From IMG/VR virus record IMGVR_UViG_3300001683_000002, positions 1 through 57,829 of that record: DNA of 57,829 nucleotides. One strand, 5' to 3'. Each line of letters opens with the position of its first letter. The stretch's first letter is position 1. This DNA is from a virus. Shown here piece after piece: positions 1-57,829 of the stretch. The notes beneath the pieces are model-generated. The model was given only the letters and a program-made list of their open reading frames with translations. It was not told where the DNA came from and did not search any database. A program made the position numbers and the translations under genes.

Positions 1-91
1 AAGCTAGAAGAAGTATACCATACAGGCGAGAGACCATATGTGATAGGTTCATGTATATTAGAGTCCAATAGATCAATGCCTTCTAGTGTCT
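1..91. repeat. Terminal direct repeat, left copy (contig overlap)
   Basis: These 91 bases are identical to the last 91 bases of the window. They lie inside the portal gene and keep its reading frame, so the repeat is best read as the overlap left when a circular or circularly permuted genome was assembled with a fixed k-mer. It is less likely to be a biological terminal repeat. Confidence 0.93.
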
Positions 92-1230
92 GTGACCTGA
101 CGCGTGACGTACAGGCGGAAATCAATGACGTTACAAACCAACGAATGGACAACGTCAAGCTAGTACTGAATAAGCGGTACTTTGCTAAACGTGGCGCAAT
201 GGTAGATCTTAGATCACTTACACGCAATGTGTCCGGGTCAGTTACACTAATGAATGATCCTCAGACTGACGTGCATGTACAGAACACTCCAGATGTTACT
301 AGTTCTTCCTTTAGCGAGCAAGACAGATTAAACCTTGATTTTGATGATCTAGCAGGAACATTCTCTGGATCTAGTGTCCAGGCCAACAGAAGCTTGAACG
401 AGACAGTGGGTGGAATGAACCTTATGAGTCAGCAAGCAAACCAGCTTGGTGAGTACCAATTAAGAACATTCGTAGAGACATGGGTAGAGCCAGTGCTAAA
501 GCAGCTAGTTAACCTGGAGCTTAAATACGAAACAGACACTACCATACTTAACGTAGCAGGTAAGCAGTCAGAGACATTTATAGAGAACAAGCTGAATGAA
601 GTGACTGACGATATGCTAACTGGCGACATGATCGTAACAGTTAACGTTGGTACAGGAGCGAGTAACCCTCAAACACAGGTTGAACGTTTCTTCTATGGAC
701 TGAACTCATTAGCAGGCGTACTTGGTGAAGAGTTTATACAAAGTATTGATACTGAGGAAGTTATAGCGGAAGTCTTCGGTAAGCTAGGATATAAGGACGG
801 ACAGCGCTTCTTTAAGCAAGAAGAAGAAGGTGTTGATCCTAAGGTCGCAGAACTAGAGCAGATGGTTCAGCAGCTACAGCAGGAACTACAACAGAAGAGA
901 GATCCTGAAGAGCAAGCGGCTAAGATACGTAAACTAGATGCGGACACAGAGTACCGTAAAGCGGAAACAGTTAATAAGAGCGTTGAAGCAACATTCAGTG
1001 CAATGAGTAGTGCAGAGAAGATAGCAATGCAACCTCAAATTGTACCGATTGCTGACGACCTATTGTCAAGTTCTAATTATGAAGATCATAATGGGGCTCC
1101 AATAGCGAATGCTCCATTATCAGCCACAGCGGCGTATGAGCCTCAAGAACTAAATAACAACCCTATCACCCCACTTAATCCAGATCGTGGCTTACAGGAA
1201 GGTATGATGGCCGTAGAGGATGACATTTAA
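1..1230 (+). CDS. Portal protein, C-terminal part (gene continues from the right end)
   Basis: The frame is open from base 1. Across the circular junction it continues the gene that starts at 56905, giving a 687-residue protein. The size, the place after the large terminase and before scaffold and capsid, and the long helical C-terminus identify it as the head-tail portal of a podovirus. The portal forms the ring at the capsid vertex through which DNA is packaged and ejected. The stretch around residues 275-310 counted from base 1 is rich in Gln and Glu and likely coiled coil, as in portal barrels. The last base of the stop codon is the first base of the next start. The function comes from context and general resemblance; no catalytic motif is expected. 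Confidence 0.85.
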   Translation, partial: KLEEVYHTGERPYVIGSCILESNRSMPSSVCDLTRDVQAEINDVTNQRMDNVKLVLNKRYFAKRGAMVDLRSLTRNVSGSVTLMNDPQTDVHVQNTPDVTSSSFSEQDRLNLDFDDLAGTFSGSSVQANRSLNETVGGMNLMSQQANQLGEYQLRTFVETWVEPVLKQLVNLELKYETDTTILNVAGKQSETFIENKLNEVTDDMLTGDMIVTVNVGTGASNPQTQVERFFYGLNSLAGVLGEEFIQSIDTEEVIAEVFGKLGYKDGQRFFKQEEEGVDPKVAELEQMVQQLQQELQQKRDPEEQAAKIRKLDADTEYRKAETVNKSVEATFSAMSSAEKIAMQPQIVPIADDLLSSSNYEDHNGAPIANAPLSATAAYEPQELNNNPITPLNPDRGLQEGMMAVEDDI

Positions 1231-1337
1231 TGTCTGATGGAGGCAAGGGAAGTACACAACGACCTACTGACCAGGAGAAGTACAATGACGCCTGGGAACG
1301 TATATGGGGAAAGAATAAGAAAGAGGACAATAAATGA
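1230..1337 (+). CDS. Portal-linked microprotein (GKGS..RP type)
   Basis: This 35-residue protein starts on the last base of the portal stop codon (TAATG) and ends in an ATGA overlap with the next gene, so all three are translationally coupled. It reads MSDGGKGS, then RP, then a YNDAWERIWGK motif and a charged tail. Tiny proteins with this GKGS-RP-W..I(F/W)GK pattern sit directly behind the portal in many podoviruses. Their role is unknown; they may be minor head components. Confidence 0.75.
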   Translation: MSDGGKGSTQRPTDQEKYNDAWERIWGKNKKEDNK

Positions 1338-1603
1338 CAGACTTATTAGCAGAAGCGCAATTAGGCGTGGAAGCAGAGCTATTTAAGGTATCAGCTTTAG
1401 GCCGGTACATGAATGACAACGCAGTTAGTGAGATTATCGAGGCTAGCAATGAGCTATGCACCGTTGATCCAACTGACACTAAGTTAATTACTTCACTCCA
1501 GAACAAGGTTTACCGTGCTAATTCTTTCCTGATGTGGATTGAGTCAGCCATAGAGAGCGGCAACTTTGCAGTGGACACAGTAAGAGACGAACACAATTTT
1601 TAG
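1334..1603 (+). CDS. Conserved hypothetical head-region protein
   Basis: This 89-residue, mostly helical, soluble protein has no signal peptide or membrane segment. It overlaps the preceding microprotein by ATGA and is followed after 22 bases by the scaffold gene. Its place between portal and scaffold suggests a role in head assembly or packaging. I do not recognise a family with confidence. Confidence 0.7.
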   Translation: MTDLLAEAQLGVEAELFKVSALGRYMNDNAVSEIIEASNELCTVDPTDTKLITSLQNKVYRANSFLMWIESAIESGNFAVDTVRDEHNF

Positions 1604-1625
1604 ATAACAACAAAGGAAATAGATT

Positions 1626-2636
1626 ATGACTGACGAAACCATCGTATCAGACGTTTCAGACGAAGTATCAGAAGAACTTGTAGAAGAAGCAGTAGAAACA
1701 GTAGAAGAAACCGAACAACCTAGAGATCATAGACAGGATGCCATCGAAGCACTTGTCAATGGTCGTATAGACGAACTAAAGGAAGAGGTCGGAGAAGTAG
1801 CCTCTAAAGATGTAGAGGAAATAGAACAGGAAGAAGTTAAAGAGGATGCGGCTGAAGAGCCTACAGAATCGGAGACTGAGCCTGAACCAGAAAAAGAACA
1901 GGAAGTTATTGTTAAGATCGATGGAGAGGAGATATCGTTACCCTTATCAAAGCTAGTTAAGGGCTACCAGAAAGAAGCGTCGGGTGACAGGAAGTTAAAA
2001 CAGGCTGCGGATGAACGCCTTGAGATAGACCGACTACGAGCAGAAATGTTCAAAGCACCACCAGCGGAAGCTACACCAGTAGAACCCAAGCAAGAAGAGC
2101 AACAGCTACCTGATGAAGGCGCTGAAGCAAGTCTAGCGGAAAAAATTAGAGATTTGTATGATGATATCTCTGTTGGTTCTGATAGTGAAGTGATCGCAGC
2201 AAATAAAGAGTTACAATCTCTGCTAAGCGGACGCGGAACAGATGCTCCCGCCATCCAAACTGAAGACATAGTGTCACAAGCAGCACAGCAAGTACATTTA
2301 AAAATGGAGTATGACCTCGCGCACACTCAATTTGCTGATGAGTATCAAGATATCGTAAATGATCCCACGCTACTTAATATGGCGACAAACGTACTAAATG
2401 AGCAGATACCTAACTCAAGAACGTACAGTGAAGCATTTAAGAAGGCAGGTGATCAAATACGTGAATGGAAGAACGGACTAACGGCTAAGCAGGACGTGAG
2501 CGAAGATAAGCTGGAGTTGAAGCGGCAGTTACAGAAAGAACCTGTACGAGCTTCAGGACGAGCGGAACGAGCACCACGTAAGACTGAGTCTGTGTCTGAT
2601 ATAATAAATAGCATGCGGTCGAGTCGCGGACAGTGA
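1626..2636 (+). CDS. Capsid scaffolding protein
   Basis: This 336-residue, strongly acidic, helical protein lies immediately upstream of the major capsid gene, the classical place for a scaffold. Residues 1-95 are dominated by Glu and Val. A short block near residues 100-125 (VKIDGEEISLPLSKLVKGY) is the 'D-G-x-x-x-x-L-x-x-L-x-x-G-Y' signature seen in many phage scaffold proteins. A basic C-terminus (about 305-336) fits the capsid-binding helix-turn-helix of scaffolds. It would direct procapsid assembly and then leave the head. The start has an AAGGAAAT Shine-Dalgarno sequence. Confidence 0.85.
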   Translation: MTDETIVSDVSDEVSEELVEEAVETVEETEQPRDHRQDAIEALVNGRIDELKEEVGEVASKDVEEIEQEEVKEDAAEEPTESETEPEPEKEQEVIVKIDGEEISLPLSKLVKGYQKEASGDRKLKQAADERLEIDRLRAEMFKAPPAEATPVEPKQEEQQLPDEGAEASLAEKIRDLYDDISVGSDSEVIAANKELQSLLSGRGTDAPAIQTEDIVSQAAQQVHLKMEYDLAHTQFADEYQDIVNDPTLLNMATNVLNEQIPNSRTYSEAFKKAGDQIREWKNGLTAKQDVSEDKLELKRQLQKEPVRASGRAERAPRKTESVSDIINSMRSSRGQ

Positions 2637-2690
2637 CATCCGGATGCAAACTCGCGCAATATAGCGCAAAAACCTTAGCGGAGAAATAAG

Positions 2691-3635
2691 ATGGCTGGTC
2701 AAGTATGGGGAACCAATTCACTTGGTGGATATATGTACAGTTTAAACCTTTCTAAAGAGTTGCGCCAGGCAGTGCAACCTATGGTAAAGTTTAGACAGTT
2801 TTGCGACGTAAAAGACGCGACACAACAAGGTAAAAAGAAAGGCGATACATTTAACTGGAACGTATACTCTGATGTTGATACACAGGGTGCAGCGTTAACA
2901 GAGAACGTAAGTATGCCTGAGACTAACTTTAACATCACACAGGGAAGCTTAACTATTACTGAATACGGTAACAGTGTTCCTTTTAGTGAGAAGCTAGACA
3001 ACTTGTCTGAGCATTCAGTTAGAGAAGTAATTAACAAAGTATTAAAGAACGATGCAAAGAAGTTATTCGATATTGCAGCACACGCTCAATTTGATGCAAC
3101 TCCTTTAACAGTAACTCCAACACTTGGAAACTCTCCAGACTCAGTAACACTTGAGACTGCGGGTCAATCTACTATTATTAACTCTATTGCAATGGGTAAA
3201 GACCATGTAAAAGCAATTAGTGACATTATGAAGGAACGTAACATCCCTACATATGCTAATGATGATTACTACTGTATCGCTCACCCTTCAACATTCAGAA
3301 GCTTCAAGAACGATCTAGAAACTATTCATCAGTACACTGATCCTGGTTTTCAGAAGATCATGAATGGCGAGATCGGACGTTATGAAGGTATGCGTTTTAT
3401 CGAGCAAACAAACATTGCGAAAGAGGCATGGACTGGTGGTTTATCTAACCAGGCATACTTCTTTGGTGAAGATACTGTTGCTGAAGCAATAGCATGTCCT
3501 GAAGAAGTTCGTGGTAAAATACCTACTGATTACGGTCGCTCTAAAGGTATCGCATGGTACTACTTAGGTGGATTTGGATTAGTACACGCTGATGCTGCTC
3601 AAGCACGTATCGTAAAATGGGATAGCTTATCTTGA
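2691..3635 (+). CDS. Major capsid protein
   Basis: This 314-residue protein follows the scaffold gene, has a good ribosome site (GGAG, 7 bases before the ATG), and is followed directly by a terminator, as expected for the most expressed gene. The N-terminal half has a KGDTFNWNVY..D block, and the whole resembles the N4-gp56/P22-type family of HK97-fold capsid proteins. It would form the icosahedral shell. The family is assigned by memory of sequence style; position and size support it strongly. Confidence 0.9.
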   Translation: MAGQVWGTNSLGGYMYSLNLSKELRQAVQPMVKFRQFCDVKDATQQGKKKGDTFNWNVYSDVDTQGAALTENVSMPETNFNITQGSLTITEYGNSVPFSEKLDNLSEHSVREVINKVLKNDAKKLFDIAAHAQFDATPLTVTPTLGNSPDSVTLETAGQSTIINSIAMGKDHVKAISDIMKERNIPTYANDDYYCIAHPSTFRSFKNDLETIHQYTDPGFQKIMNGEIGRYEGMRFIEQTNIAKEAWTGGLSNQAYFFGEDTVAEAIACPEEVRGKIPTDYGRSKGIAWYYLGGFGLVHADAAQARIVKWDSLS

Positions 3636-3652
3636 TCTAACCCCTAACAATT

Positions 3653-3678
3653 AGAGGGCGTAACAGCCCTCTTCTTTT
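3653..3678 (+). terminator. Rho-independent terminator after the capsid gene
   Basis: A perfect 7-bp stem AGAGGGC/GCCCTCT (3653-3659 with 3666-3672) with a 6-base loop is followed by TCTTTT. It lies 17 bases after the capsid stop and would limit read-through from capsid into the downstream head-tail genes. Confidence 0.85.
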
Positions 3679-3694
3679 ACTTAAGGAGTAGAAA

Positions 3695-3874
3695 ATGGCG
3701 AAATATCATTTAGATAACGCGTACGGTACGACCTTACCAGATGTCGAGAGAGGACACTCAAATGAGAGTGTTGCTAAAGAATCAGAGCTTGACACATGGT
3801 ATAAGGCTGAGAAAAATGAAATTGACTACGAGAACACAGGTTTCGTAGGTCGAGCAACAGGAGATGAACGATGA
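3695..3874 (+). CDS. Small hypothetical head protein
   Basis: This 59-residue, charged, soluble protein has a strong AAGGAG ribosome site 8 bases upstream. It is the first gene after the capsid terminator and ends in an ATGA overlap with the next one. It has no recognised domain. Its place between capsid and adaptor suggests a head-decoration or head-completion role. Confidence 0.75.
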   Translation: MAKYHLDNAYGTTLPDVERGHSNESVAKESELDTWYKAEKNEIDYENTGFVGRATGDER

Positions 3875-4062
3875 GTACTGAAGCAAGATATGTACCTACT
3901 GGTGAGCTACAGGGTGATGATCGCCCAATAACTGACCACGGTAACTCTAAGTCTGGTAATATGAATGGCTCTCTAGGGAAAGCTAGCAAATCAGATTTGG
4001 ATAAAGGGTTCCATGCTGAAGGTAAGCTAGGGGATACAGGATCTGACGAGGGGTTCGCATAA
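3871..4062 (+). CDS. Small Gly/Ser/Asp-rich hypothetical protein
   Basis: This 63-residue low-complexity, hydrophilic protein overlaps the previous gene (ATGA) and the next (TAATG). It is probably intrinsically disordered. No family is recognised; the coupling suggests it is made together with its neighbours as part of the head-completion set. Confidence 0.65.
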   Translation: MSTEARYVPTGELQGDDRPITDHGNSKSGNMNGSLGKASKSDLDKGFHAEGKLGDTGSDEGFA

Positions 4063-4262
4063 TGTTAGATAAAAACAAACCATTCGGGGAAGTGTACGGA
4101 CAGTCCGAAACAGCCTTTGAGCAAGATGGTGTGTTGTTTAATCTGCAAGGCGAAGAGCTTAATGCTCCGAAGAAAGAAGCCCCAAAAGTGGTGAAGAAGC
4201 CTAAGGATGTTGTTGTTAATGAAACACCAGCAAGACGCAAACCAAATAAATCGGTGAAATAA
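4062..4262 (+). CDS. Small head-region protein with basic C-terminus
   Basis: This 66-residue protein overlaps the previous stop by one base and is followed directly by the adaptor gene. The N-terminal half contains a GEVYGQ..AFEQDG..F pattern. The C-terminal 30 residues are Lys/Pro-rich and probably disordered. Similar small proteins lie between capsid and adaptor genes in other podoviruses. Function unknown. Confidence 0.7.
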   Translation: MLDKNKPFGEVYGQSETAFEQDGVLFNLQGEELNAPKKEAPKVVKKPKDVVVNETPARRKPNKSVK

Positions 4263-4910
4263 ATGTTAGTTGATGAGCTTATTACAGAATGCAGGGTCAG
4301 ACTTGATGATGCGGTAGCTCCTTACCTACAACCTACTGATGACTTGATAAGATGGATAAACGAGGCACAGCATGAAGCATGTAGACGTGCGAGAATACTA
4401 TCAGACGCAAGAGCAAAGGTAAATGTTGTAGCAGGACGTGCAACGTATAACAACCCTGGTAAGACAATACAGATAAGACGAGCCAGGCTTCTCCTAGATG
4501 AATTGCCTTTGGTGTTCACTGGATCTAGGGATATGGACGAAGATGTGCCAGGATGGGAAAACCATACAGGAACACCTACGGATGTAATTACAGATCTATC
4601 TAGTGATAAGTTCACTCTATATCCAATTCCAATTGTATCAGATACGCTGATGATGACTATTATCAAAGAACCTGATGATATCACTGACGAGGACGACACC
4701 TTACAAATACCATCAAGGTTTCATTATTCGTTAGTAGACTACGTGCTCTTCAGAGCTTATAGTGTCGCAGAGAAAGATATGGGAGATAAGCAGAAGGCAG
4801 CAGACAGTCTTGCATTATTTGAGCAAGAGTTTGGTACCAGGAGCTCAGCTAAAGATGAAGTATTCAATATTAGGCAGATGCCCTATAACAATTCAGATGG
4901 TTATTATTAA
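4263..4910 (+). CDS. Head-to-tail adaptor protein
   Basis: This 215-residue protein begins right after the preceding stop. The N-terminal motif DDLIRWINEAQHEACRRA, followed by beta-rich middle segments and a helical C-terminus, fits the podovirus connector/adaptor class (T7 gp11-like or P22 gp4-like) that joins the portal ring to the tail. Length is typical (about 200 residues). The call rests on position and general resemblance; a structure-based search would settle it. Confidence 0.75.
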   Translation: MLVDELITECRVRLDDAVAPYLQPTDDLIRWINEAQHEACRRARILSDARAKVNVVAGRATYNNPGKTIQIRRARLLLDELPLVFTGSRDMDEDVPGWENHTGTPTDVITDLSSDKFTLYPIPIVSDTLMMTIIKEPDDITDEDDTLQIPSRFHYSLVDYVLFRAYSVAEKDMGDKQKAADSLALFEQEFGTRSSAKDEVFNIRQMPYNNSDGYY

Positions 4911-4927
4911 TATATAAGGTGATTAAA

Positions 4928-5101
4928 ATGAAAAAAGGTGATGAGGTTCGTATCATTATGCCTAATCTAGTTGGCGTAGTAACCAAGGTAGAGTGGGACG
5001 AGGACGCTGACGAGAAGAGACTGAGAGTAGATTTCTCAGGGTCTGAAGGTACTGTGAGCGAAAAGTGGGTAAGAGAAAGTAACTTGGAGTCAATATCATG
5101 A
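4928..5101 (+). CDS. Small beta-barrel-like hypothetical protein
   Basis: This is a 57-residue protein. ATG 4928 is chosen over the upstream GTG 4919 because AAGGTG lies at the right distance before it. The sequence alternates short hydrophobic strands with charged turns (KGDEVRIIMPNLVGVVTKVEW) and looks like an SH3/KOW-type small barrel. It overlaps the next start by four bases. Function unknown. Confidence 0.7.
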   Translation: MKKGDEVRIIMPNLVGVVTKVEWDEDADEKRLRVDFSGSEGTVSEKWVRESNLESIS

Positions 5102-5652
5102 TGGGTGATAAACTAAAGGTCAAAGAAAGTCTAGGCTTATCGGTTGGCAAAAAAAATGGGATCAGCGAAAGCTGTGACGCACAAGGTCATTACGGCATAA
5201 CATGTACTGGTGCTGATGGCGAAGTTAAATGGACTGAGGGAATAGAGAACCTAGTAACAACTGAGGGCAAGAATAAGCTCTTGGATATATTCTTTGAAAC
5301 TCCTGCTTATACTGCTGCTTGGTACATGGGTCTACAGAACGGTGCTGCTGCTACTGTAGCTAGTACATACGCTGTACCTATAGTAACTGAAGTGACTACC
5401 TACGATGAAGTAACTAGACAAGTGGTAGCGTTTAGCGCGGCTACAGCTGGTAGTATATCGACGGCAGCTCCAGTAACATTTTCAATTAACGCAAGTGTCA
5501 CTATTAACGGTGTAATGCTAGCAACATTCGCAACTAAAGGCGATGTAGCTGAAGTAGGCGCATTCTTGTACTCAGCTGGTGATTTTACTGGTGGAGCAAA
5601 GGTTGTTGCCGCTGGTGATACATTAAACGTTACTTATACAGCTAGCCTATAG
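5098..5652 (+). CDS. Putative virion structural protein
   Basis: This 184-residue, Ala/Thr/Val-rich, beta-stranded protein has a central TEGKNKLLDIFF block. The style is that of phage tail or decoration proteins, and it is loosely similar in plan to the protein at 8845-9804. It starts inside the end of the previous gene; two consecutive ATGs (5098 and 5101) are possible starts. It probably belongs to the tail or fibre set. Confidence 0.65.
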   Translation: MMGDKLKVKESLGLSVGKKNGISESCDAQGHYGITCTGADGEVKWTEGIENLVTTEGKNKLLDIFFETPAYTAAWYMGLQNGAAATVASTYAVPIVTEVTTYDEVTRQVVAFSAATAGSISTAAPVTFSINASVTINGVMLATFATKGDVAEVGAFLYSAGDFTGGAKVVAAGDTLNVTYTASL

Positions 5653-5675
5653 AGGGTAGGTAGCTCAAGTAGATA

Positions 5676-5702
5676 GACCGCAGCCAGGGATAGCAAGCGG
5701 TC
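5676..5702 (+). other. Stem-loop in the leader of a membrane microprotein gene
   Basis: GACCGC (5676-5681) pairs perfectly with GCGGTC (5697-5702) around a 15-base loop. No T-run follows, so it is not a normal terminator. It could be an RNA processing or stability element in the long structural transcript. Confidence 0.5.
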
Positions 5703-5723
5703 AATCCTACACAGGAGGTATAT

Positions 5724-5846
5724 ATGGCAATTACCAGGCTAGTATTAGTAGCATCAATTGCTTCTTCTGTCGCAGCATACTTTATAGGAGCCGGTTACGC
5801 GGCACTTTGGTTGCTATGGTATTACAGCGCTAACATTAAAGAATAG
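5724..5846 (+). CDS. Single-span membrane microprotein
   Basis: This 40-residue protein has a near-perfect AGGAGG ribosome site 7 bases before the ATG. Residues 4-34 are hydrophobic with small residues, followed by a short polar C-terminus, which predicts one transmembrane helix. The strong ribosome site argues that it is real. It sits alone between two structural genes; a holin-like or virion membrane role is possible but unproven. Confidence 0.7.
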   Translation: MAITRLVLVASIASSVAAYFIGAGYAALWLLWYYSANIKE

Positions 5847-5893
5847 CATAATACCTATACTCAAAAACACATACCATACATAAGGTCAAAAAA

Positions 5894-7828
5894 ATGCAAA
5901 TATTAAGAGCGGACACGATAACAGAAGTTACTATAGGATGTGCAATCTCAGTGGCTGACTCCTTTACCCCTGTGACAACTTTGTCTATAGCAGGAGCAGA
6001 CGAGGCTGAAATTATTAAGCATGGAGCTACTACAACAACACCAATAACAGGAACATTATCGGCAATTACTGGAGCAGATGGATACTATGCCCTGGACTTA
6101 TCTGCAATAGATACAGACACTGAGGGTAGGTTTACGATATTGATTAACGATGATAGCCTTATCTTGCCAGTTAAACACCAATTCATGGTGGTAAGCGCTA
6201 ACGTGTACGACTCATTATACGCACCAGCTACAACAGATTACCTACAGACAGATGCCGTACAGATAAGCAGTGACACACTTGCTGCTGATAACCTAGAGGC
6301 AACCTTCGACGGAACGGGGTATGTTGACGCTAAAGCACCAGGCACACAGCACACGTTAGGGATGTTGTCCGTAGGCTCTGCTGGTATCGCAATTAACGCT
6401 GCGTCGTTTACTAAGACAGTTGGTGGCGCAGAAACAGGATCAATCGCATCCACTACATCAGCTGATGGTGTATTCCATACAGTGGAAGATCTAGCTGGAA
6501 ATACTGATATCTACTATGAATTTGTACTACAAGGTGATGAGGTCGCAACGGATCTATACTGGGAAGGGTACGCTAGAAAGAAAGACGATGACTATGGGGT
6601 ATTCTCATGGGATTGGATCGCTGCCTCATGGGTGCAGCTTGGAGAGATAGAAGGAAAGAATGGTACTGGGATAATGACAGAAACGTTTACTCCAGTCTTG
6701 TCGATGACGGGAACAGGGGCTGATCTTGGTAAAGTTCGATTTAGGTTTCAATCAACTAATGGAACAGATTTTGCAACAGACAGAATTTATTGCGAATACA
6801 CTGTGGTTAGTAGGACAGTAGGGTATTCAAACGGTGCTATCTGGATTGATACGAATGATGGCGTTGCCGGTACAGAGATATACGTTAATGGTGTTGCTGA
6901 TAACCCTGTTAACACACTTGCTGACGCACTTACTCTAAGTACAAATGGCGGGTTAAAGCACTTTACTGTCACTCCTGGTAGCGTCATAACGTTAACAGCT
7001 GGAGTTGCTGGTAAGGTTTTTGATGGAGAAGGGTATCAACTTGCCTTAGCTGGGCAGGATATATCTAATTGTCACGTTTCACACGCACATGCAATCTCTG
7101 GCACTGCTACTGCAACTGCTGTATGGATGATTGATCACGGCATATTCATGGACGTTACTATCCCTGCAGGTGGATACATCCACCAAAGCGCTATGAAGGG
7201 AGTTGTAACTCTTGGAGAGCCTGGAGCATTCCATTTACACGGATGTTACGCTGATAGTGATTCTGGTATGACTCTTGACTTCGCTGTCGTGGGTAATGTC
7301 ACTTTGTATATTCATCAGTGGGACGGGAAAATAACTTTCGCTAACATGTCTACCGGTGATAATGTTCATATTGCTGGTGCTGGCCAAATAATAACGACTA
7401 ATTGTAGTGGAGGACATATCCATGTACAGGGTGAATTTAGATATACTGATGCAGGTGGTAATATAATGCTGCTGCAGTCCGACGCGAAGGATTCACTTGA
7501 CGATGTACAGACTAAGGTGATTGACGTACAGACTCGTATACCGACAGCTGCTGAACTAACCTATATGGTCGATAACTCAGCAACTGGAACTCCTGTGACA
7601 TTCACGACAGCAGGGGGCGGCATAACAACAGCTGTATTAAACCTTGTTGATGGGGCAGCGGCTTCAGCGGTTGACGAGCAATATACTGGACGACTACTAG
7701 TGTTTACAGATGGAACCTTGAAGGGTGTCGTAACAGATATCACTAGCTATACTGGCGGCACTACAACAGCAACCATAACAGGAATACCGACCGCGCCATT
7801 GACATCGCACAACGCAAGGATGATATAA
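5894..7828 (+). CDS. Tail fibre/spike-like structural protein
   Basis: This is a 644-residue protein. The N-terminal part (about 1-105) looks like a small beta-domain found at the start of phage tail or baseplate proteins. A jelly-roll-like region follows (about 135-310). Residues 310-520 open with an AIWIDTNDGVAG motif and continue in short irregular strands of right-handed beta-helix type, as in tailspikes. The C-terminus repeats short beta-strands. It probably contributes to host attachment. The ribosome site is AAGGTC. No catalytic residues are identified. Confidence 0.65.
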   Translation: MQILRADTITEVTIGCAISVADSFTPVTTLSIAGADEAEIIKHGATTTTPITGTLSAITGADGYYALDLSAIDTDTEGRFTILINDDSLILPVKHQFMVVSANVYDSLYAPATTDYLQTDAVQISSDTLAADNLEATFDGTGYVDAKAPGTQHTLGMLSVGSAGIAINAASFTKTVGGAETGSIASTTSADGVFHTVEDLAGNTDIYYEFVLQGDEVATDLYWEGYARKKDDDYGVFSWDWIAASWVQLGEIEGKNGTGIMTETFTPVLSMTGTGADLGKVRFRFQSTNGTDFATDRIYCEYTVVSRTVGYSNGAIWIDTNDGVAGTEIYVNGVADNPVNTLADALTLSTNGGLKHFTVTPGSVITLTAGVAGKVFDGEGYQLALAGQDISNCHVSHAHAISGTATATAVWMIDHGIFMDVTIPAGGYIHQSAMKGVVTLGEPGAFHLHGCYADSDSGMTLDFAVVGNVTLYIHQWDGKITFANMSTGDNVHIAGAGQIITTNCSGGHIHVQGEFRYTDAGGNIMLLQSDAKDSLDDVQTKVIDVQTRIPTAAELTYMVDNSATGTPVTFTTAGGGITTAVLNLVDGAAASAVDEQYTGRLLVFTDGTLKGVVTDITSYTGGTTTATITGIPTAPLTSHNARMI

Positions 7829-7829
7829 C

Positions 7830-8828
7830 ATGGCTCTCTCAGGCTCTCAGAAAACCAGGCTCAGACTGTCTACCTTCGGGGTAGGCATCTCGACCACGTC
7901 TGGCATAGATTTTGAGGTTGGCTATGCGGATACTGCTAACGCGTCAGATCTATCGATTAACGCAACGGTAGACTACGTAGTCAGCCTCTTTGATGATCTT
8001 ACGGCGGGAACATTTGGAATAGACGAAGAATTTTCTGCGGCTCAAGAAGCTAATGCACTAGAGGCTACAGTAGCACTAAGTCAAGACACTGCAGACGTTC
8101 ACTTACAAGCTAATGCACTAGAGGTTACAATAGCACTAAGTCAAGGCGACGCAGACGCTCAGATCTCATTCGCACCATCATATACAATAGTTTCAACTTT
8201 ATATCCACAATATTTTTCAGACACAGCGGTGAACTCTGCTGCCACAGGGATAGGTAGCGCAACAGTTACTACTGTAGCAATTAGAGATTCATTTAGCGAG
8301 ATAGTTATAGATGGTAGTGTAACGGGTATTAGTAGCGTTATTGTAACGCCACCACATGATTCAAGTAATCATCCAGATCCAGTTGTGACAGCCGGGGTAA
8401 CAGGTATTGATAGCGCTGTAGTGACTACCATAGTAATTAGAGACTCATTTAGCGAGCCTGCTCCTACTGGTAGTGTAACAGGTATTGATAGCGCCGTAGT
8501 GACCACTGTAGTAATTAACGACTCATTTAGCGAGCCAGCCATAACTGGTAGTGTAACGGGTGTAGGTAGTGTTATAATAACACCTCCACATGATCCAGGT
8601 AATCATCCTGATCCAGTGACAACTGGTAGCGTAACAGGGATTGATAGTGCCGTAGTTACTACCGTCATAGTTAGGAATTTATTTAGCGAGCCAGCGACAA
8701 CTGGTAACGTAACAGGTATTGACAGTGCTGGAGTGACCACTGTAGTAATTAGAGATTCATTTGGCGAACCAGGTGCAACTGGTAGTGTAACAGGTATTGA
8801 CAGTGTTATAATAACCCCAACCCCATAA
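7830..8828 (+). CDS. Repeat-containing tail/fibre protein
   Basis: This is a 332-residue protein. The N-terminal 65 residues are non-repetitive. Residues about 73-110 hold two copies of a 20-residue unit (ANALE.T.ALSQ). From residue 137 to the end there are seven and a half units of about 26 residues opening with GSVTGI.S. Units come in two forms: A contains TTVVIRDSFSEP, and B contains TPPHD..NHPDP. The fibre-like, Thr/Val-rich repeats suggest an elongated surface structure. It lies one base after the stop of the previous structural gene. Confidence 0.7.
   Translation: MALSGSQKTRLRLSTFGVGISTTSGIDFEVGYADTANASDLSINATVDYVVSLFDDLTAGTFGIDEEFSAAQEANALEATVALSQDTADVHLQANALEVTIALSQGDADAQISFAPSYTIVSTLYPQYFSDTAVNSAATGIGSATVTTVAIRDSFSEIVIDGSVTGISSVIVTPPHDSSNHPDPVVTAGVTGIDSAVVTTIVIRDSFSEPAPTGSVTGIDSAVVTTVVINDSFSEPAITGSVTGVGSVIITPPHDPGNHPDPVTTGSVTGIDSAVVTTVIVRNLFSEPATTGNVTGIDSAGVTTVVIRDSFGEPGATGSVTGIDSVIITPTP
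8048..8145 (+). repeat. 60-bp tandem duplication inside the repeat fibre gene
   Basis: A 38-base segment at 8048-8085 recurs at 8108-8145 with two differences. The offset of exactly 60 bp keeps frame and gives two copies of a 20-residue unit. It is separate from the 26-residue repeats further down the gene. Confidence 0.8.
8238..8825 (+). repeat. Seven and a half 78-bp tandem repeats (two alternating unit types)
   Basis: In-frame units of about 78 bp encode GSVTGIDSAVVTT-type (A) or GSVTG..SVI.TPPHD-type (B) segments in the order A-B-A-A-B-A-A-B', where the last B is cut short by the stop codon. Slippage or recombination between units could change the fibre length. Confidence 0.85.
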
Positions 8829-8844
8829 TTAATAAGGATACATC

Positions 8845-9804
8845 ATGTTTAAAACACCAAAAGTAGGAATTAGCGGAAAATTCAAAGCGGAAGTGCTCCG
8901 CGACGGCAAGGTCATAAATACCGTAGAGAGTAGTAATGTGGTGTTATCACAGTACCTCACTAATACAGCGCTATTAGCAGCCGGCACTAACCTTCAAGTA
9001 GGCATAGGTACTACTCCACCTACGATAACTGATACAGCTCTAGTGAACCGCGTAGGGTCTGTCCAAACCTTTGTATCGTGGATTCAGGAGGCCGGTACGT
9101 TGACTGGTTCTGTATTTACTGACTCTTCATCAAAACTATTCACCTTTACCTTGGGGACTATCGTAGGTGATCTTACTGAACTGGGCTTATCTTCGGCTGC
9201 TACTTCTGGATTACAGACCAGGTCATTATTTGTAGATGAACTTGATGTACCAACTACTCTTACTGTGACCGCACAAGATCAGTTAGTCGTAACCTATACA
9301 GTATCAAAAGCTTACTCAATGACTCCTGTATCAGGATCAGTGACTGTGGGTGGTAGTGCAGTTGCTTACACAATTTCACCTATGATATCCTCTTTCGGAC
9401 TTGGTGGTTTACAAGCACAGTACTTAAATGAAGTATTCCCAACCTCAAGAATTTCATTTTTTGGTGAGGATAATGTATATACTGTAGATCCTGTAACATT
9501 TGTACTATCTGCAGCAGCAGGTGGATCACTTCCGCCAGCCGTTCCTAATTTTGTTAGCACCCTAAGCAAGGTGGTAGTAGGCAATGTAGCAACAGTATCT
9601 CAGGTATACACGGTTTTACCAGAACAAGGTAACGCACCAGGTGGTGTGATCAAACAGGCGATAACGGGGTCAACACAGAGCGGTAACGCGTTTAGCACCG
9701 GACATGCCTACTATTTAATCAACTTTCCGGGGCCAAATTTCATAACCAAGACCGCTGACGATAGTATGGATCTTGTCTTACTAGAGACGATTGATCAGTC
9801 ATGA
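8845..9804 (+). CDS. Putative tail fibre/structural protein
   Basis: This is a 319-residue protein. The N-terminus (GISGKFKAEVLRDGKVI, then ESSNVVL) is a pattern found in phage structural proteins that precede or support tail fibres. The rest is Ser/Thr/Val-rich with many short strands. Its end overlaps the next start by ATGA, implying co-translation with the 536-residue protein. The exact role is unknown. Confidence 0.6.
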   Translation: MFKTPKVGISGKFKAEVLRDGKVINTVESSNVVLSQYLTNTALLAAGTNLQVGIGTTPPTITDTALVNRVGSVQTFVSWIQEAGTLTGSVFTDSSSKLFTFTLGTIVGDLTELGLSSAATSGLQTRSLFVDELDVPTTLTVTAQDQLVVTYTVSKAYSMTPVSGSVTVGGSAVAYTISPMISSFGLGGLQAQYLNEVFPTSRISFFGEDNVYTVDPVTFVLSAAAGGSLPPAVPNFVSTLSKVVVGNVATVSQVYTVLPEQGNAPGGVIKQAITGSTQSGNAFSTGHAYYLINFPGPNFITKTADDSMDLVLLETIDQS

Positions 9805-11411
9805 CACCAGAATGGATAGACCTGCCGGCTAGCGTTTACAAATCATACGGAACTCCACCTATAATACCGTATGCAGTGAGCGCAACAACCATTGGCGCTG
9901 TAGCGCTTGATGATAATTCAGCTGGGTTAACTAATAAATTCTGGGGGGTAGGCTTTGAGCCTATCTCAAAAGAGATTAGACTGTGGGATGCAGGCACAGA
10001 AACAGTACTTCACACGGAGACAGAAGATGTAACCAACATAAGTATTGCGTTTACATCAGATGCTACGGTTGCTGTAGCGTATATAACAGCGTCAGGGGCA
10101 CTCAAGTTATACTGGTTTAGTGGTACGTACATTGTGTCCGCATTGGACACTGGGGTATCGCAGGTAGTGATCACTCTAGATATGAAGGATAACCCAAGTA
10201 ATCCGTCAAGTGACGTCATATTAACTTACTTAAAAAGTCAGGCCATCTTGACTAGGGTACAGAATCAATCGTACGCTATAGTGGGGACTACTCCTGCAGC
10301 TAGTGGAGCTGGTCTTATATTACAGTCAGGAATGTCTGTTGCTGGAAGATTTCAGGTCACATTCGAATCAGCTTCAGTATCAAGTGTCCTTGAAGCAGGT
10401 ATCGCAACTGATACTATTATTGCACTAGGTAATAACATTGGTACTATTGTGGATGAGGGGCTAACCAGTCAAGAGGCTCATAGCGCGGGATCTGACACCC
10501 CTGCGTCCTTATCAGAGAATACATCAGCGTCAGATGTTATCATTGGCGGCCTAGCAGCGATAGCTAGTGCAGTAGAGTCTACAACGGCACTAGATGCGAT
10601 TACAGCTGGAGTACGTATAACCAAGGCTCTTATCGAGTCCTTGTCCGCTATCGACCTTGTATCAGCAACAGGGAGCTTCAACGGATCATTAGGGGAAGCT
10701 AGCAATGCCACTGAAACCGAGACGACCAATTTAGGTTTTGAAGCTGCTGTTCTTGCGGCTGTTACTTCTTCTGATTTACAATCTCCTGCGGTAATAGCCC
10801 TGGTCGATGTATTAGAATTTGCTTCTCCATTAATTTTCGATGGTTGTACTGTAGATACGGCTGCTAGTTCGTCTGAATTTGCTTTTCCATTAGTTTTCCA
10901 AGGTACTTCGGCAGACTTTTTCGTCGCAGAACAAAGCGCTGCTGCTACCGATAGCATTTCATCACAGCTAACTAGCATAACAGGTGCAATAGCAAACGCA
11001 GTAGACGCAAGCGACACAATTATAAGCGGTATCATCAGTCTTAATGATATAGTAGAAGGGTCTACAGCAACAGATTCGGTTAGCTCTTCCGGTGTATTTT
11101 CAGTGTCATCTAGCGACCTAGCTAGCGCACTAGATAGCGCCATTAATTCCTCTAGCTTTGAAGTAGGAACACTAGAAGCAGTAGAGGCCTCAGATATATG
11201 GACTGGCTTTGATGCTGGTTTGATTAACGTCATAGAGCAAAGCGAGGCGGGTGATTTCTTCAGTGTCTTTTTAGCTAGTGATAGGGACTCGATCTCTTGG
11301 ATAGCTATAGAAGGATCTTCACCGTACACTATGGTAGAGTCCGGTGACCTTATATATGTAGAGCATAGCGATAAGCTAGTTTCTATAGGTGTCAGATATG
11401 CTGACGTATAA
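9801..11411 (+). CDS. Long repetitive structural protein
   Basis: This is a 536-residue protein. The first 190 residues look like a compact beta-domain. A conserved-looking block near 140-190 (RVQNQSYAIVG, then LQSGMSVAGRFQV) resembles a module in other podovirus tail proteins. Residues about 195-480 are a degenerate repeat of roughly 25-30 residues built on 'E-x-x-x-A-x-D-x-I'. The last 55 residues form a separate C-terminal piece. The composition is acidic and Ala/Ser-rich. It is likely an extended tail or fibre component. Confidence 0.6.
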   Translation: MTPEWIDLPASVYKSYGTPPIIPYAVSATTIGAVALDDNSAGLTNKFWGVGFEPISKEIRLWDAGTETVLHTETEDVTNISIAFTSDATVAVAYITASGALKLYWFSGTYIVSALDTGVSQVVITLDMKDNPSNPSSDVILTYLKSQAILTRVQNQSYAIVGTTPAASGAGLILQSGMSVAGRFQVTFESASVSSVLEAGIATDTIIALGNNIGTIVDEGLTSQEAHSAGSDTPASLSENTSASDVIIGGLAAIASAVESTTALDAITAGVRITKALIESLSAIDLVSATGSFNGSLGEASNATETETTNLGFEAAVLAAVTSSDLQSPAVIALVDVLEFASPLIFDGCTVDTAASSSEFAFPLVFQGTSADFFVAEQSAAATDSISSQLTSITGAIANAVDASDTIISGIISLNDIVEGSTATDSVSSSGVFSVSSSDLASALDSAINSSSFEVGTLEAVEASDIWTGFDAGLINVIEQSEAGDFFSVFLASDRDSISWIAIEGSSPYTMVESGDLIYVEHSDKLVSIGVRYADV

Positions 11412-11434
11412 TAACTAAATAACGAGAAATAATT

Positions 11435-11935
11435 ATGAGATCATACCCAGCAAATTCACAAGATATCCTACAGGCCAGTGCGCCTCAAGATCCTGATTCT
11501 GAACTATTTTATGGATTTAAATACAAGCCTCAAGTATGGGAGCCAGGAGTGGTTTACAATAAGCTGCTCAATTGGGTAGCTCCGACTGTTCCTAATGGAT
11601 ACCTGTACATAATTACAAGTAATGGCGTTAGTGGCTTAGATGAGCCTGTGTGGCCTACAGTAGCTAAAGGTACTATAGATGACGGCACTGTAAAATTCAA
11701 AGCCATCGAATACAACGCATTCTTATTCCCAGGCGATACGCTAACTGATAGCGCATGGACTGCAACAGGAGGCGTTCCGGTTACTAATACGTCTTTTACT
11801 GCTGAAGGTGAGACATTAGCAATGTTTGGGACTATCCCTGCAGGCGTAACAGAGTTCACTATCACTAATAGCGTTACTAAGCATAATGGAGAGAAAGACG
11901 ACCGGTCTCTACTTATAACAGTAGCAGAGAGATAA
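11435..11935 (+). CDS. Putative tail-associated protein
   Basis: This is a 166-residue protein. Residues about 35-85 carry a 'W-x-P-G-x-x-Y ... V.P..P.GY.Y...S.G.SG..EP.WP' pattern that recurs as a small module in phage fibre and tail proteins. A beta-rich C-terminal domain follows. It may be a fibre accessory or carbohydrate-binding module. It starts 23 bases after the previous gene and ends 3 bases before the next. Confidence 0.6.
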   Translation: MRSYPANSQDILQASAPQDPDSELFYGFKYKPQVWEPGVVYNKLLNWVAPTVPNGYLYIITSNGVSGLDEPVWPTVAKGTIDDGTVKFKAIEYNAFLFPGDTLTDSAWTATGGVPVTNTSFTAEGETLAMFGTIPAGVTEFTITNSVTKHNGEKDDRSLLITVAER

Positions 11936-11938
11936 GAT

Positions 11939-13108
11939 ATGGCTAATGATCCTACGGTTAACATAGATAAATTCACAGGCATTCGTAACAAGCAACAATC
12001 CAGAAGGTTAGCACCAGGGTCGTTGGTTACAGCGGAAAACGTCAACATCGATGATGCTGGCGGTATAGTTAAGCGCCAGGGACATTCTCTGGCTTTGTCT
12101 GCCTCCAATATAACAGCGGCTTTCTCTACTCATGATCAGCGTCGAACATTCGTTATTGACTCTGGTAATCTACAGCTCATTAATGAGGATTTTACAGTAG
12201 TAATCCTGGAAACAGGCCTGAGTGCTGAATACGTTTACTGGCTTGAAACGGCTGATTTCATACTAATGTCAACAGGACATCTTATTGATATTAACAATAA
12301 TGTTAGCCTATGGCGCATCCCAAATCCACTAGCACCCGTTGTAGCCCACGGATCTGGCGACCTCCCTGCTGGACAGTATCAGTTAGTAATTACTTACGTT
12401 GATAGCACAGGAAGAGAGGGCGGAGCAAGTGAAATCTTATTCTTTGATACTGAAGATAATGCTGGCTTTTCTTTCATACCAGAGTATAATGGTTATAACG
12501 TACGCGCGTATGTGTCCGACACTAACGGAACAGTTCTGTATTTTCAAGGCGAACATACGTCTGGTGGCGTAACAGTGACAGATACTTCGTTACTATCATC
12601 ACCTATAGATGACAATCAATTAAATTCATACCCTGCTCCAGCGGACAGCAAACAACTTGCGTTCTTTGAAAGCAGTGTATATACGGCAGTTCCAGATGGT
12701 AATCAAACTGCTGTGTTCTTTTCACAACCTTTCTGGTGGAACTTGTTCAGTTTACGTACTGATCACTTAATTGTCCCCGGCAAAGTTAATCTTCTTCACG
12801 GAACGCAGTCTGGGTTAGTTATTGCGACTGATGATGAGATCTACGTATACACAACAGAGGGCGCACTTGCGCGTATAGCAGAATATGGAGTGCCTGCAGG
12901 TAAGGCACTTGCAGAAGCGGACAATGGAGTGTCTTATATACATACCAACCAGGGTCTTTGCCGGCTATTCCCGTTTGAGAATTTAACGGAGGATAAGTTG
13001 AGCTTAGCTCCTGGCGATCTATGTTACACGGAAGTGATGGAGGACGAAGGATATACACGAGTCGTTACGATAACGGACGGTAATGGAGTGGCAGACAACA
13101 AACTTTAA
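11939..13108 (+). CDS. Tail nozzle/stabilisation-like protein
   Basis: This 389-residue protein is rich in beta strands arranged in WD/kelch-like alternation. The N-terminal NIDKFTGIRNKQQSRRLAPGS, a 'G-G-I-V-K-R-Q-G' turn, and a C-terminal 'FF....W...FS' block match the pattern of podovirus tail-tube B/nozzle or P22 gp10-like proteins, which form a beta-propeller ring below the adaptor. It would close the tail channel. The fold is inferred, not proven. Confidence 0.65.
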   Translation: MANDPTVNIDKFTGIRNKQQSRRLAPGSLVTAENVNIDDAGGIVKRQGHSLALSASNITAAFSTHDQRRTFVIDSGNLQLINEDFTVVILETGLSAEYVYWLETADFILMSTGHLIDINNNVSLWRIPNPLAPVVAHGSGDLPAGQYQLVITYVDSTGREGGASEILFFDTEDNAGFSFIPEYNGYNVRAYVSDTNGTVLYFQGEHTSGGVTVTDTSLLSSPIDDNQLNSYPAPADSKQLAFFESSVYTAVPDGNQTAVFFSQPFWWNLFSLRTDHLIVPGKVNLLHGTQSGLVIATDDEIYVYTTEGALARIAEYGVPAGKALAEADNGVSYIHTNQGLCRLFPFENLTEDKLSLAPGDLCYTEVMEDEGYTRVVTITDGNGVADNKL

Positions 13109-13127
13109 CTTAATTTAGGAAATAAAA

Positions 13128-13553
13128 ATGACAGTAAAATACTCAACAGGCCAACTAAATAGTTTGCAGGAGAAGATTAAAGCGGATATGACTCTCTCTT
13201 TTGTCAATATCTATACTGGCGCACAACCTGCGTCGTCTGATCAACCTATGACAGGGACTCTATTAGCAGTAGTATCAATTGACGCTAACGGTACAGGCTT
13301 GACGTTTGATACGCCATCTGGTACTAGTATGTCTATCCCTGCAGGTGTCAACTGGCAGTACACTGGTATTGCAGCTGGTACGGCAGGATGTTTTAGACTT
13401 GTATCCTCAACTGATACTAACGCACAATCCACAACAGAGAAGCGTATTGACGGTAACGTAGGTACAACTTCAGGTGACATGATCCTTAGCAACATTAACA
13501 TCGTTGTTGGTGCTCCAGGAACAGTCGATATCTTCAACATCGTACTTTCATAA
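13128..13553 (+). CDS. Structural protein, paralogue of the 15173-15619 product
   Basis: This 141-residue protein shares a full-length pattern with the product of 15173-15619: STG..NS near the N-terminus, then I.IY(S/T)G..PA, L...I..., FR(L), ST, R..G(N/D)VGT(S), and a final I..F.. strand. The two are clearly duplicated genes. The family recurs next to fibre genes in phages. A decoration or fibre role is likely; the molecular role is unknown. Confidence 0.65.
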   Translation: MTVKYSTGQLNSLQEKIKADMTLSFVNIYTGAQPASSDQPMTGTLLAVVSIDANGTGLTFDTPSGTSMSIPAGVNWQYTGIAAGTAGCFRLVSSTDTNAQSTTEKRIDGNVGTTSGDMILSNINIVVGAPGTVDIFNIVLS

Positions 13554-13563
13554 GGGGCTTATC

Positions 13564-13989
13564 ATGGCAATGTCCAATTTTTCAGAAACGGCAGTACTGG
13601 ATCATATTTTGACCGCTACAGCTTACACGTCGCCTAATGCTACATTGCATCTAGGTCTTCTTGTAGCAGGGTTCTTAGACGGAAGTCCTGCAGCTGGTGA
13701 AGTAGATGCCGTGGCTGACGACACAGCATACGCTAGACAACCCATTTCATTCGGCGCTGCTGTTGCTGGGAACTTACAATCATCAAGTGAGAGCAGTAAC
13801 ACTCAAACATTCCCTGCAGTAGTGCATGGAACTAACGCTGCAGACTACAATGTAACGCACTTTGCTATCTATGACGCATTAGTCGCTGGGAACGTTATTT
13901 ACTGGGCACCTTTATCAGCTTCTATCTTAAGGCAGGTAGGCAAGACTCTTGTCTTTGATACTGGTAATGTCACAGTGGTGCAGAGCTAA
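13564..13989 (+). CDS. Small tail fibre-family protein
   Basis: This is a 141-residue protein. ATG 13564 is chosen because AAGGGG lies 8 bases upstream and the N-terminus then reads MAMSNFSETAVLDHILTATA. This matches a widespread family of phage 'tail fibre' proteins that begin M-S-(N)-F-x-E-x-x-L-x-x-x-x. It overlaps the RCC1-type gene by one base. It is probably a virion component. Confidence 0.7.
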   Translation: MAMSNFSETAVLDHILTATAYTSPNATLHLGLLVAGFLDGSPAAGEVDAVADDTAYARQPISFGAAVAGNLQSSSESSNTQTFPAVVHGTNAADYNVTHFAIYDALVAGNVIYWAPLSASILRQVGKTLVFDTGNVTVVQS

Positions 13990-15134
13990 TGGTTGATCCC
14001 TTCTGGATAAATTTACGGAACGCCAACAGCAACCAAGGAGAAATCCCTTTATCCCCTAACTCTTTATGGGTTACGGGTCAGGGACTGTATGGTCAGATAG
14101 GAGACGGAAGTGCAGCGCCCAGACATTATTTTGATGTTCTGACTGGGTTTGAACCATTCTCGCCTGTACCGGGCTTTCCACTAGAGAGTGATCTTACTAT
14201 AATTGATGGAGCGGGTAACAGTGCGTTCCTGATAAGTAACGGAGTCATATGGGGAACTGGTAGAGACCATAGCGGAAAGCTGGGTATCGGTGGCGGTATA
14301 GGTGTTCATCAAGACGCTTTTGAACCATCAATAACAGCAAACATGGTGTCCGTATCGGGTAGTGCGTCGAGTCAGTCAGTGGCTCTGGATAGCACGGGCT
14401 TAATGTGGGGTGCAGGAGCTACTAATCAGTTAGGTGGTGTAGGCGGCGGTGATTCTTTTGTTCCAATGGGACTTGTTGCAGATAGTGTACACTGTGCGAG
14501 TGCTGGGGTTTTCTATATTCTTAATGGTTCGTTATTTGCGACTAGCTCGTCTAATACTAGCTCAGAGTTTGGATTTGGAGATTTTCTTCCGCATCCTACA
14601 TTCCAGCCGGTACCGGGCATGGTAGGTGTTAAGTCTGTGCAGAGTATAGGAGGAGTGTCATTCGCGATCATGCTAAATGGTGACTTATATGCTGATGGGT
14701 TTTCTTGGCACAACGATGGCAACAATCAAACCCCAGGTTTCACCTTTACAGGGTTGACAAATGTTACTGCTGTCGATAGCTCAGATGACTTCGGCATGGC
14801 AATATCTAATGGAACGCTATACGCGTGGGGAACGAATACAAGCGGACAACTAGGAATGGGTGATAAGGTTAACAGATTCGGTGCGCCAAGCTTTACTAAC
14901 ACTGGTCACACTGGAGTAACCCAGGTTGCCTGCGGGGATCAGCATACGATGATGGTTAAAAATGGACAGCTATACGCTGCTGGTTCAAATTTCCACGGAC
15001 AACTAGGACTGGGTGCGCTTCCGGAATCGATATCGTTTGTTACAACAACCGATACATTCTTAAATGTAATTGACAACGTTGCACAAATTAGTTGCGGACT
15101 GAATACTTCTTACGTTTTAAGAAGCTCGTATTAA
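13989..15134 (+). CDS. RCC1-type beta-propeller tail protein
   Basis: This 381-residue protein holds repeated RCC1-like blades of about 50 residues. Each has a strand ending LW(A/V)(T/W)G, a 'G-Q-L/I-G-x-G' turn and a later 'V..G......(A/M)(L/V)...G' strand; examples are WVTGQGLYGQIGDG, WGTGRDHSGKLGIG, WGTNTSGQLGMG and AAGSNFHGQLGLG. The repeats fit a propeller that could bind a host surface glycan or protein. It lies inside the tail gene block and is coupled to the preceding fibre-family gene. Confidence in the fold is high, in the role moderate. Confidence 0.8.
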   Translation: MVDPFWINLRNANSNQGEIPLSPNSLWVTGQGLYGQIGDGSAAPRHYFDVLTGFEPFSPVPGFPLESDLTIIDGAGNSAFLISNGVIWGTGRDHSGKLGIGGGIGVHQDAFEPSITANMVSVSGSASSQSVALDSTGLMWGAGATNQLGGVGGGDSFVPMGLVADSVHCASAGVFYILNGSLFATSSSNTSSEFGFGDFLPHPTFQPVPGMVGVKSVQSIGGVSFAIMLNGDLYADGFSWHNDGNNQTPGFTFTGLTNVTAVDSSDDFGMAISNGTLYAWGTNTSGQLGMGDKVNRFGAPSFTNTGHTGVTQVACGDQHTMMVKNGQLYAAGSNFHGQLGLGALPESISFVTTTDTFLNVIDNVAQISCGLNTSYVLRSSY

Positions 15135-15172
15135 GCAGTTAGACATTTATTAAATAAAATAGGAATAAGATA

Positions 15173-15619
15173 ATGGCTTTAAAATTAAGCACAGGATTAA
15201 GAAATAGCATGCTAGTGACCGCGCCATTTAAAGGCAGTATGGATACCTGCGTGATGAAGATATACTCTGGCACTGTTCCAGCAACAGCTGATGCTGACTG
15301 TACTGCAGCAGCATTGTTATGTACAATATTTAAAGATAATGACGGAGTTACTACGCTAACGTTTGAAGGAGCCGCTGTCGATGGCACAGTGACTAAGACG
15401 ACCGCTGAAGTATGGGCGGGTACTAATGCCTTATCAGGTACTGCGTCTTTCTATAGACTAGAGCTTGCAGCTGACGATCAGTTATTAAGCACTACACAGG
15501 TCAGAGTGCAGGGCGACGTAGGTACTTCAGGAAAGGAATTAAACCTAACAAGCACAGTACTGACAGTAAACTCAACTCAGAATATTGACTTCTTCTCTTT
15601 AAGTTTACCAACCTTATAA
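15173..15619 (+). CDS. Structural protein, paralogue of the 13128-13553 product
   Basis: This 148-residue protein has the same order of short motifs as the 141-residue product two genes upstream (STGLRNS, IYSGTVPA, FYRLEL, GDVGTSG). The duplicated pair brackets the fibre-family and RCC1 genes. The ATG has a weak AGGAATAAG ribosome site. The role is probably virion decoration or fibre assembly. Confidence 0.65.
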   Translation: MALKLSTGLRNSMLVTAPFKGSMDTCVMKIYSGTVPATADADCTAAALLCTIFKDNDGVTTLTFEGAAVDGTVTKTTAEVWAGTNALSGTASFYRLELAADDQLLSTTQVRVQGDVGTSGKELNLTSTVLTVNSTQNIDFFSLSLPTL

Positions 15620-15624
15620 TATAA

Positions 15625-17373
15625 ATGTCGTCATTTACGTACGAAGGCAGCCTTAGCCAAGCGCTACAGTGGTGGCCTTTTGCTATTGGACAGCAAGCAG
15701 TTATGGCTAAGCATGGGCAGGTTATGAAAACAGTCGTTCCTGCTCCTGGCGTAACTGTCATGATACGTACTGCGCCCAACCATGTGCATATAATTGCAGG
15801 TGAAATTGGGTACGAATTCTCTATACACCTTTACCCTTTTTTTGGAAACGATATAGAGGTTGCTTACTTCTTAGATACTAAAGACGCCAAACAAAAGGAC
15901 GGTGTAGGAGAGAGTATATTAGGATCCCCTTATCAAGATGGTTTAATCCCGTCTACGCCAGTACAAGGCAATCATATCAATATGTGGATGGGTGAGGAAG
16001 GTCGTGTAATGACAGGTTGTAATGGACAGAGATACGGATCTGGCGTAGGGTTAAGCACTTCTAATATGTCAGATAAGGTCACAGAGAGGTATCCTCGACT
16101 AGTTATTGACAGACAGCTACTATGGGAAGGCGATCAGCTAGTAACAGCCGCAGCGATAGTTTTTGGAGTAAAGGTTGGGGTTAGTTTAGATGGTGGCTTA
16201 CACTACTGGAGTGGAACTAATAATGACCACTCATTTTTTCCAACTGTACTTGGTGCAGGAACTGAGTGTTACTGGGTTTTCAATAAGGCAGGTACTGAGT
16301 GCGTAGGTATAGACTACGGCATATATGACAGTCAAGTAGAAAGAACAGCTAACCTAATAAGAATTACCTGGACTGAAGAGTTCATTCATAATGGCACGGA
16401 ACAGATTATCACTCCTGAATATACATCTGAGCCTATAAATATAAGTACTTACGCTGCAGACTATGACCGTACAGAGGATGCTGACGAGTTAATTACGTGT
16501 GAGTTTAAAAGTTATAACAGAGGGTCGTATACACTCTTTCCTGGATATATAGGAACTGAGAAAAACCCACCTGACTATCGAGACACATTCGAAGCTTACA
16601 GATTCCAGGAAGGGGACTATAGCTTTGTTAAGGACGGGGTAACGCTAAATGGCTATTTCTATTGGTACTACAAGGATGCATGGGAAGACGTGCCAGTTGG
16701 TCTCATCGGTGATGTGGCGCCCTATGTAGGGACAAGGACTGACCTTGGTAGTATGTTCTGGATGGACGCTGTGGACACCACAATGGTCATTTCTCGTGGG
16801 TTCACATCCAAGAAATTAGCAGACATAATACCTTTTGCTTATAACGATCGAGGAACAGACTTACCTCTGGGTAGAGTTGATCCAACTGATGTATCGTATA
16901 GGGGATCGCTAATAGGAATGGATTTGCGATATAGATCTTACTGTATTTCTACAGATGGATACATCTCTAGTCCTACTGAAATAGTTAGCACACACACACC
17001 TACATTCAATACTAATATAACGTGCGTAGTAAATGGAAAGGCCGTGATGAATGGCGCTCTTAGCTCTGGTACTATAGTGCCATTCGAGGGAATGCAGACG
17101 CCTAGTAAGAATGTTCCAGAACAATACAGAATAATGACGTCCTATGAGCTTGTACGTAGAGCTGAGGGACTGGCTGTTTCACCGAAAGGGGACGAAGCCG
17201 CAACATATGTACGTACAACTTTTACAGGCCTGTCTCACGATATAGATTTTAATAGTAGCGAAACGTCAATGTTTGGAGGATATCACGCTAACGTATTAGA
17301 TAAGTTCATCTCTGATGGCAATAGCATTGGCTACAGCGAAACACTGATTTCAACATACAATTCATGGGTATAG
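15625..17373 (+). CDS. Putative tail/virion structural protein
   Basis: This is a 582-residue protein rich in Tyr, Trp and Gly, with frequent short beta strands and no transmembrane segment. It has no recognisable enzymatic motif. It lies five bases after the previous stop and four before the protease-containing gene, inside the tail gene block. A large receptor-binding or tail structural role is plausible but unproven. Confidence 0.55.
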   Translation: MSSFTYEGSLSQALQWWPFAIGQQAVMAKHGQVMKTVVPAPGVTVMIRTAPNHVHIIAGEIGYEFSIHLYPFFGNDIEVAYFLDTKDAKQKDGVGESILGSPYQDGLIPSTPVQGNHINMWMGEEGRVMTGCNGQRYGSGVGLSTSNMSDKVTERYPRLVIDRQLLWEGDQLVTAAAIVFGVKVGVSLDGGLHYWSGTNNDHSFFPTVLGAGTECYWVFNKAGTECVGIDYGIYDSQVERTANLIRITWTEEFIHNGTEQIITPEYTSEPINISTYAADYDRTEDADELITCEFKSYNRGSYTLFPGYIGTEKNPPDYRDTFEAYRFQEGDYSFVKDGVTLNGYFYWYYKDAWEDVPVGLIGDVAPYVGTRTDLGSMFWMDAVDTTMVISRGFTSKKLADIIPFAYNDRGTDLPLGRVDPTDVSYRGSLIGMDLRYRSYCISTDGYISSPTEIVSTHTPTFNTNITCVVNGKAVMNGALSSGTIVPFEGMQTPSKNVPEQYRIMTSYELVRRAEGLAVSPKGDEAATYVRTTFTGLSHDIDFNSSETSMFGGYHANVLDKFISDGNSIGYSETLISTYNSWV

Positions 17374-17376
17374 TAA

Positions 17377-20300
17377 ATGGCTAATTCAATATCAAAAACA
17401 ATTCAACAAATTCTTGTACCCTCATCCCCTGTTACAGTAACAACGTCAACTCCAGGGTCAGTTAAACTTTCCCTAAAATCCAGTAGAGAGCCTGCTGTTT
17501 ATAGTTACTTATCTATAGCACCTAAGTCTGGCGCCTCTGGTAGTTCTTATACTAACACCTACCTAGACCTTACTCAACCAAAGAGCATACTTGAAGATGT
17601 GTGGGAAGGTGTAGAACCTGGAACTTATACAGTATTCGCAAGAGGTACTGCAAAATTCCTAGATAGCACTAATACTGAGCCCGGAGCTACTTTTCCAATG
17701 ACTGTTCCTGAGTCATGGATAGACACCGTCACTACACCCGCTAAAACAACTACAATAACATATACACCACCACCTGTATTGGTAGATGCTCCTACAGCAA
17801 GTTGGGATTCAGGCGGCACATCTTCACCAGTATTTTCTGATGATGGTGAAGTATCCTTTAGAATAAAGGGCGATAACGTACAGTCTGTTGCCGGTCTAAA
17901 CGAATCATTAGGAGCTGAGTCAGTCACTTACACTGATATCAATTTCGCTATATATGCGAATCGTGGTGAATACCGGGTAATGGAAAATGGAGGGTACTCC
18001 ACTGCAGCTCAACCGTTTACTGAAGAGCAGGTATTTAAGATTTCTCGTATCGGAGGCCTGGTAAAGTACTACGTAGATGACGCTCTGATTCATTCGTCAC
18101 TTCAAGTGTCTACTGCAGACCTGATACTGGATGCGTCATTGTATTATGGCGGTGACACTATATTGGATGGTGAACTAATAGATCTAGAATCACTTTCCGT
18201 GATCGCTCCATCTCCGCAAGTACTAGCAGGATCATCTGAATTAGAACATAAAGTCATTCAAACAGGAAATGGAGCTCTAGGTTGGGGCACATTTTATGGG
18301 TTGTCAGACATGGATCTGATCAGAACATCTATCTATGCAACCGAAACACTTAGTGGTGAGGCTTCTGCGTCAGCTACTGGGAGAGAGCTTGAAGGTCAGA
18401 ATAACTCTCATACACTTCCTTTAACTGGTATATCTAGTGATGTGCCATATGGAGCTGGTACAGGAGCAATGCTACCGGCTACTAGCTCAGCTGCTGCTGG
18501 ACTGATTAATGTTGGTGTGGGTATTGGGAATGCCTTAATGCACCCCGCTCTGTCTCAGGCTACAGGATTGACCGGTGGAAATAACTTAGATACCACGGCA
18601 AGCATGCAGGCTATCACCGGGCTTTCCTCTGATAGAGATCTAGCGCAAGGCATCGGGTCTATGTCAGAAATGACAGGATTTGCAACGAACTATACGACTC
18701 CGCAAGCTAGGCCAGAGGTGACAATATATACGACTCTAGCACAAGGTTCCGGAACATTACTACATACTGGTAGGCATATACTAACAGCCGCTCACGTACT
18801 AGATGGTTCTCAGCACTTAACGGCTAATTACAGCCTGGTCTTTTTTGATGCGATAGAAAACGGATTTACACCGCCTGCAATAACAGGGATAACATTCCAC
18901 CCTGATTGGGACGGAGACTTCAGAAACGGTAATGACATTGCGATCATAGAGCTAGAGGAGTATATCCCCTGGGCAAGAGGTATTGAACCAAGTCAGTCAC
19001 TCGACTCTATAGATAGGGATTGGGACGCTTTATCTTATAGTCCTCGCGTACATCCAGTAACTGGGTCAGTATCAACTGCAGGATGGGATGCGTACGCAAA
19101 CACTTACGACGACAATGAAGTTGCTATTAATGCAAGACTTCCTGGTACATTTAATGTCCCAGTCGATTCAATGCTGGCGTATGATTACGACAATGGACTA
19201 GCAGCTAACGATGCCTTTGATGTCGTTCTTGGTATACCTGGATTAGGGATTGATAATGAAGGTATAGCTACGCCTGGAGACTCTGGAAGCGCAAGGGTTA
19301 TTGATGGGAAGATAGTAGGTATATCCAGCTATAGTGGATCCACTGGATCATCAGCAGACATTAATACAGCTAGTAACGGTACTTACGGGGACTTCGGGTT
19401 TGACGTTAGAGTTTCCTACTACCTTGATTTTATTGAAGAAACAGTGGGATCACTGACGTTTGCTACCTCACCAGACAATACTGTTCCTGGCCAGGCTGAT
19501 GTTGCAATAACAGGCTTTAACACATTCATCTATAGTATAGGTAAGGCTAACTTTAATACTGCTAGCCTAAGCGGCTTTGATACAGAAGTAACACTATATG
19601 GTGGATCTGTCGCAGCAGTTGGATCAATGACGACGTCTATAGAGTCCACTGTTAACAATCCTGTTTACGGGGTGGTTAATCTAGGATCATTCACATCATC
19701 AATGACATCAACAAGTCCTACTGGTTCGATAGCTTCTGCAGACGTCCATATGAGGCTTGGGAAGACCGTAGTGGCTTATACAGGCGCAAGCTGTACCATA
19801 GGGTCATTTAGTAGCACAATCACCGCTAAGGGCATTAACGGGCTTGTTGGACGGGCTACGCTAGAAGGATTCAGTACATCACTAACTTCGATTGTGAGTA
19901 CTCCTTATCTTGCTCAAGCAAATATTGCGATGCCTAGTGTAACTAGCGTGTACGGAATTGCAAGACCAGGTGGCTTTAGCACACAGATAATTGCTAGTAA
20001 TACTCTAGTAGTTAATAACGTCGTTGCGTACTCTGTTAACGTGACGTCGAATGAAACAACAATTTACACGCCTTACGAGTTCGACTCAATACTAAGGATA
20101 TTTAATAAATACTATGGCGTTAAGTCAACAGGATTGTATTTACTAGAGGGAGTAGACGATGATGGGGTCAATATCGACGTTAAGATTAAGACGTCAATGA
20201 TGGACTTTGGTACAGCATTACATAAAAGAGTTCCTTATATGTATATGGACTCAGACAATGACACACTCATAACTCCTTTCATCGATGACGTACCAAGCGA

Positions 20301-20454
20301 ACAACATCAGTCTGGGTTTGCTGGAAGAAGAACTAAACTAGGGCGAGGTAACTCAGGTAGATTCTGGGGCTTTGAAGTAGTTAACGTTGAGGGTAACGAG
20401 TTCAAGCTAGGTAGCTTAGAAGCGTACGCACAAACACTAAATAGGAAAGTATAA
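17377..20454 (+). CDS. Tail protein with embedded trypsin-like serine protease domain
   Basis: This is a 1025-residue protein. Residues about 60-120 look like a fibronectin/beta-sandwich segment and about 135-285 like a lectin or LamG-like sandwich. Residues about 455-690 are a chymotrypsin-fold protease: LTAAHVL gives His473, NDIAIIEL gives Asp520, and TPGDSGSA gives Ser636, all in the right order and spacing. Later segments (about 700-890) repeat a 40-residue G.F.T(S/T)..S pattern. The C-terminus (about 905-1025) ends the chain with a separate domain. It lies in the tail operon and overlaps the next start by one base. The protease could act on virion assembly or on host surface proteins; its target is unknown. 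Confidence 0.8.
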   Translation: MANSISKTIQQILVPSSPVTVTTSTPGSVKLSLKSSREPAVYSYLSIAPKSGASGSSYTNTYLDLTQPKSILEDVWEGVEPGTYTVFARGTAKFLDSTNTEPGATFPMTVPESWIDTVTTPAKTTTITYTPPPVLVDAPTASWDSGGTSSPVFSDDGEVSFRIKGDNVQSVAGLNESLGAESVTYTDINFAIYANRGEYRVMENGGYSTAAQPFTEEQVFKISRIGGLVKYYVDDALIHSSLQVSTADLILDASLYYGGDTILDGELIDLESLSVIAPSPQVLAGSSELEHKVIQTGNGALGWGTFYGLSDMDLIRTSIYATETLSGEASASATGRELEGQNNSHTLPLTGISSDVPYGAGTGAMLPATSSAAAGLINVGVGIGNALMHPALSQATGLTGGNNLDTTASMQAITGLSSDRDLAQGIGSMSEMTGFATNYTTPQARPEVTIYTTLAQGSGTLLHTGRHILTAAHVLDGSQHLTANYSLVFFDAIENGFTPPAITGITFHPDWDGDFRNGNDIAIIELEEYIPWARGIEPSQSLDSIDRDWDALSYSPRVHPVTGSVSTAGWDAYANTYDDNEVAINARLPGTFNVPVDSMLAYDYDNGLAANDAFDVVLGIPGLGIDNEGIATPGDSGSARVIDGKIVGISSYSGSTGSSADINTASNGTYGDFGFDVRVSYYLDFIEETVGSLTFATSPDNTVPGQADVAITGFNTFIYSIGKANFNTASLSGFDTEVTLYGGSVAAVGSMTTSIESTVNNPVYGVVNLGSFTSSMTSTSPTGSIASADVHMRLGKTVVAYTGASCTIGSFSSTITAKGINGLVGRATLEGFSTSLTSIVSTPYLAQANIAMPSVTSVYGIARPGGFSTQIIASNTLVVNNVVAYSVNVTSNETTIYTPYEFDSILRIFNKYYGVKSTGLYLLEGVDDDGVNIDVKIKTSMMDFGTALHKRVPYMYMDSDNDTLITPFIDDVPSEQHQSGFAGRRTKLGRGNSGRFWGFEVVNVEGNEFKLGSLEAYAQTLNRKV

Positions 20455-22352
20455 TGGCACAAGATATAGATACAATTATAAAGGACTCCCGTACAGCTGC
20501 TTCTAACTTCGCTAGTATTGCGAACGCAGCGCTGAATGGCGCACAGGGAGCGGCGGGTGCCATACAGACTGCTGTATCAGGAAACCTTAACTTCCAGCAA
20601 GACGCGGCAATAAACTTCCAGGGTGGTAATGCACCCACTCTTGAGGATAGGTTTACGCTTCCCTTTGATAATTCAGCGAGGCCAACCCTGAATGCCATAA
20701 ATTTACCTGAACCCCCTTCATACCCTAATCCTGTAAGTATAAACATTGACGGGTTGTTTGGTCAGTCGGTACCGGACTTTGATACGAGAGGCTTTGGCGA
20801 ATCAGCGCCTGTCCTAAATACAGACGGCCTGTTTGCCGGCTTAGAAGCTCCTGTATTAAACACGTTTGAAGCACCTGCAGTGTCTGACGTTGATGTGGGT
20901 GACGCTCCAGAATTAAACATACCAGAATTTACAAGCAATTTTGTTGATCCAAACATAGCCGCACCTACAGCATGGGACAGCGCGTACCAGACTGATTACG
21001 ACACCGTGCTACCAGAGATGCGTGGGTTCATCGAAGACAACCTTAGCAGTTGGATGGCTACGTACGCACCTGACTACCAGAGTAACTTGGCTGAGCTTCA
21101 AGCAAAGGTCTCTACTGATATGCAAAGCGGACAAGCTTTGTCTGACGAGTTTGAAACGTCACTGTACAATAGAGCAAGAGCAAGAGTAGAAGGCGAGAGA
21201 ATAAGAACTGAGCGTACAGCACTGCAAGGGATATCTAAGAGAGGCTTTAGCCTTCCGAGTGCAATACTGTCAGCCAGCCTCCAGGACTCACAGCAAGCAG
21301 CAGCAAACAACATAGCGACACAGTCAACAGAACTTGCAATAGAGCGAGCAAAAATAGAGATACAGCACGTACAATTTGTCATGCAGATAAGCCAGGGATT
21401 AACGCAAGTGTTAGTCGGAGCATCTTTATCCTACGCAGGAGTATTAGCAACGGTTAATGGTCAAGCGCTAGAACACAGTAAGCAGTTAGCTACCATACTA
21501 TCCGACATATACGGAAACCTGGTCAGCAGAGGGAACTTAAGTATTGATGTGCACAGGGCTGAAGCGCAAATATACGAGACACAATTAAAGTCATCTCTTG
21601 CTGCACTTGATGGTTTTAAGCTAGAGCTAGACGCTGCCAGACTAGAGAAAGATATTGATGGGGTTAATGTTGATATCTATAGTAAGCAAATACAGGCTGA
21701 GGGATTGAAGATCCAGCAGTACGTATCGAACATCCAGGCGACTAGTGAGAAAGCTTCTCTGGAGAAATTAAAGATTGACTTATACGGTGAACAGGTTAAT
21801 GCATATGCTGCAGAAGTTAAAACCCAAGAGTACGCGTTGAGTGCGTACGTAGCATCACTAAACGGAGATGAGTCACGGGTTAAGGGAGAGATCGCTAAAC
21901 TATCTGCTTATACCGCTGAAGTTGAAGCAGTGAATGCTAAACTTGGTGCTGACGTAGAGTACATGAAAGCTAGTGATTCACACAACCGTAGTATACAAGA
22001 TATATACTCTACTGAACTTGGTATATATAAGACTGCCGTTGATGCTGAGAGTAGTCGTTTTGCTGGATCAGTTGAAGCTAACAAAGCTGCACTATTCGCA
22101 TATACAAGTGACAACGAGGCTAACTTAAACACATATAAAATAAGCTACGATAAGTCTAGGCTAGACCTACAGGCTGCAGAGAAGAGCTTTGAAGCTGACC
22201 TCAAGGTAGAGATAGAAAATGCTAGCAACATCCTTAAGAGCGCCAATATACAGGCCGATACATCAGTGGCTGCAGGCCGGGTGTACGGAACGATGGCGGC
22301 AAGTGCTCTTAGCTCTCTAAACACAATGGCATCTAAGTCAGCGACAGAGTAA
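20454..22352 (+). CDS. Long helical coiled-coil virion protein
   Basis: This is a 632-residue protein. The first 190 residues are Pro/Asn/Asp-rich with repeated short phrases (APVLNT.GLF, EAPVLNTF). From about 200 to 625 it is almost entirely helical with heptad-like spacing of Ala, Leu and Glu, predicting long coiled coils. It resembles tail needle or internal head-tail connecting proteins in architecture. It shares one base with the end of the protease gene and precedes a promoter-like gap. A tail or ejectosome role is likely. Confidence 0.6.
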   Translation: MAQDIDTIIKDSRTAASNFASIANAALNGAQGAAGAIQTAVSGNLNFQQDAAINFQGGNAPTLEDRFTLPFDNSARPTLNAINLPEPPSYPNPVSINIDGLFGQSVPDFDTRGFGESAPVLNTDGLFAGLEAPVLNTFEAPAVSDVDVGDAPELNIPEFTSNFVDPNIAAPTAWDSAYQTDYDTVLPEMRGFIEDNLSSWMATYAPDYQSNLAELQAKVSTDMQSGQALSDEFETSLYNRARARVEGERIRTERTALQGISKRGFSLPSAILSASLQDSQQAAANNIATQSTELAIERAKIEIQHVQFVMQISQGLTQVLVGASLSYAGVLATVNGQALEHSKQLATILSDIYGNLVSRGNLSIDVHRAEAQIYETQLKSSLAALDGFKLELDAARLEKDIDGVNVDIYSKQIQAEGLKIQQYVSNIQATSEKASLEKLKIDLYGEQVNAYAAEVKTQEYALSAYVASLNGDESRVKGEIAKLSAYTAEVEAVNAKLGADVEYMKASDSHNRSIQDIYSTELGIYKTAVDAESSRFAGSVEANKAALFAYTSDNEANLNTYKISYDKSRLDLQAAEKSFEADLKVEIENASNILKSANIQADTSVAAGRVYGTMAASALSSLNTMASKSATE

Positions 22353-22359
22353 TAAGCCC

Positions 22360-22388
22360 TTGTAATTACAGTAAAAATAATGTAGAAT
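22360..22388 (+). promoter_or_regulatory. Sigma70-like promoter ahead of the ejection-protein genes
   Basis: TTGTAA (22360-22365) and TAGAAT (22383-22388) are separated by 17 bp in the gap between the coiled-coil protein and the Q-rich protein. A small GCCT/AGGC hairpin lies just downstream of the predicted start. The -10 matches the consensus in five of six places. Confidence 0.55.
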
Positions 22389-22429
22389 AAGCCTAAGAAT
22401 AGGCATCAAATTTTTCCGGAGATATAAAA

Positions 22430-23590
22430 ATGAACGACCCTAAGAATAACTTTGAAAATGCTCCGCAGCTTAATGCGATGGTCATGAAGGATAACCCTGC
22501 AGGTGTAAACAGGGCTGTTGCAAAGCATAACGCCGGTATTAAGCCAGTTGGTGCAGCTGCAGCACAGAACACCCCCGTAGCAACGCCTAACCAGGCCACA
22601 CAGAATTCATATGACGTCACTAACGATCAAGGTGCAAACCCTTTCGAGGCTGTCAGTCAATTAGGAAGCCCCGACTCTCAGGCTAGATGGGATTCAATAA
22701 TACAACAGAACCAGGCTAATATCCTTGAGCATGATAGGATATCAGGTAGAAAGTCTACTGAGCCAGTGGTCACGCTAGCTGCTAATCTACCTCCACAGGG
22801 CGTACAGACAATGGATCAGCTAGGGTACTCCCGTAACGTACGAGACCCAGGAACTGGACTACTAGGAAAAACTCGCTTCGATGAAGATCATCAGTTCGGA
22901 GTTCAGTTCGGTGATAACAGTATTGGTGGGCTGACTCAAGAGAAAGCAGCGGAGATAGCAAAGCTGACAGGCTCTAAGTCATTCAATAATACATCACCTG
23001 AGATTTTAGAGCAGAGAGCCACCCAGGTAAAGGAAAGACAATTAGCCCAGGCAAATTTTGCATTACTGAATAGTAGTGATGAAGCTGAAGTTGCTCGCGC
23101 TCGACAGTTTATTGCAGCGTCTCAAGGACAGCAGAAAATAGACGCAAACATTTTTAATGCTGAGAACGTCAATACCAACGCCCAGAGCTTAACTACGGAA
23201 ACCGGCAGACAGTTCGACGCGACCAACAAACTGGCTAAGGAAAAACAACAACCAGCTATAGATAAAGCTGCAGTAGATGCTGAGCTAGTACAGTTAAGAC
23301 AAGCTCTTCTTGACCAAGCAGTTGGCGGTGATAAGAAGGCGCAAAAGGAATTCCAGACTAGATATGGAGTACCTACACCAACAGAACTACAAGAGCTGAC
23401 TGACGGTTCCGGTAGAGTCTTCCCGGTAAGTGGAGACGGTGCACAGGAATATTTACAGAGTCAACAGAAACAACAGAATAGACAGAACAATGCTAGGTCT
23501 ATCCTTAACAACCCTAACTCGACGCCACAGCAGCAACAGTTAGCACAGAATTACCTAGCACAGTTTGCTCAACAATTACCACAACTTTAA
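22430..23590 (+). CDS. Q/N-rich putative internal virion protein
   Basis: This 386-residue protein has an Ala/Asn/Pro-rich N-terminus, a central part with short motifs (GLLGKTRFDEDHQFGVQFG), and a very Gln/Asn-rich C-terminus (about 335-386). It comes immediately before the giant gene (9 bases apart) and shares its promoter, as small internal virion or ejection proteins do in podoviruses. The strong CCGGAG ribosome site fits high expression. Function is inferred from context. Confidence 0.6.
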   Translation: MNDPKNNFENAPQLNAMVMKDNPAGVNRAVAKHNAGIKPVGAAAAQNTPVATPNQATQNSYDVTNDQGANPFEAVSQLGSPDSQARWDSIIQQNQANILEHDRISGRKSTEPVVTLAANLPPQGVQTMDQLGYSRNVRDPGTGLLGKTRFDEDHQFGVQFGDNSIGGLTQEKAAEIAKLTGSKSFNNTSPEILEQRATQVKERQLAQANFALLNSSDEAEVARARQFIAASQGQQKIDANIFNAENVNTNAQSLTTETGRQFDATNKLAKEKQQPAIDKAAVDAELVQLRQALLDQAVGGDKKAQKEFQTRYGVPTPTELQELTDGSGRVFPVSGDGAQEYLQSQQKQQNRQNNARSILNNPNSTPQQQQLAQNYLAQFAQQLPQL

Positions 23591-23599
23591 GAGATTAAG

Positions 23600-26500
23600 A
23601 TGCCTGAAAATAAGAACCTAAAGAAAACAAGTACAGACGCTGCTGCAATGGGACTCGATCCTTACGCAGCTCTGGATAATGATCCATTAGCGGTCTTAGA
23701 AAACGATCCATATGCAGCGCTAGACGGTGACTTTGGTGTAGAGCCAGCACCATTAGCTTTAGCTCAACCCGAAAGAACGATAGGCGGAACCCTTGGGGAT
23801 ATAGGAGTAACCGGACTAAAGTCAGCTGTAGGATTGGTTGAGGCTGGTATTGGTTTGGCTGACATTCCAACCCTGGGTTATGCTGGAAAAGCCGCAGAGG
23901 CACTAGGTATTAGAACCAAGGATACCCAGGATATATTAGAGAACTTGTATAGTCCTGCTCAGAAGTATGCAGACAAGCAAGTATCTGACGCTAAGGGTTT
24001 TGTGGACACAGTCGGGGCGGGTCTCAGCAATCCATCAACTATACTAAAAGCAGCAGGAGAGTCCGCAGCCTTAATGGGTGGCGGTGGTGTTATTGCGCGT
24101 GGAGTACTTGCGGCAAAAGGTATAACATTGGCTAACGCAACTGCAGGACAACTAGGTCTTGCATCAGCTATAGGTGAGGGTGCTGTCGGAGCAGGTTCAG
24201 CAGCAGAAGGATCAAGACAAGGAACTACAGATGGCTTATTAACTCCTAAGCAGTCAGCTCTAGCGATTGCGACCGGTATAACTACTGGTGCGTTCAACAG
24301 GGTTGGTAGTAAGCTTGCAAACAAATTTGGCTTTGACGATATAGATCAAGTCATAGCTCGTGGTGCCCGAAGCGGAGAAACAACATCAAAGACCATTGGT
24401 CGTAGAATGGCTGAAGGTGGTATATCGGAAGGCTTGTTCGAGGAACTACCACAAAGTGTTGCAGAAACAATCCTTAGCAACGCAGCTATGGATCTTCCAC
24501 TTATGCAAGGTGTCCCGGAAGGTGCTGCTATGGGTCTATTGACCGGTGGTGCAATGGGTATGGCAATCAACGCTAGGCCTACTAGAAAGCCCAACGCTCC
24601 AATAGGCAACGCACTGGATCAAGCGCAACTAGCTCTACCGGCTCCAGGACAGGTTCCTATATTAGCAGGTTATGATAATCAAGATGAAGCACAAGCAGAA
24701 CGAACAGAGGCAGATGGACAAAGACTAGCCCAGCGCTTCTTTAACAAAGCCAATCCCGGAAAGGATGAAGAGATAGATACTACTGACTTTAAAGCGCAAG
24801 CGATAGCAAGTGGTCAATCACAATCAGCGGTCGATAGTTTTCTAGAAGGTCTTGATACACCTATCGAGCCTAACACTACAGGACTACAGGACGGCATTAA
24901 TCCACAGGACGTAATCAGTCAGCAAGAAGAAGGTAAGCTGAAGCAAGCCCAGATGGATTCGGACTTTGAAGGAAGAGAGCAAGATCCTACACAACCTGCT
25001 AAGGACTTTGTTACGTTTGCAAACGAGAAAGGATTATCACGTAAAGAGCGTAAGGCACTACGTAAGTTCATGGCAGACCAACAGATGTCGAGAAGAGCTA
25101 AAGATAACTTCATAGCTAAACTACAGGAAGGAACAGACCAGAACACCCAGGACAATACCCAGGAAGAGAGTATTGTGGACATAGCCCTAAAGGAAGCGAG
25201 CAAGCTCAAACAGAGCGGAGAAGTGGCTAACACTCAACTATCATCAGCACTAACAAAGGCAATCAATGAACCAATCATCAGCGGAAACACTAACAACGAT
25301 ATCAATACTAACGGGTCTAGTGGAAGCACAGAGTCAAGCGTTAACACGGATGGAGTCGGAAATAATCTCGTTACGGGTAGAACTAACGAATCAGAAGTAC
25401 TTGATGGAGCTAGCAATACCGAAGCAGGAGTTGAAGCAACTCATGCCGCCGTACCAAAATTAATTAATCAAACCAGAGAAAACATTAATGAGCAGAAAGA
25501 AACGGAAAGCAAAAAAACGGCAGTTAAAGCGGAATCAGGAGAACAAATAAATGAAATTTACAATAGCTCCATTACACCCACCAATCAGATCAAAGCTACA
25601 GAAGCTGAGATCGAATCAGGGGTCATCGGTCAAAGTCAAGATAGCTCTAAGCCTTTGGAACAAACGGTGGCGAGTCCTGCTGTCAAAAAAGAAGCGATTC
25701 TAACGCAGAAGAAAAACAGATACATTAACAATCAAATTAAAGCTGCTGGTTTAAATAAAAATTCACCTGGGTACGATAATGCTGTCAATACTTTACAAAA
25801 GCAGTATAATAAAGATCTCGAAAAAGCAGAGTTTTCTTTGCCGTTCGAGGAATTTAAAAAGCTACCTGGTAATCGCAAGCAGAGTGATGGGGTTGTACGT
25901 GAGGTCTATGATACTGTTCGTGCGGAACTGGGGATACAAACTAATAAAACACAGGATAATAATGAGCATAGCCCAGAAACCAAAAAAAGTACCACCAACA
26001 CAGCCGCCGTGGGAAACGGAGAACCAACGGCAACTAGAGTACCTGATGGAGCATCAACCACCAATAAAGAAGAAAAAGTAAGTGCGCCTGTAGAAGAAAC
26101 AACGGAAGTTTTAGCTAACACAACAAAGGGCACTAGTACTAGGCTTGATCGCAAGACAAAAAAGGTCTCACCCAAGAAGCGCAATTACTCAGACAGTCGA
26201 GTTGCGAGAGAAAATGATGGAGACACACAATCCTTCAGCAAGGAAGATCCAAGTGCTGATCAGCGAGATGATGTACAAGCAGTATTTACTCCTTCAAAAA
26301 AGTTAACTATGAGCGCAAAGCTAGGCGGTATGACTGCCAGTCCAATGACTGAGCTTAAGCCTACGAATAAATCAGTGCGTAAGTTTCTTGCAGGAATGAA
26401 GAAAGCAAAGGCAGGAAAATTCGGAGCAGCAGTTTTTGTTTATGAGGCTTCAGAATATAAGAAGATGAGAATGTTCTTATCTAGTGATGGTCAGAGTGGG

Positions 26501-29500
26501 TTCGCAGTTAAGCCTGATGGTGATATAGTTAGTGTATTTAATCATGCTGGTGGTGGTAGAGTTAACCCAATGATGGAACTAGCAGTACAGGAAGGCGGAA
26601 CAAAACTTGATGCGTTCGATACAGCACTAGTTGACATGTACGAACTAAGTGGATTCAAGCCAACAAAAATGGATCCTTGGGACGAAGCTTACAAGCCAGC
26701 TGGCTGGAGTAAAGAAACATTTAAAGATTTTAATAACGGAGAACCTGGTGTAGTATACATGGTTCACGAGAAAGACTATAGTCCATCTAATATTTTAGCC
26801 AGTAAAAAGACAAAGGAAACAAGCAATGACAGTACCACAGGAAAAGAACAACAGAGTAGAGACGGAAGCGGACGGAGTTCTAGCCGGGACACTTCGCGTC
26901 TTGAAGGCGCACCAGAGATTAAGGGAGCGTCAGGACAAGATAAAGCAATCGTCGAAGTCGCACAGCAATACGCAAAAGACAACGGAATAGATCTAAAGAG
27001 ACAGTCAGACTATGTCGAGGTGGATTTTGAACTCGCAAAGAGGATAGCCCAGGCATACGAAGATATGGAGCACAAGCCGTCTGATCCTGTTGTTGCTGAA
27101 GCGTACCAGAACCTAATCAAGCAAACTAGAGCCCAGTATGATGCACTAGTTAAAGCTGGATATGAGTTCTACTTTGTTAATGCAGCGGACGCTATCGACT
27201 TCCTGTCTAGTCCTTTTAATGCTATGCGTGAACTACGTCAAGCTAAAAAGCTAGGCGTGTTTCCAACTGTAGATGGATTTGGCGAAGAGAATTCAAAGCT
27301 TGATGTGTCCGACAACCCATTGCTAGCTGACACTGGTATAGTATGGAATGACATCCAGGGCAACAAAAAGAAAGTATTAGCAAATGATCTATTCCGTGCA
27401 GTACATGATGTCTTCGGGCATGGCACAGAGGGGTCAGGATTCCGTGCGCGTGGAGAAGAGAACGCATGGCAGGCACACAGACGCTTATTCACTGGATCCG
27501 CTGTAGCGGCTATCACCTCTGAGACACGAGGACAGAATAGCTGGTTAAATTACGGCATTCACGGAGAAACTAATCAGACTGCTCAGATAGAGGATACAAT
27601 CTTTGCAGATCAGAAGACAGGGTTAATGCCTGAGTTCACATGGACAGAAGGTGTTGCGGGTGACGAAGGTGTGCTTCAGTCTAACAGCGATACAAAGACT
27701 GGATCTACAGTAGAACAAATAGAAGCGCTCATACCTAGACGTACCAAAAAGCTGCTTGATAGCGGTAGGCTAGAGGTCGTGCAGTCTGTAACCGATATTA
27801 GCGATAACTCATATTCATTTACTAGCAATGATGGTCTTGAGGGATTTTATGATCCTAAGACTGATAAGCTATATTTAGTAGCTGACATGCTAGACAAGGA
27901 GAACTTCTCTAGTGTATTGAACCACGAGCTATTCCATAGAGCAAGACGCACAGATAAGAAGCTAAAGAGAAACCTGGCTGAGATAGATAGAAGACTTCAA
28001 GCTAGATTCAACTTAGCAGCGGAAGGCAAAGGTACTGCAGCAGAGCAGGCAGCCTACAAGCGAGTGATGGATGCCAATACTCCAGCTAAAAACCAGCTAG
28101 AGGAATTCCAGGCGTACATGATCACTGACTATAATCAATCACCTAGATCTTTAAGTGCCTCAATGAGACGTTTAATGAAAGATCTGATATCACTGATAAG
28201 GGCATCATTGATTCGTCAAGGAGTGCCTCTAAAGAACATAACAGCTTCCGACTTAAATGCCTTGGCTCAGTACGGCTCAGACAAGCAAACAACCAGCGTT
28301 GCATCAGCAGGTGATACCCTGGTTGGATTAGCCAGCAGAAAAGGATACAAGGGCAATAGCACTAAAGGGGCTAAAGCTTTCCTTACTGGTGATATATACG
28401 GGCGTAAAGCTAGTAATAGTAAGACAGAAGTTTTAGCTAGTACAGCACAGGAAGTGAAGAACGAGAGAGCTAAACGTCTAGAAGAAATAATATTCAGAAA
28501 GACAGGGAAAGATACAGATGATGACATTGACTCAACTCCTCGTCCGGACGATCTTCTAGCTAGTACAGCTGAAATTGCTGCTGAAGCACTTCCTTCTAGT
28601 GGCCTTCACGGAGGCAGGATTATAAAGCAGTGGTCTAAGGATCTCCAGAAGGAGTACCATGACGCAGTGTTTGATGTAATCACCAAGGGTGGAGTGAATG
28701 CAGTATTAAAGCTAGCAGGACTTACTCAAACAAGCACAGTAACAGCACCAAGCTCATACCAGGGTCACGTTGGATCGGTTGAGCAAATCAGTGTTGACGT
28801 TGAAACAACTGTTGACTCCAATGGTATGGAGACCCCAACGCAAGAGTCTAAAGATAAGCTAGAACTAGCGTCAGCAATGCTGGGATACGTCCTTGACCAA
28901 GATGCGGTCGTTGACAGATATCTAGAGCCAGTATCTGCGGGGAGCGACAATATTAACGCTATCAGCTTAAACTATGATAGAGTGCTAACAGGTAATGAAG
29001 TCAAGAACATGATGTCTCATATTGATGTACTGTCTAAAGAGATGGGCTTTGATCCGGAGATGATTGCTATCCCTACCAGTAAGACAGGAGTGGATGTTCT
29101 TAATCTTTCGCCTGATACTATTAGCACTGACATGCTAATTGATATTTCAAGGAGTCTTGCGGCGCAAGTAAACGGAGACTCAAAAACTATATACGCGCAT
29201 AACGCGCTAACGGAGAACGGATATGTCGGGTCAGATAATTTCAGAGAAGGGCAGAGAGCGTATAGCAAGGTCAGAGCGCGGTGGCAGAACCAAAGTAGTG
29301 ACGGAGATAACTCCAGAGCTTCAGGACAGCATGAACCAAAGTGGGACGATAGTACTATTGAGTCGCTCAGAGGAGAAACTAGAAAAGTAACGGAAGAGTT
29401 TCTAGGTAAGCACCACCCGCAAAATAAGAAAACAACTCGTCAGTTTGCTGAACTGATTGACGCCAGGGTAAAGAGCGAGAACGGTACACTTGACGTAAAG

Positions 29501-32500
29501 GATTACTCAGAGAAGGCAATCCAGACAGTTACCAGTAAGCTATTGAGCGAGACTCAAGCTATATTAGAAGGTGGTGATAAAGACGCCATTGGCTGGTATA
29601 CATCAAAGTACAATGATGCTATTAATTTATTGTCAAGACGATTCCCTGAATTTAAGAAGAACGGCGACGCAAGAAACCTGTTCACGGCTATAGTTGCCAT
29701 CACTTCGGACGGAACCTCTGTAAAGGACAATCTGAAATACGCAGTAAAAATATACAAAGAGTACAAGAAGACGGGCAAGCTAGATTCAGTGGGCTTGGGT
29801 GGCGAGAGAGCGGCAAGCTACAAGGCTAACCTCAAACTATTAAGCGGCATAATTGATGAGCATGGTGTTGATGGAATGGTTAACTACCTGACAGAAACCA
29901 TGACCGCTGGTGAGCTTGAAAAAGAATCAGCGTCTATTCTGGGTAAGCCGAAGACGGTTGGCTATCCAAATGAAACAATTGTGCCACGGTCTATGTTATT
30001 CGGAGATAAGCTAGGTGCATTCTTCGCTAACCTTATGGGTCATCCTGATTATCTAACTATGGATAGATGGTGGTCTAGAACCTTCAATCGTCTACGTGGA
30101 CAAATGAGAGCTAACCCAGCTACAGACTCCTCTTGGAAGAGGCTTGCCGAAGCAATAAGGAAAGAGCATCCAGAAGAGAAGCTTGCAAAGTCCCCAAGAA
30201 AAGCCACGCTTCAGAAGCTGGCTACAAAGTACCAGAAGACTTACAAGGCTAGTGGTTTTAAGGATAAGACCGCAACAAATAAAATAGCTAATACTATCAT
30301 GAAAGCTGAGACAGGTCTTAGGGATATACCAGACGGCAAGAGAGGAAGAGCCTTTATGCTTGAGGTTTCGCAGAGAGTCACTGAGGAGTTGAAAAAAGAA
30401 TACCCAGATATGACTGTCGCGGACATGCAAGCGGTGGTGTGGTTTGGGGAAAAGCGACTGTTCAATGAGAACGGCGTCATCTCAACTAAAGCATCTGCTG
30501 AGTCAGACTATAGCGATGCGGCAGCTAACCTTGTCGAGGATGATGCGCCTGTTGATAGAAAGAATATGTCTCACTCTGATGTGCTTAAGCGCGTACCGCA
30601 GCTAACAGAGGCGGCTAAACAGCTGGAGCAGGGTACGATTACCAAGAAAGAATATGCGGAGGTTGTGAAGAAGTATAAGCCTATATTCAAGATTGATGAG
30701 CTACCTGACTCAGCAACCAATGAGCAGATGACTCAAGCCTTAACAAAGGACAAAGTTGAACGTATAGGTATGCCAGTTAAGACCGGCGAGAGAGTTGGAT
30801 TACGATTAGATATACCCGCTTATAAAGAGTCAGGCGTGTGGATTCCAGCTACTCATGTGGCGGGTAGCGGTAATTCATTTAATCCTACAGCTAGAATAAC
30901 TGATGTAAAATTCCTAGATACCAAGAAGGCTGCACTTAACGTAGCAACTGGTGCAAAAAGTAAATCGCCATTTGCTACAATTAAAGGCTCTTATGTTCAA
31001 GGCACTACGGAAGAGAATAGAGCTTTAGCTAAAGAGGCGATGAATAGTCCTGAGTGGATCCAGGTGGGCTTTGACCCTGAGCGTCACAGTTACTTCTACG
31101 ATAGAACTCCTGATGCTAATGGTCATCATAATCCTGTAGCGGCTGCAGATGAAGCGATACAGATCGGGCAGTTAGTGTTAGCCAAGAACCCAGTTTACGC
31201 TAACGAAGATGAAGTATTATTTAGCCGAAAAGCAGTAACCAAAGAAGCTCATGCAGTAGCACAGAATAACGCAACTCTACCTAAGAGCCAGGGAGGCTTA
31301 GGCTTGCCTGCGAATAACACAGCTAAAGACAGAGCTAGGGCTATGGGGTTTGATGTTGATACAGTTTGGTACAGAGGGGTTACGGGTGATTTAGCTGAAG
31401 CTAACGGCTCGTTGCAGGGGCGCGATACTTATAATGGACAGAGGGGTGGACTACAATTCTTCTCCGAAAACCCGGACATGGCAAGTACATTTGCCAACAC
31501 TGATGCAGGGCGCGTTTACCCTGTATATTTGAAACTCAGCGATGTAAAGCAGTTTCCAGTGGGGAAGGAAGGGCGCTTTAGTAAGACAGGTTTTGATGAT
31601 GCCGCGTTAAAGCTAGACGAAGGTCAGGCATTAATGGCGCGTAAAGTTATTGATAGCGGCGCTTATGTTGACAAGACCCTTGACCCTAACAGCCTATGGA
31701 GTTACAACGCTGATCAAGTCGCTATAAGAGGAGATAAAAACATACGCTCAATACACGCAGCTTTCGATCCTATGCTTGCGGATGAGCCTACTCTTCTTTA
31801 TTCTATAAAATCCACAGCACAGAAGAACGCGGCTCTACCTAAGAGCAAGGGAGGCTTAGGCTTGCCTGAGGGTAACACAGCTAAAGACAGAGCTAGGGCT
31901 ATGGGGTTTGATGTTGATACCACTTATTATCGCGGGACGACGGAGGCATGGTCAGAAGATGGTGATCTGACTGGCGTTTACTACACCTCTGATCCTGAAT
32001 ATGCGTCAAGCTATTCGGACGGAGAGGAAGGCCAGATGGTCATTCCCGTTTTCCTAAACACAGAACATTTCAAAATTGAGACTGATATAAATGATGTTAC
32101 TGACTGGAACTTCAACCAAGATGAGCTGGCAGCTCAGGGCTATACCGGAGTAATGCACGAAACGGATGACGTAGCTTTCATATTTTCAGATAAATACAGA
32201 CGGAACACGCCGAAAGCCAGCTCAAACATTCGCTCAATACACGCAGCTTTCGATCCTATGCTTGCTGATGATAGTAACCTTCTAGCTAGCACAATAGAGA
32301 AACGTAAGCCAGTAAAGAGAAAGCCAGTATCAAAAAGAAAGAAAGCCCCTAGCAAGATTAAAGGGACTAATGCTACATGGCGCGATAGACCAGGCTTTGA
32401 AGGTGTTACTGAGGCAGGCTTTGCAGCACTAGGAAAGATAGGCGCTCCATTGACTGGGAATTTTGTAGAAAAAACTAAAGCAGCGGTTAAGGACGCATCA

Positions 32501-34912
32501 ACTTTATGGCGTAGAAAAGTAAGACAATACGGTGTCGATCAGTTCGACTCGTTTAAAAACATCTTAGGAGATAAAGAGTCATGGATGATGGCTCATATAA
32601 GCGGCACAGGATCTAGCGTGGTCGAAGCACTTACGGAATTCGGTAGACCATTACTGGATTGGTCTGGTGCTGTCAAGGTTGACATGAAGAAGAAAAGCCT
32701 AGCACAGATCTTTGAGCCACTAGGCACAGAGACAGATAGGTTCTTGATGTGGGTAGCGGGTAATAGAGCGGAAGGTCTGAAGGTTGATGACAAAGAGCAT
32801 CTATTTAACCACGCTGAAATAGCAGAGCTTAAGCGCTTGTCTGATGGCACGAAGGATGGCAAGAGTCGCTTAGCACTATATAAGGAAGTGCTTGTAGAGT
32901 TTGAAGCTATGCATAATGCTGTAGTTCAAATCGGTGTTGATACAGGACTAGTTAGTAAAGAAGACGCCAAGATCTGGAAGGATCAGGGTTTCTACGTTCC
33001 ATTTTACCGCATAGCTGAAGAGTCAAGCGATCACCAGGGTAAAGGTGTTCCGTCAGCGAGTGGACTTCAAGGACAAGAAGCGTACAAAAAACTCAAGGGT
33101 GCTGATATGCAGCTTGATGATTTACTAGTTAATACCATGATGAATTGGACGCACTTAATCGGAGCATCACTAAAGAATCAGGCTGCTAGTAAAGCGTTAG
33201 TACAGGCTGTGAAGCTTGGGATAGCTACACCAGTAAAGGAGTCAGAGCGAGGCGAGAAGGCTATCTTCGTTCGTGTAAATGGCCAGAAGCAGTACTATGA
33301 TATTGTTGATACTACAGAAGGTAGATTAGTCCTTGACTCTCTAACATCTCTGAACTTTGACGGTCTGAATGGTACGCTAATGAAAGTAATGCGTAAGTTT
33401 AAACGTGCCTTAACTATTGGTGTAACAGCGTCCCCTGAATTTAAGGTCGCTAACCTACTACGAGATACGCTTCAAGCAATAGCGGTAGCTGACATGAGTA
33501 CCAATATAGGTAGGAACCTTGTAGAGGGATACAAGGCGACATCTAAAGACAATCCGATTATAGCCCAGATGATTGCTGGTGGTGGCGCGTTCGGTGACTC
33601 CGGGTATATTTCTGGTGGCGATCCAGATGCTATCAAAGCTAGTCTGAAAAAGGGAATACCTAGCTCGTCTATACTTAATACAGATAGTAAGATAAAGAAA
33701 ATGTGGGATGCATATCAGGACGTAGGCGCTAGAGCGGAGAACATTAACCGTGCAGCTAACTTTAAGCAAGCACTAGAAAAAGGAAAGAGTTTACTAGAAG
33801 CTAACTTTGAAGCTCGTGATCACCTAGACTTCACTAGATCAGGTTCAGCTGTTTCAGTGAGAGCTATATCTCAAATGGTTCCGTTCTTAAACGCAAGGCT
33901 ACAGGGTCTTGATAAACTTAGTCGTGCTGCTATGGATCCGGAGCAGAAGGGACAGTTTGCAGCGGTCGTCGGTATGTATTCGCTAGCATCAGTGCTTCTA
34001 TACTTAGCTATGCGTGGAGACGAAGACTATGAAGAAGCTGAAGACTGGGAGCGTGATACGTACCATCTGTTTAAGCTTCCTGGTAGTGACATCATGTACA
34101 GATTCCCAAGGCCTTTTGAAGTTGGAGCTATAGGTAGTATGGCTGAACGATTCGTGGAGCAGCTAGTTGATGATAAAGTTCATGGTGAGTTATTTGCGGA
34201 AAGACTAATGCATACAATTTTTCAGACATTCGCAATGAACCCTACACCTCAGTTGTTCAAGCCTCTCGTTGAGACCTGGGCTAACAAGAGTTGGTTTACT
34301 GGACGTGGCATAGAGTCCCAGTCAATGGAGCGCTTATCTAAAGTGAACCGTAAGAAGGCCTGGACGTCACAGACAGCTATAGGTTTGAGTACCGCTATGG
34401 ATGCAATTTTATGGGATGACGTAGTACTTAGTCCTGTTCAGATAGATCACCTTGTGAAGGGCTACCTGGGCTGGTTAGGAGCAACTACTCTAGCTGGTAT
34501 CGATACGCTCGCAAGACCTGCGTTAGGCGTTGCTGAGGCTCCAGACATGGAGATACAAGATCTAGCAGTGGTAGGAAGGTTTGCCAGAGAGGGTAAGGCT
34601 CGAAACTCAAAATTCATTAGCCAGTTTTATGAGAACCAACGTGACCTTAATCAAAAGTTTGCAGACATTAAGCACTACAGAGATAACCAGGAGTATAAGA
34701 AGGCAGCGGCGGCACTTCAGCTTCACGGTAACGAGCTTCGGAACCGCAAAGCTTTCAATCGTGTTGGTAAGCGATTATCAGATATAAACAAAAAAATTAG
34801 ACTGATAACAGCAAGCAAGAGAATGTCGGGTGCTGCAAAGAGAGTTGCGATTAATCGCCTTAATAGGCAGCGCATCTTAATAACTAAGAGAGCTGCCAGG
34901 CTTCTTGAGTAA
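23600..34912 (+). CDS. Giant polyvalent virion protein with zincin, ADP-ribosyltransferase-like and LPD38-like domains
   Basis: This single 3770-residue protein fills about a fifth of the genome. In order it contains short acidic NDP repeats (20-43); a Gly/Ala-rich hydrophobic region able to span or disrupt membranes (about 55-330); a disordered linker; a GNAT-like block (about 900-1055); a conserved domain with HDVFGH at 1269-1274 (about 1110-1350); a zincin motif HELFH at 1442-1446; a helical conserved block (about 1930-2290); an LPD-type block with DPERHSYFYDR (about 2490); and two ADP-ribosyltransferase-like domains, each opening with LPKS.GGLGLP and containing YRG with Arg2592 and Arg2778. 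A C-terminal domain resembling LPD38 follows (about 3270-3650), then a basic tail. Such proteins are packed in the head, ejected with DNA and modify host targets. Domain names follow the polyvalent-protein literature from memory. Confidence 0.8.
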   Translation: MPENKNLKKTSTDAAAMGLDPYAALDNDPLAVLENDPYAALDGDFGVEPAPLALAQPERTIGGTLGDIGVTGLKSAVGLVEAGIGLADIPTLGYAGKAAEALGIRTKDTQDILENLYSPAQKYADKQVSDAKGFVDTVGAGLSNPSTILKAAGESAALMGGGGVIARGVLAAKGITLANATAGQLGLASAIGEGAVGAGSAAEGSRQGTTDGLLTPKQSALAIATGITTGAFNRVGSKLANKFGFDDIDQVIARGARSGETTSKTIGRRMAEGGISEGLFEELPQSVAETILSNAAMDLPLMQGVPEGAAMGLLTGGAMGMAINARPTRKPNAPIGNALDQAQLALPAPGQVPILAGYDNQDEAQAERTEADGQRLAQRFFNKANPGKDEEIDTTDFKAQAIASGQSQSAVDSFLEGLDTPIEPNTTGLQDGINPQDVISQQEEGKLKQAQMDSDFEGREQDPTQPAKDFVTFANEKGLSRKERKALRKFMADQQMSRRAKDNFIAKLQEGTDQNTQDNTQEESIVDIALKEASKLKQSGEVANTQLSSALTKAINEPIISGNTNNDINTNGSSGSTESSVNTDGVGNNLVTGRTNESEVLDGASNTEAGVEATHAAVPKLINQTRENINEQKETESKKTAVKAESGEQINEIYNSSITPTNQIKATEAEIESGVIGQSQDSSKPLEQTVASPAVKKEAILTQKKNRYINNQIKAAGLNKNSPGYDNAVNTLQKQYNKDLEKAEFSLPFEEFKKLPGNRKQSDGVVREVYDTVRAELGIQTNKTQDNNEHSPETKKSTTNTAAVGNGEPTATRVPDGASTTNKEEKVSAPVEETTEVLANTTKGTSTRLDRKTKKVSPKKRNYSDSRVARENDGDTQSFSKEDPSADQRDDVQAVFTPSKKLTMSAKLGGMTASPMTELKPTNKSVRKFLAGMKKAKAGKFGAAVFVYEASEYKKMRMFLSSDGQSGFAVKPDGDIVSVFNHAGGGRVNPMMELAVQEGGTKLDAFDTALVDMYELSGFKPTKMDPWDEAYKPAGWSKETFKDFNNGEPGVVYMVHEKDYSPSNILASKKTKETSNDSTTGKEQQSRDGSGRSSSRDTSRLEGAPEIKGASGQDKAIVEVAQQYAKDNGIDLKRQSDYVEVDFELAKRIAQAYEDMEHKPSDPVVAEAYQNLIKQTRAQYDALVKAGYEFYFVNAADAIDFLSSPFNAMRELRQAKKLGVFPTVDGFGEENSKLDVSDNPLLADTGIVWNDIQGNKKKVLANDLFRAVHDVFGHGTEGSGFRARGEENAWQAHRRLFTGSAVAAITSETRGQNSWLNYGIHGETNQTAQIEDTIFADQKTGLMPEFTWTEGVAGDEGVLQSNSDTKTGSTVEQIEALIPRRTKKLLDSGRLEVVQSVTDISDNSYSFTSNDGLEGFYDPKTDKLYLVADMLDKENFSSVLNHELFHRARRTDKKLKRNLAEIDRRLQARFNLAAEGKGTAAEQAAYKRVMDANTPAKNQLEEFQAYMITDYNQSPRSLSASMRRLMKDLISLIRASLIRQGVPLKNITASDLNALAQYGSDKQTTSVASAGDTLVGLASRKGYKGNSTKGAKAFLTGDIYGRKASNSKTEVLASTAQEVKNERAKRLEEIIFRKTGKDTDDDIDSTPRPDDLLASTAEIAAEALPSSGLHGGRIIKQWSKDLQKEYHDAVFDVITKGGVNAVLKLAGLTQTSTVTAPSSYQGHVGSVEQISVDVETTVDSNGMETPTQESKDKLELASAMLGYVLDQDAVVDRYLEPVSAGSDNINAISLNYDRVLTGNEVKNMMSHIDVLSKEMGFDPEMIAIPTSKTGVDVLNLSPDTISTDMLIDISRSLAAQVNGDSKTIYAHNALTENGYVGSDNFREGQRAYSKVRARWQNQSSDGDNSRASGQHEPKWDDSTIESLRGETRKVTEEFLGKHHPQNKKTTRQFAELIDARVKSENGTLDVKDYSEKAIQTVTSKLLSETQAILEGGDKDAIGWYTSKYNDAINLLSRRFPEFKKNGDARNLFTAIVAITSDGTSVKDNLKYAVKIYKEYKKTGKLDSVGLGGERAASYKANLKLLSGIIDEHGVDGMVNYLTETMTAGELEKESASILGKPKTVGYPNETIVPRSMLFGDKLGAFFANLMGHPDYLTMDRWWSRTFNRLRGQMRANPATDSSWKRLAEAIRKEHPEEKLAKSPRKATLQKLATKYQKTYKASGFKDKTATNKIANTIMKAETGLRDIPDGKRGRAFMLEVSQRVTEELKKEYPDMTVADMQAVVWFGEKRLFNENGVISTKASAESDYSDAAANLVEDDAPVDRKNMSHSDVLKRVPQLTEAAKQLEQGTITKKEYAEVVKKYKPIFKIDELPDSATNEQMTQALTKDKVERIGMPVKTGERVGLRLDIPAYKESGVWIPATHVAGSGNSFNPTARITDVKFLDTKKAALNVATGAKSKSPFATIKGSYVQGTTEENRALAKEAMNSPEWIQVGFDPERHSYFYDRTPDANGHHNPVAAADEAIQIGQLVLAKNPVYANEDEVLFSRKAVTKEAHAVAQNNATLPKSQGGLGLPANNTAKDRARAMGFDVDTVWYRGVTGDLAEANGSLQGRDTYNGQRGGLQFFSENPDMASTFANTDAGRVYPVYLKLSDVKQFPVGKEGRFSKTGFDDAALKLDEGQALMARKVIDSGAYVDKTLDPNSLWSYNADQVAIRGDKNIRSIHAAFDPMLADEPTLLYSIKSTAQKNAALPKSKGGLGLPEGNTAKDRARAMGFDVDTTYYRGTTEAWSEDGDLTGVYYTSDPEYASSYSDGEEGQMVIPVFLNTEHFKIETDINDVTDWNFNQDELAAQGYTGVMHETDDVAFIFSDKYRRNTPKASSNIRSIHAAFDPMLADDSNLLASTIEKRKPVKRKPVSKRKKAPSKIKGTNATWRDRPGFEGVTEAGFAALGKIGAPLTGNFVEKTKAAVKDASTLWRRKVRQYGVDQFDSFKNILGDKESWMMAHISGTGSSVVEALTEFGRPLLDWSGAVKVDMKKKSLAQIFEPLGTETDRFLMWVAGNRAEGLKVDDKEHLFNHAEIAELKRLSDGTKDGKSRLALYKEVLVEFEAMHNAVVQIGVDTGLVSKEDAKIWKDQGFYVPFYRIAEESSDHQGKGVPSASGLQGQEAYKKLKGADMQLDDLLVNTMMNWTHLIGASLKNQAASKALVQAVKLGIATPVKESERGEKAIFVRVNGQKQYYDIVDTTEGRLVLDSLTSLNFDGLNGTLMKVMRKFKRALTIGVTASPEFKVANLLRDTLQAIAVADMSTNIGRNLVEGYKATSKDNPIIAQMIAGGGAFGDSGYISGGDPDAIKASLKKGIPSSSILNTDSKIKKMWDAYQDVGARAENINRAANFKQALEKGKSLLEANFEARDHLDFTRSGSAVSVRAISQMVPFLNARLQGLDKLSRAAMDPEQKGQFAAVVGMYSLASVLLYLAMRGDEDYEEAEDWERDTYHLFKLPGSDIMYRFPRPFEVGAIGSMAERFVEQLVDDKVHGELFAERLMHTIFQTFAMNPTPQLFKPLVETWANKSWFTGRGIESQSMERLSKVNRKKAWTSQTAIGLSTAMDAILWDDVVLSPVQIDHLVKGYLGWLGATTLAGIDTLARPALGVAEAPDMEIQDLAVVGRFAREGKARNSKFISQFYENQRDLNQKFADIKHYRDNQEYKKAAAALQLHGNELRNRKAFNRVGKRLSDINKKIRLITASKRMSGAAKRVAINRLNRQRILITKRAARLLE
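31267..31779 (+). repeat. First copy of duplicated ADP-ribosyltransferase segment
   Basis: Both ends of this in-frame segment recur downstream. Bases 31315-31362 (48 nt) are identical to 31873-31920, and 31745-31779 (35 nt) to 32231-32265. The middle, which carries most of the domain, is diverged. The pattern suggests domain swapping through conserved flanks. Confidence 0.85.
31827..32265 (+). repeat. Second copy of duplicated ADP-ribosyltransferase segment
   Basis: This copy has the same 48-nt left flank and 35-nt right flank as the copy at 31267-31779, but a shorter, different core encoding YYRGTTEAWSEDGDL and a separate acidic stretch. Confidence 0.85.
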
Positions 34913-35197
34913 TTATAAGAGAGTAGCGTGGTATAAGATCGTCGAGTGGGCACTATGAAGCTGCTTGCTCGACCATGCGTTTATTGCGTCTTGATGTTTG
35001 TTAAATGCTCTACGGACGAAGTATGATCTAACAACGGAGACGATAGTCATAGCTGCACTGATTTTCATATTCAGTCCTATGCTTAGGTAAACACCGAACA
35101 CCGGAAGGAGTAGTATAGCCGTGGCCGTATTGATAACGTACCCCATCGATATGTTTAAAACTGTTTCTATTATAGATGCTAGTTTAGTCTGTCTCAT
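34913..35197 (-). CDS. DUF7220-like membrane protein
   Basis: This 94-residue protein has two hydrophobic helices (about 10-35 and 38-58), followed by the SVVRSY..RR.FN motif that marks the small phage membrane proteins of the DUF7220 family. Its stop is back-to-back with the stop of the giant gene (tail-to-tail convergence). The start overlaps the upstream gene by ATGA. Function unknown; it often occurs in leftward accessory sets of phages. Confidence 0.75.
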   Translation of the reverse strand: MRQTKLASIIETVLNISMGYVINTATAILLLPVFGVYLSIGLNMKISAAMTIVSVVRSYFVRRAFNKHQDAINAWSSKQLHSAHSTILYHATLL

Positions 35198-35424
35198 TTT
35201 AGATCCCTTAGTGGTAAGTCTACAATGACAACGTCATACCGTGGTGGTGGGGCGCTGCAAGAGTAGCTGGTCGCATTGGATTTCTGTTCCACTCTGACAC
35301 ACACTCCGTCAGACGTTTGAAACATAGTGGGTATCAATGCAGTCACGAGACCTATGCAACCTATCGTTAAAACAAATAGGATAGCCATCCTAAACTCGCG
35401 CTGTGATAATCTATCGTCAGCCAT
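35194..35424 (-). CDS. Single-span membrane protein
   Basis: This 76-residue protein has a short charged N-terminus (DDRLSQREFR), one transmembrane helix (about 13-32) and a C-terminal part with two Cys residues that may form a periplasmic disulfide. It overlaps the DUF7220-like gene by ATGA. A spanin-like role or superinfection-exclusion role is possible; no lipobox is visible, so it is not an outer-membrane spanin. Confidence 0.65.
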   Translation of the reverse strand: MADDRLSQREFRMAILFVLTIGCIGLVTALIPTMFQTSDGVCVRVEQKSNATSYSCSAPPPRYDVVIVDLPLRDLK

Positions 35425-35435
35425 TTTATATACTC

Positions 35436-35549
35436 CTAGTCTGGTATAGACTCTGGGTGATCCCAGTAAAACTGAGACAACTGATCTTCGTCGAATGCCT
35501 CTACATCATAATCTTCATTAACATCTAGCGGTAAACTTAAATAGCTCAT
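35436..35549 (-). CDS. Acidic microprotein
   Basis: This 37-residue, very acidic protein has no membrane segment and a GGAGAG ribosome site. Its start overlaps the stop of the upstream membrane microprotein (ATGA) and it precedes the 76-residue gene. The tight coupling supports expression. Function unknown. Confidence 0.55.
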   Translation of the reverse strand: MSYLSLPLDVNEDYDVEAFDEDQLSQFYWDHPESIPD

Positions 35550-35701
35550 TTTCTTTCTCTCCAGTTTTTACAGTCTGTTTCGTCACGCAAGTAGTGTTCA
35601 AAGTACGTGTCGTCTTTACATGCCATGACTAGACCTATGGCAATCATTATTAAAGCTGGCATTATAAAACCAGCTGCTATTATAATCTCTAAACCTGTCA
35701 T
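35546..35701 (-). CDS. Single-span membrane microprotein
   Basis: This 51-residue protein starts at the second of two ATGs, six bases after AAGGA. Residues 4-28 form one hydrophobic helix; a charged tail (CKDDTYFEHYLRDE) follows. It lies 9 bases from the hydrolase stop and overlaps the 37-residue gene, so it is probably made with them. Confidence 0.6.
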   Translation of the reverse strand: MTGLEIIIAAGFIMPALIMIAIGLVMACKDDTYFEHYLRDETDCKNWRERK

Positions 35702-35710
35702 TATCATTCC

Positions 35711-36580
35711 TTATAAGTTGTTCATTAATAGGTACGCCCGTTCTAATATCTTATCCGATACTGAGTGGCCTTCACCTCCGTACTCCACTACTATAGTGTT
35801 AGTACTATCCTGCATTAATTCGTTGAACGCCTCTTTAGCTGCGTTATTTATGACCGGGTCATTGTAGCTAGTGCCAATGTAGACTGGGATAGTTATCCTA
35901 ACCCTATCGTTGGGCAAGCCTAATAAACGCCCCGCTAATTCAGGAGCGTATTCATCGACACCCCAATATTTATACCTATCATAAGTGGCTAAAACCTCAC
36001 TACGATACCCATCAAATACACCTGGTGCTGACCCGTCTGCAGTAATAGCGTATGGGTTCACCGGGTCAAACATCAAGGCTCCTTGTACCTTGTCTTGCTT
36101 TCCTAGTCTAGCTAGTTCTGTAATTATTCTAGCCGTCATGATTGCTCCTGCACTTCCCCCGTGCAAGATGATTTTAGTGTCCGGATAATGAAATCTTACT
36201 ATGTCAATGATAGATATAATTCCGTATACCTGGCTGTTGTTCCAATAAGCCCAAACTGTATGAGTCTCATTGTCTACTGTTTTGTTACCGGAGAATGGTA
36301 TGATAGTTATATTCCCCTGGCTCTCTTGATTGTCTAAGAAGATACTGGAGACCACATCTTCAGGATGCCTCATTCCAGACCCACTAGTATCTAACCCACC
36401 GAATGCTATTACTACAGCGTTGGGATTGACGGCTGCTCCATGCATATTAATCTGGAACACCTGCCCCGGAACTGTTGTGGAGTCCGTAAACCATTCACCA
36501 TACGTTGCTCGTGGCAATAACGCAGTGATCAAAACTCCTAGTGCTAACACACCTGATAGCATGTCTAATATTTTTTTCAT
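35711..36580 (-). CDS. Secreted alpha/beta-hydrolase
   Basis: This 289-residue protein has a signal-peptide-like N-terminus (MKKILDMLSGVLALGVLI, with cleavage probably after ATYG near residue 28). The core is an alpha/beta-hydrolase: nucleophile elbow GGSAG with Ser143, candidate acid Asp241 in SYNDP, and His272 in GEGHS. An early FGG (60-62) may form the oxyanion hole. It would act on an ester or similar bond in the periplasm or envelope. Its neighbours are small membrane proteins in a leftward operon. Roles in lysis, envelope remodelling or superinfection exclusion are all possible; the substrate is unknown. Confidence 0.75.
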   Translation of the reverse strand: MKKILDMLSGVLALGVLITALLPRATYGEWFTDSTTVPGQVFQINMHGAAVNPNAVVIAFGGLDTSGSGMRHPEDVVSSIFLDNQESQGNITIIPFSGNKTVDNETHTVWAYWNNSQVYGIISIIDIVRFHYPDTKIILHGGSAGAIMTARIITELARLGKQDKVQGALMFDPVNPYAITADGSAPGVFDGYRSEVLATYDRYKYWGVDEYAPELAGRLLGLPNDRVRITIPVYIGTSYNDPVINNAAKEAFNELMQDSTNTIVVEYGGEGHSVSDKILERAYLLMNNL

Positions 36581-36784
36581 TCATTCTGCCTTCTGCATGT
36601 TACGTGCAGCTTGTCGTGTTTGAGGTATCAATGTATCTGGAGTAACGAAGATATGCTGCTCGCCTGCTAGTTCTACTGTGACTGTTGACGCTGTCTTCTT
36701 TACTATGCGAATAGGTACCACTCTACGGTGATATACAATGAACGCTAATCTGTTTGAATTTGCTGCTGTCTCTACGTTTTTCAT
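36581..36784 (-). CDS. Small hypothetical protein
   Basis: This 67-residue basic protein has alternating short strands (RRVVPIRIVKK, then TVTVELAGEQH) typical of a small barrel and a helical C-terminus. Its stop touches the start of the hydrolase gene, so it lies in the same operon. No family is recognised. Confidence 0.6.
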   Translation of the reverse strand: MKNVETAANSNRLAFIVYHRRVVPIRIVKKTASTVTVELAGEQHIFVTPDTLIPQTRQAARNMQKAE

Positions 36785-36793
36785 GTCAGTATC

Positions 36794-36967
36794 CTAAAAT
36801 GGTAAAGCGGTTTGAGAAACTTCTGTTAATGTATTTACCCAGTTAATTAAAAAACCGTTGATAGAAAAAAAGTGATCAACCGCTCCTAGTACTACTAATA
36901 AAACTAACTGAGTCCTAGTAACTGTAGAAGTTCTTGGTTGCTCTTCTATTAAGTTTGCATCAATCAT
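36794..36967 (-). CDS. Single-span membrane microprotein, first gene of the leftward lysis-like operon
   Basis: This 57-residue protein has an acidic N-terminus, then a hydrophobic span (about 20-45) and a short tail. Its ribosome site is AGGTG. It is the first gene after the leftward promoter at 37019-37047. Holin-like size and shape, but no family match. Confidence 0.65.
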   Translation of the reverse strand: MIDANLIEEQPRTSTVTRTQLVLLVVLGAVDHFFSINGFLINWVNTLTEVSQTALPF

Positions 36968-37018
36968 TGGATTTCACCTGGGTTATAAGGGTCAGGAACA
37001 TTCCCAACCCTTGACTAC

Positions 37019-37047
37019 ATCTTATCAATAATAAATTATAAATGCAA
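37019..37047 (-). promoter_or_regulatory. Leftward promoter of the TTGC-N17 family
   Basis: On the minus strand TTGCAT (37042-37047) and TAAGAT (37019-37024) are 17 bp apart, with the same AACCTTGC start and TTGATAA -10 region as the rightward copies at 41.8 and 45.8 kb. It should drive the leftward operon from 36967 down to 34913. Confidence 0.75.
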
Positions 37048-37094
37048 GGTTATTCGTACATGGAAATCATATGTCATTGATATTTAAATAACTA

Positions 37095-37790
37095 TTATAA
37101 GTCCAGCTCCTCCTTAGCCATCAAGTATTGCCTTACAAACTCAGACCTAACACAATCATTAGGTGTGAACTCAATTATATTAAAGTGACTAGACATCTTA
37201 TCAAACACCCTGATTATATCATGTAACCCGGACTGACTAGCTCTTAGGTCGTTTTGCTTATAGTCCCCAGCAATGATCAGCTTAGAGTCTAGTCCTGTCC
37301 TTGTCACAAGAGTGTCTATCTCATGAAATGTTGCTGACTGTGCTTCATCGAAGAACACAATAGCATTGTCGAAAGTAAGCCCCCGTAGGTATGATGTGTT
37401 AACAAAATGGATCTGCCCCTGTGCCTTCATCTTGTCGTAGTTTGAGGCGTACACCTCATGATCAGAGAAAGATAGTGGCTCAGTAATACTATTGATAATC
37501 TCTGAATAGGGAGACTCATATACAGCCATCTTCTCTTCCAGCGATCCTTTTAAGAAACCAACGTCACGAGTTGGTACGGATGATCTTACAATAACCAACT
37601 GATCAAACCCTGACCCTTGAGTCACAATCTGTTCGACAGCTAGTCTTAACGCGGTAAATGTCTTCCCTGTTCCTGATGATCCAATTAAGATCTGATGCTT
37701 CGCTAAAAAAGTATCAGCGATAACTTGTTGCTTCTCATTCAGTGCCTCGAATGGTGCGCGTAAAACCACATTCTTTAGTTTTTTAGACAT
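37095..37790 (-). CDS. phoH: PhoH-like ATPase
   Basis: This is a 231-residue protein counted from ATG 37790, which has GGA at a proper distance; the longer frame to 37862 adds residues without a ribosome site. Walker A is IGSSGTGKT (Lys43-Thr44), Walker B is VFFDEAQ (Asp148, Glu149), and a GDYKQND sensor follows. PhoH-like ATPases are common phage auxiliary genes thought to act in RNA or phosphate-stress metabolism; the exact role is unsettled. It reads leftward downstream of the 112-residue membrane protein gene. Confidence 0.9.
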   Translation of the reverse strand: MSKKLKNVVLRAPFEALNEKQQVIADTFLAKHQILIGSSGTGKTFTALRLAVEQIVTQGSGFDQLVIVRSSVPTRDVGFLKGSLEEKMAVYESPYSEIINSITEPLSFSDHEVYASNYDKMKAQGQIHFVNTSYLRGLTFDNAIVFFDEAQSATFHEIDTLVTRTGLDSKLIIAGDYKQNDLRASQSGLHDIIRVFDKMSSHFNIIEFTPNDCVRSEFVRQYLMAKEELDL

Positions 37791-37875
37791 TTCAGTTCCT
37801 GTAGTTATTGCTCCTAGACTATGGGAGCGAGGAATGCAGTGGACAGAATCGTTACTGCTCACCGCTGTTTTTTAT

Positions 37876-38214
37876 CTAGTCTTTTTCAACATTGATTGTT
37901 ATATTCTGTACCACTGGTGCTGCACATGCAGGTACTCCAGGTACTCTCACTGCTCTTCCACCGATGAAAATAGCATGGATGCTTTGAACAGGAGATAAGA
38001 ACAACCAGTATAGTATGACCGTAACCACACCATGTTCTTTAGCCATTGTCACTGTACCTTTAAACCATCTAACTGTTAACCATATATATAGACCTACAAT
38101 CAATACTAAAAACACTATAAGGCCACCATCACCTGTTGGTGTGACTGCAGCGAAAGCTGATGTTGATGCTGTTGCTGCTACTGTTGCTACTGTTGATTTA
38201 ATTAATGTGTTCAT
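37876..38214 (-). CDS. Membrane protein with N-terminal signal-like segment
   Basis: This is a 112-residue protein. Residues 1-23 look like a signal peptide (ending TSAFA), followed by hydrophobic spans at about 32-48 and 63-85, and a C-terminal tail with one Cys. It follows the promoter at 38248-38276 closely and lies upstream of phoH. Function unknown. Confidence 0.65.
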   Translation of the reverse strand: MNTLIKSTVATVAATASTSAFAAVTPTGDGGLIVFLVLIVGLYIWLTVRWFKGTVTMAKEHGVVTVILYWLFLSPVQSIHAIFIGGRAVRVPGVPACAAPVVQNITINVEKD

Positions 38215-38247
38215 TTTTTGAGTTCTCTATTTATTTAAGTCGAGTTC

Positions 38248-38276
38248 ATTCTATCAATAAAAAAGTATAAAAGCAA
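38248..38276 (-). promoter_or_regulatory. Leftward promoter of the TTGC-N17 family
   Basis: On the minus strand TTGCTT (38271-38276) is 17 bp from TAGAAT (38248-38253), with TTTTTATTGA before the -10. It would drive the membrane protein gene and phoH. Confidence 0.75.
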
Positions 38277-38310
38277 TATTATTCTATACCTTTATTTGTA
38301 TACCATTGAT

Positions 38311-38700
38311 CTAAAAGCAAACTGTTACTCTACCTCCATCTTCTTCGACGCAAGTAGTGCCGTCATCACCACTGATAATATCCCCTTGTCGCTGATACAT
38401 TCCCCCACCTACTATGAACGTAGTGTTCCCTCTAGTAATCCCCAGTGATCCATCATGACAGAACGTTCTATCGCCCCGGACAGTACATAAGCTGCCGTCA
38501 TCGCCTGTCCTAACTCCACCTACAGTAACATAAGTTGTCCCGGAAGTGTATGGTTTTGCCTGTACTCCTGTGTATGACCCTAGCGAGAACACCAGTAGCA
38601 CGTATATGGCCGCCATCAACTGTTGGCGTAACTGCAATCCGGTGTATGACCCTAGTGCGAACACAGTTGTCACTATAAGTGCTTTAATATAATTACTCAT
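38311..38700 (-). CDS. Exported Cys-containing protein with duplicated leader
   Basis: This is a 129-residue protein. The first 48 residues contain two similar hydrophobic leaders, each ending (A/S)LGSYTG(L/V)Q. The second copy begins at an internal Met (residue 29). The mature part is Gly/Thr-rich with short beta strands and four Cys, so it may be a small disulfide-bonded periplasmic protein. The start overlaps the stop of the Cro-like gene. Function unknown. Confidence 0.6.
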   Translation of the reverse strand: MSNYIKALIVTTVFALGSYTGLQLRQQLMAAIYVLLVFSLGSYTGVQAKPYTSGTTYVTVGGVRTGDDGSLCTVRGDRTFCHDGSLGITRGNTTFIVGGGMYQRQGDIISGDDGTTCVEEDGGRVTVCF

Positions 38701-38894
38701 TTGTCTGTCCCCGTTGCTGCGACTGATAAGTCCCTCCTTAGCAAGTATAAAGATCCCTCAACAACTACATAACCCTGGTGCCAATTCACGACAGCCTGGT
38801 GACTTACACCTAAGAATTCAGCCAGGCCTCTTCTGCTACCGAACTCGCGTTCAGCGTATTCATCTACTGTTTCTACTTCTTTAGATACACTCAT
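38697..38894 (-). CDS. Cro/YdaS-like DNA-binding regulator
   Basis: This 65-residue protein has one helix-turn-helix (about 19-40: GSRRGLAEFLGVSHQAVVNW) of the Cro/YdaS type, in which a helix pair ends in the pattern 'V-S-x-x-A-V-x-N-W'. It overlaps the exonuclease gene upstream by ATGA. It probably represses one of the early promoters; its operators are unknown. Confidence 0.75.
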   Translation of the reverse strand: MSVSKEVETVDEYAEREFGSRRGLAEFLGVSHQAVVNWHQGYVVVEGSLYLLRRDLSVAATGTDK

Positions 38895-39592
38895 GATCTT
38901 TCCCCTGTTACGTTAATGATACGTTCATATATTTCTCTAGTCTTATTCACATCATCCTCACAATACTCAGATATTTTATCGTATTCACCCAGCTCAAAAG
39001 CTCTAGCTACATGTGACCCATCAAACTCGCCTTTAGCCGGTAAGCCAAGAGCGTTACAAATATTATCCAATGATCCACCTGACCTGGACTGAAACCCATT
39101 CCATGCTCTCATTGTGTCGTAAACTTGTCGTGATCCGTGGCGCTGGTTAATAGGTACCTCTACTCCTTGTGTATCCACTCCTAATATTACACATCGCTTA
39201 AACAGAAACGGTAGATCAAAGTCGATAAGGTTGTGTCCGACCCAGCGAACAGATGATGACCTAGCTACATCGATATTATGAAACTCATACTCGCCCAGCA
39301 ATCTCAAGAAGAAACAATTCAAAAGCATTTTTTCGGTTGAGTACTGACCTACAGGGTTGAGCTGCATAGATCTAGCAGGCTGACTATCTATAGAGTAACC
39401 TATAGTGCAGATAGTCCCAGCTGACCCGTCGAAACTTGTAGCATTCACCATGTTGGATCTAGCAGTTAAGCGCCATTTGTCTAGTGCCTCCTTTGATTTG
39501 TAGTTAGCCGGTGGCTTTAAATTCTTATCGAGATAGTCTAACCGATCTACGTCCTTACACGGAAGAGTCTCTAAGTCAATTGTTATTCTCAT
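38891..39592 (-). CDS. DnaQ-like 3'-5' exonuclease
   Basis: This is a 233-residue protein. Exo I is IDLETL with Asp6 and Glu8, Exo II is GHNLIDFDLPFL with Asp124 or Asp126, and Exo III is YCEDDV with Asp213-Asp214 near the C-terminus. This matches the PolB-type stand-alone 3'-5' exonucleases of phages. It overlaps the annealing-protein gene upstream (ATGA) and likely works with it in recombination or replication. Confidence 0.85.
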   Translation of the reverse strand: MRITIDLETLPCKDVDRLDYLDKNLKPPANYKSKEALDKWRLTARSNMVNATSFDGSAGTICTIGYSIDSQPARSMQLNPVGQYSTEKMLLNCFFLRLLGEYEFHNIDVARSSSVRWVGHNLIDFDLPFLFKRCVILGVDTQGVEVPINQRHGSRQVYDTMRAWNGFQSRSGGSLDNICNALGLPAKGEFDGSHVARAFELGEYDKISEYCEDDVNKTREIYERIINVTGERS

Positions 39593-40140
39593 TCATTTAC
39601 CTTCTTAGCTTTATCCAAAAGTTCACGCGCTACAGCCTTATCAGAAGAGTTAAGTAACTTCCATATTTTAGACTGCGAGTCTCGTGACTGCTCATTCCAT
39701 AGTACACTGAACTCGATATCATCCTTACGTATCAGTTCAACCATCTCTTCAACAGCATCTTCTATCGCTTCGCCTTCCGCTTCCGGGGCACCTTCACCTG
39801 AATACAAGTACAAGCCCAGTCCGAAGACTGCAATACATTTAACTAGACAACGCATCCTGGCATCACTTATATCTCTAGATGTAGGGTCAGCAATTGACTT
39901 CATCTTATGATCCATGACAGGTAGTATCATCGCCCTAGTGACGCCACACACTGTAACGTGAACTTCAACCTCACACGACCCATTAGAATAGAGTACTGTC
40001 TCGCAAAAAGTATACCCGCTATCTGGATATACTTTCTGGAGTTCAGCCCAAGCATGGTGCCACGGTAAATAAGTAAGACCCATTTTCTCTTTAGTATACT
40101 TAGATACATTTATAGCACTTAATTTTTTAAAAACACTCAT
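39589..40140 (-). CDS. Sak3-like single-strand annealing protein (DUF1071)
   Basis: This 183-residue protein has the DUF1071 core: LTYLPWHHAWAEL near the N-terminus, RAMILPVMDH.MKSI in the middle, and R(C)LVKCIA.FGLGLYLYSGE later. These are Rad52-like annealing proteins of phages (Sak3 group) that pair complementary strands. Together with the DnaQ-like exonuclease and the SSB it forms a recombination set. An acidic C-terminal tail follows. Start at 40140 overlaps the stop of the upstream gene by one base. Confidence 0.85.
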   Translation of the reverse strand: MSVFKKLSAINVSKYTKEKMGLTYLPWHHAWAELQKVYPDSGYTFCETVLYSNGSCEVEVHVTVCGVTRAMILPVMDHKMKSIADPTSRDISDARMRCLVKCIAVFGLGLYLYSGEGAPEAEGEAIEDAVEEMVELIRKDDIEFSVLWNEQSRDSQSKIWKLLNSSDKAVARELLDKAKKVNE

Positions 40141-40484
40141 TAAAATAATTCCTCCGTTAGCTTTGTTATTTTTGCTTGCTGCTCGTACTGATAGCTATAC
40201 CCTGACATAAACACAGTACGGTCGTTGTTTAGTAAAGCTCTTCCAGGTACATTTATACCGACTTCACATGCTAATTGACCTACTATATAAGCCAGAGTGT
40301 TATCGACCGGTGGTGCCACCTTGGCTGCCCCCTTCTTCCATGATACTGTTACACCTTCATCAGACAACGACCCTGATGTAACGTTACCACTCTCTATGTG
40401 ACTCGCAGCAGACGATACTAAGTCTACTATGTCTGTCATCCTGTCCGTTACTTCTATTGTTATTGTATAAGTTCCAGTTTGCAT
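40140..40484 (-). CDS. Hypothetical protein, first gene of the leftward recombination operon
   Basis: This is a 114-residue protein. Start at 40484 is preferred to 40499 because AGGG lies six bases upstream of it. It has beta-strands at the N-terminus (GTYTITIEVTDRM) and a helical C-terminal half. It is the first leftward gene from the divergent promoter region. Function unknown; it may help the annealing protein. Confidence 0.6.
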   Translation of the reverse strand: MQTGTYTITIEVTDRMTDIVDLVSSAASHIESGNVTSGSLSDEGVTVSWKKGAAKVAPPVDNTLAYIVGQLACEVGINVPGRALLNNDRTVFMSGYSYQYEQQAKITKLTEELF

Positions 40485-40518
40485 TTTCTGCCCTTTCATT
40501 TTTTTTTAAAGAGGCTAT

Positions 40519-40547
40519 AATATACCACTTAGTTAAACAAAACGCAA
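40519..40547 (-). promoter_or_regulatory. Leftward promoter at the divergent control centre
   Basis: On the minus strand TTGCGT (40542-40547) and TATATT (40519-40524) are 17 bp apart. It would drive the recombination operon (40484 to about 38311). The plus strand over the same bases offers TATAAT at 40515-40520 and a TTAAAC/TATACA pair further right, so the rightward genes may start here too. Confidence 0.65.
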
Positions 40548-40564
40548 TAAAAAATTATACAAAT

Positions 40565-40735
40565 ATGAAGAAAAAGACTAAGGTATATCACGCAACCCGC
40601 ATCGATGCTGACGACTTGGAGTTCATGACAAAACTTGCTGACCGGCAGGGTGTAACATTGTCACTACTAATGAGAAGAGCAGTTCACAGATTTGTTGAAA
40701 TAGAATTAATTGAATTAGGTAAGGAGAAACTATGA
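40565..40735 (+). CDS. Small basic helical protein, RHH-like
   Basis: This is a 56-residue protein. Residues 7-13 form a short strand (VYHATRI), followed by two helices (DADDLEFMTKLADRQG and LSLLMRRAVHRFVEIELIEL). This matches the ribbon-helix-helix layout of Arc/CopG/omega repressors. No clear ribosome site precedes the ATG, so it may be translated from a leaderless or near-leaderless message. It overlaps the next gene by four bases and is the first rightward gene. Confidence 0.65.
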   Translation: MKKKTKVYHATRIDADDLEFMTKLADRQGVTLSLLMRRAVHRFVEIELIELGKEKL

Positions 40736-41013
40736 CTGTAGATGACACGCTAGAAGAACGCCAGGGCACATATGGTGACTATATAGATAACGCAGGTATA
40801 GCTCAGAGTATTAAAGAAGCTATGCAGACCACAAATAACTGGGACTCTCTGCCTGCCATTCACCGTGAAGCACTAGACCAGATAGCTAGTAAAATAGCCA
40901 GGTCTATAAATGGTGATCCATATCACAAAGATAATTTTGACGACATAGCTGGATACGCTTTATTAGTTAGTCGCCACATTGAAGATAAGCTGACAGGAGC
41001 CTTAGATGAATAA
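40732..41013 (+). CDS. DUF6378-like protein
   Basis: This 93-residue helical protein has LEERQGTYGDYIDNA near the start, then AL.QIASKIARSINGDP, and a DDIAGYALLV end. This matches DUF6378, a small phage family of unknown function often found among early genes. The short acidic helix pattern resembles MazG-like folds, but no metal motif is complete. It overlaps the flanking genes (ATGA and an 8-base overlap). Confidence 0.8.
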   Translation: MTVDDTLEERQGTYGDYIDNAGIAQSIKEAMQTTNNWDSLPAIHREALDQIASKIARSINGDPYHKDNFDDIAGYALLVSRHIEDKLTGALDE

Positions 41014-41767
41014 TGATATTTTAGTGATAGCTGATACACAAATTACACCTGATGCTCCTATTGACCATTTACAGGCTTTGTCACAGTATATCTGGCAGCA
41101 TAAGCCAGGTACGATTGTACATATCGGAGACCATTGGGACTTCGAGAGTCTATCATCTTTCGATAGCGCGAAGGAACAGGAAGGTAAGCGACTATATAAT
41201 GACTTAGAAGCTGGGTTCAACGCATTCCGTATTATCATGTCAGTGACAGATGAACTGAACGCACGTCACAAAAAAACAAAGTACGTACCGAACAAACATT
41301 TCATTATGGGTAATCACGAGAATCGCCTACGACGCTTTATTGATAGTCACCCTGTACTTGAAGGCTGCTTCGATTTAGATAGGTTCATTAGTGACCAGGG
41401 TTGGAGTGTGAATAAGTTCCTTGATCCGTTATGGGTTGATGATATCTGCTTTGTTCACTACTTACCTAGTCCACAAAGTAGTAGACCGGTGGGTGGTAGT
41501 ATCGAGAACAAGCTTAATAAATTTCCTCACAGCTTTGTTCATGGTCATCAGCAGCAGTATCAATACGGCAGACGACAGAATATGCGAGGTGTTCCTCATT
41601 TCGGTGTGTGTGCTGGATCGTTCTACATGCACGACGAAGACTACAGGGGCGCTAATAACACAGAGCTTCGCGGTTTCGTTCATATGAAAGCATATCAAAA
41701 CAGGTTCGACCAATTAGATCATGACGTAGAATTTGTGTCGCTTGAGAGATTACTGTCTACTTATTAA
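41006..41767 (+). CDS. Calcineurin-like metallophosphoesterase
   Basis: This 253-residue protein carries the metallophosphoesterase motifs: DTQ (Asp10; the usual His is Gln12), GDHWD (Asp42), GNHENR (Asn103-His104) and a late FVHGHQ. It would hydrolyse a phosphodiester or phosphomonoester with two metals. Such enzymes in phages may act on nucleotides or DNA/RNA ends. It ends the first rightward operon, 10 bp before the promoter at 41777. Confidence 0.85.
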   Translation: MNNDILVIADTQITPDAPIDHLQALSQYIWQHKPGTIVHIGDHWDFESLSSFDSAKEQEGKRLYNDLEAGFNAFRIIMSVTDELNARHKKTKYVPNKHFIMGNHENRLRRFIDSHPVLEGCFDLDRFISDQGWSVNKFLDPLWVDDICFVHYLPSPQSSRPVGGSIENKLNKFPHSFVHGHQQQYQYGRRQNMRGVPHFGVCAGSFYMHDEDYRGANNTELRGFVHMKAYQNRFDQLDHDVEFVSLERLLSTY

Positions 41768-41776
41768 AGAATAACC

Positions 41777-41805
41777 TTGCGTTTATATTTGTTTATTGAT
41801 AAACT
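41777..41805 (+). promoter_or_regulatory. Rightward promoter of the TTGC-N17 family
   Basis: TTGCGT (41777-41782) and TAAACT (41800-41805) are 17 bp apart, with AACC before the -35 and TTGA before the -10. CTGAAGGCTAGTTA follows directly, nearly the same as after the promoters at 45.8 and 46.8 kb. Confidence 0.8.
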
Positions 41806-41835
41806 GAAGGCTAGTTAATTAATCAGGAGGAACAC

Positions 41836-42042
41836 ATGGTCACATGCGGAAGCTGTGAACACTTCATACCAGACCCAATCGGGTTTGGTGGAGGGATTGG
41901 TCAATGTAAGATATATAATGCCAGGGTGGCTGCTCACGGTTCGAAAAAAGTGGCACCACCTAGAGGTCGTTGTTTATTCCCACTCGTTGAAAGAACATGT
42001 AGTCAACATCAACTTAAAACTAATAAAGAAAATGAAACTTAA
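41836..42042 (+). CDS. Small Cys-rich, probably zinc-binding protein
   Basis: This 68-residue protein has an AGGAGG ribosome site. It starts MVTCGSCEHF (Cys4, Cys7), with further Cys near residues 23, 46 and 55, in the layout of small zinc ribbons. It is the first gene after the promoter at 41777. Function unknown. Confidence 0.7.
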   Translation: MVTCGSCEHFIPDPIGFGGGIGQCKIYNARVAAHGSKKVAPPRGRCLFPLVERTCSQHQLKTNKENET

Positions 42043-42346
42043 AATAATTGATAGTGAGAACTGGGTACGCAAATCTGAAGCATCTACTTTAAAAGATAGA
42101 ATCACAATCTTGAAATCAGATGCATTCCATAAAGGAAGAGAGTTCGATGCATTCAAAGAGAAGCATGCAGAACTTAAAGAAGCACACGCAGAAACTGAAG
42201 CGTTCGTTTTAGAAGTAGTTCAGGCGAATGAAGATATCTTTGCAGTCAACCAACGTATTTCAGCAATTTTATGGCTGTATAAAGTGATAGGTGTTCCAGT
42301 CGTTCTTGTACTAGGAGCGGTCTTACATTGGGTATATTGGCTATAA
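42032..42346 (+). CDS. Coiled-coil membrane protein
   Basis: This 104-residue protein starts at ATG 42032, inside the end of the previous gene. Residues about 12-80 are a charged helix with heptad-like spacing; residues about 82-104 form one C-terminal transmembrane helix. The design matches tail-anchored membrane proteins. Function unknown. Confidence 0.65.
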   Translation: MKLKIIDSENWVRKSEASTLKDRITILKSDAFHKGREFDAFKEKHAELKEAHAETEAFVLEVVQANEDIFAVNQRISAILWLYKVIGVPVVLVLGAVLHWVYWL

Positions 42347-42360
42347 TCCTGACCCTATGG

Positions 42361-42404
42361 TAAGGGGTAAGGTCTAAAAACGTCACCAGCACCCCTTAAC
42401 GGGG
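42361..42404 (+). other. Two mutually exclusive hairpins upstream of a microprotein gene
   Basis: CCCCTTA (42392-42398) can pair with the upstream TAAGGGG (42361-42367), or CCCC (42392-42395) with the downstream GGGG (42401-42404). The shared strand means only one hairpin can form at a time, as in an attenuator. No T-run follows the downstream hairpin. Confidence 0.4.
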
Positions 42405-42429
42405 CGATTTCAATAATCAGAGGGTAATT

Positions 42430-42525
42430 ATGGTAGAAGCAGTAATAAGTGTGATATTAATCGTAAGCGGCTTTGCAGTCACTTTTTTATTCCATTTAAA
42501 GATAGCTGAACAGCTAGACACATAA
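42430..42525 (+). CDS. Transmembrane microprotein
   Basis: This 31-residue protein is almost entirely one hydrophobic helix (AVISVILIVSGFAVTFLF) with a short polar tail. Its ribosome site is AGAGGG. It is followed by a strong terminator after 22 bases. Function unknown. Confidence 0.6.
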   Translation: MVEAVISVILIVSGFAVTFLFHLKIAEQLDT

Positions 42526-42547
42526 AACTTACGCAGGAAAAATAATT

Positions 42548-42571
42548 AAGCCTCTTAACTGAGGTTTTTTT
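42548..42571 (+). terminator. Rho-independent terminator
   Basis: A 7-bp stem (AAGCCTC with GAGGTTT, one G-T pair) with a 6-base loop is followed by a T-run. It ends the short operon from the promoter at 41777 and separates it from the gene-free region. Confidence 0.85.
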
Positions 42572-43230
42572 ATGCCTGGTGATTACGTATTGGGATTTGG
42601 AACTTATGAGAGGTAAGACTAGAGGATGGGATTATATTTTAAACATAGCAAGATCATAGACCGAGAAGTGATAACCCTGTAGTGACGTGAGAAGTTGTAT
42701 ATAACTTATCTCTCATTACCAAGGGTTGATACTTTGGTCATTCATCTCATTGTGTACCGCTAGCTACGGTTAATCTATTCTCAGATAATTACAATCCGCA
42801 TAACGCCCCCGGAGCGAACGAGGTAAGGTATGCCAGCTTATTGTTTTCTGCCCAGGAAGGGCATATCACTATTCTGAATTTATCACGTGAACTGCTATGT
42901 CCACATCGCCTGGCCAACTTGCGATCTGAGTAAGACTGACTGGAATGTATATATACCACGGTAAAAATTGAATAAGCCGTATATACGTTTGTTAGTTTAC
43001 TTCTTGAGTTTAGGTCAAGCTTGTAAGCAACACCTTTTGATTAGTACGAGAATGCCCCTACAGCAGGATTAAATACACTACCGGTAGGCCTGGTCATTGT
43101 ACAACTGAACACAGCACAGATGACCTGGTAAGCATTACTACGTGTCTTTCAAGTTTCGAGAGAAGCCCTTCCAGTACGACTAAATCCCTACACACCCGTA
43201 GTATAACATAAAAAACCGCGCTGAACATTA
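42572..43230 (+). ncRNA. Candidate large structured non-coding RNA
   Basis: About 660 bases with no convincing gene. Several helices can be read directly. 42667-42678 pairs with 42722-42733 (11 of 12 positions); inside it, 42687-42692 pairs with 42711-42716. 42849-42853 pairs with 42859-42863, and 42905-42909 with 42921-42925. 42947-42961 pairs with 42977-42986. A long helix with a bulge is formed by 42990-43007 and 43015-43032. 43089-43097 pairs with 43120-43128. Loops contain palindromes (TGGCCA, CACGTG nearby). The size and setting recall GOLLD or ROOL RNAs, but I cannot match a known consensus. A replication origin or a decayed gene are alternatives. The strand is inferred from the flanking genes. 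Confidence 0.5.
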
Positions 43231-43242
43231 AAAAAATAAATA

Positions 43243-43281
43243 TGTACATTCGTTTGACATTTCTGTATGATAGTAGGTCAA
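43243..43281 (+). promoter_or_regulatory. Promoter with overlapping inverted repeat, ahead of the helicase gene
   Basis: TGTACA (43243-43248) and TATGAT (43266-43271) are 17 bp apart. The -10 lies at the centre of a perfect inverted repeat, TTGAC (43254-43258) with GTCAA (43277-43281). The repeat could be an operator for the Cro-like or RHH-like regulator. Confidence 0.5.
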
Positions 43282-43309
43282 TAACCGATCGCCTGGAGGG
43301 GCACAATAC

Positions 43310-44821
43310 GTGGAAATAGTACCAAGAGACTATCAAGAAAGCTTCATTCATGATATTAAGGCGGCCATACGAGCCGGTGACAAGCGAATAATTGCTTGCG
43401 CCAGCACTGGTGCAGGAAAAAGTATTGTCCTGGCTGCTATAGCACAATCAGCGCTAGCAAAAGGAAAGAGGGTGATCATAGTTCTGCCCAGGAAGTCTTT
43501 AGTCATTCAGTTGTCTGCAACTTTCGAGCAGTTCAAGATCAGACATACTATTTTAATGGCTGGAGAACCTTATCACTCGCAAGCTAGATGTCAAATCATT
43601 AGTATTGACACGTACACATCAAGACTAGCAGCGAAGAGAATGCTTTTCGTAGATGCTGACGTGCTATGTATAGATGAGATGCATGTACAGCATACAGATA
43701 CTAAAATAAAACTGTTCGATAGGTATAAAGTAATCGTAGCATTTACAGCTACTCCTGTTGCACCTAAGAAAAGACCACTGGGTGTCCTATATACTAAGAT
43801 CGTTTCATCCATATCAATGAAAGAGCTGGTGTCGATGGGGCATCTTGTGCCGTTGCGTTATTTTGCACCTTCTGATTTTCATTCAGATGATGTGAAGGTT
43901 GACGCTGAAGGAGAATATAACTCAAGACAGCTGGACGAATATATTGACGATAAGCTAAAGACGGAAGATGGAAAACTGAAGATCGTTGGAGATGTGGTAG
44001 AGAACTGGCAACGAATCGCTAGCGACAGACAGACAGTGGTCTTCTGCAAAACCCAGGCGCACTCTAGACATATACAGCAGGAATTTTTAGACAAGGGTGT
44101 CAAGGCTTTATATATAGATTGCAATACAGATATCCCTGATCGTGAGCAGATCTTTCGAGACATGGCAGAAAAGAGAGCGCAAGTCCTGGTCAATGTTGGG
44201 ATTGTTGCTATGGGGATTGACATTCCAATTTTGTCTTGTGTGATCCTGGCTACTCCGATCAATAGAATAGCTAGGTACCTACAGTGCGTAGGAAGATTAA
44301 CTAGACCGCACAAAGAAAGCGGCAAGGTTGATGGCCTGGTGATCGATCATTGTGGTATCGTTTCTAAGCTGGGCTTTGCTGATGACGAACAATTCTGGAC
44401 ACTGGACGGAGAAGAGTCACCTGAAGAGCTTAAGAAAAAAGACAAAGAAGAGAAAGAAGCACCAAAGGAAATTACATGCAGCGAGTGTAGCTTTATATTT
44501 GTTTCTCGTAAGTCATGTCCTCAATGTGCTTTTGAGATGGTTCCTTTGGGTGAGGAAATACCAGTTCATCAGGCTGAGCTAGTTGAGATCAGTGCGAAAG
44601 ATAAGGTACCATCACCGGCAGACAAGAAGGTTTTTTATTCTATGTTGTTAGGACATGCTAAGAATAAAGGATTCAAGACAGGCTGGGCAGACCATAGCTT
44701 CAAGACGAAGTTTGGTCACTTCCCTAAAACTAAAAAAGGTGTGGAGGCTATCAACCCGGACGATACTGTGTTAGGCTACATTAAACATTTGCAAATCAGA
44801 AGAGCTAGGTCGAGAAAATGA
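43310..44821 (+). CDS. SF2 DEAD/DEAH-type helicase
   Basis: This is a 503-residue protein with GTG start 43310 and GGAGGGG upstream. Walker A is STGAGKS (Lys37), motif II is DEMH (122-125), motif III is TATP (146-149), and motif VI lies near 325-332 (QCVGRLTR). The C-terminus carries a zinc-ribbon-like CxxC...CxxC near 385-402, then a basic tail. It likely unwinds DNA during phage replication and overlaps the primase gene by ATGA. Confidence 0.9.
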   Translation: MEIVPRDYQESFIHDIKAAIRAGDKRIIACASTGAGKSIVLAAIAQSALAKGKRVIIVLPRKSLVIQLSATFEQFKIRHTILMAGEPYHSQARCQIISIDTYTSRLAAKRMLFVDADVLCIDEMHVQHTDTKIKLFDRYKVIVAFTATPVAPKKRPLGVLYTKIVSSISMKELVSMGHLVPLRYFAPSDFHSDDVKVDAEGEYNSRQLDEYIDDKLKTEDGKLKIVGDVVENWQRIASDRQTVVFCKTQAHSRHIQQEFLDKGVKALYIDCNTDIPDREQIFRDMAEKRAQVLVNVGIVAMGIDIPILSCVILATPINRIARYLQCVGRLTRPHKESGKVDGLVIDHCGIVSKLGFADDEQFWTLDGEESPEELKKKDKEEKEAPKEITCSECSFIFVSRKSCPQCAFEMVPLGEEIPVHQAELVEISAKDKVPSPADKKVFYSMLLGHAKNKGFKTGWADHSFKTKFGHFPKTKKGVEAINPDDTVLGYIKHLQIRRARSRK

Positions 44822-45756
44822 ATATTGATATAAAAGAAGAATACAAAGGGCGCTGGGCATCCATACTGATAGGGGCTGGTGTTGATGGCAATGTACTGAA
44901 CGGTAAGCATCAACCTTGTCCTTTATGTAGTGGTAAAGACAGGTTCCGCTGGATAGCTGATACAGAGACAGCATTTTGCTCTCAGTGTGGTGTACGTGGA
45001 GGGATAGACTTCCTTATGGAGTTTGCCGGGCATTCGTTTCGAGAGGCGTGTGAATATATTAGAGGTGAAAAAGTGGAATATAAACAGCAAGAGAAGAAGA
45101 TTAAGGTCAACCCGATCAACAGATTGAAACAGATACATAAAGGTCTTAAACCTATAACTCCTGGTGATCTAGTGTCTACGTACCTAGAAAGACGGGGAAT
45201 TACTAAGGTGGGTTCTGATATCTTTACGTCGTCTAGTATCCCATATTATGGTGGTTTTGTTGACGGTAAGAAAGTTACAGGAGTCTTTACAGCTATGATC
45301 GCCAGAATAACCAACCTGGACGGCAGCTTACAAAGCTATCATGTAACTTACTTAAATGATCATGGCTTTAAAATAGATTTTGCAGCAGCTAAAATTATCA
45401 TCACTCCAATGACTACTATTACAGGGTGTAGTATAAAGCTAGCTGAGCCAGTTAATGGGCAGCTGTGCGTCGCTGAGGGGCTGGAAACTGCTTTAGCTAT
45501 ACAACAGGAAGAAGGAGTACCTACTTGGTCTGCTATCAACGCCAACGGCATGATAAAAATGGAAGTGCCTAGTACTGTTACTAACGTAAATATTTTTCTG
45601 GATAACGATCAAAATTTCACTGGACATGCAGCAGCATATCAATTAGCTAATCGTTTAGCAGTAAAAGGGGTGGCTGTTACCGTCATCAATGACTGTGAAA
45701 TCGGCGACGATTATTTAGACTTAATGAATAAAAACAAGGAGTTAGGAAATAGTTAG
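44818..45756 (+). CDS. DNA primase (P4-type zinc finger plus TOPRIM)
   Basis: This is a 312-residue protein. The zinc ribbon is Cys34-Cys37 and Cys54-Cys57 in a CPLC.GKDRF...CSQCG context. The TOPRIM domain shows AEGLETALA (about 218-226) and FLDND (about 260-264). It would make RNA primers for phage replication. No helicase domain is attached; the separate SF2 helicase just upstream may be its partner, though it is not a replicative hexameric type. Confidence 0.9.
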   Translation: MNIDIKEEYKGRWASILIGAGVDGNVLNGKHQPCPLCSGKDRFRWIADTETAFCSQCGVRGGIDFLMEFAGHSFREACEYIRGEKVEYKQQEKKIKVNPINRLKQIHKGLKPITPGDLVSTYLERRGITKVGSDIFTSSSIPYYGGFVDGKKVTGVFTAMIARITNLDGSLQSYHVTYLNDHGFKIDFAAAKIIITPMTTITGCSIKLAEPVNGQLCVAEGLETALAIQQEEGVPTWSAINANGMIKMEVPSTVTNVNIFLDNDQNFTGHAAAYQLANRLAVKGVAVTVINDCEIGDDYLDLMNKNKELGNS

Positions 45757-45766
45757 TTGAAAAACC

Positions 45767-45795
45767 TTGCTTTAATATTTTTTTATTGATAAACT
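45767..45795 (+). promoter_or_regulatory. Rightward promoter of the TTGC-N17 family
   Basis: TTGCTT (45767-45772) and TAAACT (45790-45795) are 17 bp apart. From 45786 to 45815 the sequence is identical for 30 bases to that at 46831-46860, so -10 box and downstream leader are conserved together. Confidence 0.8.
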
Positions 45796-45837
45796 GAAGG
45801 CCAGTTAGAAATTAAGTTAAACCACTGGAGATACAAA

Positions 45838-46062
45838 ATGAAAACTTTAGACAACCAATATAACGAAGAGAAGGAAGCACTTTATAAAGCCAAGGAAGAA
45901 GCTTTTCAATTATTAGTTTGGGAATACGAACACAATGGCGAAGTAGCTTATGAGTTGGGAGACTGGAAAGAAGTAGCACACTGGAATGACTCTGTTGATG
46001 AAGCTGTTGCTAACATGAATTATTTCACTAGATTACATAGAGCAGAATTAGAAAAGTTTTAA
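45838..46062 (+). CDS. Small acidic helical protein
   Basis: This 74-residue protein is rich in Glu, Lys, Trp and aromatic residues and predicted all-helical. Its ribosome site is CTGGAG. It is the first gene after the promoter at 45767 and is followed by an eight-bp hairpin. Function unknown. Confidence 0.6.
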   Translation: MKTLDNQYNEEKEALYKAKEEAFQLLVWEYEHNGEVAYELGDWKEVAHWNDSVDEAVANMNYFTRLHRAELEKF

Positions 46063-46071
46063 ATAAATAAC

Positions 46072-46094
46072 GTGGGAGGTTTTTTGCTTCCCAC
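46072..46094 (+). terminator. Hairpin with T-rich loop, possible terminator or processing site
   Basis: GTGGGAGG and CTTCCCAC pair over 8 bp (one G-T) around the loop TTTTTTG. The T-run is inside the loop rather than after the stem, so this is not a standard terminator. It may act as a weak terminator or RNA stabiliser between the two genes. Confidence 0.45.
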
Positions 46095-46120
46095 ACATTT
46101 TACCTACTAAGGAAAAGAAA

Positions 46121-46222
46121 ATGATAGACGCAGAAGTAGCATATGTATTAGGACACGCATTCGTGATTTTATGGGGTGTAGTGATTTTAGTTAAATTAAT
46201 TAAAGAAGATAGAGAAAATTAA
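46121..46222 (+). CDS. Transmembrane microprotein
   Basis: This 33-residue protein has a single hydrophobic helix (about 6-26) followed by a charged tail (KLIKEDREN). An AAGGAAAAG ribosome site precedes the ATG. Function unknown. Confidence 0.55.
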   Translation: MIDAEVAYVLGHAFVILWGVVILVKLIKEDREN

Positions 46223-46249
46223 TTAAGAAAGTTCATTTAGGGGTACGTC

Positions 46250-46726
46250 ATGAAAACAAGTATAAGAAGTAACGCTAAAACCCATCTAGGTAGTTCGGAA
46301 TATGTAAGATTAGTTAAATTCCTAGTATGGCTTGATAATAAATTAGAGATTCCATCAGCAACGAACTTAGAGGTAGTAGTAGTTGATGATCCTCAAGATC
46401 ATAGAACAGGGTCAGTGGCTTGTAAGAGCGCTAAGGAATTAACTCTTATGCTTAATGCTCATGACTGTAAAGATGAAACTATTTTGAACCCCGTTACTGG
46501 GCGTTATGAAGACTGGTTTGCTACAGCAGCACATGAGATGGTACATGTAAAGCAATTCTCAACCAGTCAACTTACTGCTGACACATCATTTTATTGGGAA
46601 AGCAAAAAGTTTCACGAAGTACAAGGTTGTAAACTATCTTATAAGCAGTATGTGGAATTACCTTGGGAAGCAGAAGCCTTTACAAGACAGGATGAATTAT
46701 ACCAGGAGTGGTTAGCAGTAGAATAG
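46250..46726 (+). CDS. Zincin-like metallopeptidase
   Basis: This is a 158-residue protein. The core is AAHEMVH (His95, Glu96, His99), and a later WEAEA (Glu140 or Glu142) supplies a possible third ligand. This is the layout of small phage zincins related to IrrE/SprT types. It would cleave a protein substrate. It is unrelated in sequence to the HELFH part of the giant protein. It lies in the early microprotein region, which fits a host-takeover or regulator-cleaving role. Confidence 0.75.
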   Translation: MKTSIRSNAKTHLGSSEYVRLVKFLVWLDNKLEIPSATNLEVVVVDDPQDHRTGSVACKSAKELTLMLNAHDCKDETILNPVTGRYEDWFATAAHEMVHVKQFSTSQLTADTSFYWESKKFHEVQGCKLSYKQYVELPWEAEAFTRQDELYQEWLAVE

Positions 46727-46811
46727 CCGGCAGTGATGGCGGTCATAAATACAAGATTGAAATTAAATAACTAATAGTAACAAGGACTTATAATATAACT
46801 GTAAAACAATT

Positions 46812-46840
46812 TTGCTTTTCCAGGTTGGTTTTGATAAACT
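46812..46840 (+). promoter_or_regulatory. Rightward promoter of the TTGC-N17 family
   Basis: TTGCTT (46812-46817) and TAAACT (46835-46840) are 17 bp apart. The 30 bases from 46831 equal those at 45786-45815. The spacer itself is different and less AT-rich than in the sister promoters, so the boxes and the downstream part are what is conserved. Confidence 0.8.
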
Positions 46841-46883
46841 GAAGGCCAGTTAGAAATTAATTTGAACCACCCGGAGAAGCATC

Positions 46884-47024
46884 ATGAAACATCAAGATTG
46901 GCACCAAGAAGCACCAGAACGTACAGAACAAGAAAAGAAAGATAGGATAGTGAGATTGGGCAGTATTATGGTACGGAAATCAGCAGGATGTCCAATTGCT
47001 AGATCACCAAAAGCAGATAGATAA
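46884..47024 (+). CDS. Charged microprotein
   Basis: This 46-residue, polar protein has a basic C-terminal half (VRKSAGCPIARSPKADR), a CCGGAG ribosome site, and is the first gene after the promoter at 46812. It has no membrane segment and no known family. Confidence 0.55.
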   Translation: MKHQDWHQEAPERTEQEKKDRIVRLGSIMVRKSAGCPIARSPKADR

Positions 47025-47053
47025 CATTGTAGTTAACTTAAAAAGGTATCAAA

Positions 47054-47311
47054 ATGAAAACTTCAGAATCAAGAATTATCAGGGCAGCTAAAATCATTAA
47101 TAAAAAGGAATTTAAGACAGAACGTTTATTGTTTGTCGCACTAGAGAGTGCATTGGATAATTTAGCTGGTGTATCTTTAGTAGAGAATCATTCAGTGAGT
47201 GAATACTCTATCCCAGATACTTTGGATTTGAAATCTACAGGGTATACAGTTCGCGAATTCTTAACCGTAACTGACTGTATAGATGATGCAAGAAACTTGG
47301 CTCACTTGTAA
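47054..47311 (+). CDS. Hypothetical protein
   Basis: This 85-residue protein has a basic helical N-terminal half and an acidic C-terminal half. Its ATG has only a weak AAGG site. It lies between small early genes. No family recognised. Confidence 0.55.
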   Translation: MKTSESRIIRAAKIINKKEFKTERLLFVALESALDNLAGVSLVENHSVSEYSIPDTLDLKSTGYTVREFLTVTDCIDDARNLAHL

Positions 47312-47325
47312 TTTGGAGTAAGATC

Positions 47326-47493
47326 ATGACAAACCAAAAGTATTATTTAGGGTACTGTACAGGATGCAGACAGTCAATGCCGGTAACTTACGCACAAGCC
47401 GTGAAGCCCCTGGCAGACCAAAGGTGCCCATATTGTACAGCGAAGCATGAAGAGAATTTAAGAACCTCAAAAGGTGATACAGATGATAAGTAA
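47326..47493 (+). CDS. Small zinc-ribbon protein
   Basis: This is a 55-residue protein with Cys11-x2-Cys14 and Cys34-x2-Cys37, the layout of a zinc ribbon. It has a TTGGAG ribosome site. Its end overlaps the start of the next gene by 11 bases. Small zinc ribbons of this kind bind DNA, RNA or proteins; the role is unknown. Confidence 0.65.
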   Translation: MTNQKYYLGYCTGCRQSMPVTYAQAVKPLADQRCPYCTAKHEENLRTSKGDTDDK

Positions 47494-47698
47494 TAGAGTT
47501 AGATCAGCAATAATAAACAAACCGGGATATCAGTTTGATAGAGAAGTTGAAATAGGCGGATTCCTGGTACAGTACGACGTTACGAACGGTGACGTAGACA
47601 TTGTAAGCATCACAGCAGATCCAGATAAAGATCTATTGGACTTTTTCTCTGAAGAAGCTATAGATGCAATTACAGCAACCATTGATGGGACTACATAA
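47483..47698 (+). CDS. Small hypothetical protein
   Basis: This 71-residue protein starts at ATG 47483, with AAGGTG upstream, rather than GTG 47474. It has basic N-terminus and an acidic, strand-rich remainder. No family is recognised. It is coupled to the flanking genes. Confidence 0.55.
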   Translation: MISNRVRSAIINKPGYQFDREVEIGGFLVQYDVTNGDVDIVSITADPDKDLLDFFSEEAIDAITATIDGTT

Positions 47699-47699
47699 A

Positions 47700-48299
47700 A
47701 TGAGCAGACCAAACACTTGTAAAGAAAAAATAATCTTCGCGGTTTTTAGAGAAGGGATCGTGAACCCAGTAGACGTAGTACTAGTAGAGTTTAAGGTTAC
47801 TACTGTCATGCAGAATATATCTACACTTTTGTCAACGGGCATTCTAGTTAGAGTAGGCATCAACCGCACTGGAGCACATATCGCTCTTAGTGAAGAAGGA
47901 TTAGCAGCGTACCATGCGATACTTGAGAAGCCTGATAAAGGTGAAATAGCAACAACCAGCGCCGTTAGACTGGCTATAAAGGGAAGAGAAGAGTTTTCGC
48001 CGTCATCTATATCAGGAATTATTTTTGGTGACATTAAAGTTAGCAAGAAACAAAGGAATGGAGTTCGATATATCTTATGTCGTATGGTAAAGGACGGAGA
48101 AGTAGTTAAATTAGAAGAGGGTATATATTCAGCTACCGGAACCAGGACAGCAAGAGTAGAGCAGGGTCTGGATTATTCAAAGAATTTTAAGAACATCCAG
48201 GAGTTATATACAATCTTGCCTGGGACTCTTACTAAACACGTTCCTTTAAACGAGAGAACAGAAAATCAAATATTACTAGACTTAGTAGAGGAGGATTAA
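47700..48299 (+). CDS. Putative winged-helix DNA-binding protein
   Basis: This is a 199-residue protein. Residues about 8-65 and about 90-145 have the helix-helix-strand pattern of winged helix domains (NISTLLSTGILVRVG, then YILCRMVKDGEVVKLEEGIY). The second is followed by the ARVEQGLDYS stretch. Two wings could bind DNA as a dimer. ATG 47700 lies one base after the previous stop. Its stop overlaps the DUF1367 start. Confidence 0.55.
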   Translation: MSRPNTCKEKIIFAVFREGIVNPVDVVLVEFKVTTVMQNISTLLSTGILVRVGINRTGAHIALSEEGLAAYHAILEKPDKGEIATTSAVRLAIKGREEFSPSSISGIIFGDIKVSKKQRNGVRYILCRMVKDGEVVKLEEGIYSATGTRTARVEQGLDYSKNFKNIQELYTILPGTLTKHVPLNERTENQILLDLVEED

Positions 48300-48715
48300 T
48301 GACAAAAGCAATACTAAGGAAAGGCGTCAACGGCTTAGTTGCTGAGACGCCAGGGGCAGTCGAGTTTTTAATGGGACTGTCATTCGGAACAGATTATAAT
48401 GTTAATGTAGTTGAGTCCAGGAACGCGTCTTTTCACAGAAAGTTTTTTGCCCTTATCAGTGCTACATATGATATGCAAGAGTTTTTTGATAGTAAAGAAG
48501 CATATAGAAGATGGTTGACCATGAAGTGTGGATACTTCTCTTCTATAGTATGTCCCAGCGGTAGTACTGTTTTTGTGGCTGACAGCATATCTTTCGCTAA
48601 GATGTCACAGGAAGATTTTGAGGAGCTGTATAGCACAGCAATAGATGTTTTCATACGGGAGCTAGGGGAAAAATTAACTCGCGACGATATTGATAAGGTA
48701 CTAACATACGCATAA
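48299..48715 (+). CDS. DUF1367 family protein
   Basis: This 138-residue protein has FHRKFFALI near the middle, M.CGYF, and a late SISFAKMSQEDFEELYSTAIDV block, all diagnostic for DUF1367. It is known from lambdoid-like phages (often next to ninB/recombination genes), where it is linked to DNA recombination, though the activity is not settled. It overlaps the preceding stop by one base. Confidence 0.85.
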   Translation: MTKAILRKGVNGLVAETPGAVEFLMGLSFGTDYNVNVVESRNASFHRKFFALISATYDMQEFFDSKEAYRRWLTMKCGYFSSIVCPSGSTVFVADSISFAKMSQEDFEELYSTAIDVFIRELGEKLTRDDIDKVLTYA

Positions 48716-48719
48716 TATA

Positions 48720-48923
48720 ATGACTAAAAAACAAAGAGAAGCAATCGAAAAAAATACATGCCTTAACACCCTCATTGATGAAGGTAGGTTGAGTGCAGAA
48801 GAAATCGTAATCACAATGTCCAGAGGAGTGAATTTAAAATTCGTGAAAGGGATAATGGAGAAGAGAACCAGAGAAGCAGCAGAACTAAAGGAGTTATTGC
48901 AATGTGCGGTGATATCAGCGTAA
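48720..48923 (+). CDS. Small helical protein, possible regulator
   Basis: This is a 67-residue all-helical protein. A helix-turn-helix-like segment lies about 23-45 (LSAEEIVITMSRGVNLKFVKG). It is coupled to the next microprotein by overlap. Function unknown. Confidence 0.55.
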   Translation: MTKKQREAIEKNTCLNTLIDEGRLSAEEIVITMSRGVNLKFVKGIMEKRTREAAELKELLQCAVISA

Positions 48924-49012
48924 GTATAATGTTAACAACGATCGTGATGGTGTTTATGCTTGTAATCACATTAGTGATAGCAGTAGCACAAGAACGTGAC
49001 GAAGACGAATAA
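48902..49012 (+). CDS. Transmembrane microprotein
   Basis: This 36-residue protein is one hydrophobic helix (about 7-28) with an acidic tail (QERDEDE). It overlaps the previous gene by 22 bases; the ribosome site AAGGAG lies inside that gene. Function unknown. Confidence 0.55.
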   Translation: MCGDISVSIMLTTIVMVFMLVITLVIAVAQERDEDE

Positions 49013-49028
49013 TCAAACAGGAATAAAA

Positions 49029-49160
49029 ATGAACACAATTAAATTATTAATAGCACTATTTATAGCTATAGGCGCATTGTCTGTCATACTAGCACCAGAA
49101 GCACCAGTGGTAGAGCACGGACATCCTTATATTGATCACCATCATAACCGGGGAATATAA
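49029..49160 (+). CDS. Exported or anchored microprotein with His-rich tail
   Basis: This 43-residue protein has an N-terminal hydrophobic signal (about 5-22) and a tail with six His residues (EHGHPYIDHHH). The His cluster could bind metal. It opens a block of tightly packed membrane microproteins. The start codon has a CAGGAAT site. Confidence 0.55.
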   Translation: MNTIKLLIALFIAIGALSVILAPEAPVVEHGHPYIDHHHNRGI

Positions 49161-49161
49161 C

Positions 49162-49287
49162 ATGATAGATTGGTACATAGACCAGTTCATAATCAGTATC
49201 ACTATAGTGGTTTTATTTGAGATACTAGCAGTTAGTGGGATAGTCTACACTAACAGAATATTAACAGAGATAGAGGCAAACTCATGA
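49162..49287 (+). CDS. WY-type membrane microprotein, copy 1 of 3
   Basis: This 41-residue protein starts MIDWY and has a single hydrophobic helix (IISITIVVLFEILAVSGI). It is similar over its length to the next two genes. Its end overlaps the next start by ATGA. The three starts are exactly 122 bp apart. Confidence 0.65.
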   Translation: MIDWYIDQFIISITIVVLFEILAVSGIVYTNRILTEIEANS

Positions 49288-49406
49288 TATCTTGGTACGT
49301 AGCAAATTTCACAGCCGCAATTCTTATAGTAGTATCGTTTGAGGTACTTGTGATAGTCGGTATATTACATCATAACAAAGTAGAAGCATCTAAGGAGACA
49401 AGATAA
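49284..49406 (+). CDS. WY-type membrane microprotein, copy 2 of 3
   Basis: This 40-residue protein starts MISWYVANF and has the hydrophobic helix AAILIVVSFEVLVIVGI. Copy 1 has the same order of residues (WY.., IVV.FE.L, GI). It overlaps copy 3 by one base. Confidence 0.65.
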   Translation: MISWYVANFTAAILIVVSFEVLVIVGILHHNKVEASKETR

Positions 49407-49525
49407 TGGGGATTGAATGGTACGTACAAAATTCAGTGGGCGACGTAGTTATACTAGTAGTATCGGTACTGTTCGTCGTTCAGTTCTATCGTGAAATGAA
49501 ATTTGGAGAAAAGGATGAAACTTAA
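49406..49525 (+). CDS. WY-type membrane microprotein, copy 3 of 3
   Basis: This 39-residue protein starts MGIEWYVQNS and has the hydrophobic helix VVILVVSVLFVVQFY. It is more diverged in its C-terminal part. It overlaps the start of the next soluble gene by 11 bases. Confidence 0.6.
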   Translation: MGIEWYVQNSVGDVVILVVSVLFVVQFYREMKFGEKDET

Positions 49526-49724
49526 GGAAGCAAAAGCACAAGCGAAGGACTTCGGGTACCAATATGCGGCAGTGGATGCCGACGGTTCTATCTATTATTA
49601 CCTAACCAAACCTTATGCAAATCTATACCTTGGCTTCTGGGTTGGCAATGATTCCAAGGTGTTCACGCATAGGGGGTTCTATTCAGGAAAGAAGCCCTGG
49701 AGAGAAACACTACGAAAAGTATAA
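49515..49724 (+). CDS. Small soluble hypothetical protein
   Basis: This 69-residue, basic, Tyr/Gly-rich protein starts at ATG 49515 with GGAG upstream inside the previous gene. It has a beta-rich middle (YQYAAVDADGSIYYYL). No family recognised. Confidence 0.55.
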   Translation: MKLKEAKAQAKDFGYQYAAVDADGSIYYYLTKPYANLYLGFWVGNDSKVFTHRGFYSGKKPWRETLRKV

Positions 49725-49730
49725 AAAGAC

Positions 49731-49759
49731 TTGCCTTTCTTGCTGATTTATAATAAAAT
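49731..49759 (+). promoter_or_regulatory. Rightward promoter of the TTGC-N17 family
   Basis: TTGCCT (49731-49736) and TAAAAT (49754-49759) are 17 bp apart. Downstream GACCAGTAAGAAA resembles the GGCCAGTTAGAAA behind the 45.8 and 46.8 kb promoters. Confidence 0.7.
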
Positions 49760-49793
49760 TATAGACCAGTAAGAAAACTTGCTGAATAACTAA

Positions 49794-49812
49794 ATTTTGG
49801 AGAATACCGTGA
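49794..49812 (+). repeat. Duplicated translation-start cassette, first copy
   Basis: These 19 bases recur exactly at 50019-50037. Each copy has TTTGGAG, then the GTG start codon of a small gene. The two genes downstream share no clear similarity beyond this leader. Confidence 0.85.
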
Positions 49813-50000
49813 AAGACCTATATCAATTTACCCTGGACATACTTTTATTAACTAAAGCTAAAGAAGAGGCTCAAAAAATCGCAATAGAAGTAGAGGTTAG
49901 GGACGAAGAATGGGAAGTAGGCGCCGGCTTACGTTCACAGACAGCTACGGAAGCATCAGTAACAAAGGATCAATGGAATAACTACATAGACGAACAGTAA
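49809..50000 (+). CDS. Small acidic protein with GTG start
   Basis: This 63-residue protein starts at GTG 49809; GGAG lies six bases before it. It has a helical N-terminus (YQFTLDILLLTKAKEEA) and an acidic remainder with Trp residues. It lies in the operon behind the promoter at 49731. No family recognised. Confidence 0.6.
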   Translation: MKDLYQFTLDILLLTKAKEEAQKIAIEVEVRDEEWEVGAGLRSQTATEASVTKDQWNNYIDEQ

Positions 50001-50018
50001 TAATAAATAACTACTAAA

Positions 50019-50037
50019 ATTTTGGAGAATACCGTGA
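50019..50037 (+). repeat. Duplicated translation-start cassette, second copy
   Basis: Identical to 49794-49812, including ribosome site and GTG start codon, showing copying of a translation initiation region. Confidence 0.85.
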
Positions 50038-50330
50038 GCAATATTAACGTAACATTGGAAGAGCTATTTTTGGGCGATACATGTAGCACAGACTACAGCC
50101 ATTATATAGACGCAGCGATAGATGCAGAAGATCATGCTTGTAACGCTGAACCTGCAGAATGGGATGCTTATCTAGAAGCAGTAAACAACCAAACAATCAC
50201 CCAGAGATTAAAAACAAAATCACCCACGCAAATTCGTAACGGTGTGATTTTAACGGCAGTCTATAAGGACTGGGTAACAGTAGAGGAAGAGGAGTGGGTT
50301 AACACTCACGAAGACAATGAAAATATTTAA
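50034..50330 (+). CDS. Small acidic protein with GTG start
   Basis: This 98-residue, highly acidic protein starts at GTG 50034 with the same leader as the previous gene. The N-terminus is Asp/Glu-rich, with His and Cys in the middle, and the acidic run EEEEW lies near the C-terminus. The strongly acidic nature fits a DNA-mimic or protein-binding role, which is inference. It overlaps the next gene by 14 bases. Confidence 0.6.
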   Translation: MSNINVTLEELFLGDTCSTDYSHYIDAAIDAEDHACNAEPAEWDAYLEAVNNQTITQRLKTKSPTQIRNGVILTAVYKDWVTVEEEEWVNTHEDNENI

Positions 50331-50469
50331 GTTAAGAGGTGTAATCGGGGCGTTACTAACAATGTTTATGGATAATCCAGCGCCATTTTTCACGAAAGTT
50401 AATAGTCTTGTGAAGTTTGTAGGACAGGTAGTAGCTTTCATGTGGACAACTAGAGCTTGTCGGAAGTAA
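50317..50469 (+). CDS. Small basic protein with a hydrophobic stretch
   Basis: This 50-residue protein is basic, with a hydrophobic middle (FVGQVVAFMW) that may associate with membrane. It overlaps the previous gene and ends three bases before the DUF1364 gene. Function unknown. Confidence 0.55.
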   Translation: MKIFKLRGVIGALLTMFMDNPAPFFTKVNSLVKFVGQVVAFMWTTRACRK

Positions 50470-50472
50470 CAG

Positions 50473-50790
50473 ATGGGTCATAAATGGAACGACAAGACAA
50501 AACTAAGGGGAAAAGCTAAAGGGGAAGATTGCCAGGTTAGAGTACCTGGTGTCTGTAATTTTAACGCGGAAACGACTGTACTTGCACACCTGGGAGGAGC
50601 AGGTATGGGTACGAAGAATCACGACATACAAGGAGCTTGGTGCTGCAGTAGTTGCCACGACACTATCGATGGACGTGGCAGTACTCAGTTTACAAAGCCA
50701 GAGTTAACACTCATGCACCTGGAAGGGATCATGCGAACTATAGAAGCACTCTTGAAACGAGAGATTATTGAAATTAAAGTGAATAAATAA
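50473..50790 (+). CDS. DUF1364 family nuclease-like protein
   Basis: This 105-residue protein has CQVRVPGVCNFN, LAHLGGAGMGTKNHD, GAWCCSSCHDTIDGR, the DUF1364 signature. Conserved Cys and His residues fit a small HNH/treble-clef-like nuclease fold seen in lambdoid recombination genes. It lies just before ssb, supporting a DNA repair or recombination role. Confidence 0.85.
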   Translation: MGHKWNDKTKLRGKAKGEDCQVRVPGVCNFNAETTVLAHLGGAGMGTKNHDIQGAWCCSSCHDTIDGRGSTQFTKPELTLMHLEGIMRTIEALLKREIIEIKVNK

Positions 50791-50810
50791 CAAACAAAAG
50801 GGCAATTAAC

Positions 50811-51194
50811 GTGAATAAAGTAATTATAACAGGCAGACTAACATCAGACGCAGAACAGCGTACCATTCCGTCCGGTACCGCGATTCTGTCCTTCAGCGTA
50901 GCTAATAATACAGGATATGGTGATAAAGAGAAGGTTCATTATTTCAATTGTAGTTTATTTGGAAAACGAGCTGAGGGTAGATTACAAGAGTTTATGAAAA
51001 AGGGACAACTTGTAGCAGTGGAAGGAGAAGTTAGCTTGAACACGTACACTAAGAAAGATGGAACTGGAGGATCGTCTCTAAATGTATTTGTACAGAATGT
51101 AGAATTAATGGGTGGTAAGAACGACGTAGGAGTCGCACCAGCACCAGCCCAGGCAAAGAAAGATGAAGACTTTGATCAAGATGTACCGTTTTAA
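50811..51194 (+). CDS. ssb: Single-stranded DNA-binding protein
   Basis: This 127-residue protein uses a GTG start (AAAGGG upstream). The OB-fold pattern is clear: N-terminal VIITGRLTSDAE, F.VANN, VHYFNCSLFGKRAEG, then F.KKGQLVAVEGE. A low-complexity linker ends in the acidic tail DFDQDVPF, the bait for partner proteins. It coats single-stranded DNA for replication and recombination. It overlaps the nuclease gene by one base. Confidence 0.95.
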   Translation: MNKVIITGRLTSDAEQRTIPSGTAILSFSVANNTGYGDKEKVHYFNCSLFGKRAEGRLQEFMKKGQLVAVEGEVSLNTYTKKDGTGGSSLNVFVQNVELMGGKNDVGVAPAPAQAKKDEDFDQDVPF

Positions 51195-51577
51195 TGAGTG
51201 ACCCAACAGAGCAACAGGAGCAAGTGGCCGTCATCGGTTGGCTTAAGGCTAACAATGTCAGTTTCTTCGCTCCGCCGTCTTCGTTCTTTAGCTCAGCAAA
51301 AAAAGACAAAAGGTTTTTCGGTATGATTGGGAAATTAAAATCAGCAGGATGGTCGAAAGGGTTTCCTGATTTAATAATTTTCTTGAATGGTCGTACGGTT
51401 TTTATAGAGATGAAAACCCTGAACACAGGAGTAGTATCGCCAGCACAAAAGGCCTGGCTAGAAAAGCTAAGGTCATTAGGACACGACGCCTACATCTGCA
51501 AAGGAGCGGATGCAGCAATAGAACAGATTAATAAATGCATACAGCACGGAGGTGAGTTTTGGGAGTTAGGGTTATAA
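51194..51577 (+). CDS. VRR-NUC domain nuclease
   Basis: This 127-residue protein has KGFPDLIIFLNGRTVFIEMKT with the Asp-Glu-x-Lys of PD-(D/E)xK enzymes, and the later SPAQKAWLEKLR and GHDAYICKG stretch that defines the VRR-NUC family. Such stand-alone nucleases are common in phages and are thought to cut structured DNA. It overlaps ssb by one base. Confidence 0.9.
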   Translation: MSDPTEQQEQVAVIGWLKANNVSFFAPPSSFFSSAKKDKRFFGMIGKLKSAGWSKGFPDLIIFLNGRTVFIEMKTLNTGVVSPAQKAWLEKLRSLGHDAYICKGADAAIEQINKCIQHGGEFWELGL

Positions 51578-51690
51578 CAGTATCAGTAATATTATTTAGT
51601 GCTGTAGGGCTGGCAGTAGGAGTTGCGCTAGCATACACAGCAATTTTTGTGGGGATCATAGCCCACGCAGTCCATGATTTTTTTACGTAG
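51559..51690 (+). CDS. Transmembrane microprotein with TTG start
   Basis: This 43-residue protein starts at TTG 51559; GGAGGTG is correctly spaced inside the end of the nuclease gene. Two hydrophobic stretches form one long or two short helices (VITVSVILFSAVGLAVGVALAY). The unusual start codon and strong ribosome site support it. Function unknown. Confidence 0.55.
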   Translation: MGVRVITVSVILFSAVGLAVGVALAYTAIFVGIIAHAVHDFFT

Positions 51691-51700
51691 GAGAAAGACA

Positions 51701-51853
51701 ATGGCCAAAGACAGAGCACGTATTGAGTGGCTTACTGAGGAGGTGGCCGCCCAGCAAGAGCAGCTAGATTATTATAGAGATCTACTGAAGGAAGAGAAGG
51801 AATATACTAGACAAGAAGAGGCAGACAATGAGTACGTCAAAAGAGAAGAGTAA
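51701..51853 (+). CDS. Charged helical microprotein
   Basis: This 50-residue protein is Glu/Lys/Arg-rich and all-helical, likely coiled coil. The ribosome site is TAGGAG. Its end overlaps the LOG-family gene by 26 bases in another frame. Function unknown. Confidence 0.6.
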   Translation: MAKDRARIEWLTEEVAAQQEQLDYYRDLLKEEKEYTRQEEADNEYVKREE

Positions 51854-52547
51854 CGTAGGGTCGATAATGACAGAGTTTGCTGAGGCGGATCACTTATTTG
51901 AAGGCCTGGGCAAGGCGGTCACTATATTTGGTTCCGCTAGAACGCCTAGAACAGCAGTACCATACCAAAAAGCCGCTGACATTAGCGAGAAGCTAGCTAA
52001 AAATGGTTTCAGTACTATTACTGGCGGTGGGATGGGTATTATGGCTGCAGGGAACGAAGGAGCATATAGAGTACAGAACGAAGAGGTTGAGTCTGTTGGA
52101 ATGGGAATAGTACTTCCTTTTGAAACGGAGAACAACCAGTACGTTACTAAATGCTATACGTATAAGTACTTCTTTGTTAGAAAAGTAATGATGGTAAAGT
52201 ATTCAGACGCCTTCATATGTATGGAAGGTGGTTTTGGGACACTAGATGAAATGTTTGAAGTATTGACGCTTATACAGACATTGAAGACCCGTAGAGCTAA
52301 AGTGTATCTGGTTGGTGTAGACTACTATACTGGACTACTGGACTGGATAAAGACGACAATGCTGGGTTTTGGTTATATATCACCTGAAGACATTGATTTA
52401 ATCCACCTAACGGATGATGTTGATGAAGTGGTACGTATGATATCTGACGAACATGCCAATAATCAGCGATTAGATGAAAAAATTGCCTTAGGTAGGCAGT
52501 TGTTTGACCGAACTACAGAAAGAAGACCAACGAGGATAAGAATGTGA
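51828..52547 (+). CDS. LOG-family (SLOG-fold) nucleotide hydrolase
   Basis: This is a 239-residue protein. It has a Rossmann-like start (VTIFGSARTP, 31-40), GGGMGIM (66-72), an FFVRK stretch near 115-119, and EGGFGTLDE (133-141), which stands for the PGGxGTxxE motif of LOG enzymes with Glu in place of Pro. LOG proteins remove the base from nucleoside monophosphates. In phages a role in nucleotide signalling or anti-defence can be suspected but is not shown. It sits among small early genes. Confidence 0.85.
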   Translation: MSTSKEKSNVGSIMTEFAEADHLFEGLGKAVTIFGSARTPRTAVPYQKAADISEKLAKNGFSTITGGGMGIMAAGNEGAYRVQNEEVESVGMGIVLPFETENNQYVTKCYTYKYFFVRKVMMVKYSDAFICMEGGFGTLDEMFEVLTLIQTLKTRRAKVYLVGVDYYTGLLDWIKTTMLGFGYISPEDIDLIHLTDDVDEVVRMISDEHANNQRLDEKIALGRQLFDRTTERRPTRIRM

Positions 52548-52726
52548 TTTTAGATTATAGAACATACGTGGTAACGGAGTTCATGTGCGGTAACTGTTCG
52601 TGTGTATGGACTATACCCTCTCATGATAGAGAGAAACATGCTTATGTTACGTGTCCTAAATGCTCAATAACAGCAAACCCGGACGTTGACGAAGACTTAA
52701 CTAAAGGTGTGAATGATGAACTTTAA
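52544..52726 (+). CDS. Small zinc-ribbon protein, GTG start
   Basis: This 60-residue protein starts at GTG 52544 overlapping the LOG stop (GTGA). Cys15-x2-Cys18 and Cys37-x2-Cys40 form a zinc ribbon. A short acidic tail follows. Function unknown. Confidence 0.65.
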   Translation: MILDYRTYVVTEFMCGNCSCVWTIPSHDREKHAYVTCPKCSITANPDVDEDLTKGVNDEL

Positions 52727-52805
52727 ACAGGTAATAAAAATAGACTGTCACGGTCAAATAATGATATACTTAATTAACTTCGATGCTCCTCCAAAAGCAA
52801 AGTAG
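52716..52805 (+). CDS. Microprotein at the end of the early operon
   Basis: This 29-residue protein overlaps the previous gene by 11 bases and ends eight bases before a strong terminator. It has a short hydrophobic stretch (IMIYLINF). Real expression is uncertain. Confidence 0.4.
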   Translation: MNFKQVIKIDCHGQIMIYLINFDAPPKAK

Positions 52806-52812
52806 CAACCTC

Positions 52813-52855
52813 AGCCTGCCTAGCCTCGAAAGAAGCGAACGCAGGCTTTTTTTTT
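52813..52855 (+). terminator. Strong rho-independent terminator of the rightward early operon
   Basis: A perfect 7-bp stem, AGCCTGC (52813-52819) with GCAGGCT (52841-52847), is followed by nine T residues. It separates early/middle genes from the lysis-packaging genes. Confidence 0.9.
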
Positions 52856-52868
52856 ATAAGGAATTAAG

Positions 52869-53285
52869 ATGATTACTAAAGAACTAAGGAAACACGTAGA
52901 ACAAAGTGAAGGGCTGCGGTTAAAGCTCTATAAATGTACAAGTGGCCGCTTAACGATAGGTTACGGACACAACATAGATGACAATGGGATTACTCTTACT
53001 ATTGCCAAGGACATGCTAGAGGAAGACCTACAAGAAGCAGAACGATCACTGTTTGCTGCTTTCCCTGCATATCAGATGTTATCACAACCGCGTATAGACG
53101 CATTAATAGATTTGACTTTTAACATAGGTATCACTAAGTTTAAAAGGTTTGGCTATTTACATAAAGCACTAGCAATGCAAGACTTTGAAACAGCAGCAGC
53201 TGAACTAATGGACAGCAAGTATGCTAGACAAGTTGGAAATCGTGCCAAAATCAATCGTGACCTAATACTAACGGGTAAGAGATAA
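52869..53285 (+). CDS. Endolysin, GH24 lysozyme
   Basis: This is a 138-residue protein. The T4-type triad is present with spacing E-x8-C-x5-T: Glu14, Cys23 and Thr29, followed by IGYGHN. A Cys in the Asp position is known in other phage lysozymes. A late ALIDLTFNIG helix follows. It cleaves the peptidoglycan glycan chain. There is no signal peptide, so it depends on the holin downstream. It ends in an overlap with the next gene. Confidence 0.95.
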   Translation: MITKELRKHVEQSEGLRLKLYKCTSGRLTIGYGHNIDDNGITLTIAKDMLEEDLQEAERSLFAAFPAYQMLSQPRIDALIDLTFNIGITKFKRFGYLHKALAMQDFETAAAELMDSKYARQVGNRAKINRDLILTGKR

Positions 53286-53569
53286 TGACCAGGAACACTG
53301 CGAGAAGAAACCTAAAATTATTTTATGTCTTTGAAGATCATAAGATGGAGAAGGGATACGTAGAACAATGCTCTCCAGTAACAATAAGCACAGCAAAAGC
53401 GGTATCGACTGCTCTAGCTGCATTAAGGATGTTTGAGTTCAAAGCGTTCGAGTACGTTATAATGAGGTACGAGAGAGGGGTACCATTAGACAGAATAGAA
53501 CATATGCTCAAGAGCGATTTAACAGAGCTTGATGCTAAAGCTATGGACATGATTATTAAATGGGGCTAA
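53285..53569 (+). CDS. Hypothetical protein between lysozyme and holin
   Basis: This is a 94-residue, basic, helical protein. The C-terminal half (YVIMRYERGVPLDRIEHML) has a helix-turn-helix-like plan. The place between early terminator and the late promoter would suit a late-gene activator or antiterminator, which is a guess from position. It starts on the last base of the lysozyme stop. Confidence 0.6.
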   Translation: MTRNTARRNLKLFYVFEDHKMEKGYVEQCSPVTISTAKAVSTALAALRMFEFKAFEYVIMRYERGVPLDRIEHMLKSDLTELDAKAMDMIIKWG

Positions 53570-53604
53570 TTATACGTTTCAGCACATGCGAGTTTGCTAA
53601 TATT

Positions 53605-53619
53605 ATGGTATACTACCAT
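53605..53619 (+). promoter_or_regulatory. Extended -10 promoter inside a perfect palindrome (late promoter candidate)
   Basis: TGGTATACT provides an extended -10 (TATACT at 53609-53614). It lies in ATGGTA-TAC-TACCAT, a perfect inverted repeat (53605-53610 with 53614-53619). No good -35 is visible. It precedes the holin and the packaging genes. Confidence 0.55.
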
Positions 53620-53647
53620 GTTTCTTTTATACACAGAGGCAATTGTA

Positions 53648-54067
53648 ATGTTTGATATACCCAGTGCGGTCGAAGCTGCAAGCAACTTAATCAATGGTGT
53701 AGTAAGTCGTGTCTGGCCTGATCCAAGCGAAGTAGAAAGAAACAACCTGGAGCGTTTTAAAGCGGACTTGTCAATGGAAATGGCCATTACACAAGCCCAG
53801 ACTTCTATCAATAAGCAAGAGGCAGCACATAAGAGCATCTTTGTAGCAGGATGGCGTCCCTTTGTAGGGTGGTGTTGCGCGGCGGCGTTATTGTATGCAG
53901 CTATACTAGAGCCAATGGCTCGATTTATCTCACAAGTGTTCTTTGATTATGCTGGTGAGTTTCCCATTATCAACACAGACTTAACTCTTCAAATCTTGTT
54001 AGGAATGTTGGGATTGTCAGGGATGCGCTCATTTGAAAAAACAAGATCAGTAGCAAGGAGTAAATGA
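53648..54067 (+). CDS. Holin (3TM superfamily)
   Basis: This is a 139-residue protein from ATG 53648 (AGAGG upstream). A soluble N-terminal half of about 65 residues precedes SIFVAGWRPFVGWCCAA and two further hydrophobic segments, the holin_3TM pattern. It would permeabilise the inner membrane and release the lysozyme. It lies two genes after the endolysin and just before an accessory membrane protein. Confidence 0.85.
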   Translation: MFDIPSAVEAASNLINGVVSRVWPDPSEVERNNLERFKADLSMEMAITQAQTSINKQEAAHKSIFVAGWRPFVGWCCAAALLYAAILEPMARFISQVFFDYAGEFPIINTDLTLQILLGMLGLSGMRSFEKTRSVARSK

Positions 54068-54068
54068 C

Positions 54069-54359
54069 ATGAGTCTAGTGGTACAAATTATGGATAGTAT
54101 TCCATTCCTCCAGCACGGTGAAGACAAGGCCGGTAAACAAACCAAGGGGTATGAAGTGGACTTTAAGAGAATTTCGGAGGCAGCGCTAATAGCGGTAACG
54201 GCAGCAGTACTTACTATGTATGGGACACAAGCCAGCCTTACTGAGAGATTGTCAGCACTGTCACATGATATCCAAGAAGTCAAGAATAGCCAGAAGCAAA
54301 TCATACGTGATCTATATATACCTAGAGTAACATCAAGAGATAGTAGAGAACTACGATGA
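54069..54359 (+). CDS. Membrane-anchored coiled-coil lysis accessory protein
   Basis: This is a 96-residue protein. The first 30 residues are soluble, then DFKRISEAALIAVTAAVLT leads into one transmembrane helix (about 36-52), followed by a coiled-coil-like tail and RDLY(I)PR. Proteins of this plan lie beside holins in many phages and may be antiholin or spanin components. It overlaps the small terminase start by ATGA. Confidence 0.65.
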   Translation: MSLVVQIMDSIPFLQHGEDKAGKQTKGYEVDFKRISEAALIAVTAAVLTMYGTQASLTERLSALSHDIQEVKNSQKQIIRDLYIPRVTSRDSRELR

Positions 54360-54790
54360 AGAACGGACTAACACCACGGATGAAACGATTCTGTGAGTTT
54401 TACGTAGCCAACGGTGGCAATGGTACGGCAGCAGCTAAAGAAGCAGGATACAAGCCAGATAATGCTGTTGCTATAGCAGGCGAGAACTTAACAAAACCTG
54501 CGATACAACGATACATAGCAGAACTCAATGAGCCAGGACAAAATGCACGTATTGCATCAGCACAAGAGCGCCAGGAATTCTGGACATCAGTAGTGCGTGG
54601 TGAAGAAGCAAGTCGTACAGATCACGAAGGATTACCAGAGTTAGACATGAAAGACAGATTGAAGGCGTCAGAATTACTAGGACGTAGCCAACTGGACTTT
54701 GTAGAGAAGCGCATTATAGATGTAAGTATTAACGTAGCTGATCAATTAACAGCGTTAAAGCAGGCTGCAGTAGATGCCACATCAGATTGA
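54356..54790 (+). CDS. terS: Terminase small subunit
   Basis: This is a 144-residue protein. N-terminal LTPRMKRFCEFYV..GGN.TAAAKEAGY is the DNA-binding domain of the Terminase_2 family, with the helical oligomerisation part behind it. It recognises phage DNA and loads the large subunit. Its end overlaps the large terminase start by 17 bases. Confidence 0.9.
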   Translation: MKNGLTPRMKRFCEFYVANGGNGTAAAKEAGYKPDNAVAIAGENLTKPAIQRYIAELNEPGQNARIASAQERQEFWTSVVRGEEASRTDHEGLPELDMKDRLKASELLGRSQLDFVEKRIIDVSINVADQLTALKQAAVDATSD

Positions 54791-56192
54791 AGCATTCCTC
54801 ATAGAGACAGCGCATAAGTTCAGACATGACCCCTTAGCCTTCGTTAAGTTTGCCTGGGAAGCGAAACCTCATGAGTGGCAAGAAGACCTATTGAGAGATA
54901 TAGGCGATAAATTAAAGGCTGGAGAGATAGATCAACATGCAGCTATACTCCAAGCTATAGCGAGTGGACACGGCATAGGTAAGAGTTGTTTAGTATCCTG
55001 GTTAGTATTGTGGGCGTTAACTACTGAAGTGGACACCAAGGGTGTGGTAACAGCCAATACAGAGAACCAGCTGAAGACAAAGACCTGGGCAGAGATTGGT
55101 AAATGGTACAACTCGTTCAAGTATAAACACTGGTTTAAGTTTACTGCAACAGCTATCTTTAGTGTTGATACCAGTCACGAGAGAACCTGGAGGGTCGATA
55201 TGATCCCCTGGAGTGAAAGAAATACAGAAGCGTTTGCCGGGCTACACAATGCTGGTAAGCGTATTTTAGTGGTCTTTGATGAAGCATCTGCTATCCCGGA
55301 CAACATATGGGAAGTTACAGAGGGTGCCTTGACAGATGAAGACACGGAAATAATATGGTTAGCGTTCGGAAACCCGACAAGGAACACAGGGCGCCTGCGT
55401 GAATGTTTTGGAAAGCTAAAGCATCGATGGTCTCACCGTAAGGTAGACTCACGCACAGTACCGGGTACTAACAAGACTCAGATCGCCCAGTGGGTTGAAG
55501 ACTACGGCGAAGACTCAGACTTTATACGTGTTCGTGTTAAGGGTGAATTCCCTAGAGCGGGTACAAGACAGTTCATATCAGGGGACATAGTAGACGAGGC
55601 AGTAAAGCGCACCGTTGAAGTCCCATTTGGAACACCCAAGATCCTAAGCGTTGACGTAGCACGTTTCGGAGATGACCAGAGTGTCGTGGCAATGCGTCAC
55701 GGTAGAAAGCTAGAAACACTCATAAAGTTCAGAGGGTTAGATACAATGCAACTCTCTAGTGAAATATCGGCACTAATCACCAGTTCCAGGCCTGATGCGG
55801 TTTTCGTTGATGGCGTTGGTGTAGGTGGTGGTGTAGTTGATAGGTTAAGACAGATGGGTCACATGGTAATAGATGTGAATGCAGGTAGAGCACCAGATAC
55901 AGAGAATAAAGATACGCACGTTAATAAGCGTGTAGAAATGTGGGATAGAATGAAGAAATGGCTAGATGGAGCTGACATACCTGATGACCAGGATCTCAAG
56001 GATGAACTAATAGGGATTGAATACGGCTATGACAATAGAATGCGTCTACAGCTGGAGAAGAAATCAGACATGAAGAAGAGGGGACTATCGAGTCCTGATT
56101 GTGCGGACGCGGTATCGTTGGGCTTTTATGTTCACGTAGTGCCCCAGCAAGATGAACAGAACATGGAACCGGAGATATATTATGACAGTTAA
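54774..56192 (+). CDS. terL: Terminase large subunit
   Basis: This is a 472-residue protein. Walker A is SGHGIGKS (Lys70), Walker B is VVFDEAS (Asp169, Glu170), and the nuclease domain shows VDVARFGDD (Asp294) and VFVDGVG (Asp346). It powers packaging and cuts the concatemer. Together with the small subunit upstream and the portal downstream it forms the packaging motor. Start ATG lies inside the small subunit end. Confidence 0.95.
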   Translation: MPHQIEAFLIETAHKFRHDPLAFVKFAWEAKPHEWQEDLLRDIGDKLKAGEIDQHAAILQAIASGHGIGKSCLVSWLVLWALTTEVDTKGVVTANTENQLKTKTWAEIGKWYNSFKYKHWFKFTATAIFSVDTSHERTWRVDMIPWSERNTEAFAGLHNAGKRILVVFDEASAIPDNIWEVTEGALTDEDTEIIWLAFGNPTRNTGRLRECFGKLKHRWSHRKVDSRTVPGTNKTQIAQWVEDYGEDSDFIRVRVKGEFPRAGTRQFISGDIVDEAVKRTVEVPFGTPKILSVDVARFGDDQSVVAMRHGRKLETLIKFRGLDTMQLSSEISALITSSRPDAVFVDGVGVGGGVVDRLRQMGHMVIDVNAGRAPDTENKDTHVNKRVEMWDRMKKWLDGADIPDDQDLKDELIGIEYGYDNRMRLQLEKKSDMKKRGLSSPDCADAVSLGFYVHVVPQQDEQNMEPEIYYDS

Positions 56193-56340
56193 GCCACGTA
56201 ACCCAGATAAAGTACGCTCATTTAAAGACGAAGTGTCGATAGCGGATAAAGGACAGCGCAAGGAGAAGGAGTCTGGCTATGAGTTCAGTTGCCGTATCTT
56301 CGAGGATAAAGTAAGTAAAGAGGGTTACGACGAAGATTAA
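56182..56340 (+). CDS. Small charged hypothetical protein
   Basis: This 52-residue protein starts at ATG 56182, inside the end of terL, with GGAG nine bases upstream. It is strongly charged with mixed Lys/Asp/Glu and no domain. It may be a packaging accessory. Function unknown. Confidence 0.55.
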   Translation: MTVKPRNPDKVRSFKDEVSIADKGQRKEKESGYEFSCRIFEDKVSKEGYDED

Positions 56341-56374
56341 CCCACCGGTGGAAGATGTTAACTAACCCTTTGAT

Positions 56375-56383
56375 TGATAAGAT
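56375..56383 (+). promoter_or_regulatory. Extended -10 promoter candidate ahead of the portal genes
   Basis: TGATAAGAT matches an extended -10 (TAAGAT at 56378-56383) and the TTGATAA-(G)AT element of the TTGC-N17 promoters, but no TTGC -35 lies 17 bp upstream. Possibly weak or phage-factor dependent. Confidence 0.4.
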
Positions 56384-56409
56384 AAATATATAGACAGGAA
56401 TAAACGAAT

Positions 56410-56589
56410 ATGTGGGCAATGGTAATAGTATTAGTATCAGCAACAAGTTTCGCCACGGTTGCGAATCAAGTAACGGTATCAGATCAGTTCGCTAGCTTAG
56501 AATTATGTAGATCTGGTGCTAAACATTTCCGTGACGTTGTAGCTATTAATGATGTAACTGCTCACATAACTTGCATTCAGGTAAAATAA
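56410..56589 (+). CDS. Small exported protein with two Cys
   Basis: This is a 59-residue protein. The hydrophobic N-terminus (MWAMVIVLVSATSFATVA) looks like a signal peptide, and the mature part has two Cys at residues 33 and 55 that could form a disulfide. An AGGAAT site lies upstream. It stands between terL and the portal genes. Function unknown. Confidence 0.6.
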   Translation: MWAMVIVLVSATSFATVANQVTVSDQFASLELCRSGAKHFRDVVAINDVTAHITCIQVK

Positions 56590-56591
56590 AT

Positions 56592-56915
56592 ATGAGTATA
56601 CAAGAAGAACTAGCAAGCCAAGCAATAGCAAGAAGTGTATCGGAAGTGCTAGATAAGCATTATCCCGGTCATGCATGGGCAGTACAAGCGGATGTGATGC
56701 AAGGTATTGTTAAAGTGCATAACCTTAAATTGTCAGGGGAATGGGGATTCATGCTGATGATGGATGACTTAATGAATGACCCCACAGAACGTCCGGTTGT
56801 TAATGCAGGCGGTGAACTCCTGGAGCGATTCAAGCTTAGTCGTGGCAGGGCTCAAGAAGATGAAATCGAGAACCTACAGAGAGATATGCGAGGAGACGCA
56901 CTACATGGCACTTAA
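56592..56915 (+). CDS. Conserved portal-adjacent phage protein
   Basis: This 107-residue protein starts at ATG 56592. The N-terminus (SIQEELASQAIARSV) and the HYPGHAWAVQAD, LSGEWGF and GGELLERFKLSRG blocks are typical of a small protein beside portal or terminase in podoviruses. It overlaps the portal start by 11 bases. Its role is unknown. Confidence 0.7.
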   Translation: MSIQEELASQAIARSVSEVLDKHYPGHAWAVQADVMQGIVKVHNLKLSGEWGFMLMMDDLMNDPTERPVVNAGGELLERFKLSRGRAQEDEIENLQRDMRGDALHGT

Positions 56916-57829
56916 TGACAAAGAATTCTTAGACCTGGCAAGGGACGCGTATACAACAAGCGAAACCTATGTTGACTCATTTATGCGTAAGCAATGGGAA
57001 GACGGATTAAAACAATGGCAAGGTAAACACGCAACAGGCTCCAAGTATCTAGCAGAAGGATACCGTGGACGCTCACATTTATTTAGACCACGCACTAGAG
57101 CAGTAATACGTAAGAATGAGGCAGCAGCAGCAGCAGCGTTCTTTTCAACGTCAGACGTAGTCAATATATCACCTCAAGATGACTCAAACCCATTAGACAA
57201 GCTTACGGCTGAAATAATGGACAGCTTAGTCAACTACAGATTAAATAATACTATTCCTTGGTTCATGATCCTGAACGGTGCTTATCAGAGTGCCCAGGTA
57301 ATGGGTCAGGTGTGTAGTTACCAGTCGTGGAAGTACGAGAATGGCAAGGATGAGCCATGCATTGACCTACGACCAATAGAGAACATACGAATAGATCCAG
57401 CTTCAGATTGGCTAGATCCTGTGAATTCAAGCCCTTATATCATCGATTTAATCCCTATGTACGTAGGCGACATCGAAACAAAGATGAGAGTGCCTGATGA
57501 GAAGACAGGGGAACCAGAGTGGATAGATACAGATGAAAAGACATTATTAAGTGCTACCAATGAATATTGGGATAGTACACGCATGCAAAGGGAAGATAGA
57601 GGAGATAGTAAGTCTAATCTATATACTACAAACAACAAGTTTGCCACAGCATGGGTCAGACGTAACATTATTAAAGTAGACGGTCAAGACTGGGTATTCT
57701 ATACTCTGGGCAGTGAGCATTTACTAAGTAAGCCAAAGAAGCTAGAAGAAGTATACCATACAGGCGAGAGACCATATGTGATAGGTTCATGTATATTAGA
57801 GTCCAATAGATCAATGCCTTCTAGTGTCT
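56905..57829 (+). CDS. Portal protein, N-terminal part (continues at the left end)
   Basis: ATG 56905 opens the portal gene, which runs off the window end and continues in frame from base 1 through the 91-base overlap. The N-terminal half has the mixed helix/strand composition expected of the portal clip and stem region and includes RPRTRAVIRKNEAAAAAAFF, found near the start of podovirus portals. Confidence 0.85.
   Translation, partial: MALNDKEFLDLARDAYTTSETYVDSFMRKQWEDGLKQWQGKHATGSKYLAEGYRGRSHLFRPRTRAVIRKNEAAAAAAFFSTSDVVNISPQDDSNPLDKLTAEIMDSLVNYRLNNTIPWFMILNGAYQSAQVMGQVCSYQSWKYENGKDEPCIDLRPIENIRIDPASDWLDPVNSSPYIIDLIPMYVGDIETKMRVPDEKTGEPEWIDTDEKTLLSATNEYWDSTRMQREDRGDSKSNLYTTNNKFATAWVRRNIIKVDGQDWVFYTLGSEHLLSKPKKLEEVYHTGERPYVIGSCILESNRSMPSSV
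57739..57829. repeat. Terminal direct repeat, right copy (contig overlap)
   Basis: These last 91 bases equal bases 1-91 exactly. Removing one copy gives a circle of 57,738 bp with an uninterrupted portal gene. Confidence 0.93.

Follow-up and report, generated by a model that had tools for sequence, protein, structure and literature searches.

A 784-bp gene-free region with two predicted hairpins before the helicase-primase operon of a phage: a candidate noncoding control region

What does a phage genome with a coding density of 94% (self-trained codon-model gene calling) keep in the gene-free DNA in front of its helicase-primase operon? The window analysed here is the virus record IMGVR_UViG_3300001683_000002, a stretch of 57,829 nt. 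The window ends (1-91 and 57739-57829) overlap by ~91 bases and near-identical contigs from other IMG/VR datasets read across this overlap; hence the record is a complete circular genome of ~57.7 kb. Its major capsid protein shows 58% identity to Vibrio phage counterparts, for example that of D65. To the left of the gap, genes for a Sak annealing protein and a PolB-type exonuclease are found on the minus strand, and a metallophosphoesterase operon on the plus strand ends at 42525, where the gap begins. The features framing the locus are listed below.

42526-43309, no strand assigned: gene-free region of 784 bp, the largest gap in the genome
42548-42571, plus strand: intrinsic terminator of the upstream operon (40.5-42.5 kb), consisting of a hairpin (42548-42567) and a T-run
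43212-43271, plus strand: A-rich stretch followed by a weak sigma70-like promoter match (TGTACA-17-TATGAT, 9/12; chance matches are expected in the region)
43310-44821, plus strand: SF2 (ResIII/DEAD) DNA helicase gene, downstream of the gap
44818-45756, plus strand: Toprim DNA primase gene, overlapping the helicase gene and forming the helicase-primase operon with it

An initial annotation had described a gene-free region of ~780 bp and considered it striking in so dense a genome; our analysis bears out both points, and all coding tests were negative. The 3-base periodicity of the gap was 2.1; 39 coding windows of equal length had a median of 7.9, and none of them fell below 3.1. The best coding-like segment lay at the shuffle median in the codon model (p=0.46), and the GC skew was 0.004, the skews typical of plus-strand genes in this genome being missing. 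Stop-masked six-frame translations gave no match to PHROGs, and the three forward frames gave none to phage records (tblastn). Taken together, these results show that the gap holds neither an overlooked gene nor one that decayed recently. A decayed protein gene was rejected as a candidate, as the codon model left no residual coding signal and no PHROG or phage-record similarity was found.

Three further loci in the genome are recorded here. The polyvalent protein encoded by a single gene of 3770 aa (23600-34912) carries LPD38 and weakly matches an ADP-ribosyltransferase-like domain (ART-PolyVal); it is probably a virion protein that is injected. A lysine-decarboxylase/LOG-type (SLOG) gene occurs on the phage at 51828-52547, possibly with a role in nucleotide signalling or metabolism. 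A small Cys-containing ORF without a Pfam or PHROG match (41836-42042) sits in a fold at 41860-41979 (z=-5.3 on the plus strand), which is among the strongest local folds nearby and lies within coding sequence.

The terminator claimed at the 5' edge was recovered with both its hairpin and its T-run, and since the hairpin is symmetric it may also work on transcripts running leftward. It is the sole intrinsic terminator of the region. None was found at the 3' edge on the plus strand, so plus-strand transcription starting inside the region would enter the helicase gene. No strong promoter was found 5' of the first hairpin described below (hairpin A), promoter-like matches occurring at chance number; the sigma70-like match at 43243-43271 is a possible helicase gene promoter. 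Just 3' of the terminator, two tiny overlapping ORFs occur at 42575-42619 (MPGDYVLGFGTYER) and 42608-42661 (MRGKTRGWDYILNIARS), the former with a GAGG at suitable spacing inside the terminator stem. These ORFs may be chance occurrences or possibly a leader peptide 5' of hairpin A.

Analysis of RNA folding in the region revealed the following pairings.

42660-42741, plus strand: hairpin A, an imperfect hairpin of ~80 nt with 32 pairs in the MFE
42606-42617, plus strand: alternative partner of 42705-42716 (11/12 paired), competing with hairpin A; weak
42930-43004, plus strand only: hairpin B, ~75 nt with 25 pairs, its base extendable to about 42905-43022
42988-43034, plus strand: bulged helix of the initial annotation, mutually exclusive with hairpin B
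43084-43133, plus strand: segment holding a stem of the initial annotation (43089-43097 with 43120-43128), not beyond chance

The pairing of 42667-42678 with 42722-42733 and the nested stem at 42687-42716, noted initially as separate elements, do exist and together make up hairpin A. Its z-score on the plus strand was -3.9 to -4.7, with none of 300 shuffles as stable, and on the minus strand -2.5 to -3.1. Enforcing the alternative pairing of 42606-42617 with 42705-42716, in the 3' arm of hairpin A, gave a structure less stable by 6 kcal/mol; a switch between the two could form, weakly. Hairpin B, missing from the earlier list of pairings, scored z=-3.4 on the plus strand (1/300 shuffles) versus -0.2 on the minus strand (104/300), and its extended form scored -3.0 on the plus strand. 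This strand asymmetry, presumably caused by G-U pairs, points to an RNA of plus polarity. The long bulged helix proposed at 42990-43032 is present (z=-2.4), but it takes the 3' arm of the stronger hairpin B, whose disruption costs about 10 kcal/mol. The stem at 43089-43097 with 43120-43128 stayed at chance level (z=-1.8, 15/300 shuffles as stable). Palindromes, to which the initial annotation had also drawn attention, are mildly enriched, with 18 six-mers (genome mean 10.9) and seven eight-mers (genome mean 2.9).

Comparison across the genome placed hairpins A and B among the eight lowest-z of 2308 windows. Two windows of z<-3.5 within 750 nt of each other occur only here on either strand, a comparison made post hoc. 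Similarly low-z windows occur elsewhere in the genome within coding DNA, and z near -4 therefore arises without an RNA role. The excess is local: 42740-42905 was less stable than its shuffles (z=+1.7) and 43030-43210 showed no excess (z=-0.5). When the whole region was folded on the plus strand, 1/20, 10/60 and, in a repeat, 6/60 shuffles were as stable (z=-1.5). In the same whole-length test RNase P scored z=-3.7, and E. coli tmRNA and the 800-nt lncRNA of Vibrio phage ICP1 scored -1.4 each; given these last two scores the test is weak and does not exclude a real long RNA. Folding against shuffles thus showed structure beyond chance for two local elements and not for the region as a whole, which folds about like shuffled sequence. 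Two separated hairpins are supported, and a single large ornate fold lacks energy support. Antisense or c4-type complementarity between the region and other genes of the genome reached 14 nt at the longest, as in random segments.

The search for homologues in metaviromes and other collections retrieved only near-identical copies and no diverged homologue. The only homologue is a near-identical copy (99.9%) from the same virus on one other independent IMG/VR contig, which makes an assembly artefact unlikely. With a single substitution over 771 bp and a divergence of ~0.09% overall, the two copies are uninformative on constraint. Blastn against phages, plasmids and E. coli matched only a terminator stretch of ~26-35 nt, nhmmer over 2.6 Mb of loci found nothing, covariance models built from hairpins A and B matched only these hairpins themselves in 0.95 Mb, and exact region patterns in IMG/VR retrieved only the near-identical contig. 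A pattern match in an Alistipes genome was taken as chance, since its flanks do not align and several such matches are expected.

Peptide patterns found no helicase relatives at 40-99% identity in IMG/VR and none in GTDB genomes. In the nearest helicase-primase relative, locus L208, the helicase and primase are 38-39% and 55% identical to those of the window. There a 184-aa gene precedes a comparable terminator, and no more than some 30 bases further on the helicase follows. With the L208 terminator directly before the helicase, the additional 700 bp or so present here look lineage-specific. Relatives of the helicase-primase pair lack comparable sequence in this position, and those in Baldr, phi1422 and L208 have no such gap before the pair.

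Two distant phages with a homologous pair, the Pseudomonas phages PS-1 (L222:1876-2488) and YA3 (L223:1772-2495), share a conserved stretch with RRFNHHWPM in its minus-strand translation, located within or close to the unannotated sequence that precedes the helicase-primase genes. The pre-helicase space of PS-1 folds better than its shuffles (z=-2.7).

Our tentatively preferred reading is that the region is a noncoding leader of the helicase-primase operon, transcribed from the plus strand, in which the hairpins act; transcription, its strand and the regulatory role are inferred from sequence. Under this reading 42572-43309 would be a lineage-specific noncoding control region of the replication operon, and the plus-strand transcript would be a long untranslated leader or an RNA reading into the operon or processed from it. 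The two hairpins would serve as functional RNA elements, most simply in cis, and might set the timing and amount of helicase-primase or stabilise or process the transcript. Consistent with this reading are the noncoding status of the region, two hairpins that go beyond shuffles and are each stronger on the plus than on the minus strand, and the placement between a 5' terminator and the operon with no plus-strand terminator at the 3' end. The ORF-less transcribed space of ICP1 provides a precedent (PMC7567579). Against it stand the shuffle-like folding of the whole region and the lack of a strong promoter before hairpin A, and helicase transcripts initiated at the weak promoter match (43243-43271) would begin 3' of both hairpins. 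Furthermore, the closest helicase-primase relative, L208, manages without such a region, and no diverged homologue was found.

The main rival, which we consider rather unlikely yet the most serious of the alternatives, is cis-acting DNA, namely a phage replication origin (with a promoter region) beside the helicase-primase genes. The palindromes and hairpins might then be protein-binding or single-strand extrusion sites and the AT-rich stretches unwinding sites. The position directly before the helicase-primase genes, the mild palindrome enrichment and the A-rich 43212-43245 agree with an origin. So does the equivalent position in distant phages with the same pair, which holds 613 bp of unannotated sequence in PS-1, about 470 bp in YA3 and a small RepL-like gene in Vibrio phage 1.115.A and HS1, a likeness that fits an origin or a control region. 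However, the region has no iterons (one 10-nt repeat pair only) and no DnaA or IHF consensus sites, the Baldr, phi1422 and L208 relatives do without the gap, and a DNA role does not predict a hairpin B that is stable only as plus-strand RNA.

It is unlikely that the terminator and the helicase are separated by functionless or relict DNA, inserted or decayed, whose hairpins formed by chance. Its detection in this virus only, the L208 gene order, the lack of an overall structure excess and the similarly low z-scores in coding DNA elsewhere in the genome would all fit this reading. Phages, however, tend to shed useless DNA, no trace of a former coding sequence was found, and no other part of the genome has two hairpins as strong and as closely spaced.

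Readings as a discrete large RNA fare worse. A new single-species class of large phage ncRNA is improbable; it would be about 400-700 nt long and lie 5' of the replication operon, with two rigid domains (hairpins A and B) and long, flexible linkers, and would work in trans or form a particle. Still more doubtful is one large ornate structured RNA of ~600-700 nt, a new class working like GOLLD, ROOL or the ICP1 lncRNA. The size, the ORF-less phage setting, several hairpins and the mildly enriched palindromes speak for it, and the low whole-length z-score is no obstacle when tmRNA and the ICP1 lncRNA score -1.4 and the region -1.5. On the other side, it has no Rfam match, 42740-42905 and 43030-43210 show no structure beyond that of shuffles, no terminator closes the 3' end, and the region is without homologues, unlike GOLLD and ROOL, which are known from many phages (PMC12286853, PMC7567579). 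Membership in GOLLD or ROOL, suggested initially, is not supported: a scan of all 4227 Rfam families (cmscan) gave nothing at gathering score in the whole window and nothing at E<4 in the region, the ROOL model (RF03087) gave no match up to E 10 in the region (nor did any control genome match), and ARAGORN found 0 tRNAs and no tmRNA in the window.

The initial annotation was thus right about the odd location and about real pairing, and its step to a giant GOLLD/ROOL-like RNA is not supported by the tests run here. At present the region is a candidate and not a discovery. Long ORF-less phage spaces sometimes conceal very abundant RNAs of unknown function, and here is an uncluttered orphan case whose two well-delimited hairpins are open to probing. 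If it yields a discrete RNA, it would lengthen the short list of such large molecules in phages. As an origin or a leader, it would show how an SF2 helicase-primase module is controlled when no RepL-type initiator is present.

Comparison with known systems brings out different likenesses. Ornate RNAs of the GOLLD, ROOL and OLE type are characterised by an elaborate secondary structure with covariation behind it and by homo-oligomeric particles. GOLLD is likewise a phage-borne large RNA of a similar order of size, and it often has tRNAs nearby or within it, whereas the region is without an Rfam match, a tRNA or an identifiable conserved 3' domain. ROOL is also phage-borne and of similar length; the region differs in having no model match, no tRNA island and no signs of a conserved multi-helix fold. 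In PS-1, YA3, Vibrio phage 1.115.A and Fels-1, too, a homologous helicase-primase pair is directly preceded by a long stretch that is unannotated or holds a small gene, but their helicases are only 26-32% identical and no DNA similarity to the region was found; in PS-1, YA3 and Fels-1 the upstream stretch comes after cI/cro-type control genes. The clearest case of a concealed RNA is ICP1, in which a ~1-kb ORF-less space with no tRNA nearby yields the most abundant transcript, ~800 nt long (PMC7567579). The ICP1 lncRNA (gp139-gp140) lies at the lysis cluster, is transcribed very highly and is conserved in related phages (PMC7567579, PMC9040626), and it has no sequence similarity to the region. 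The two loci have in common an ORF-less space (~0.8-1 kb, within the ~0.7-1 kb expected of an ICP1-type long ncRNA) in a dense, tRNA-free genome and a whole-length folding z of about -1.4 to -1.5, and the region is a candidate ncRNA region resembling that of ICP1.
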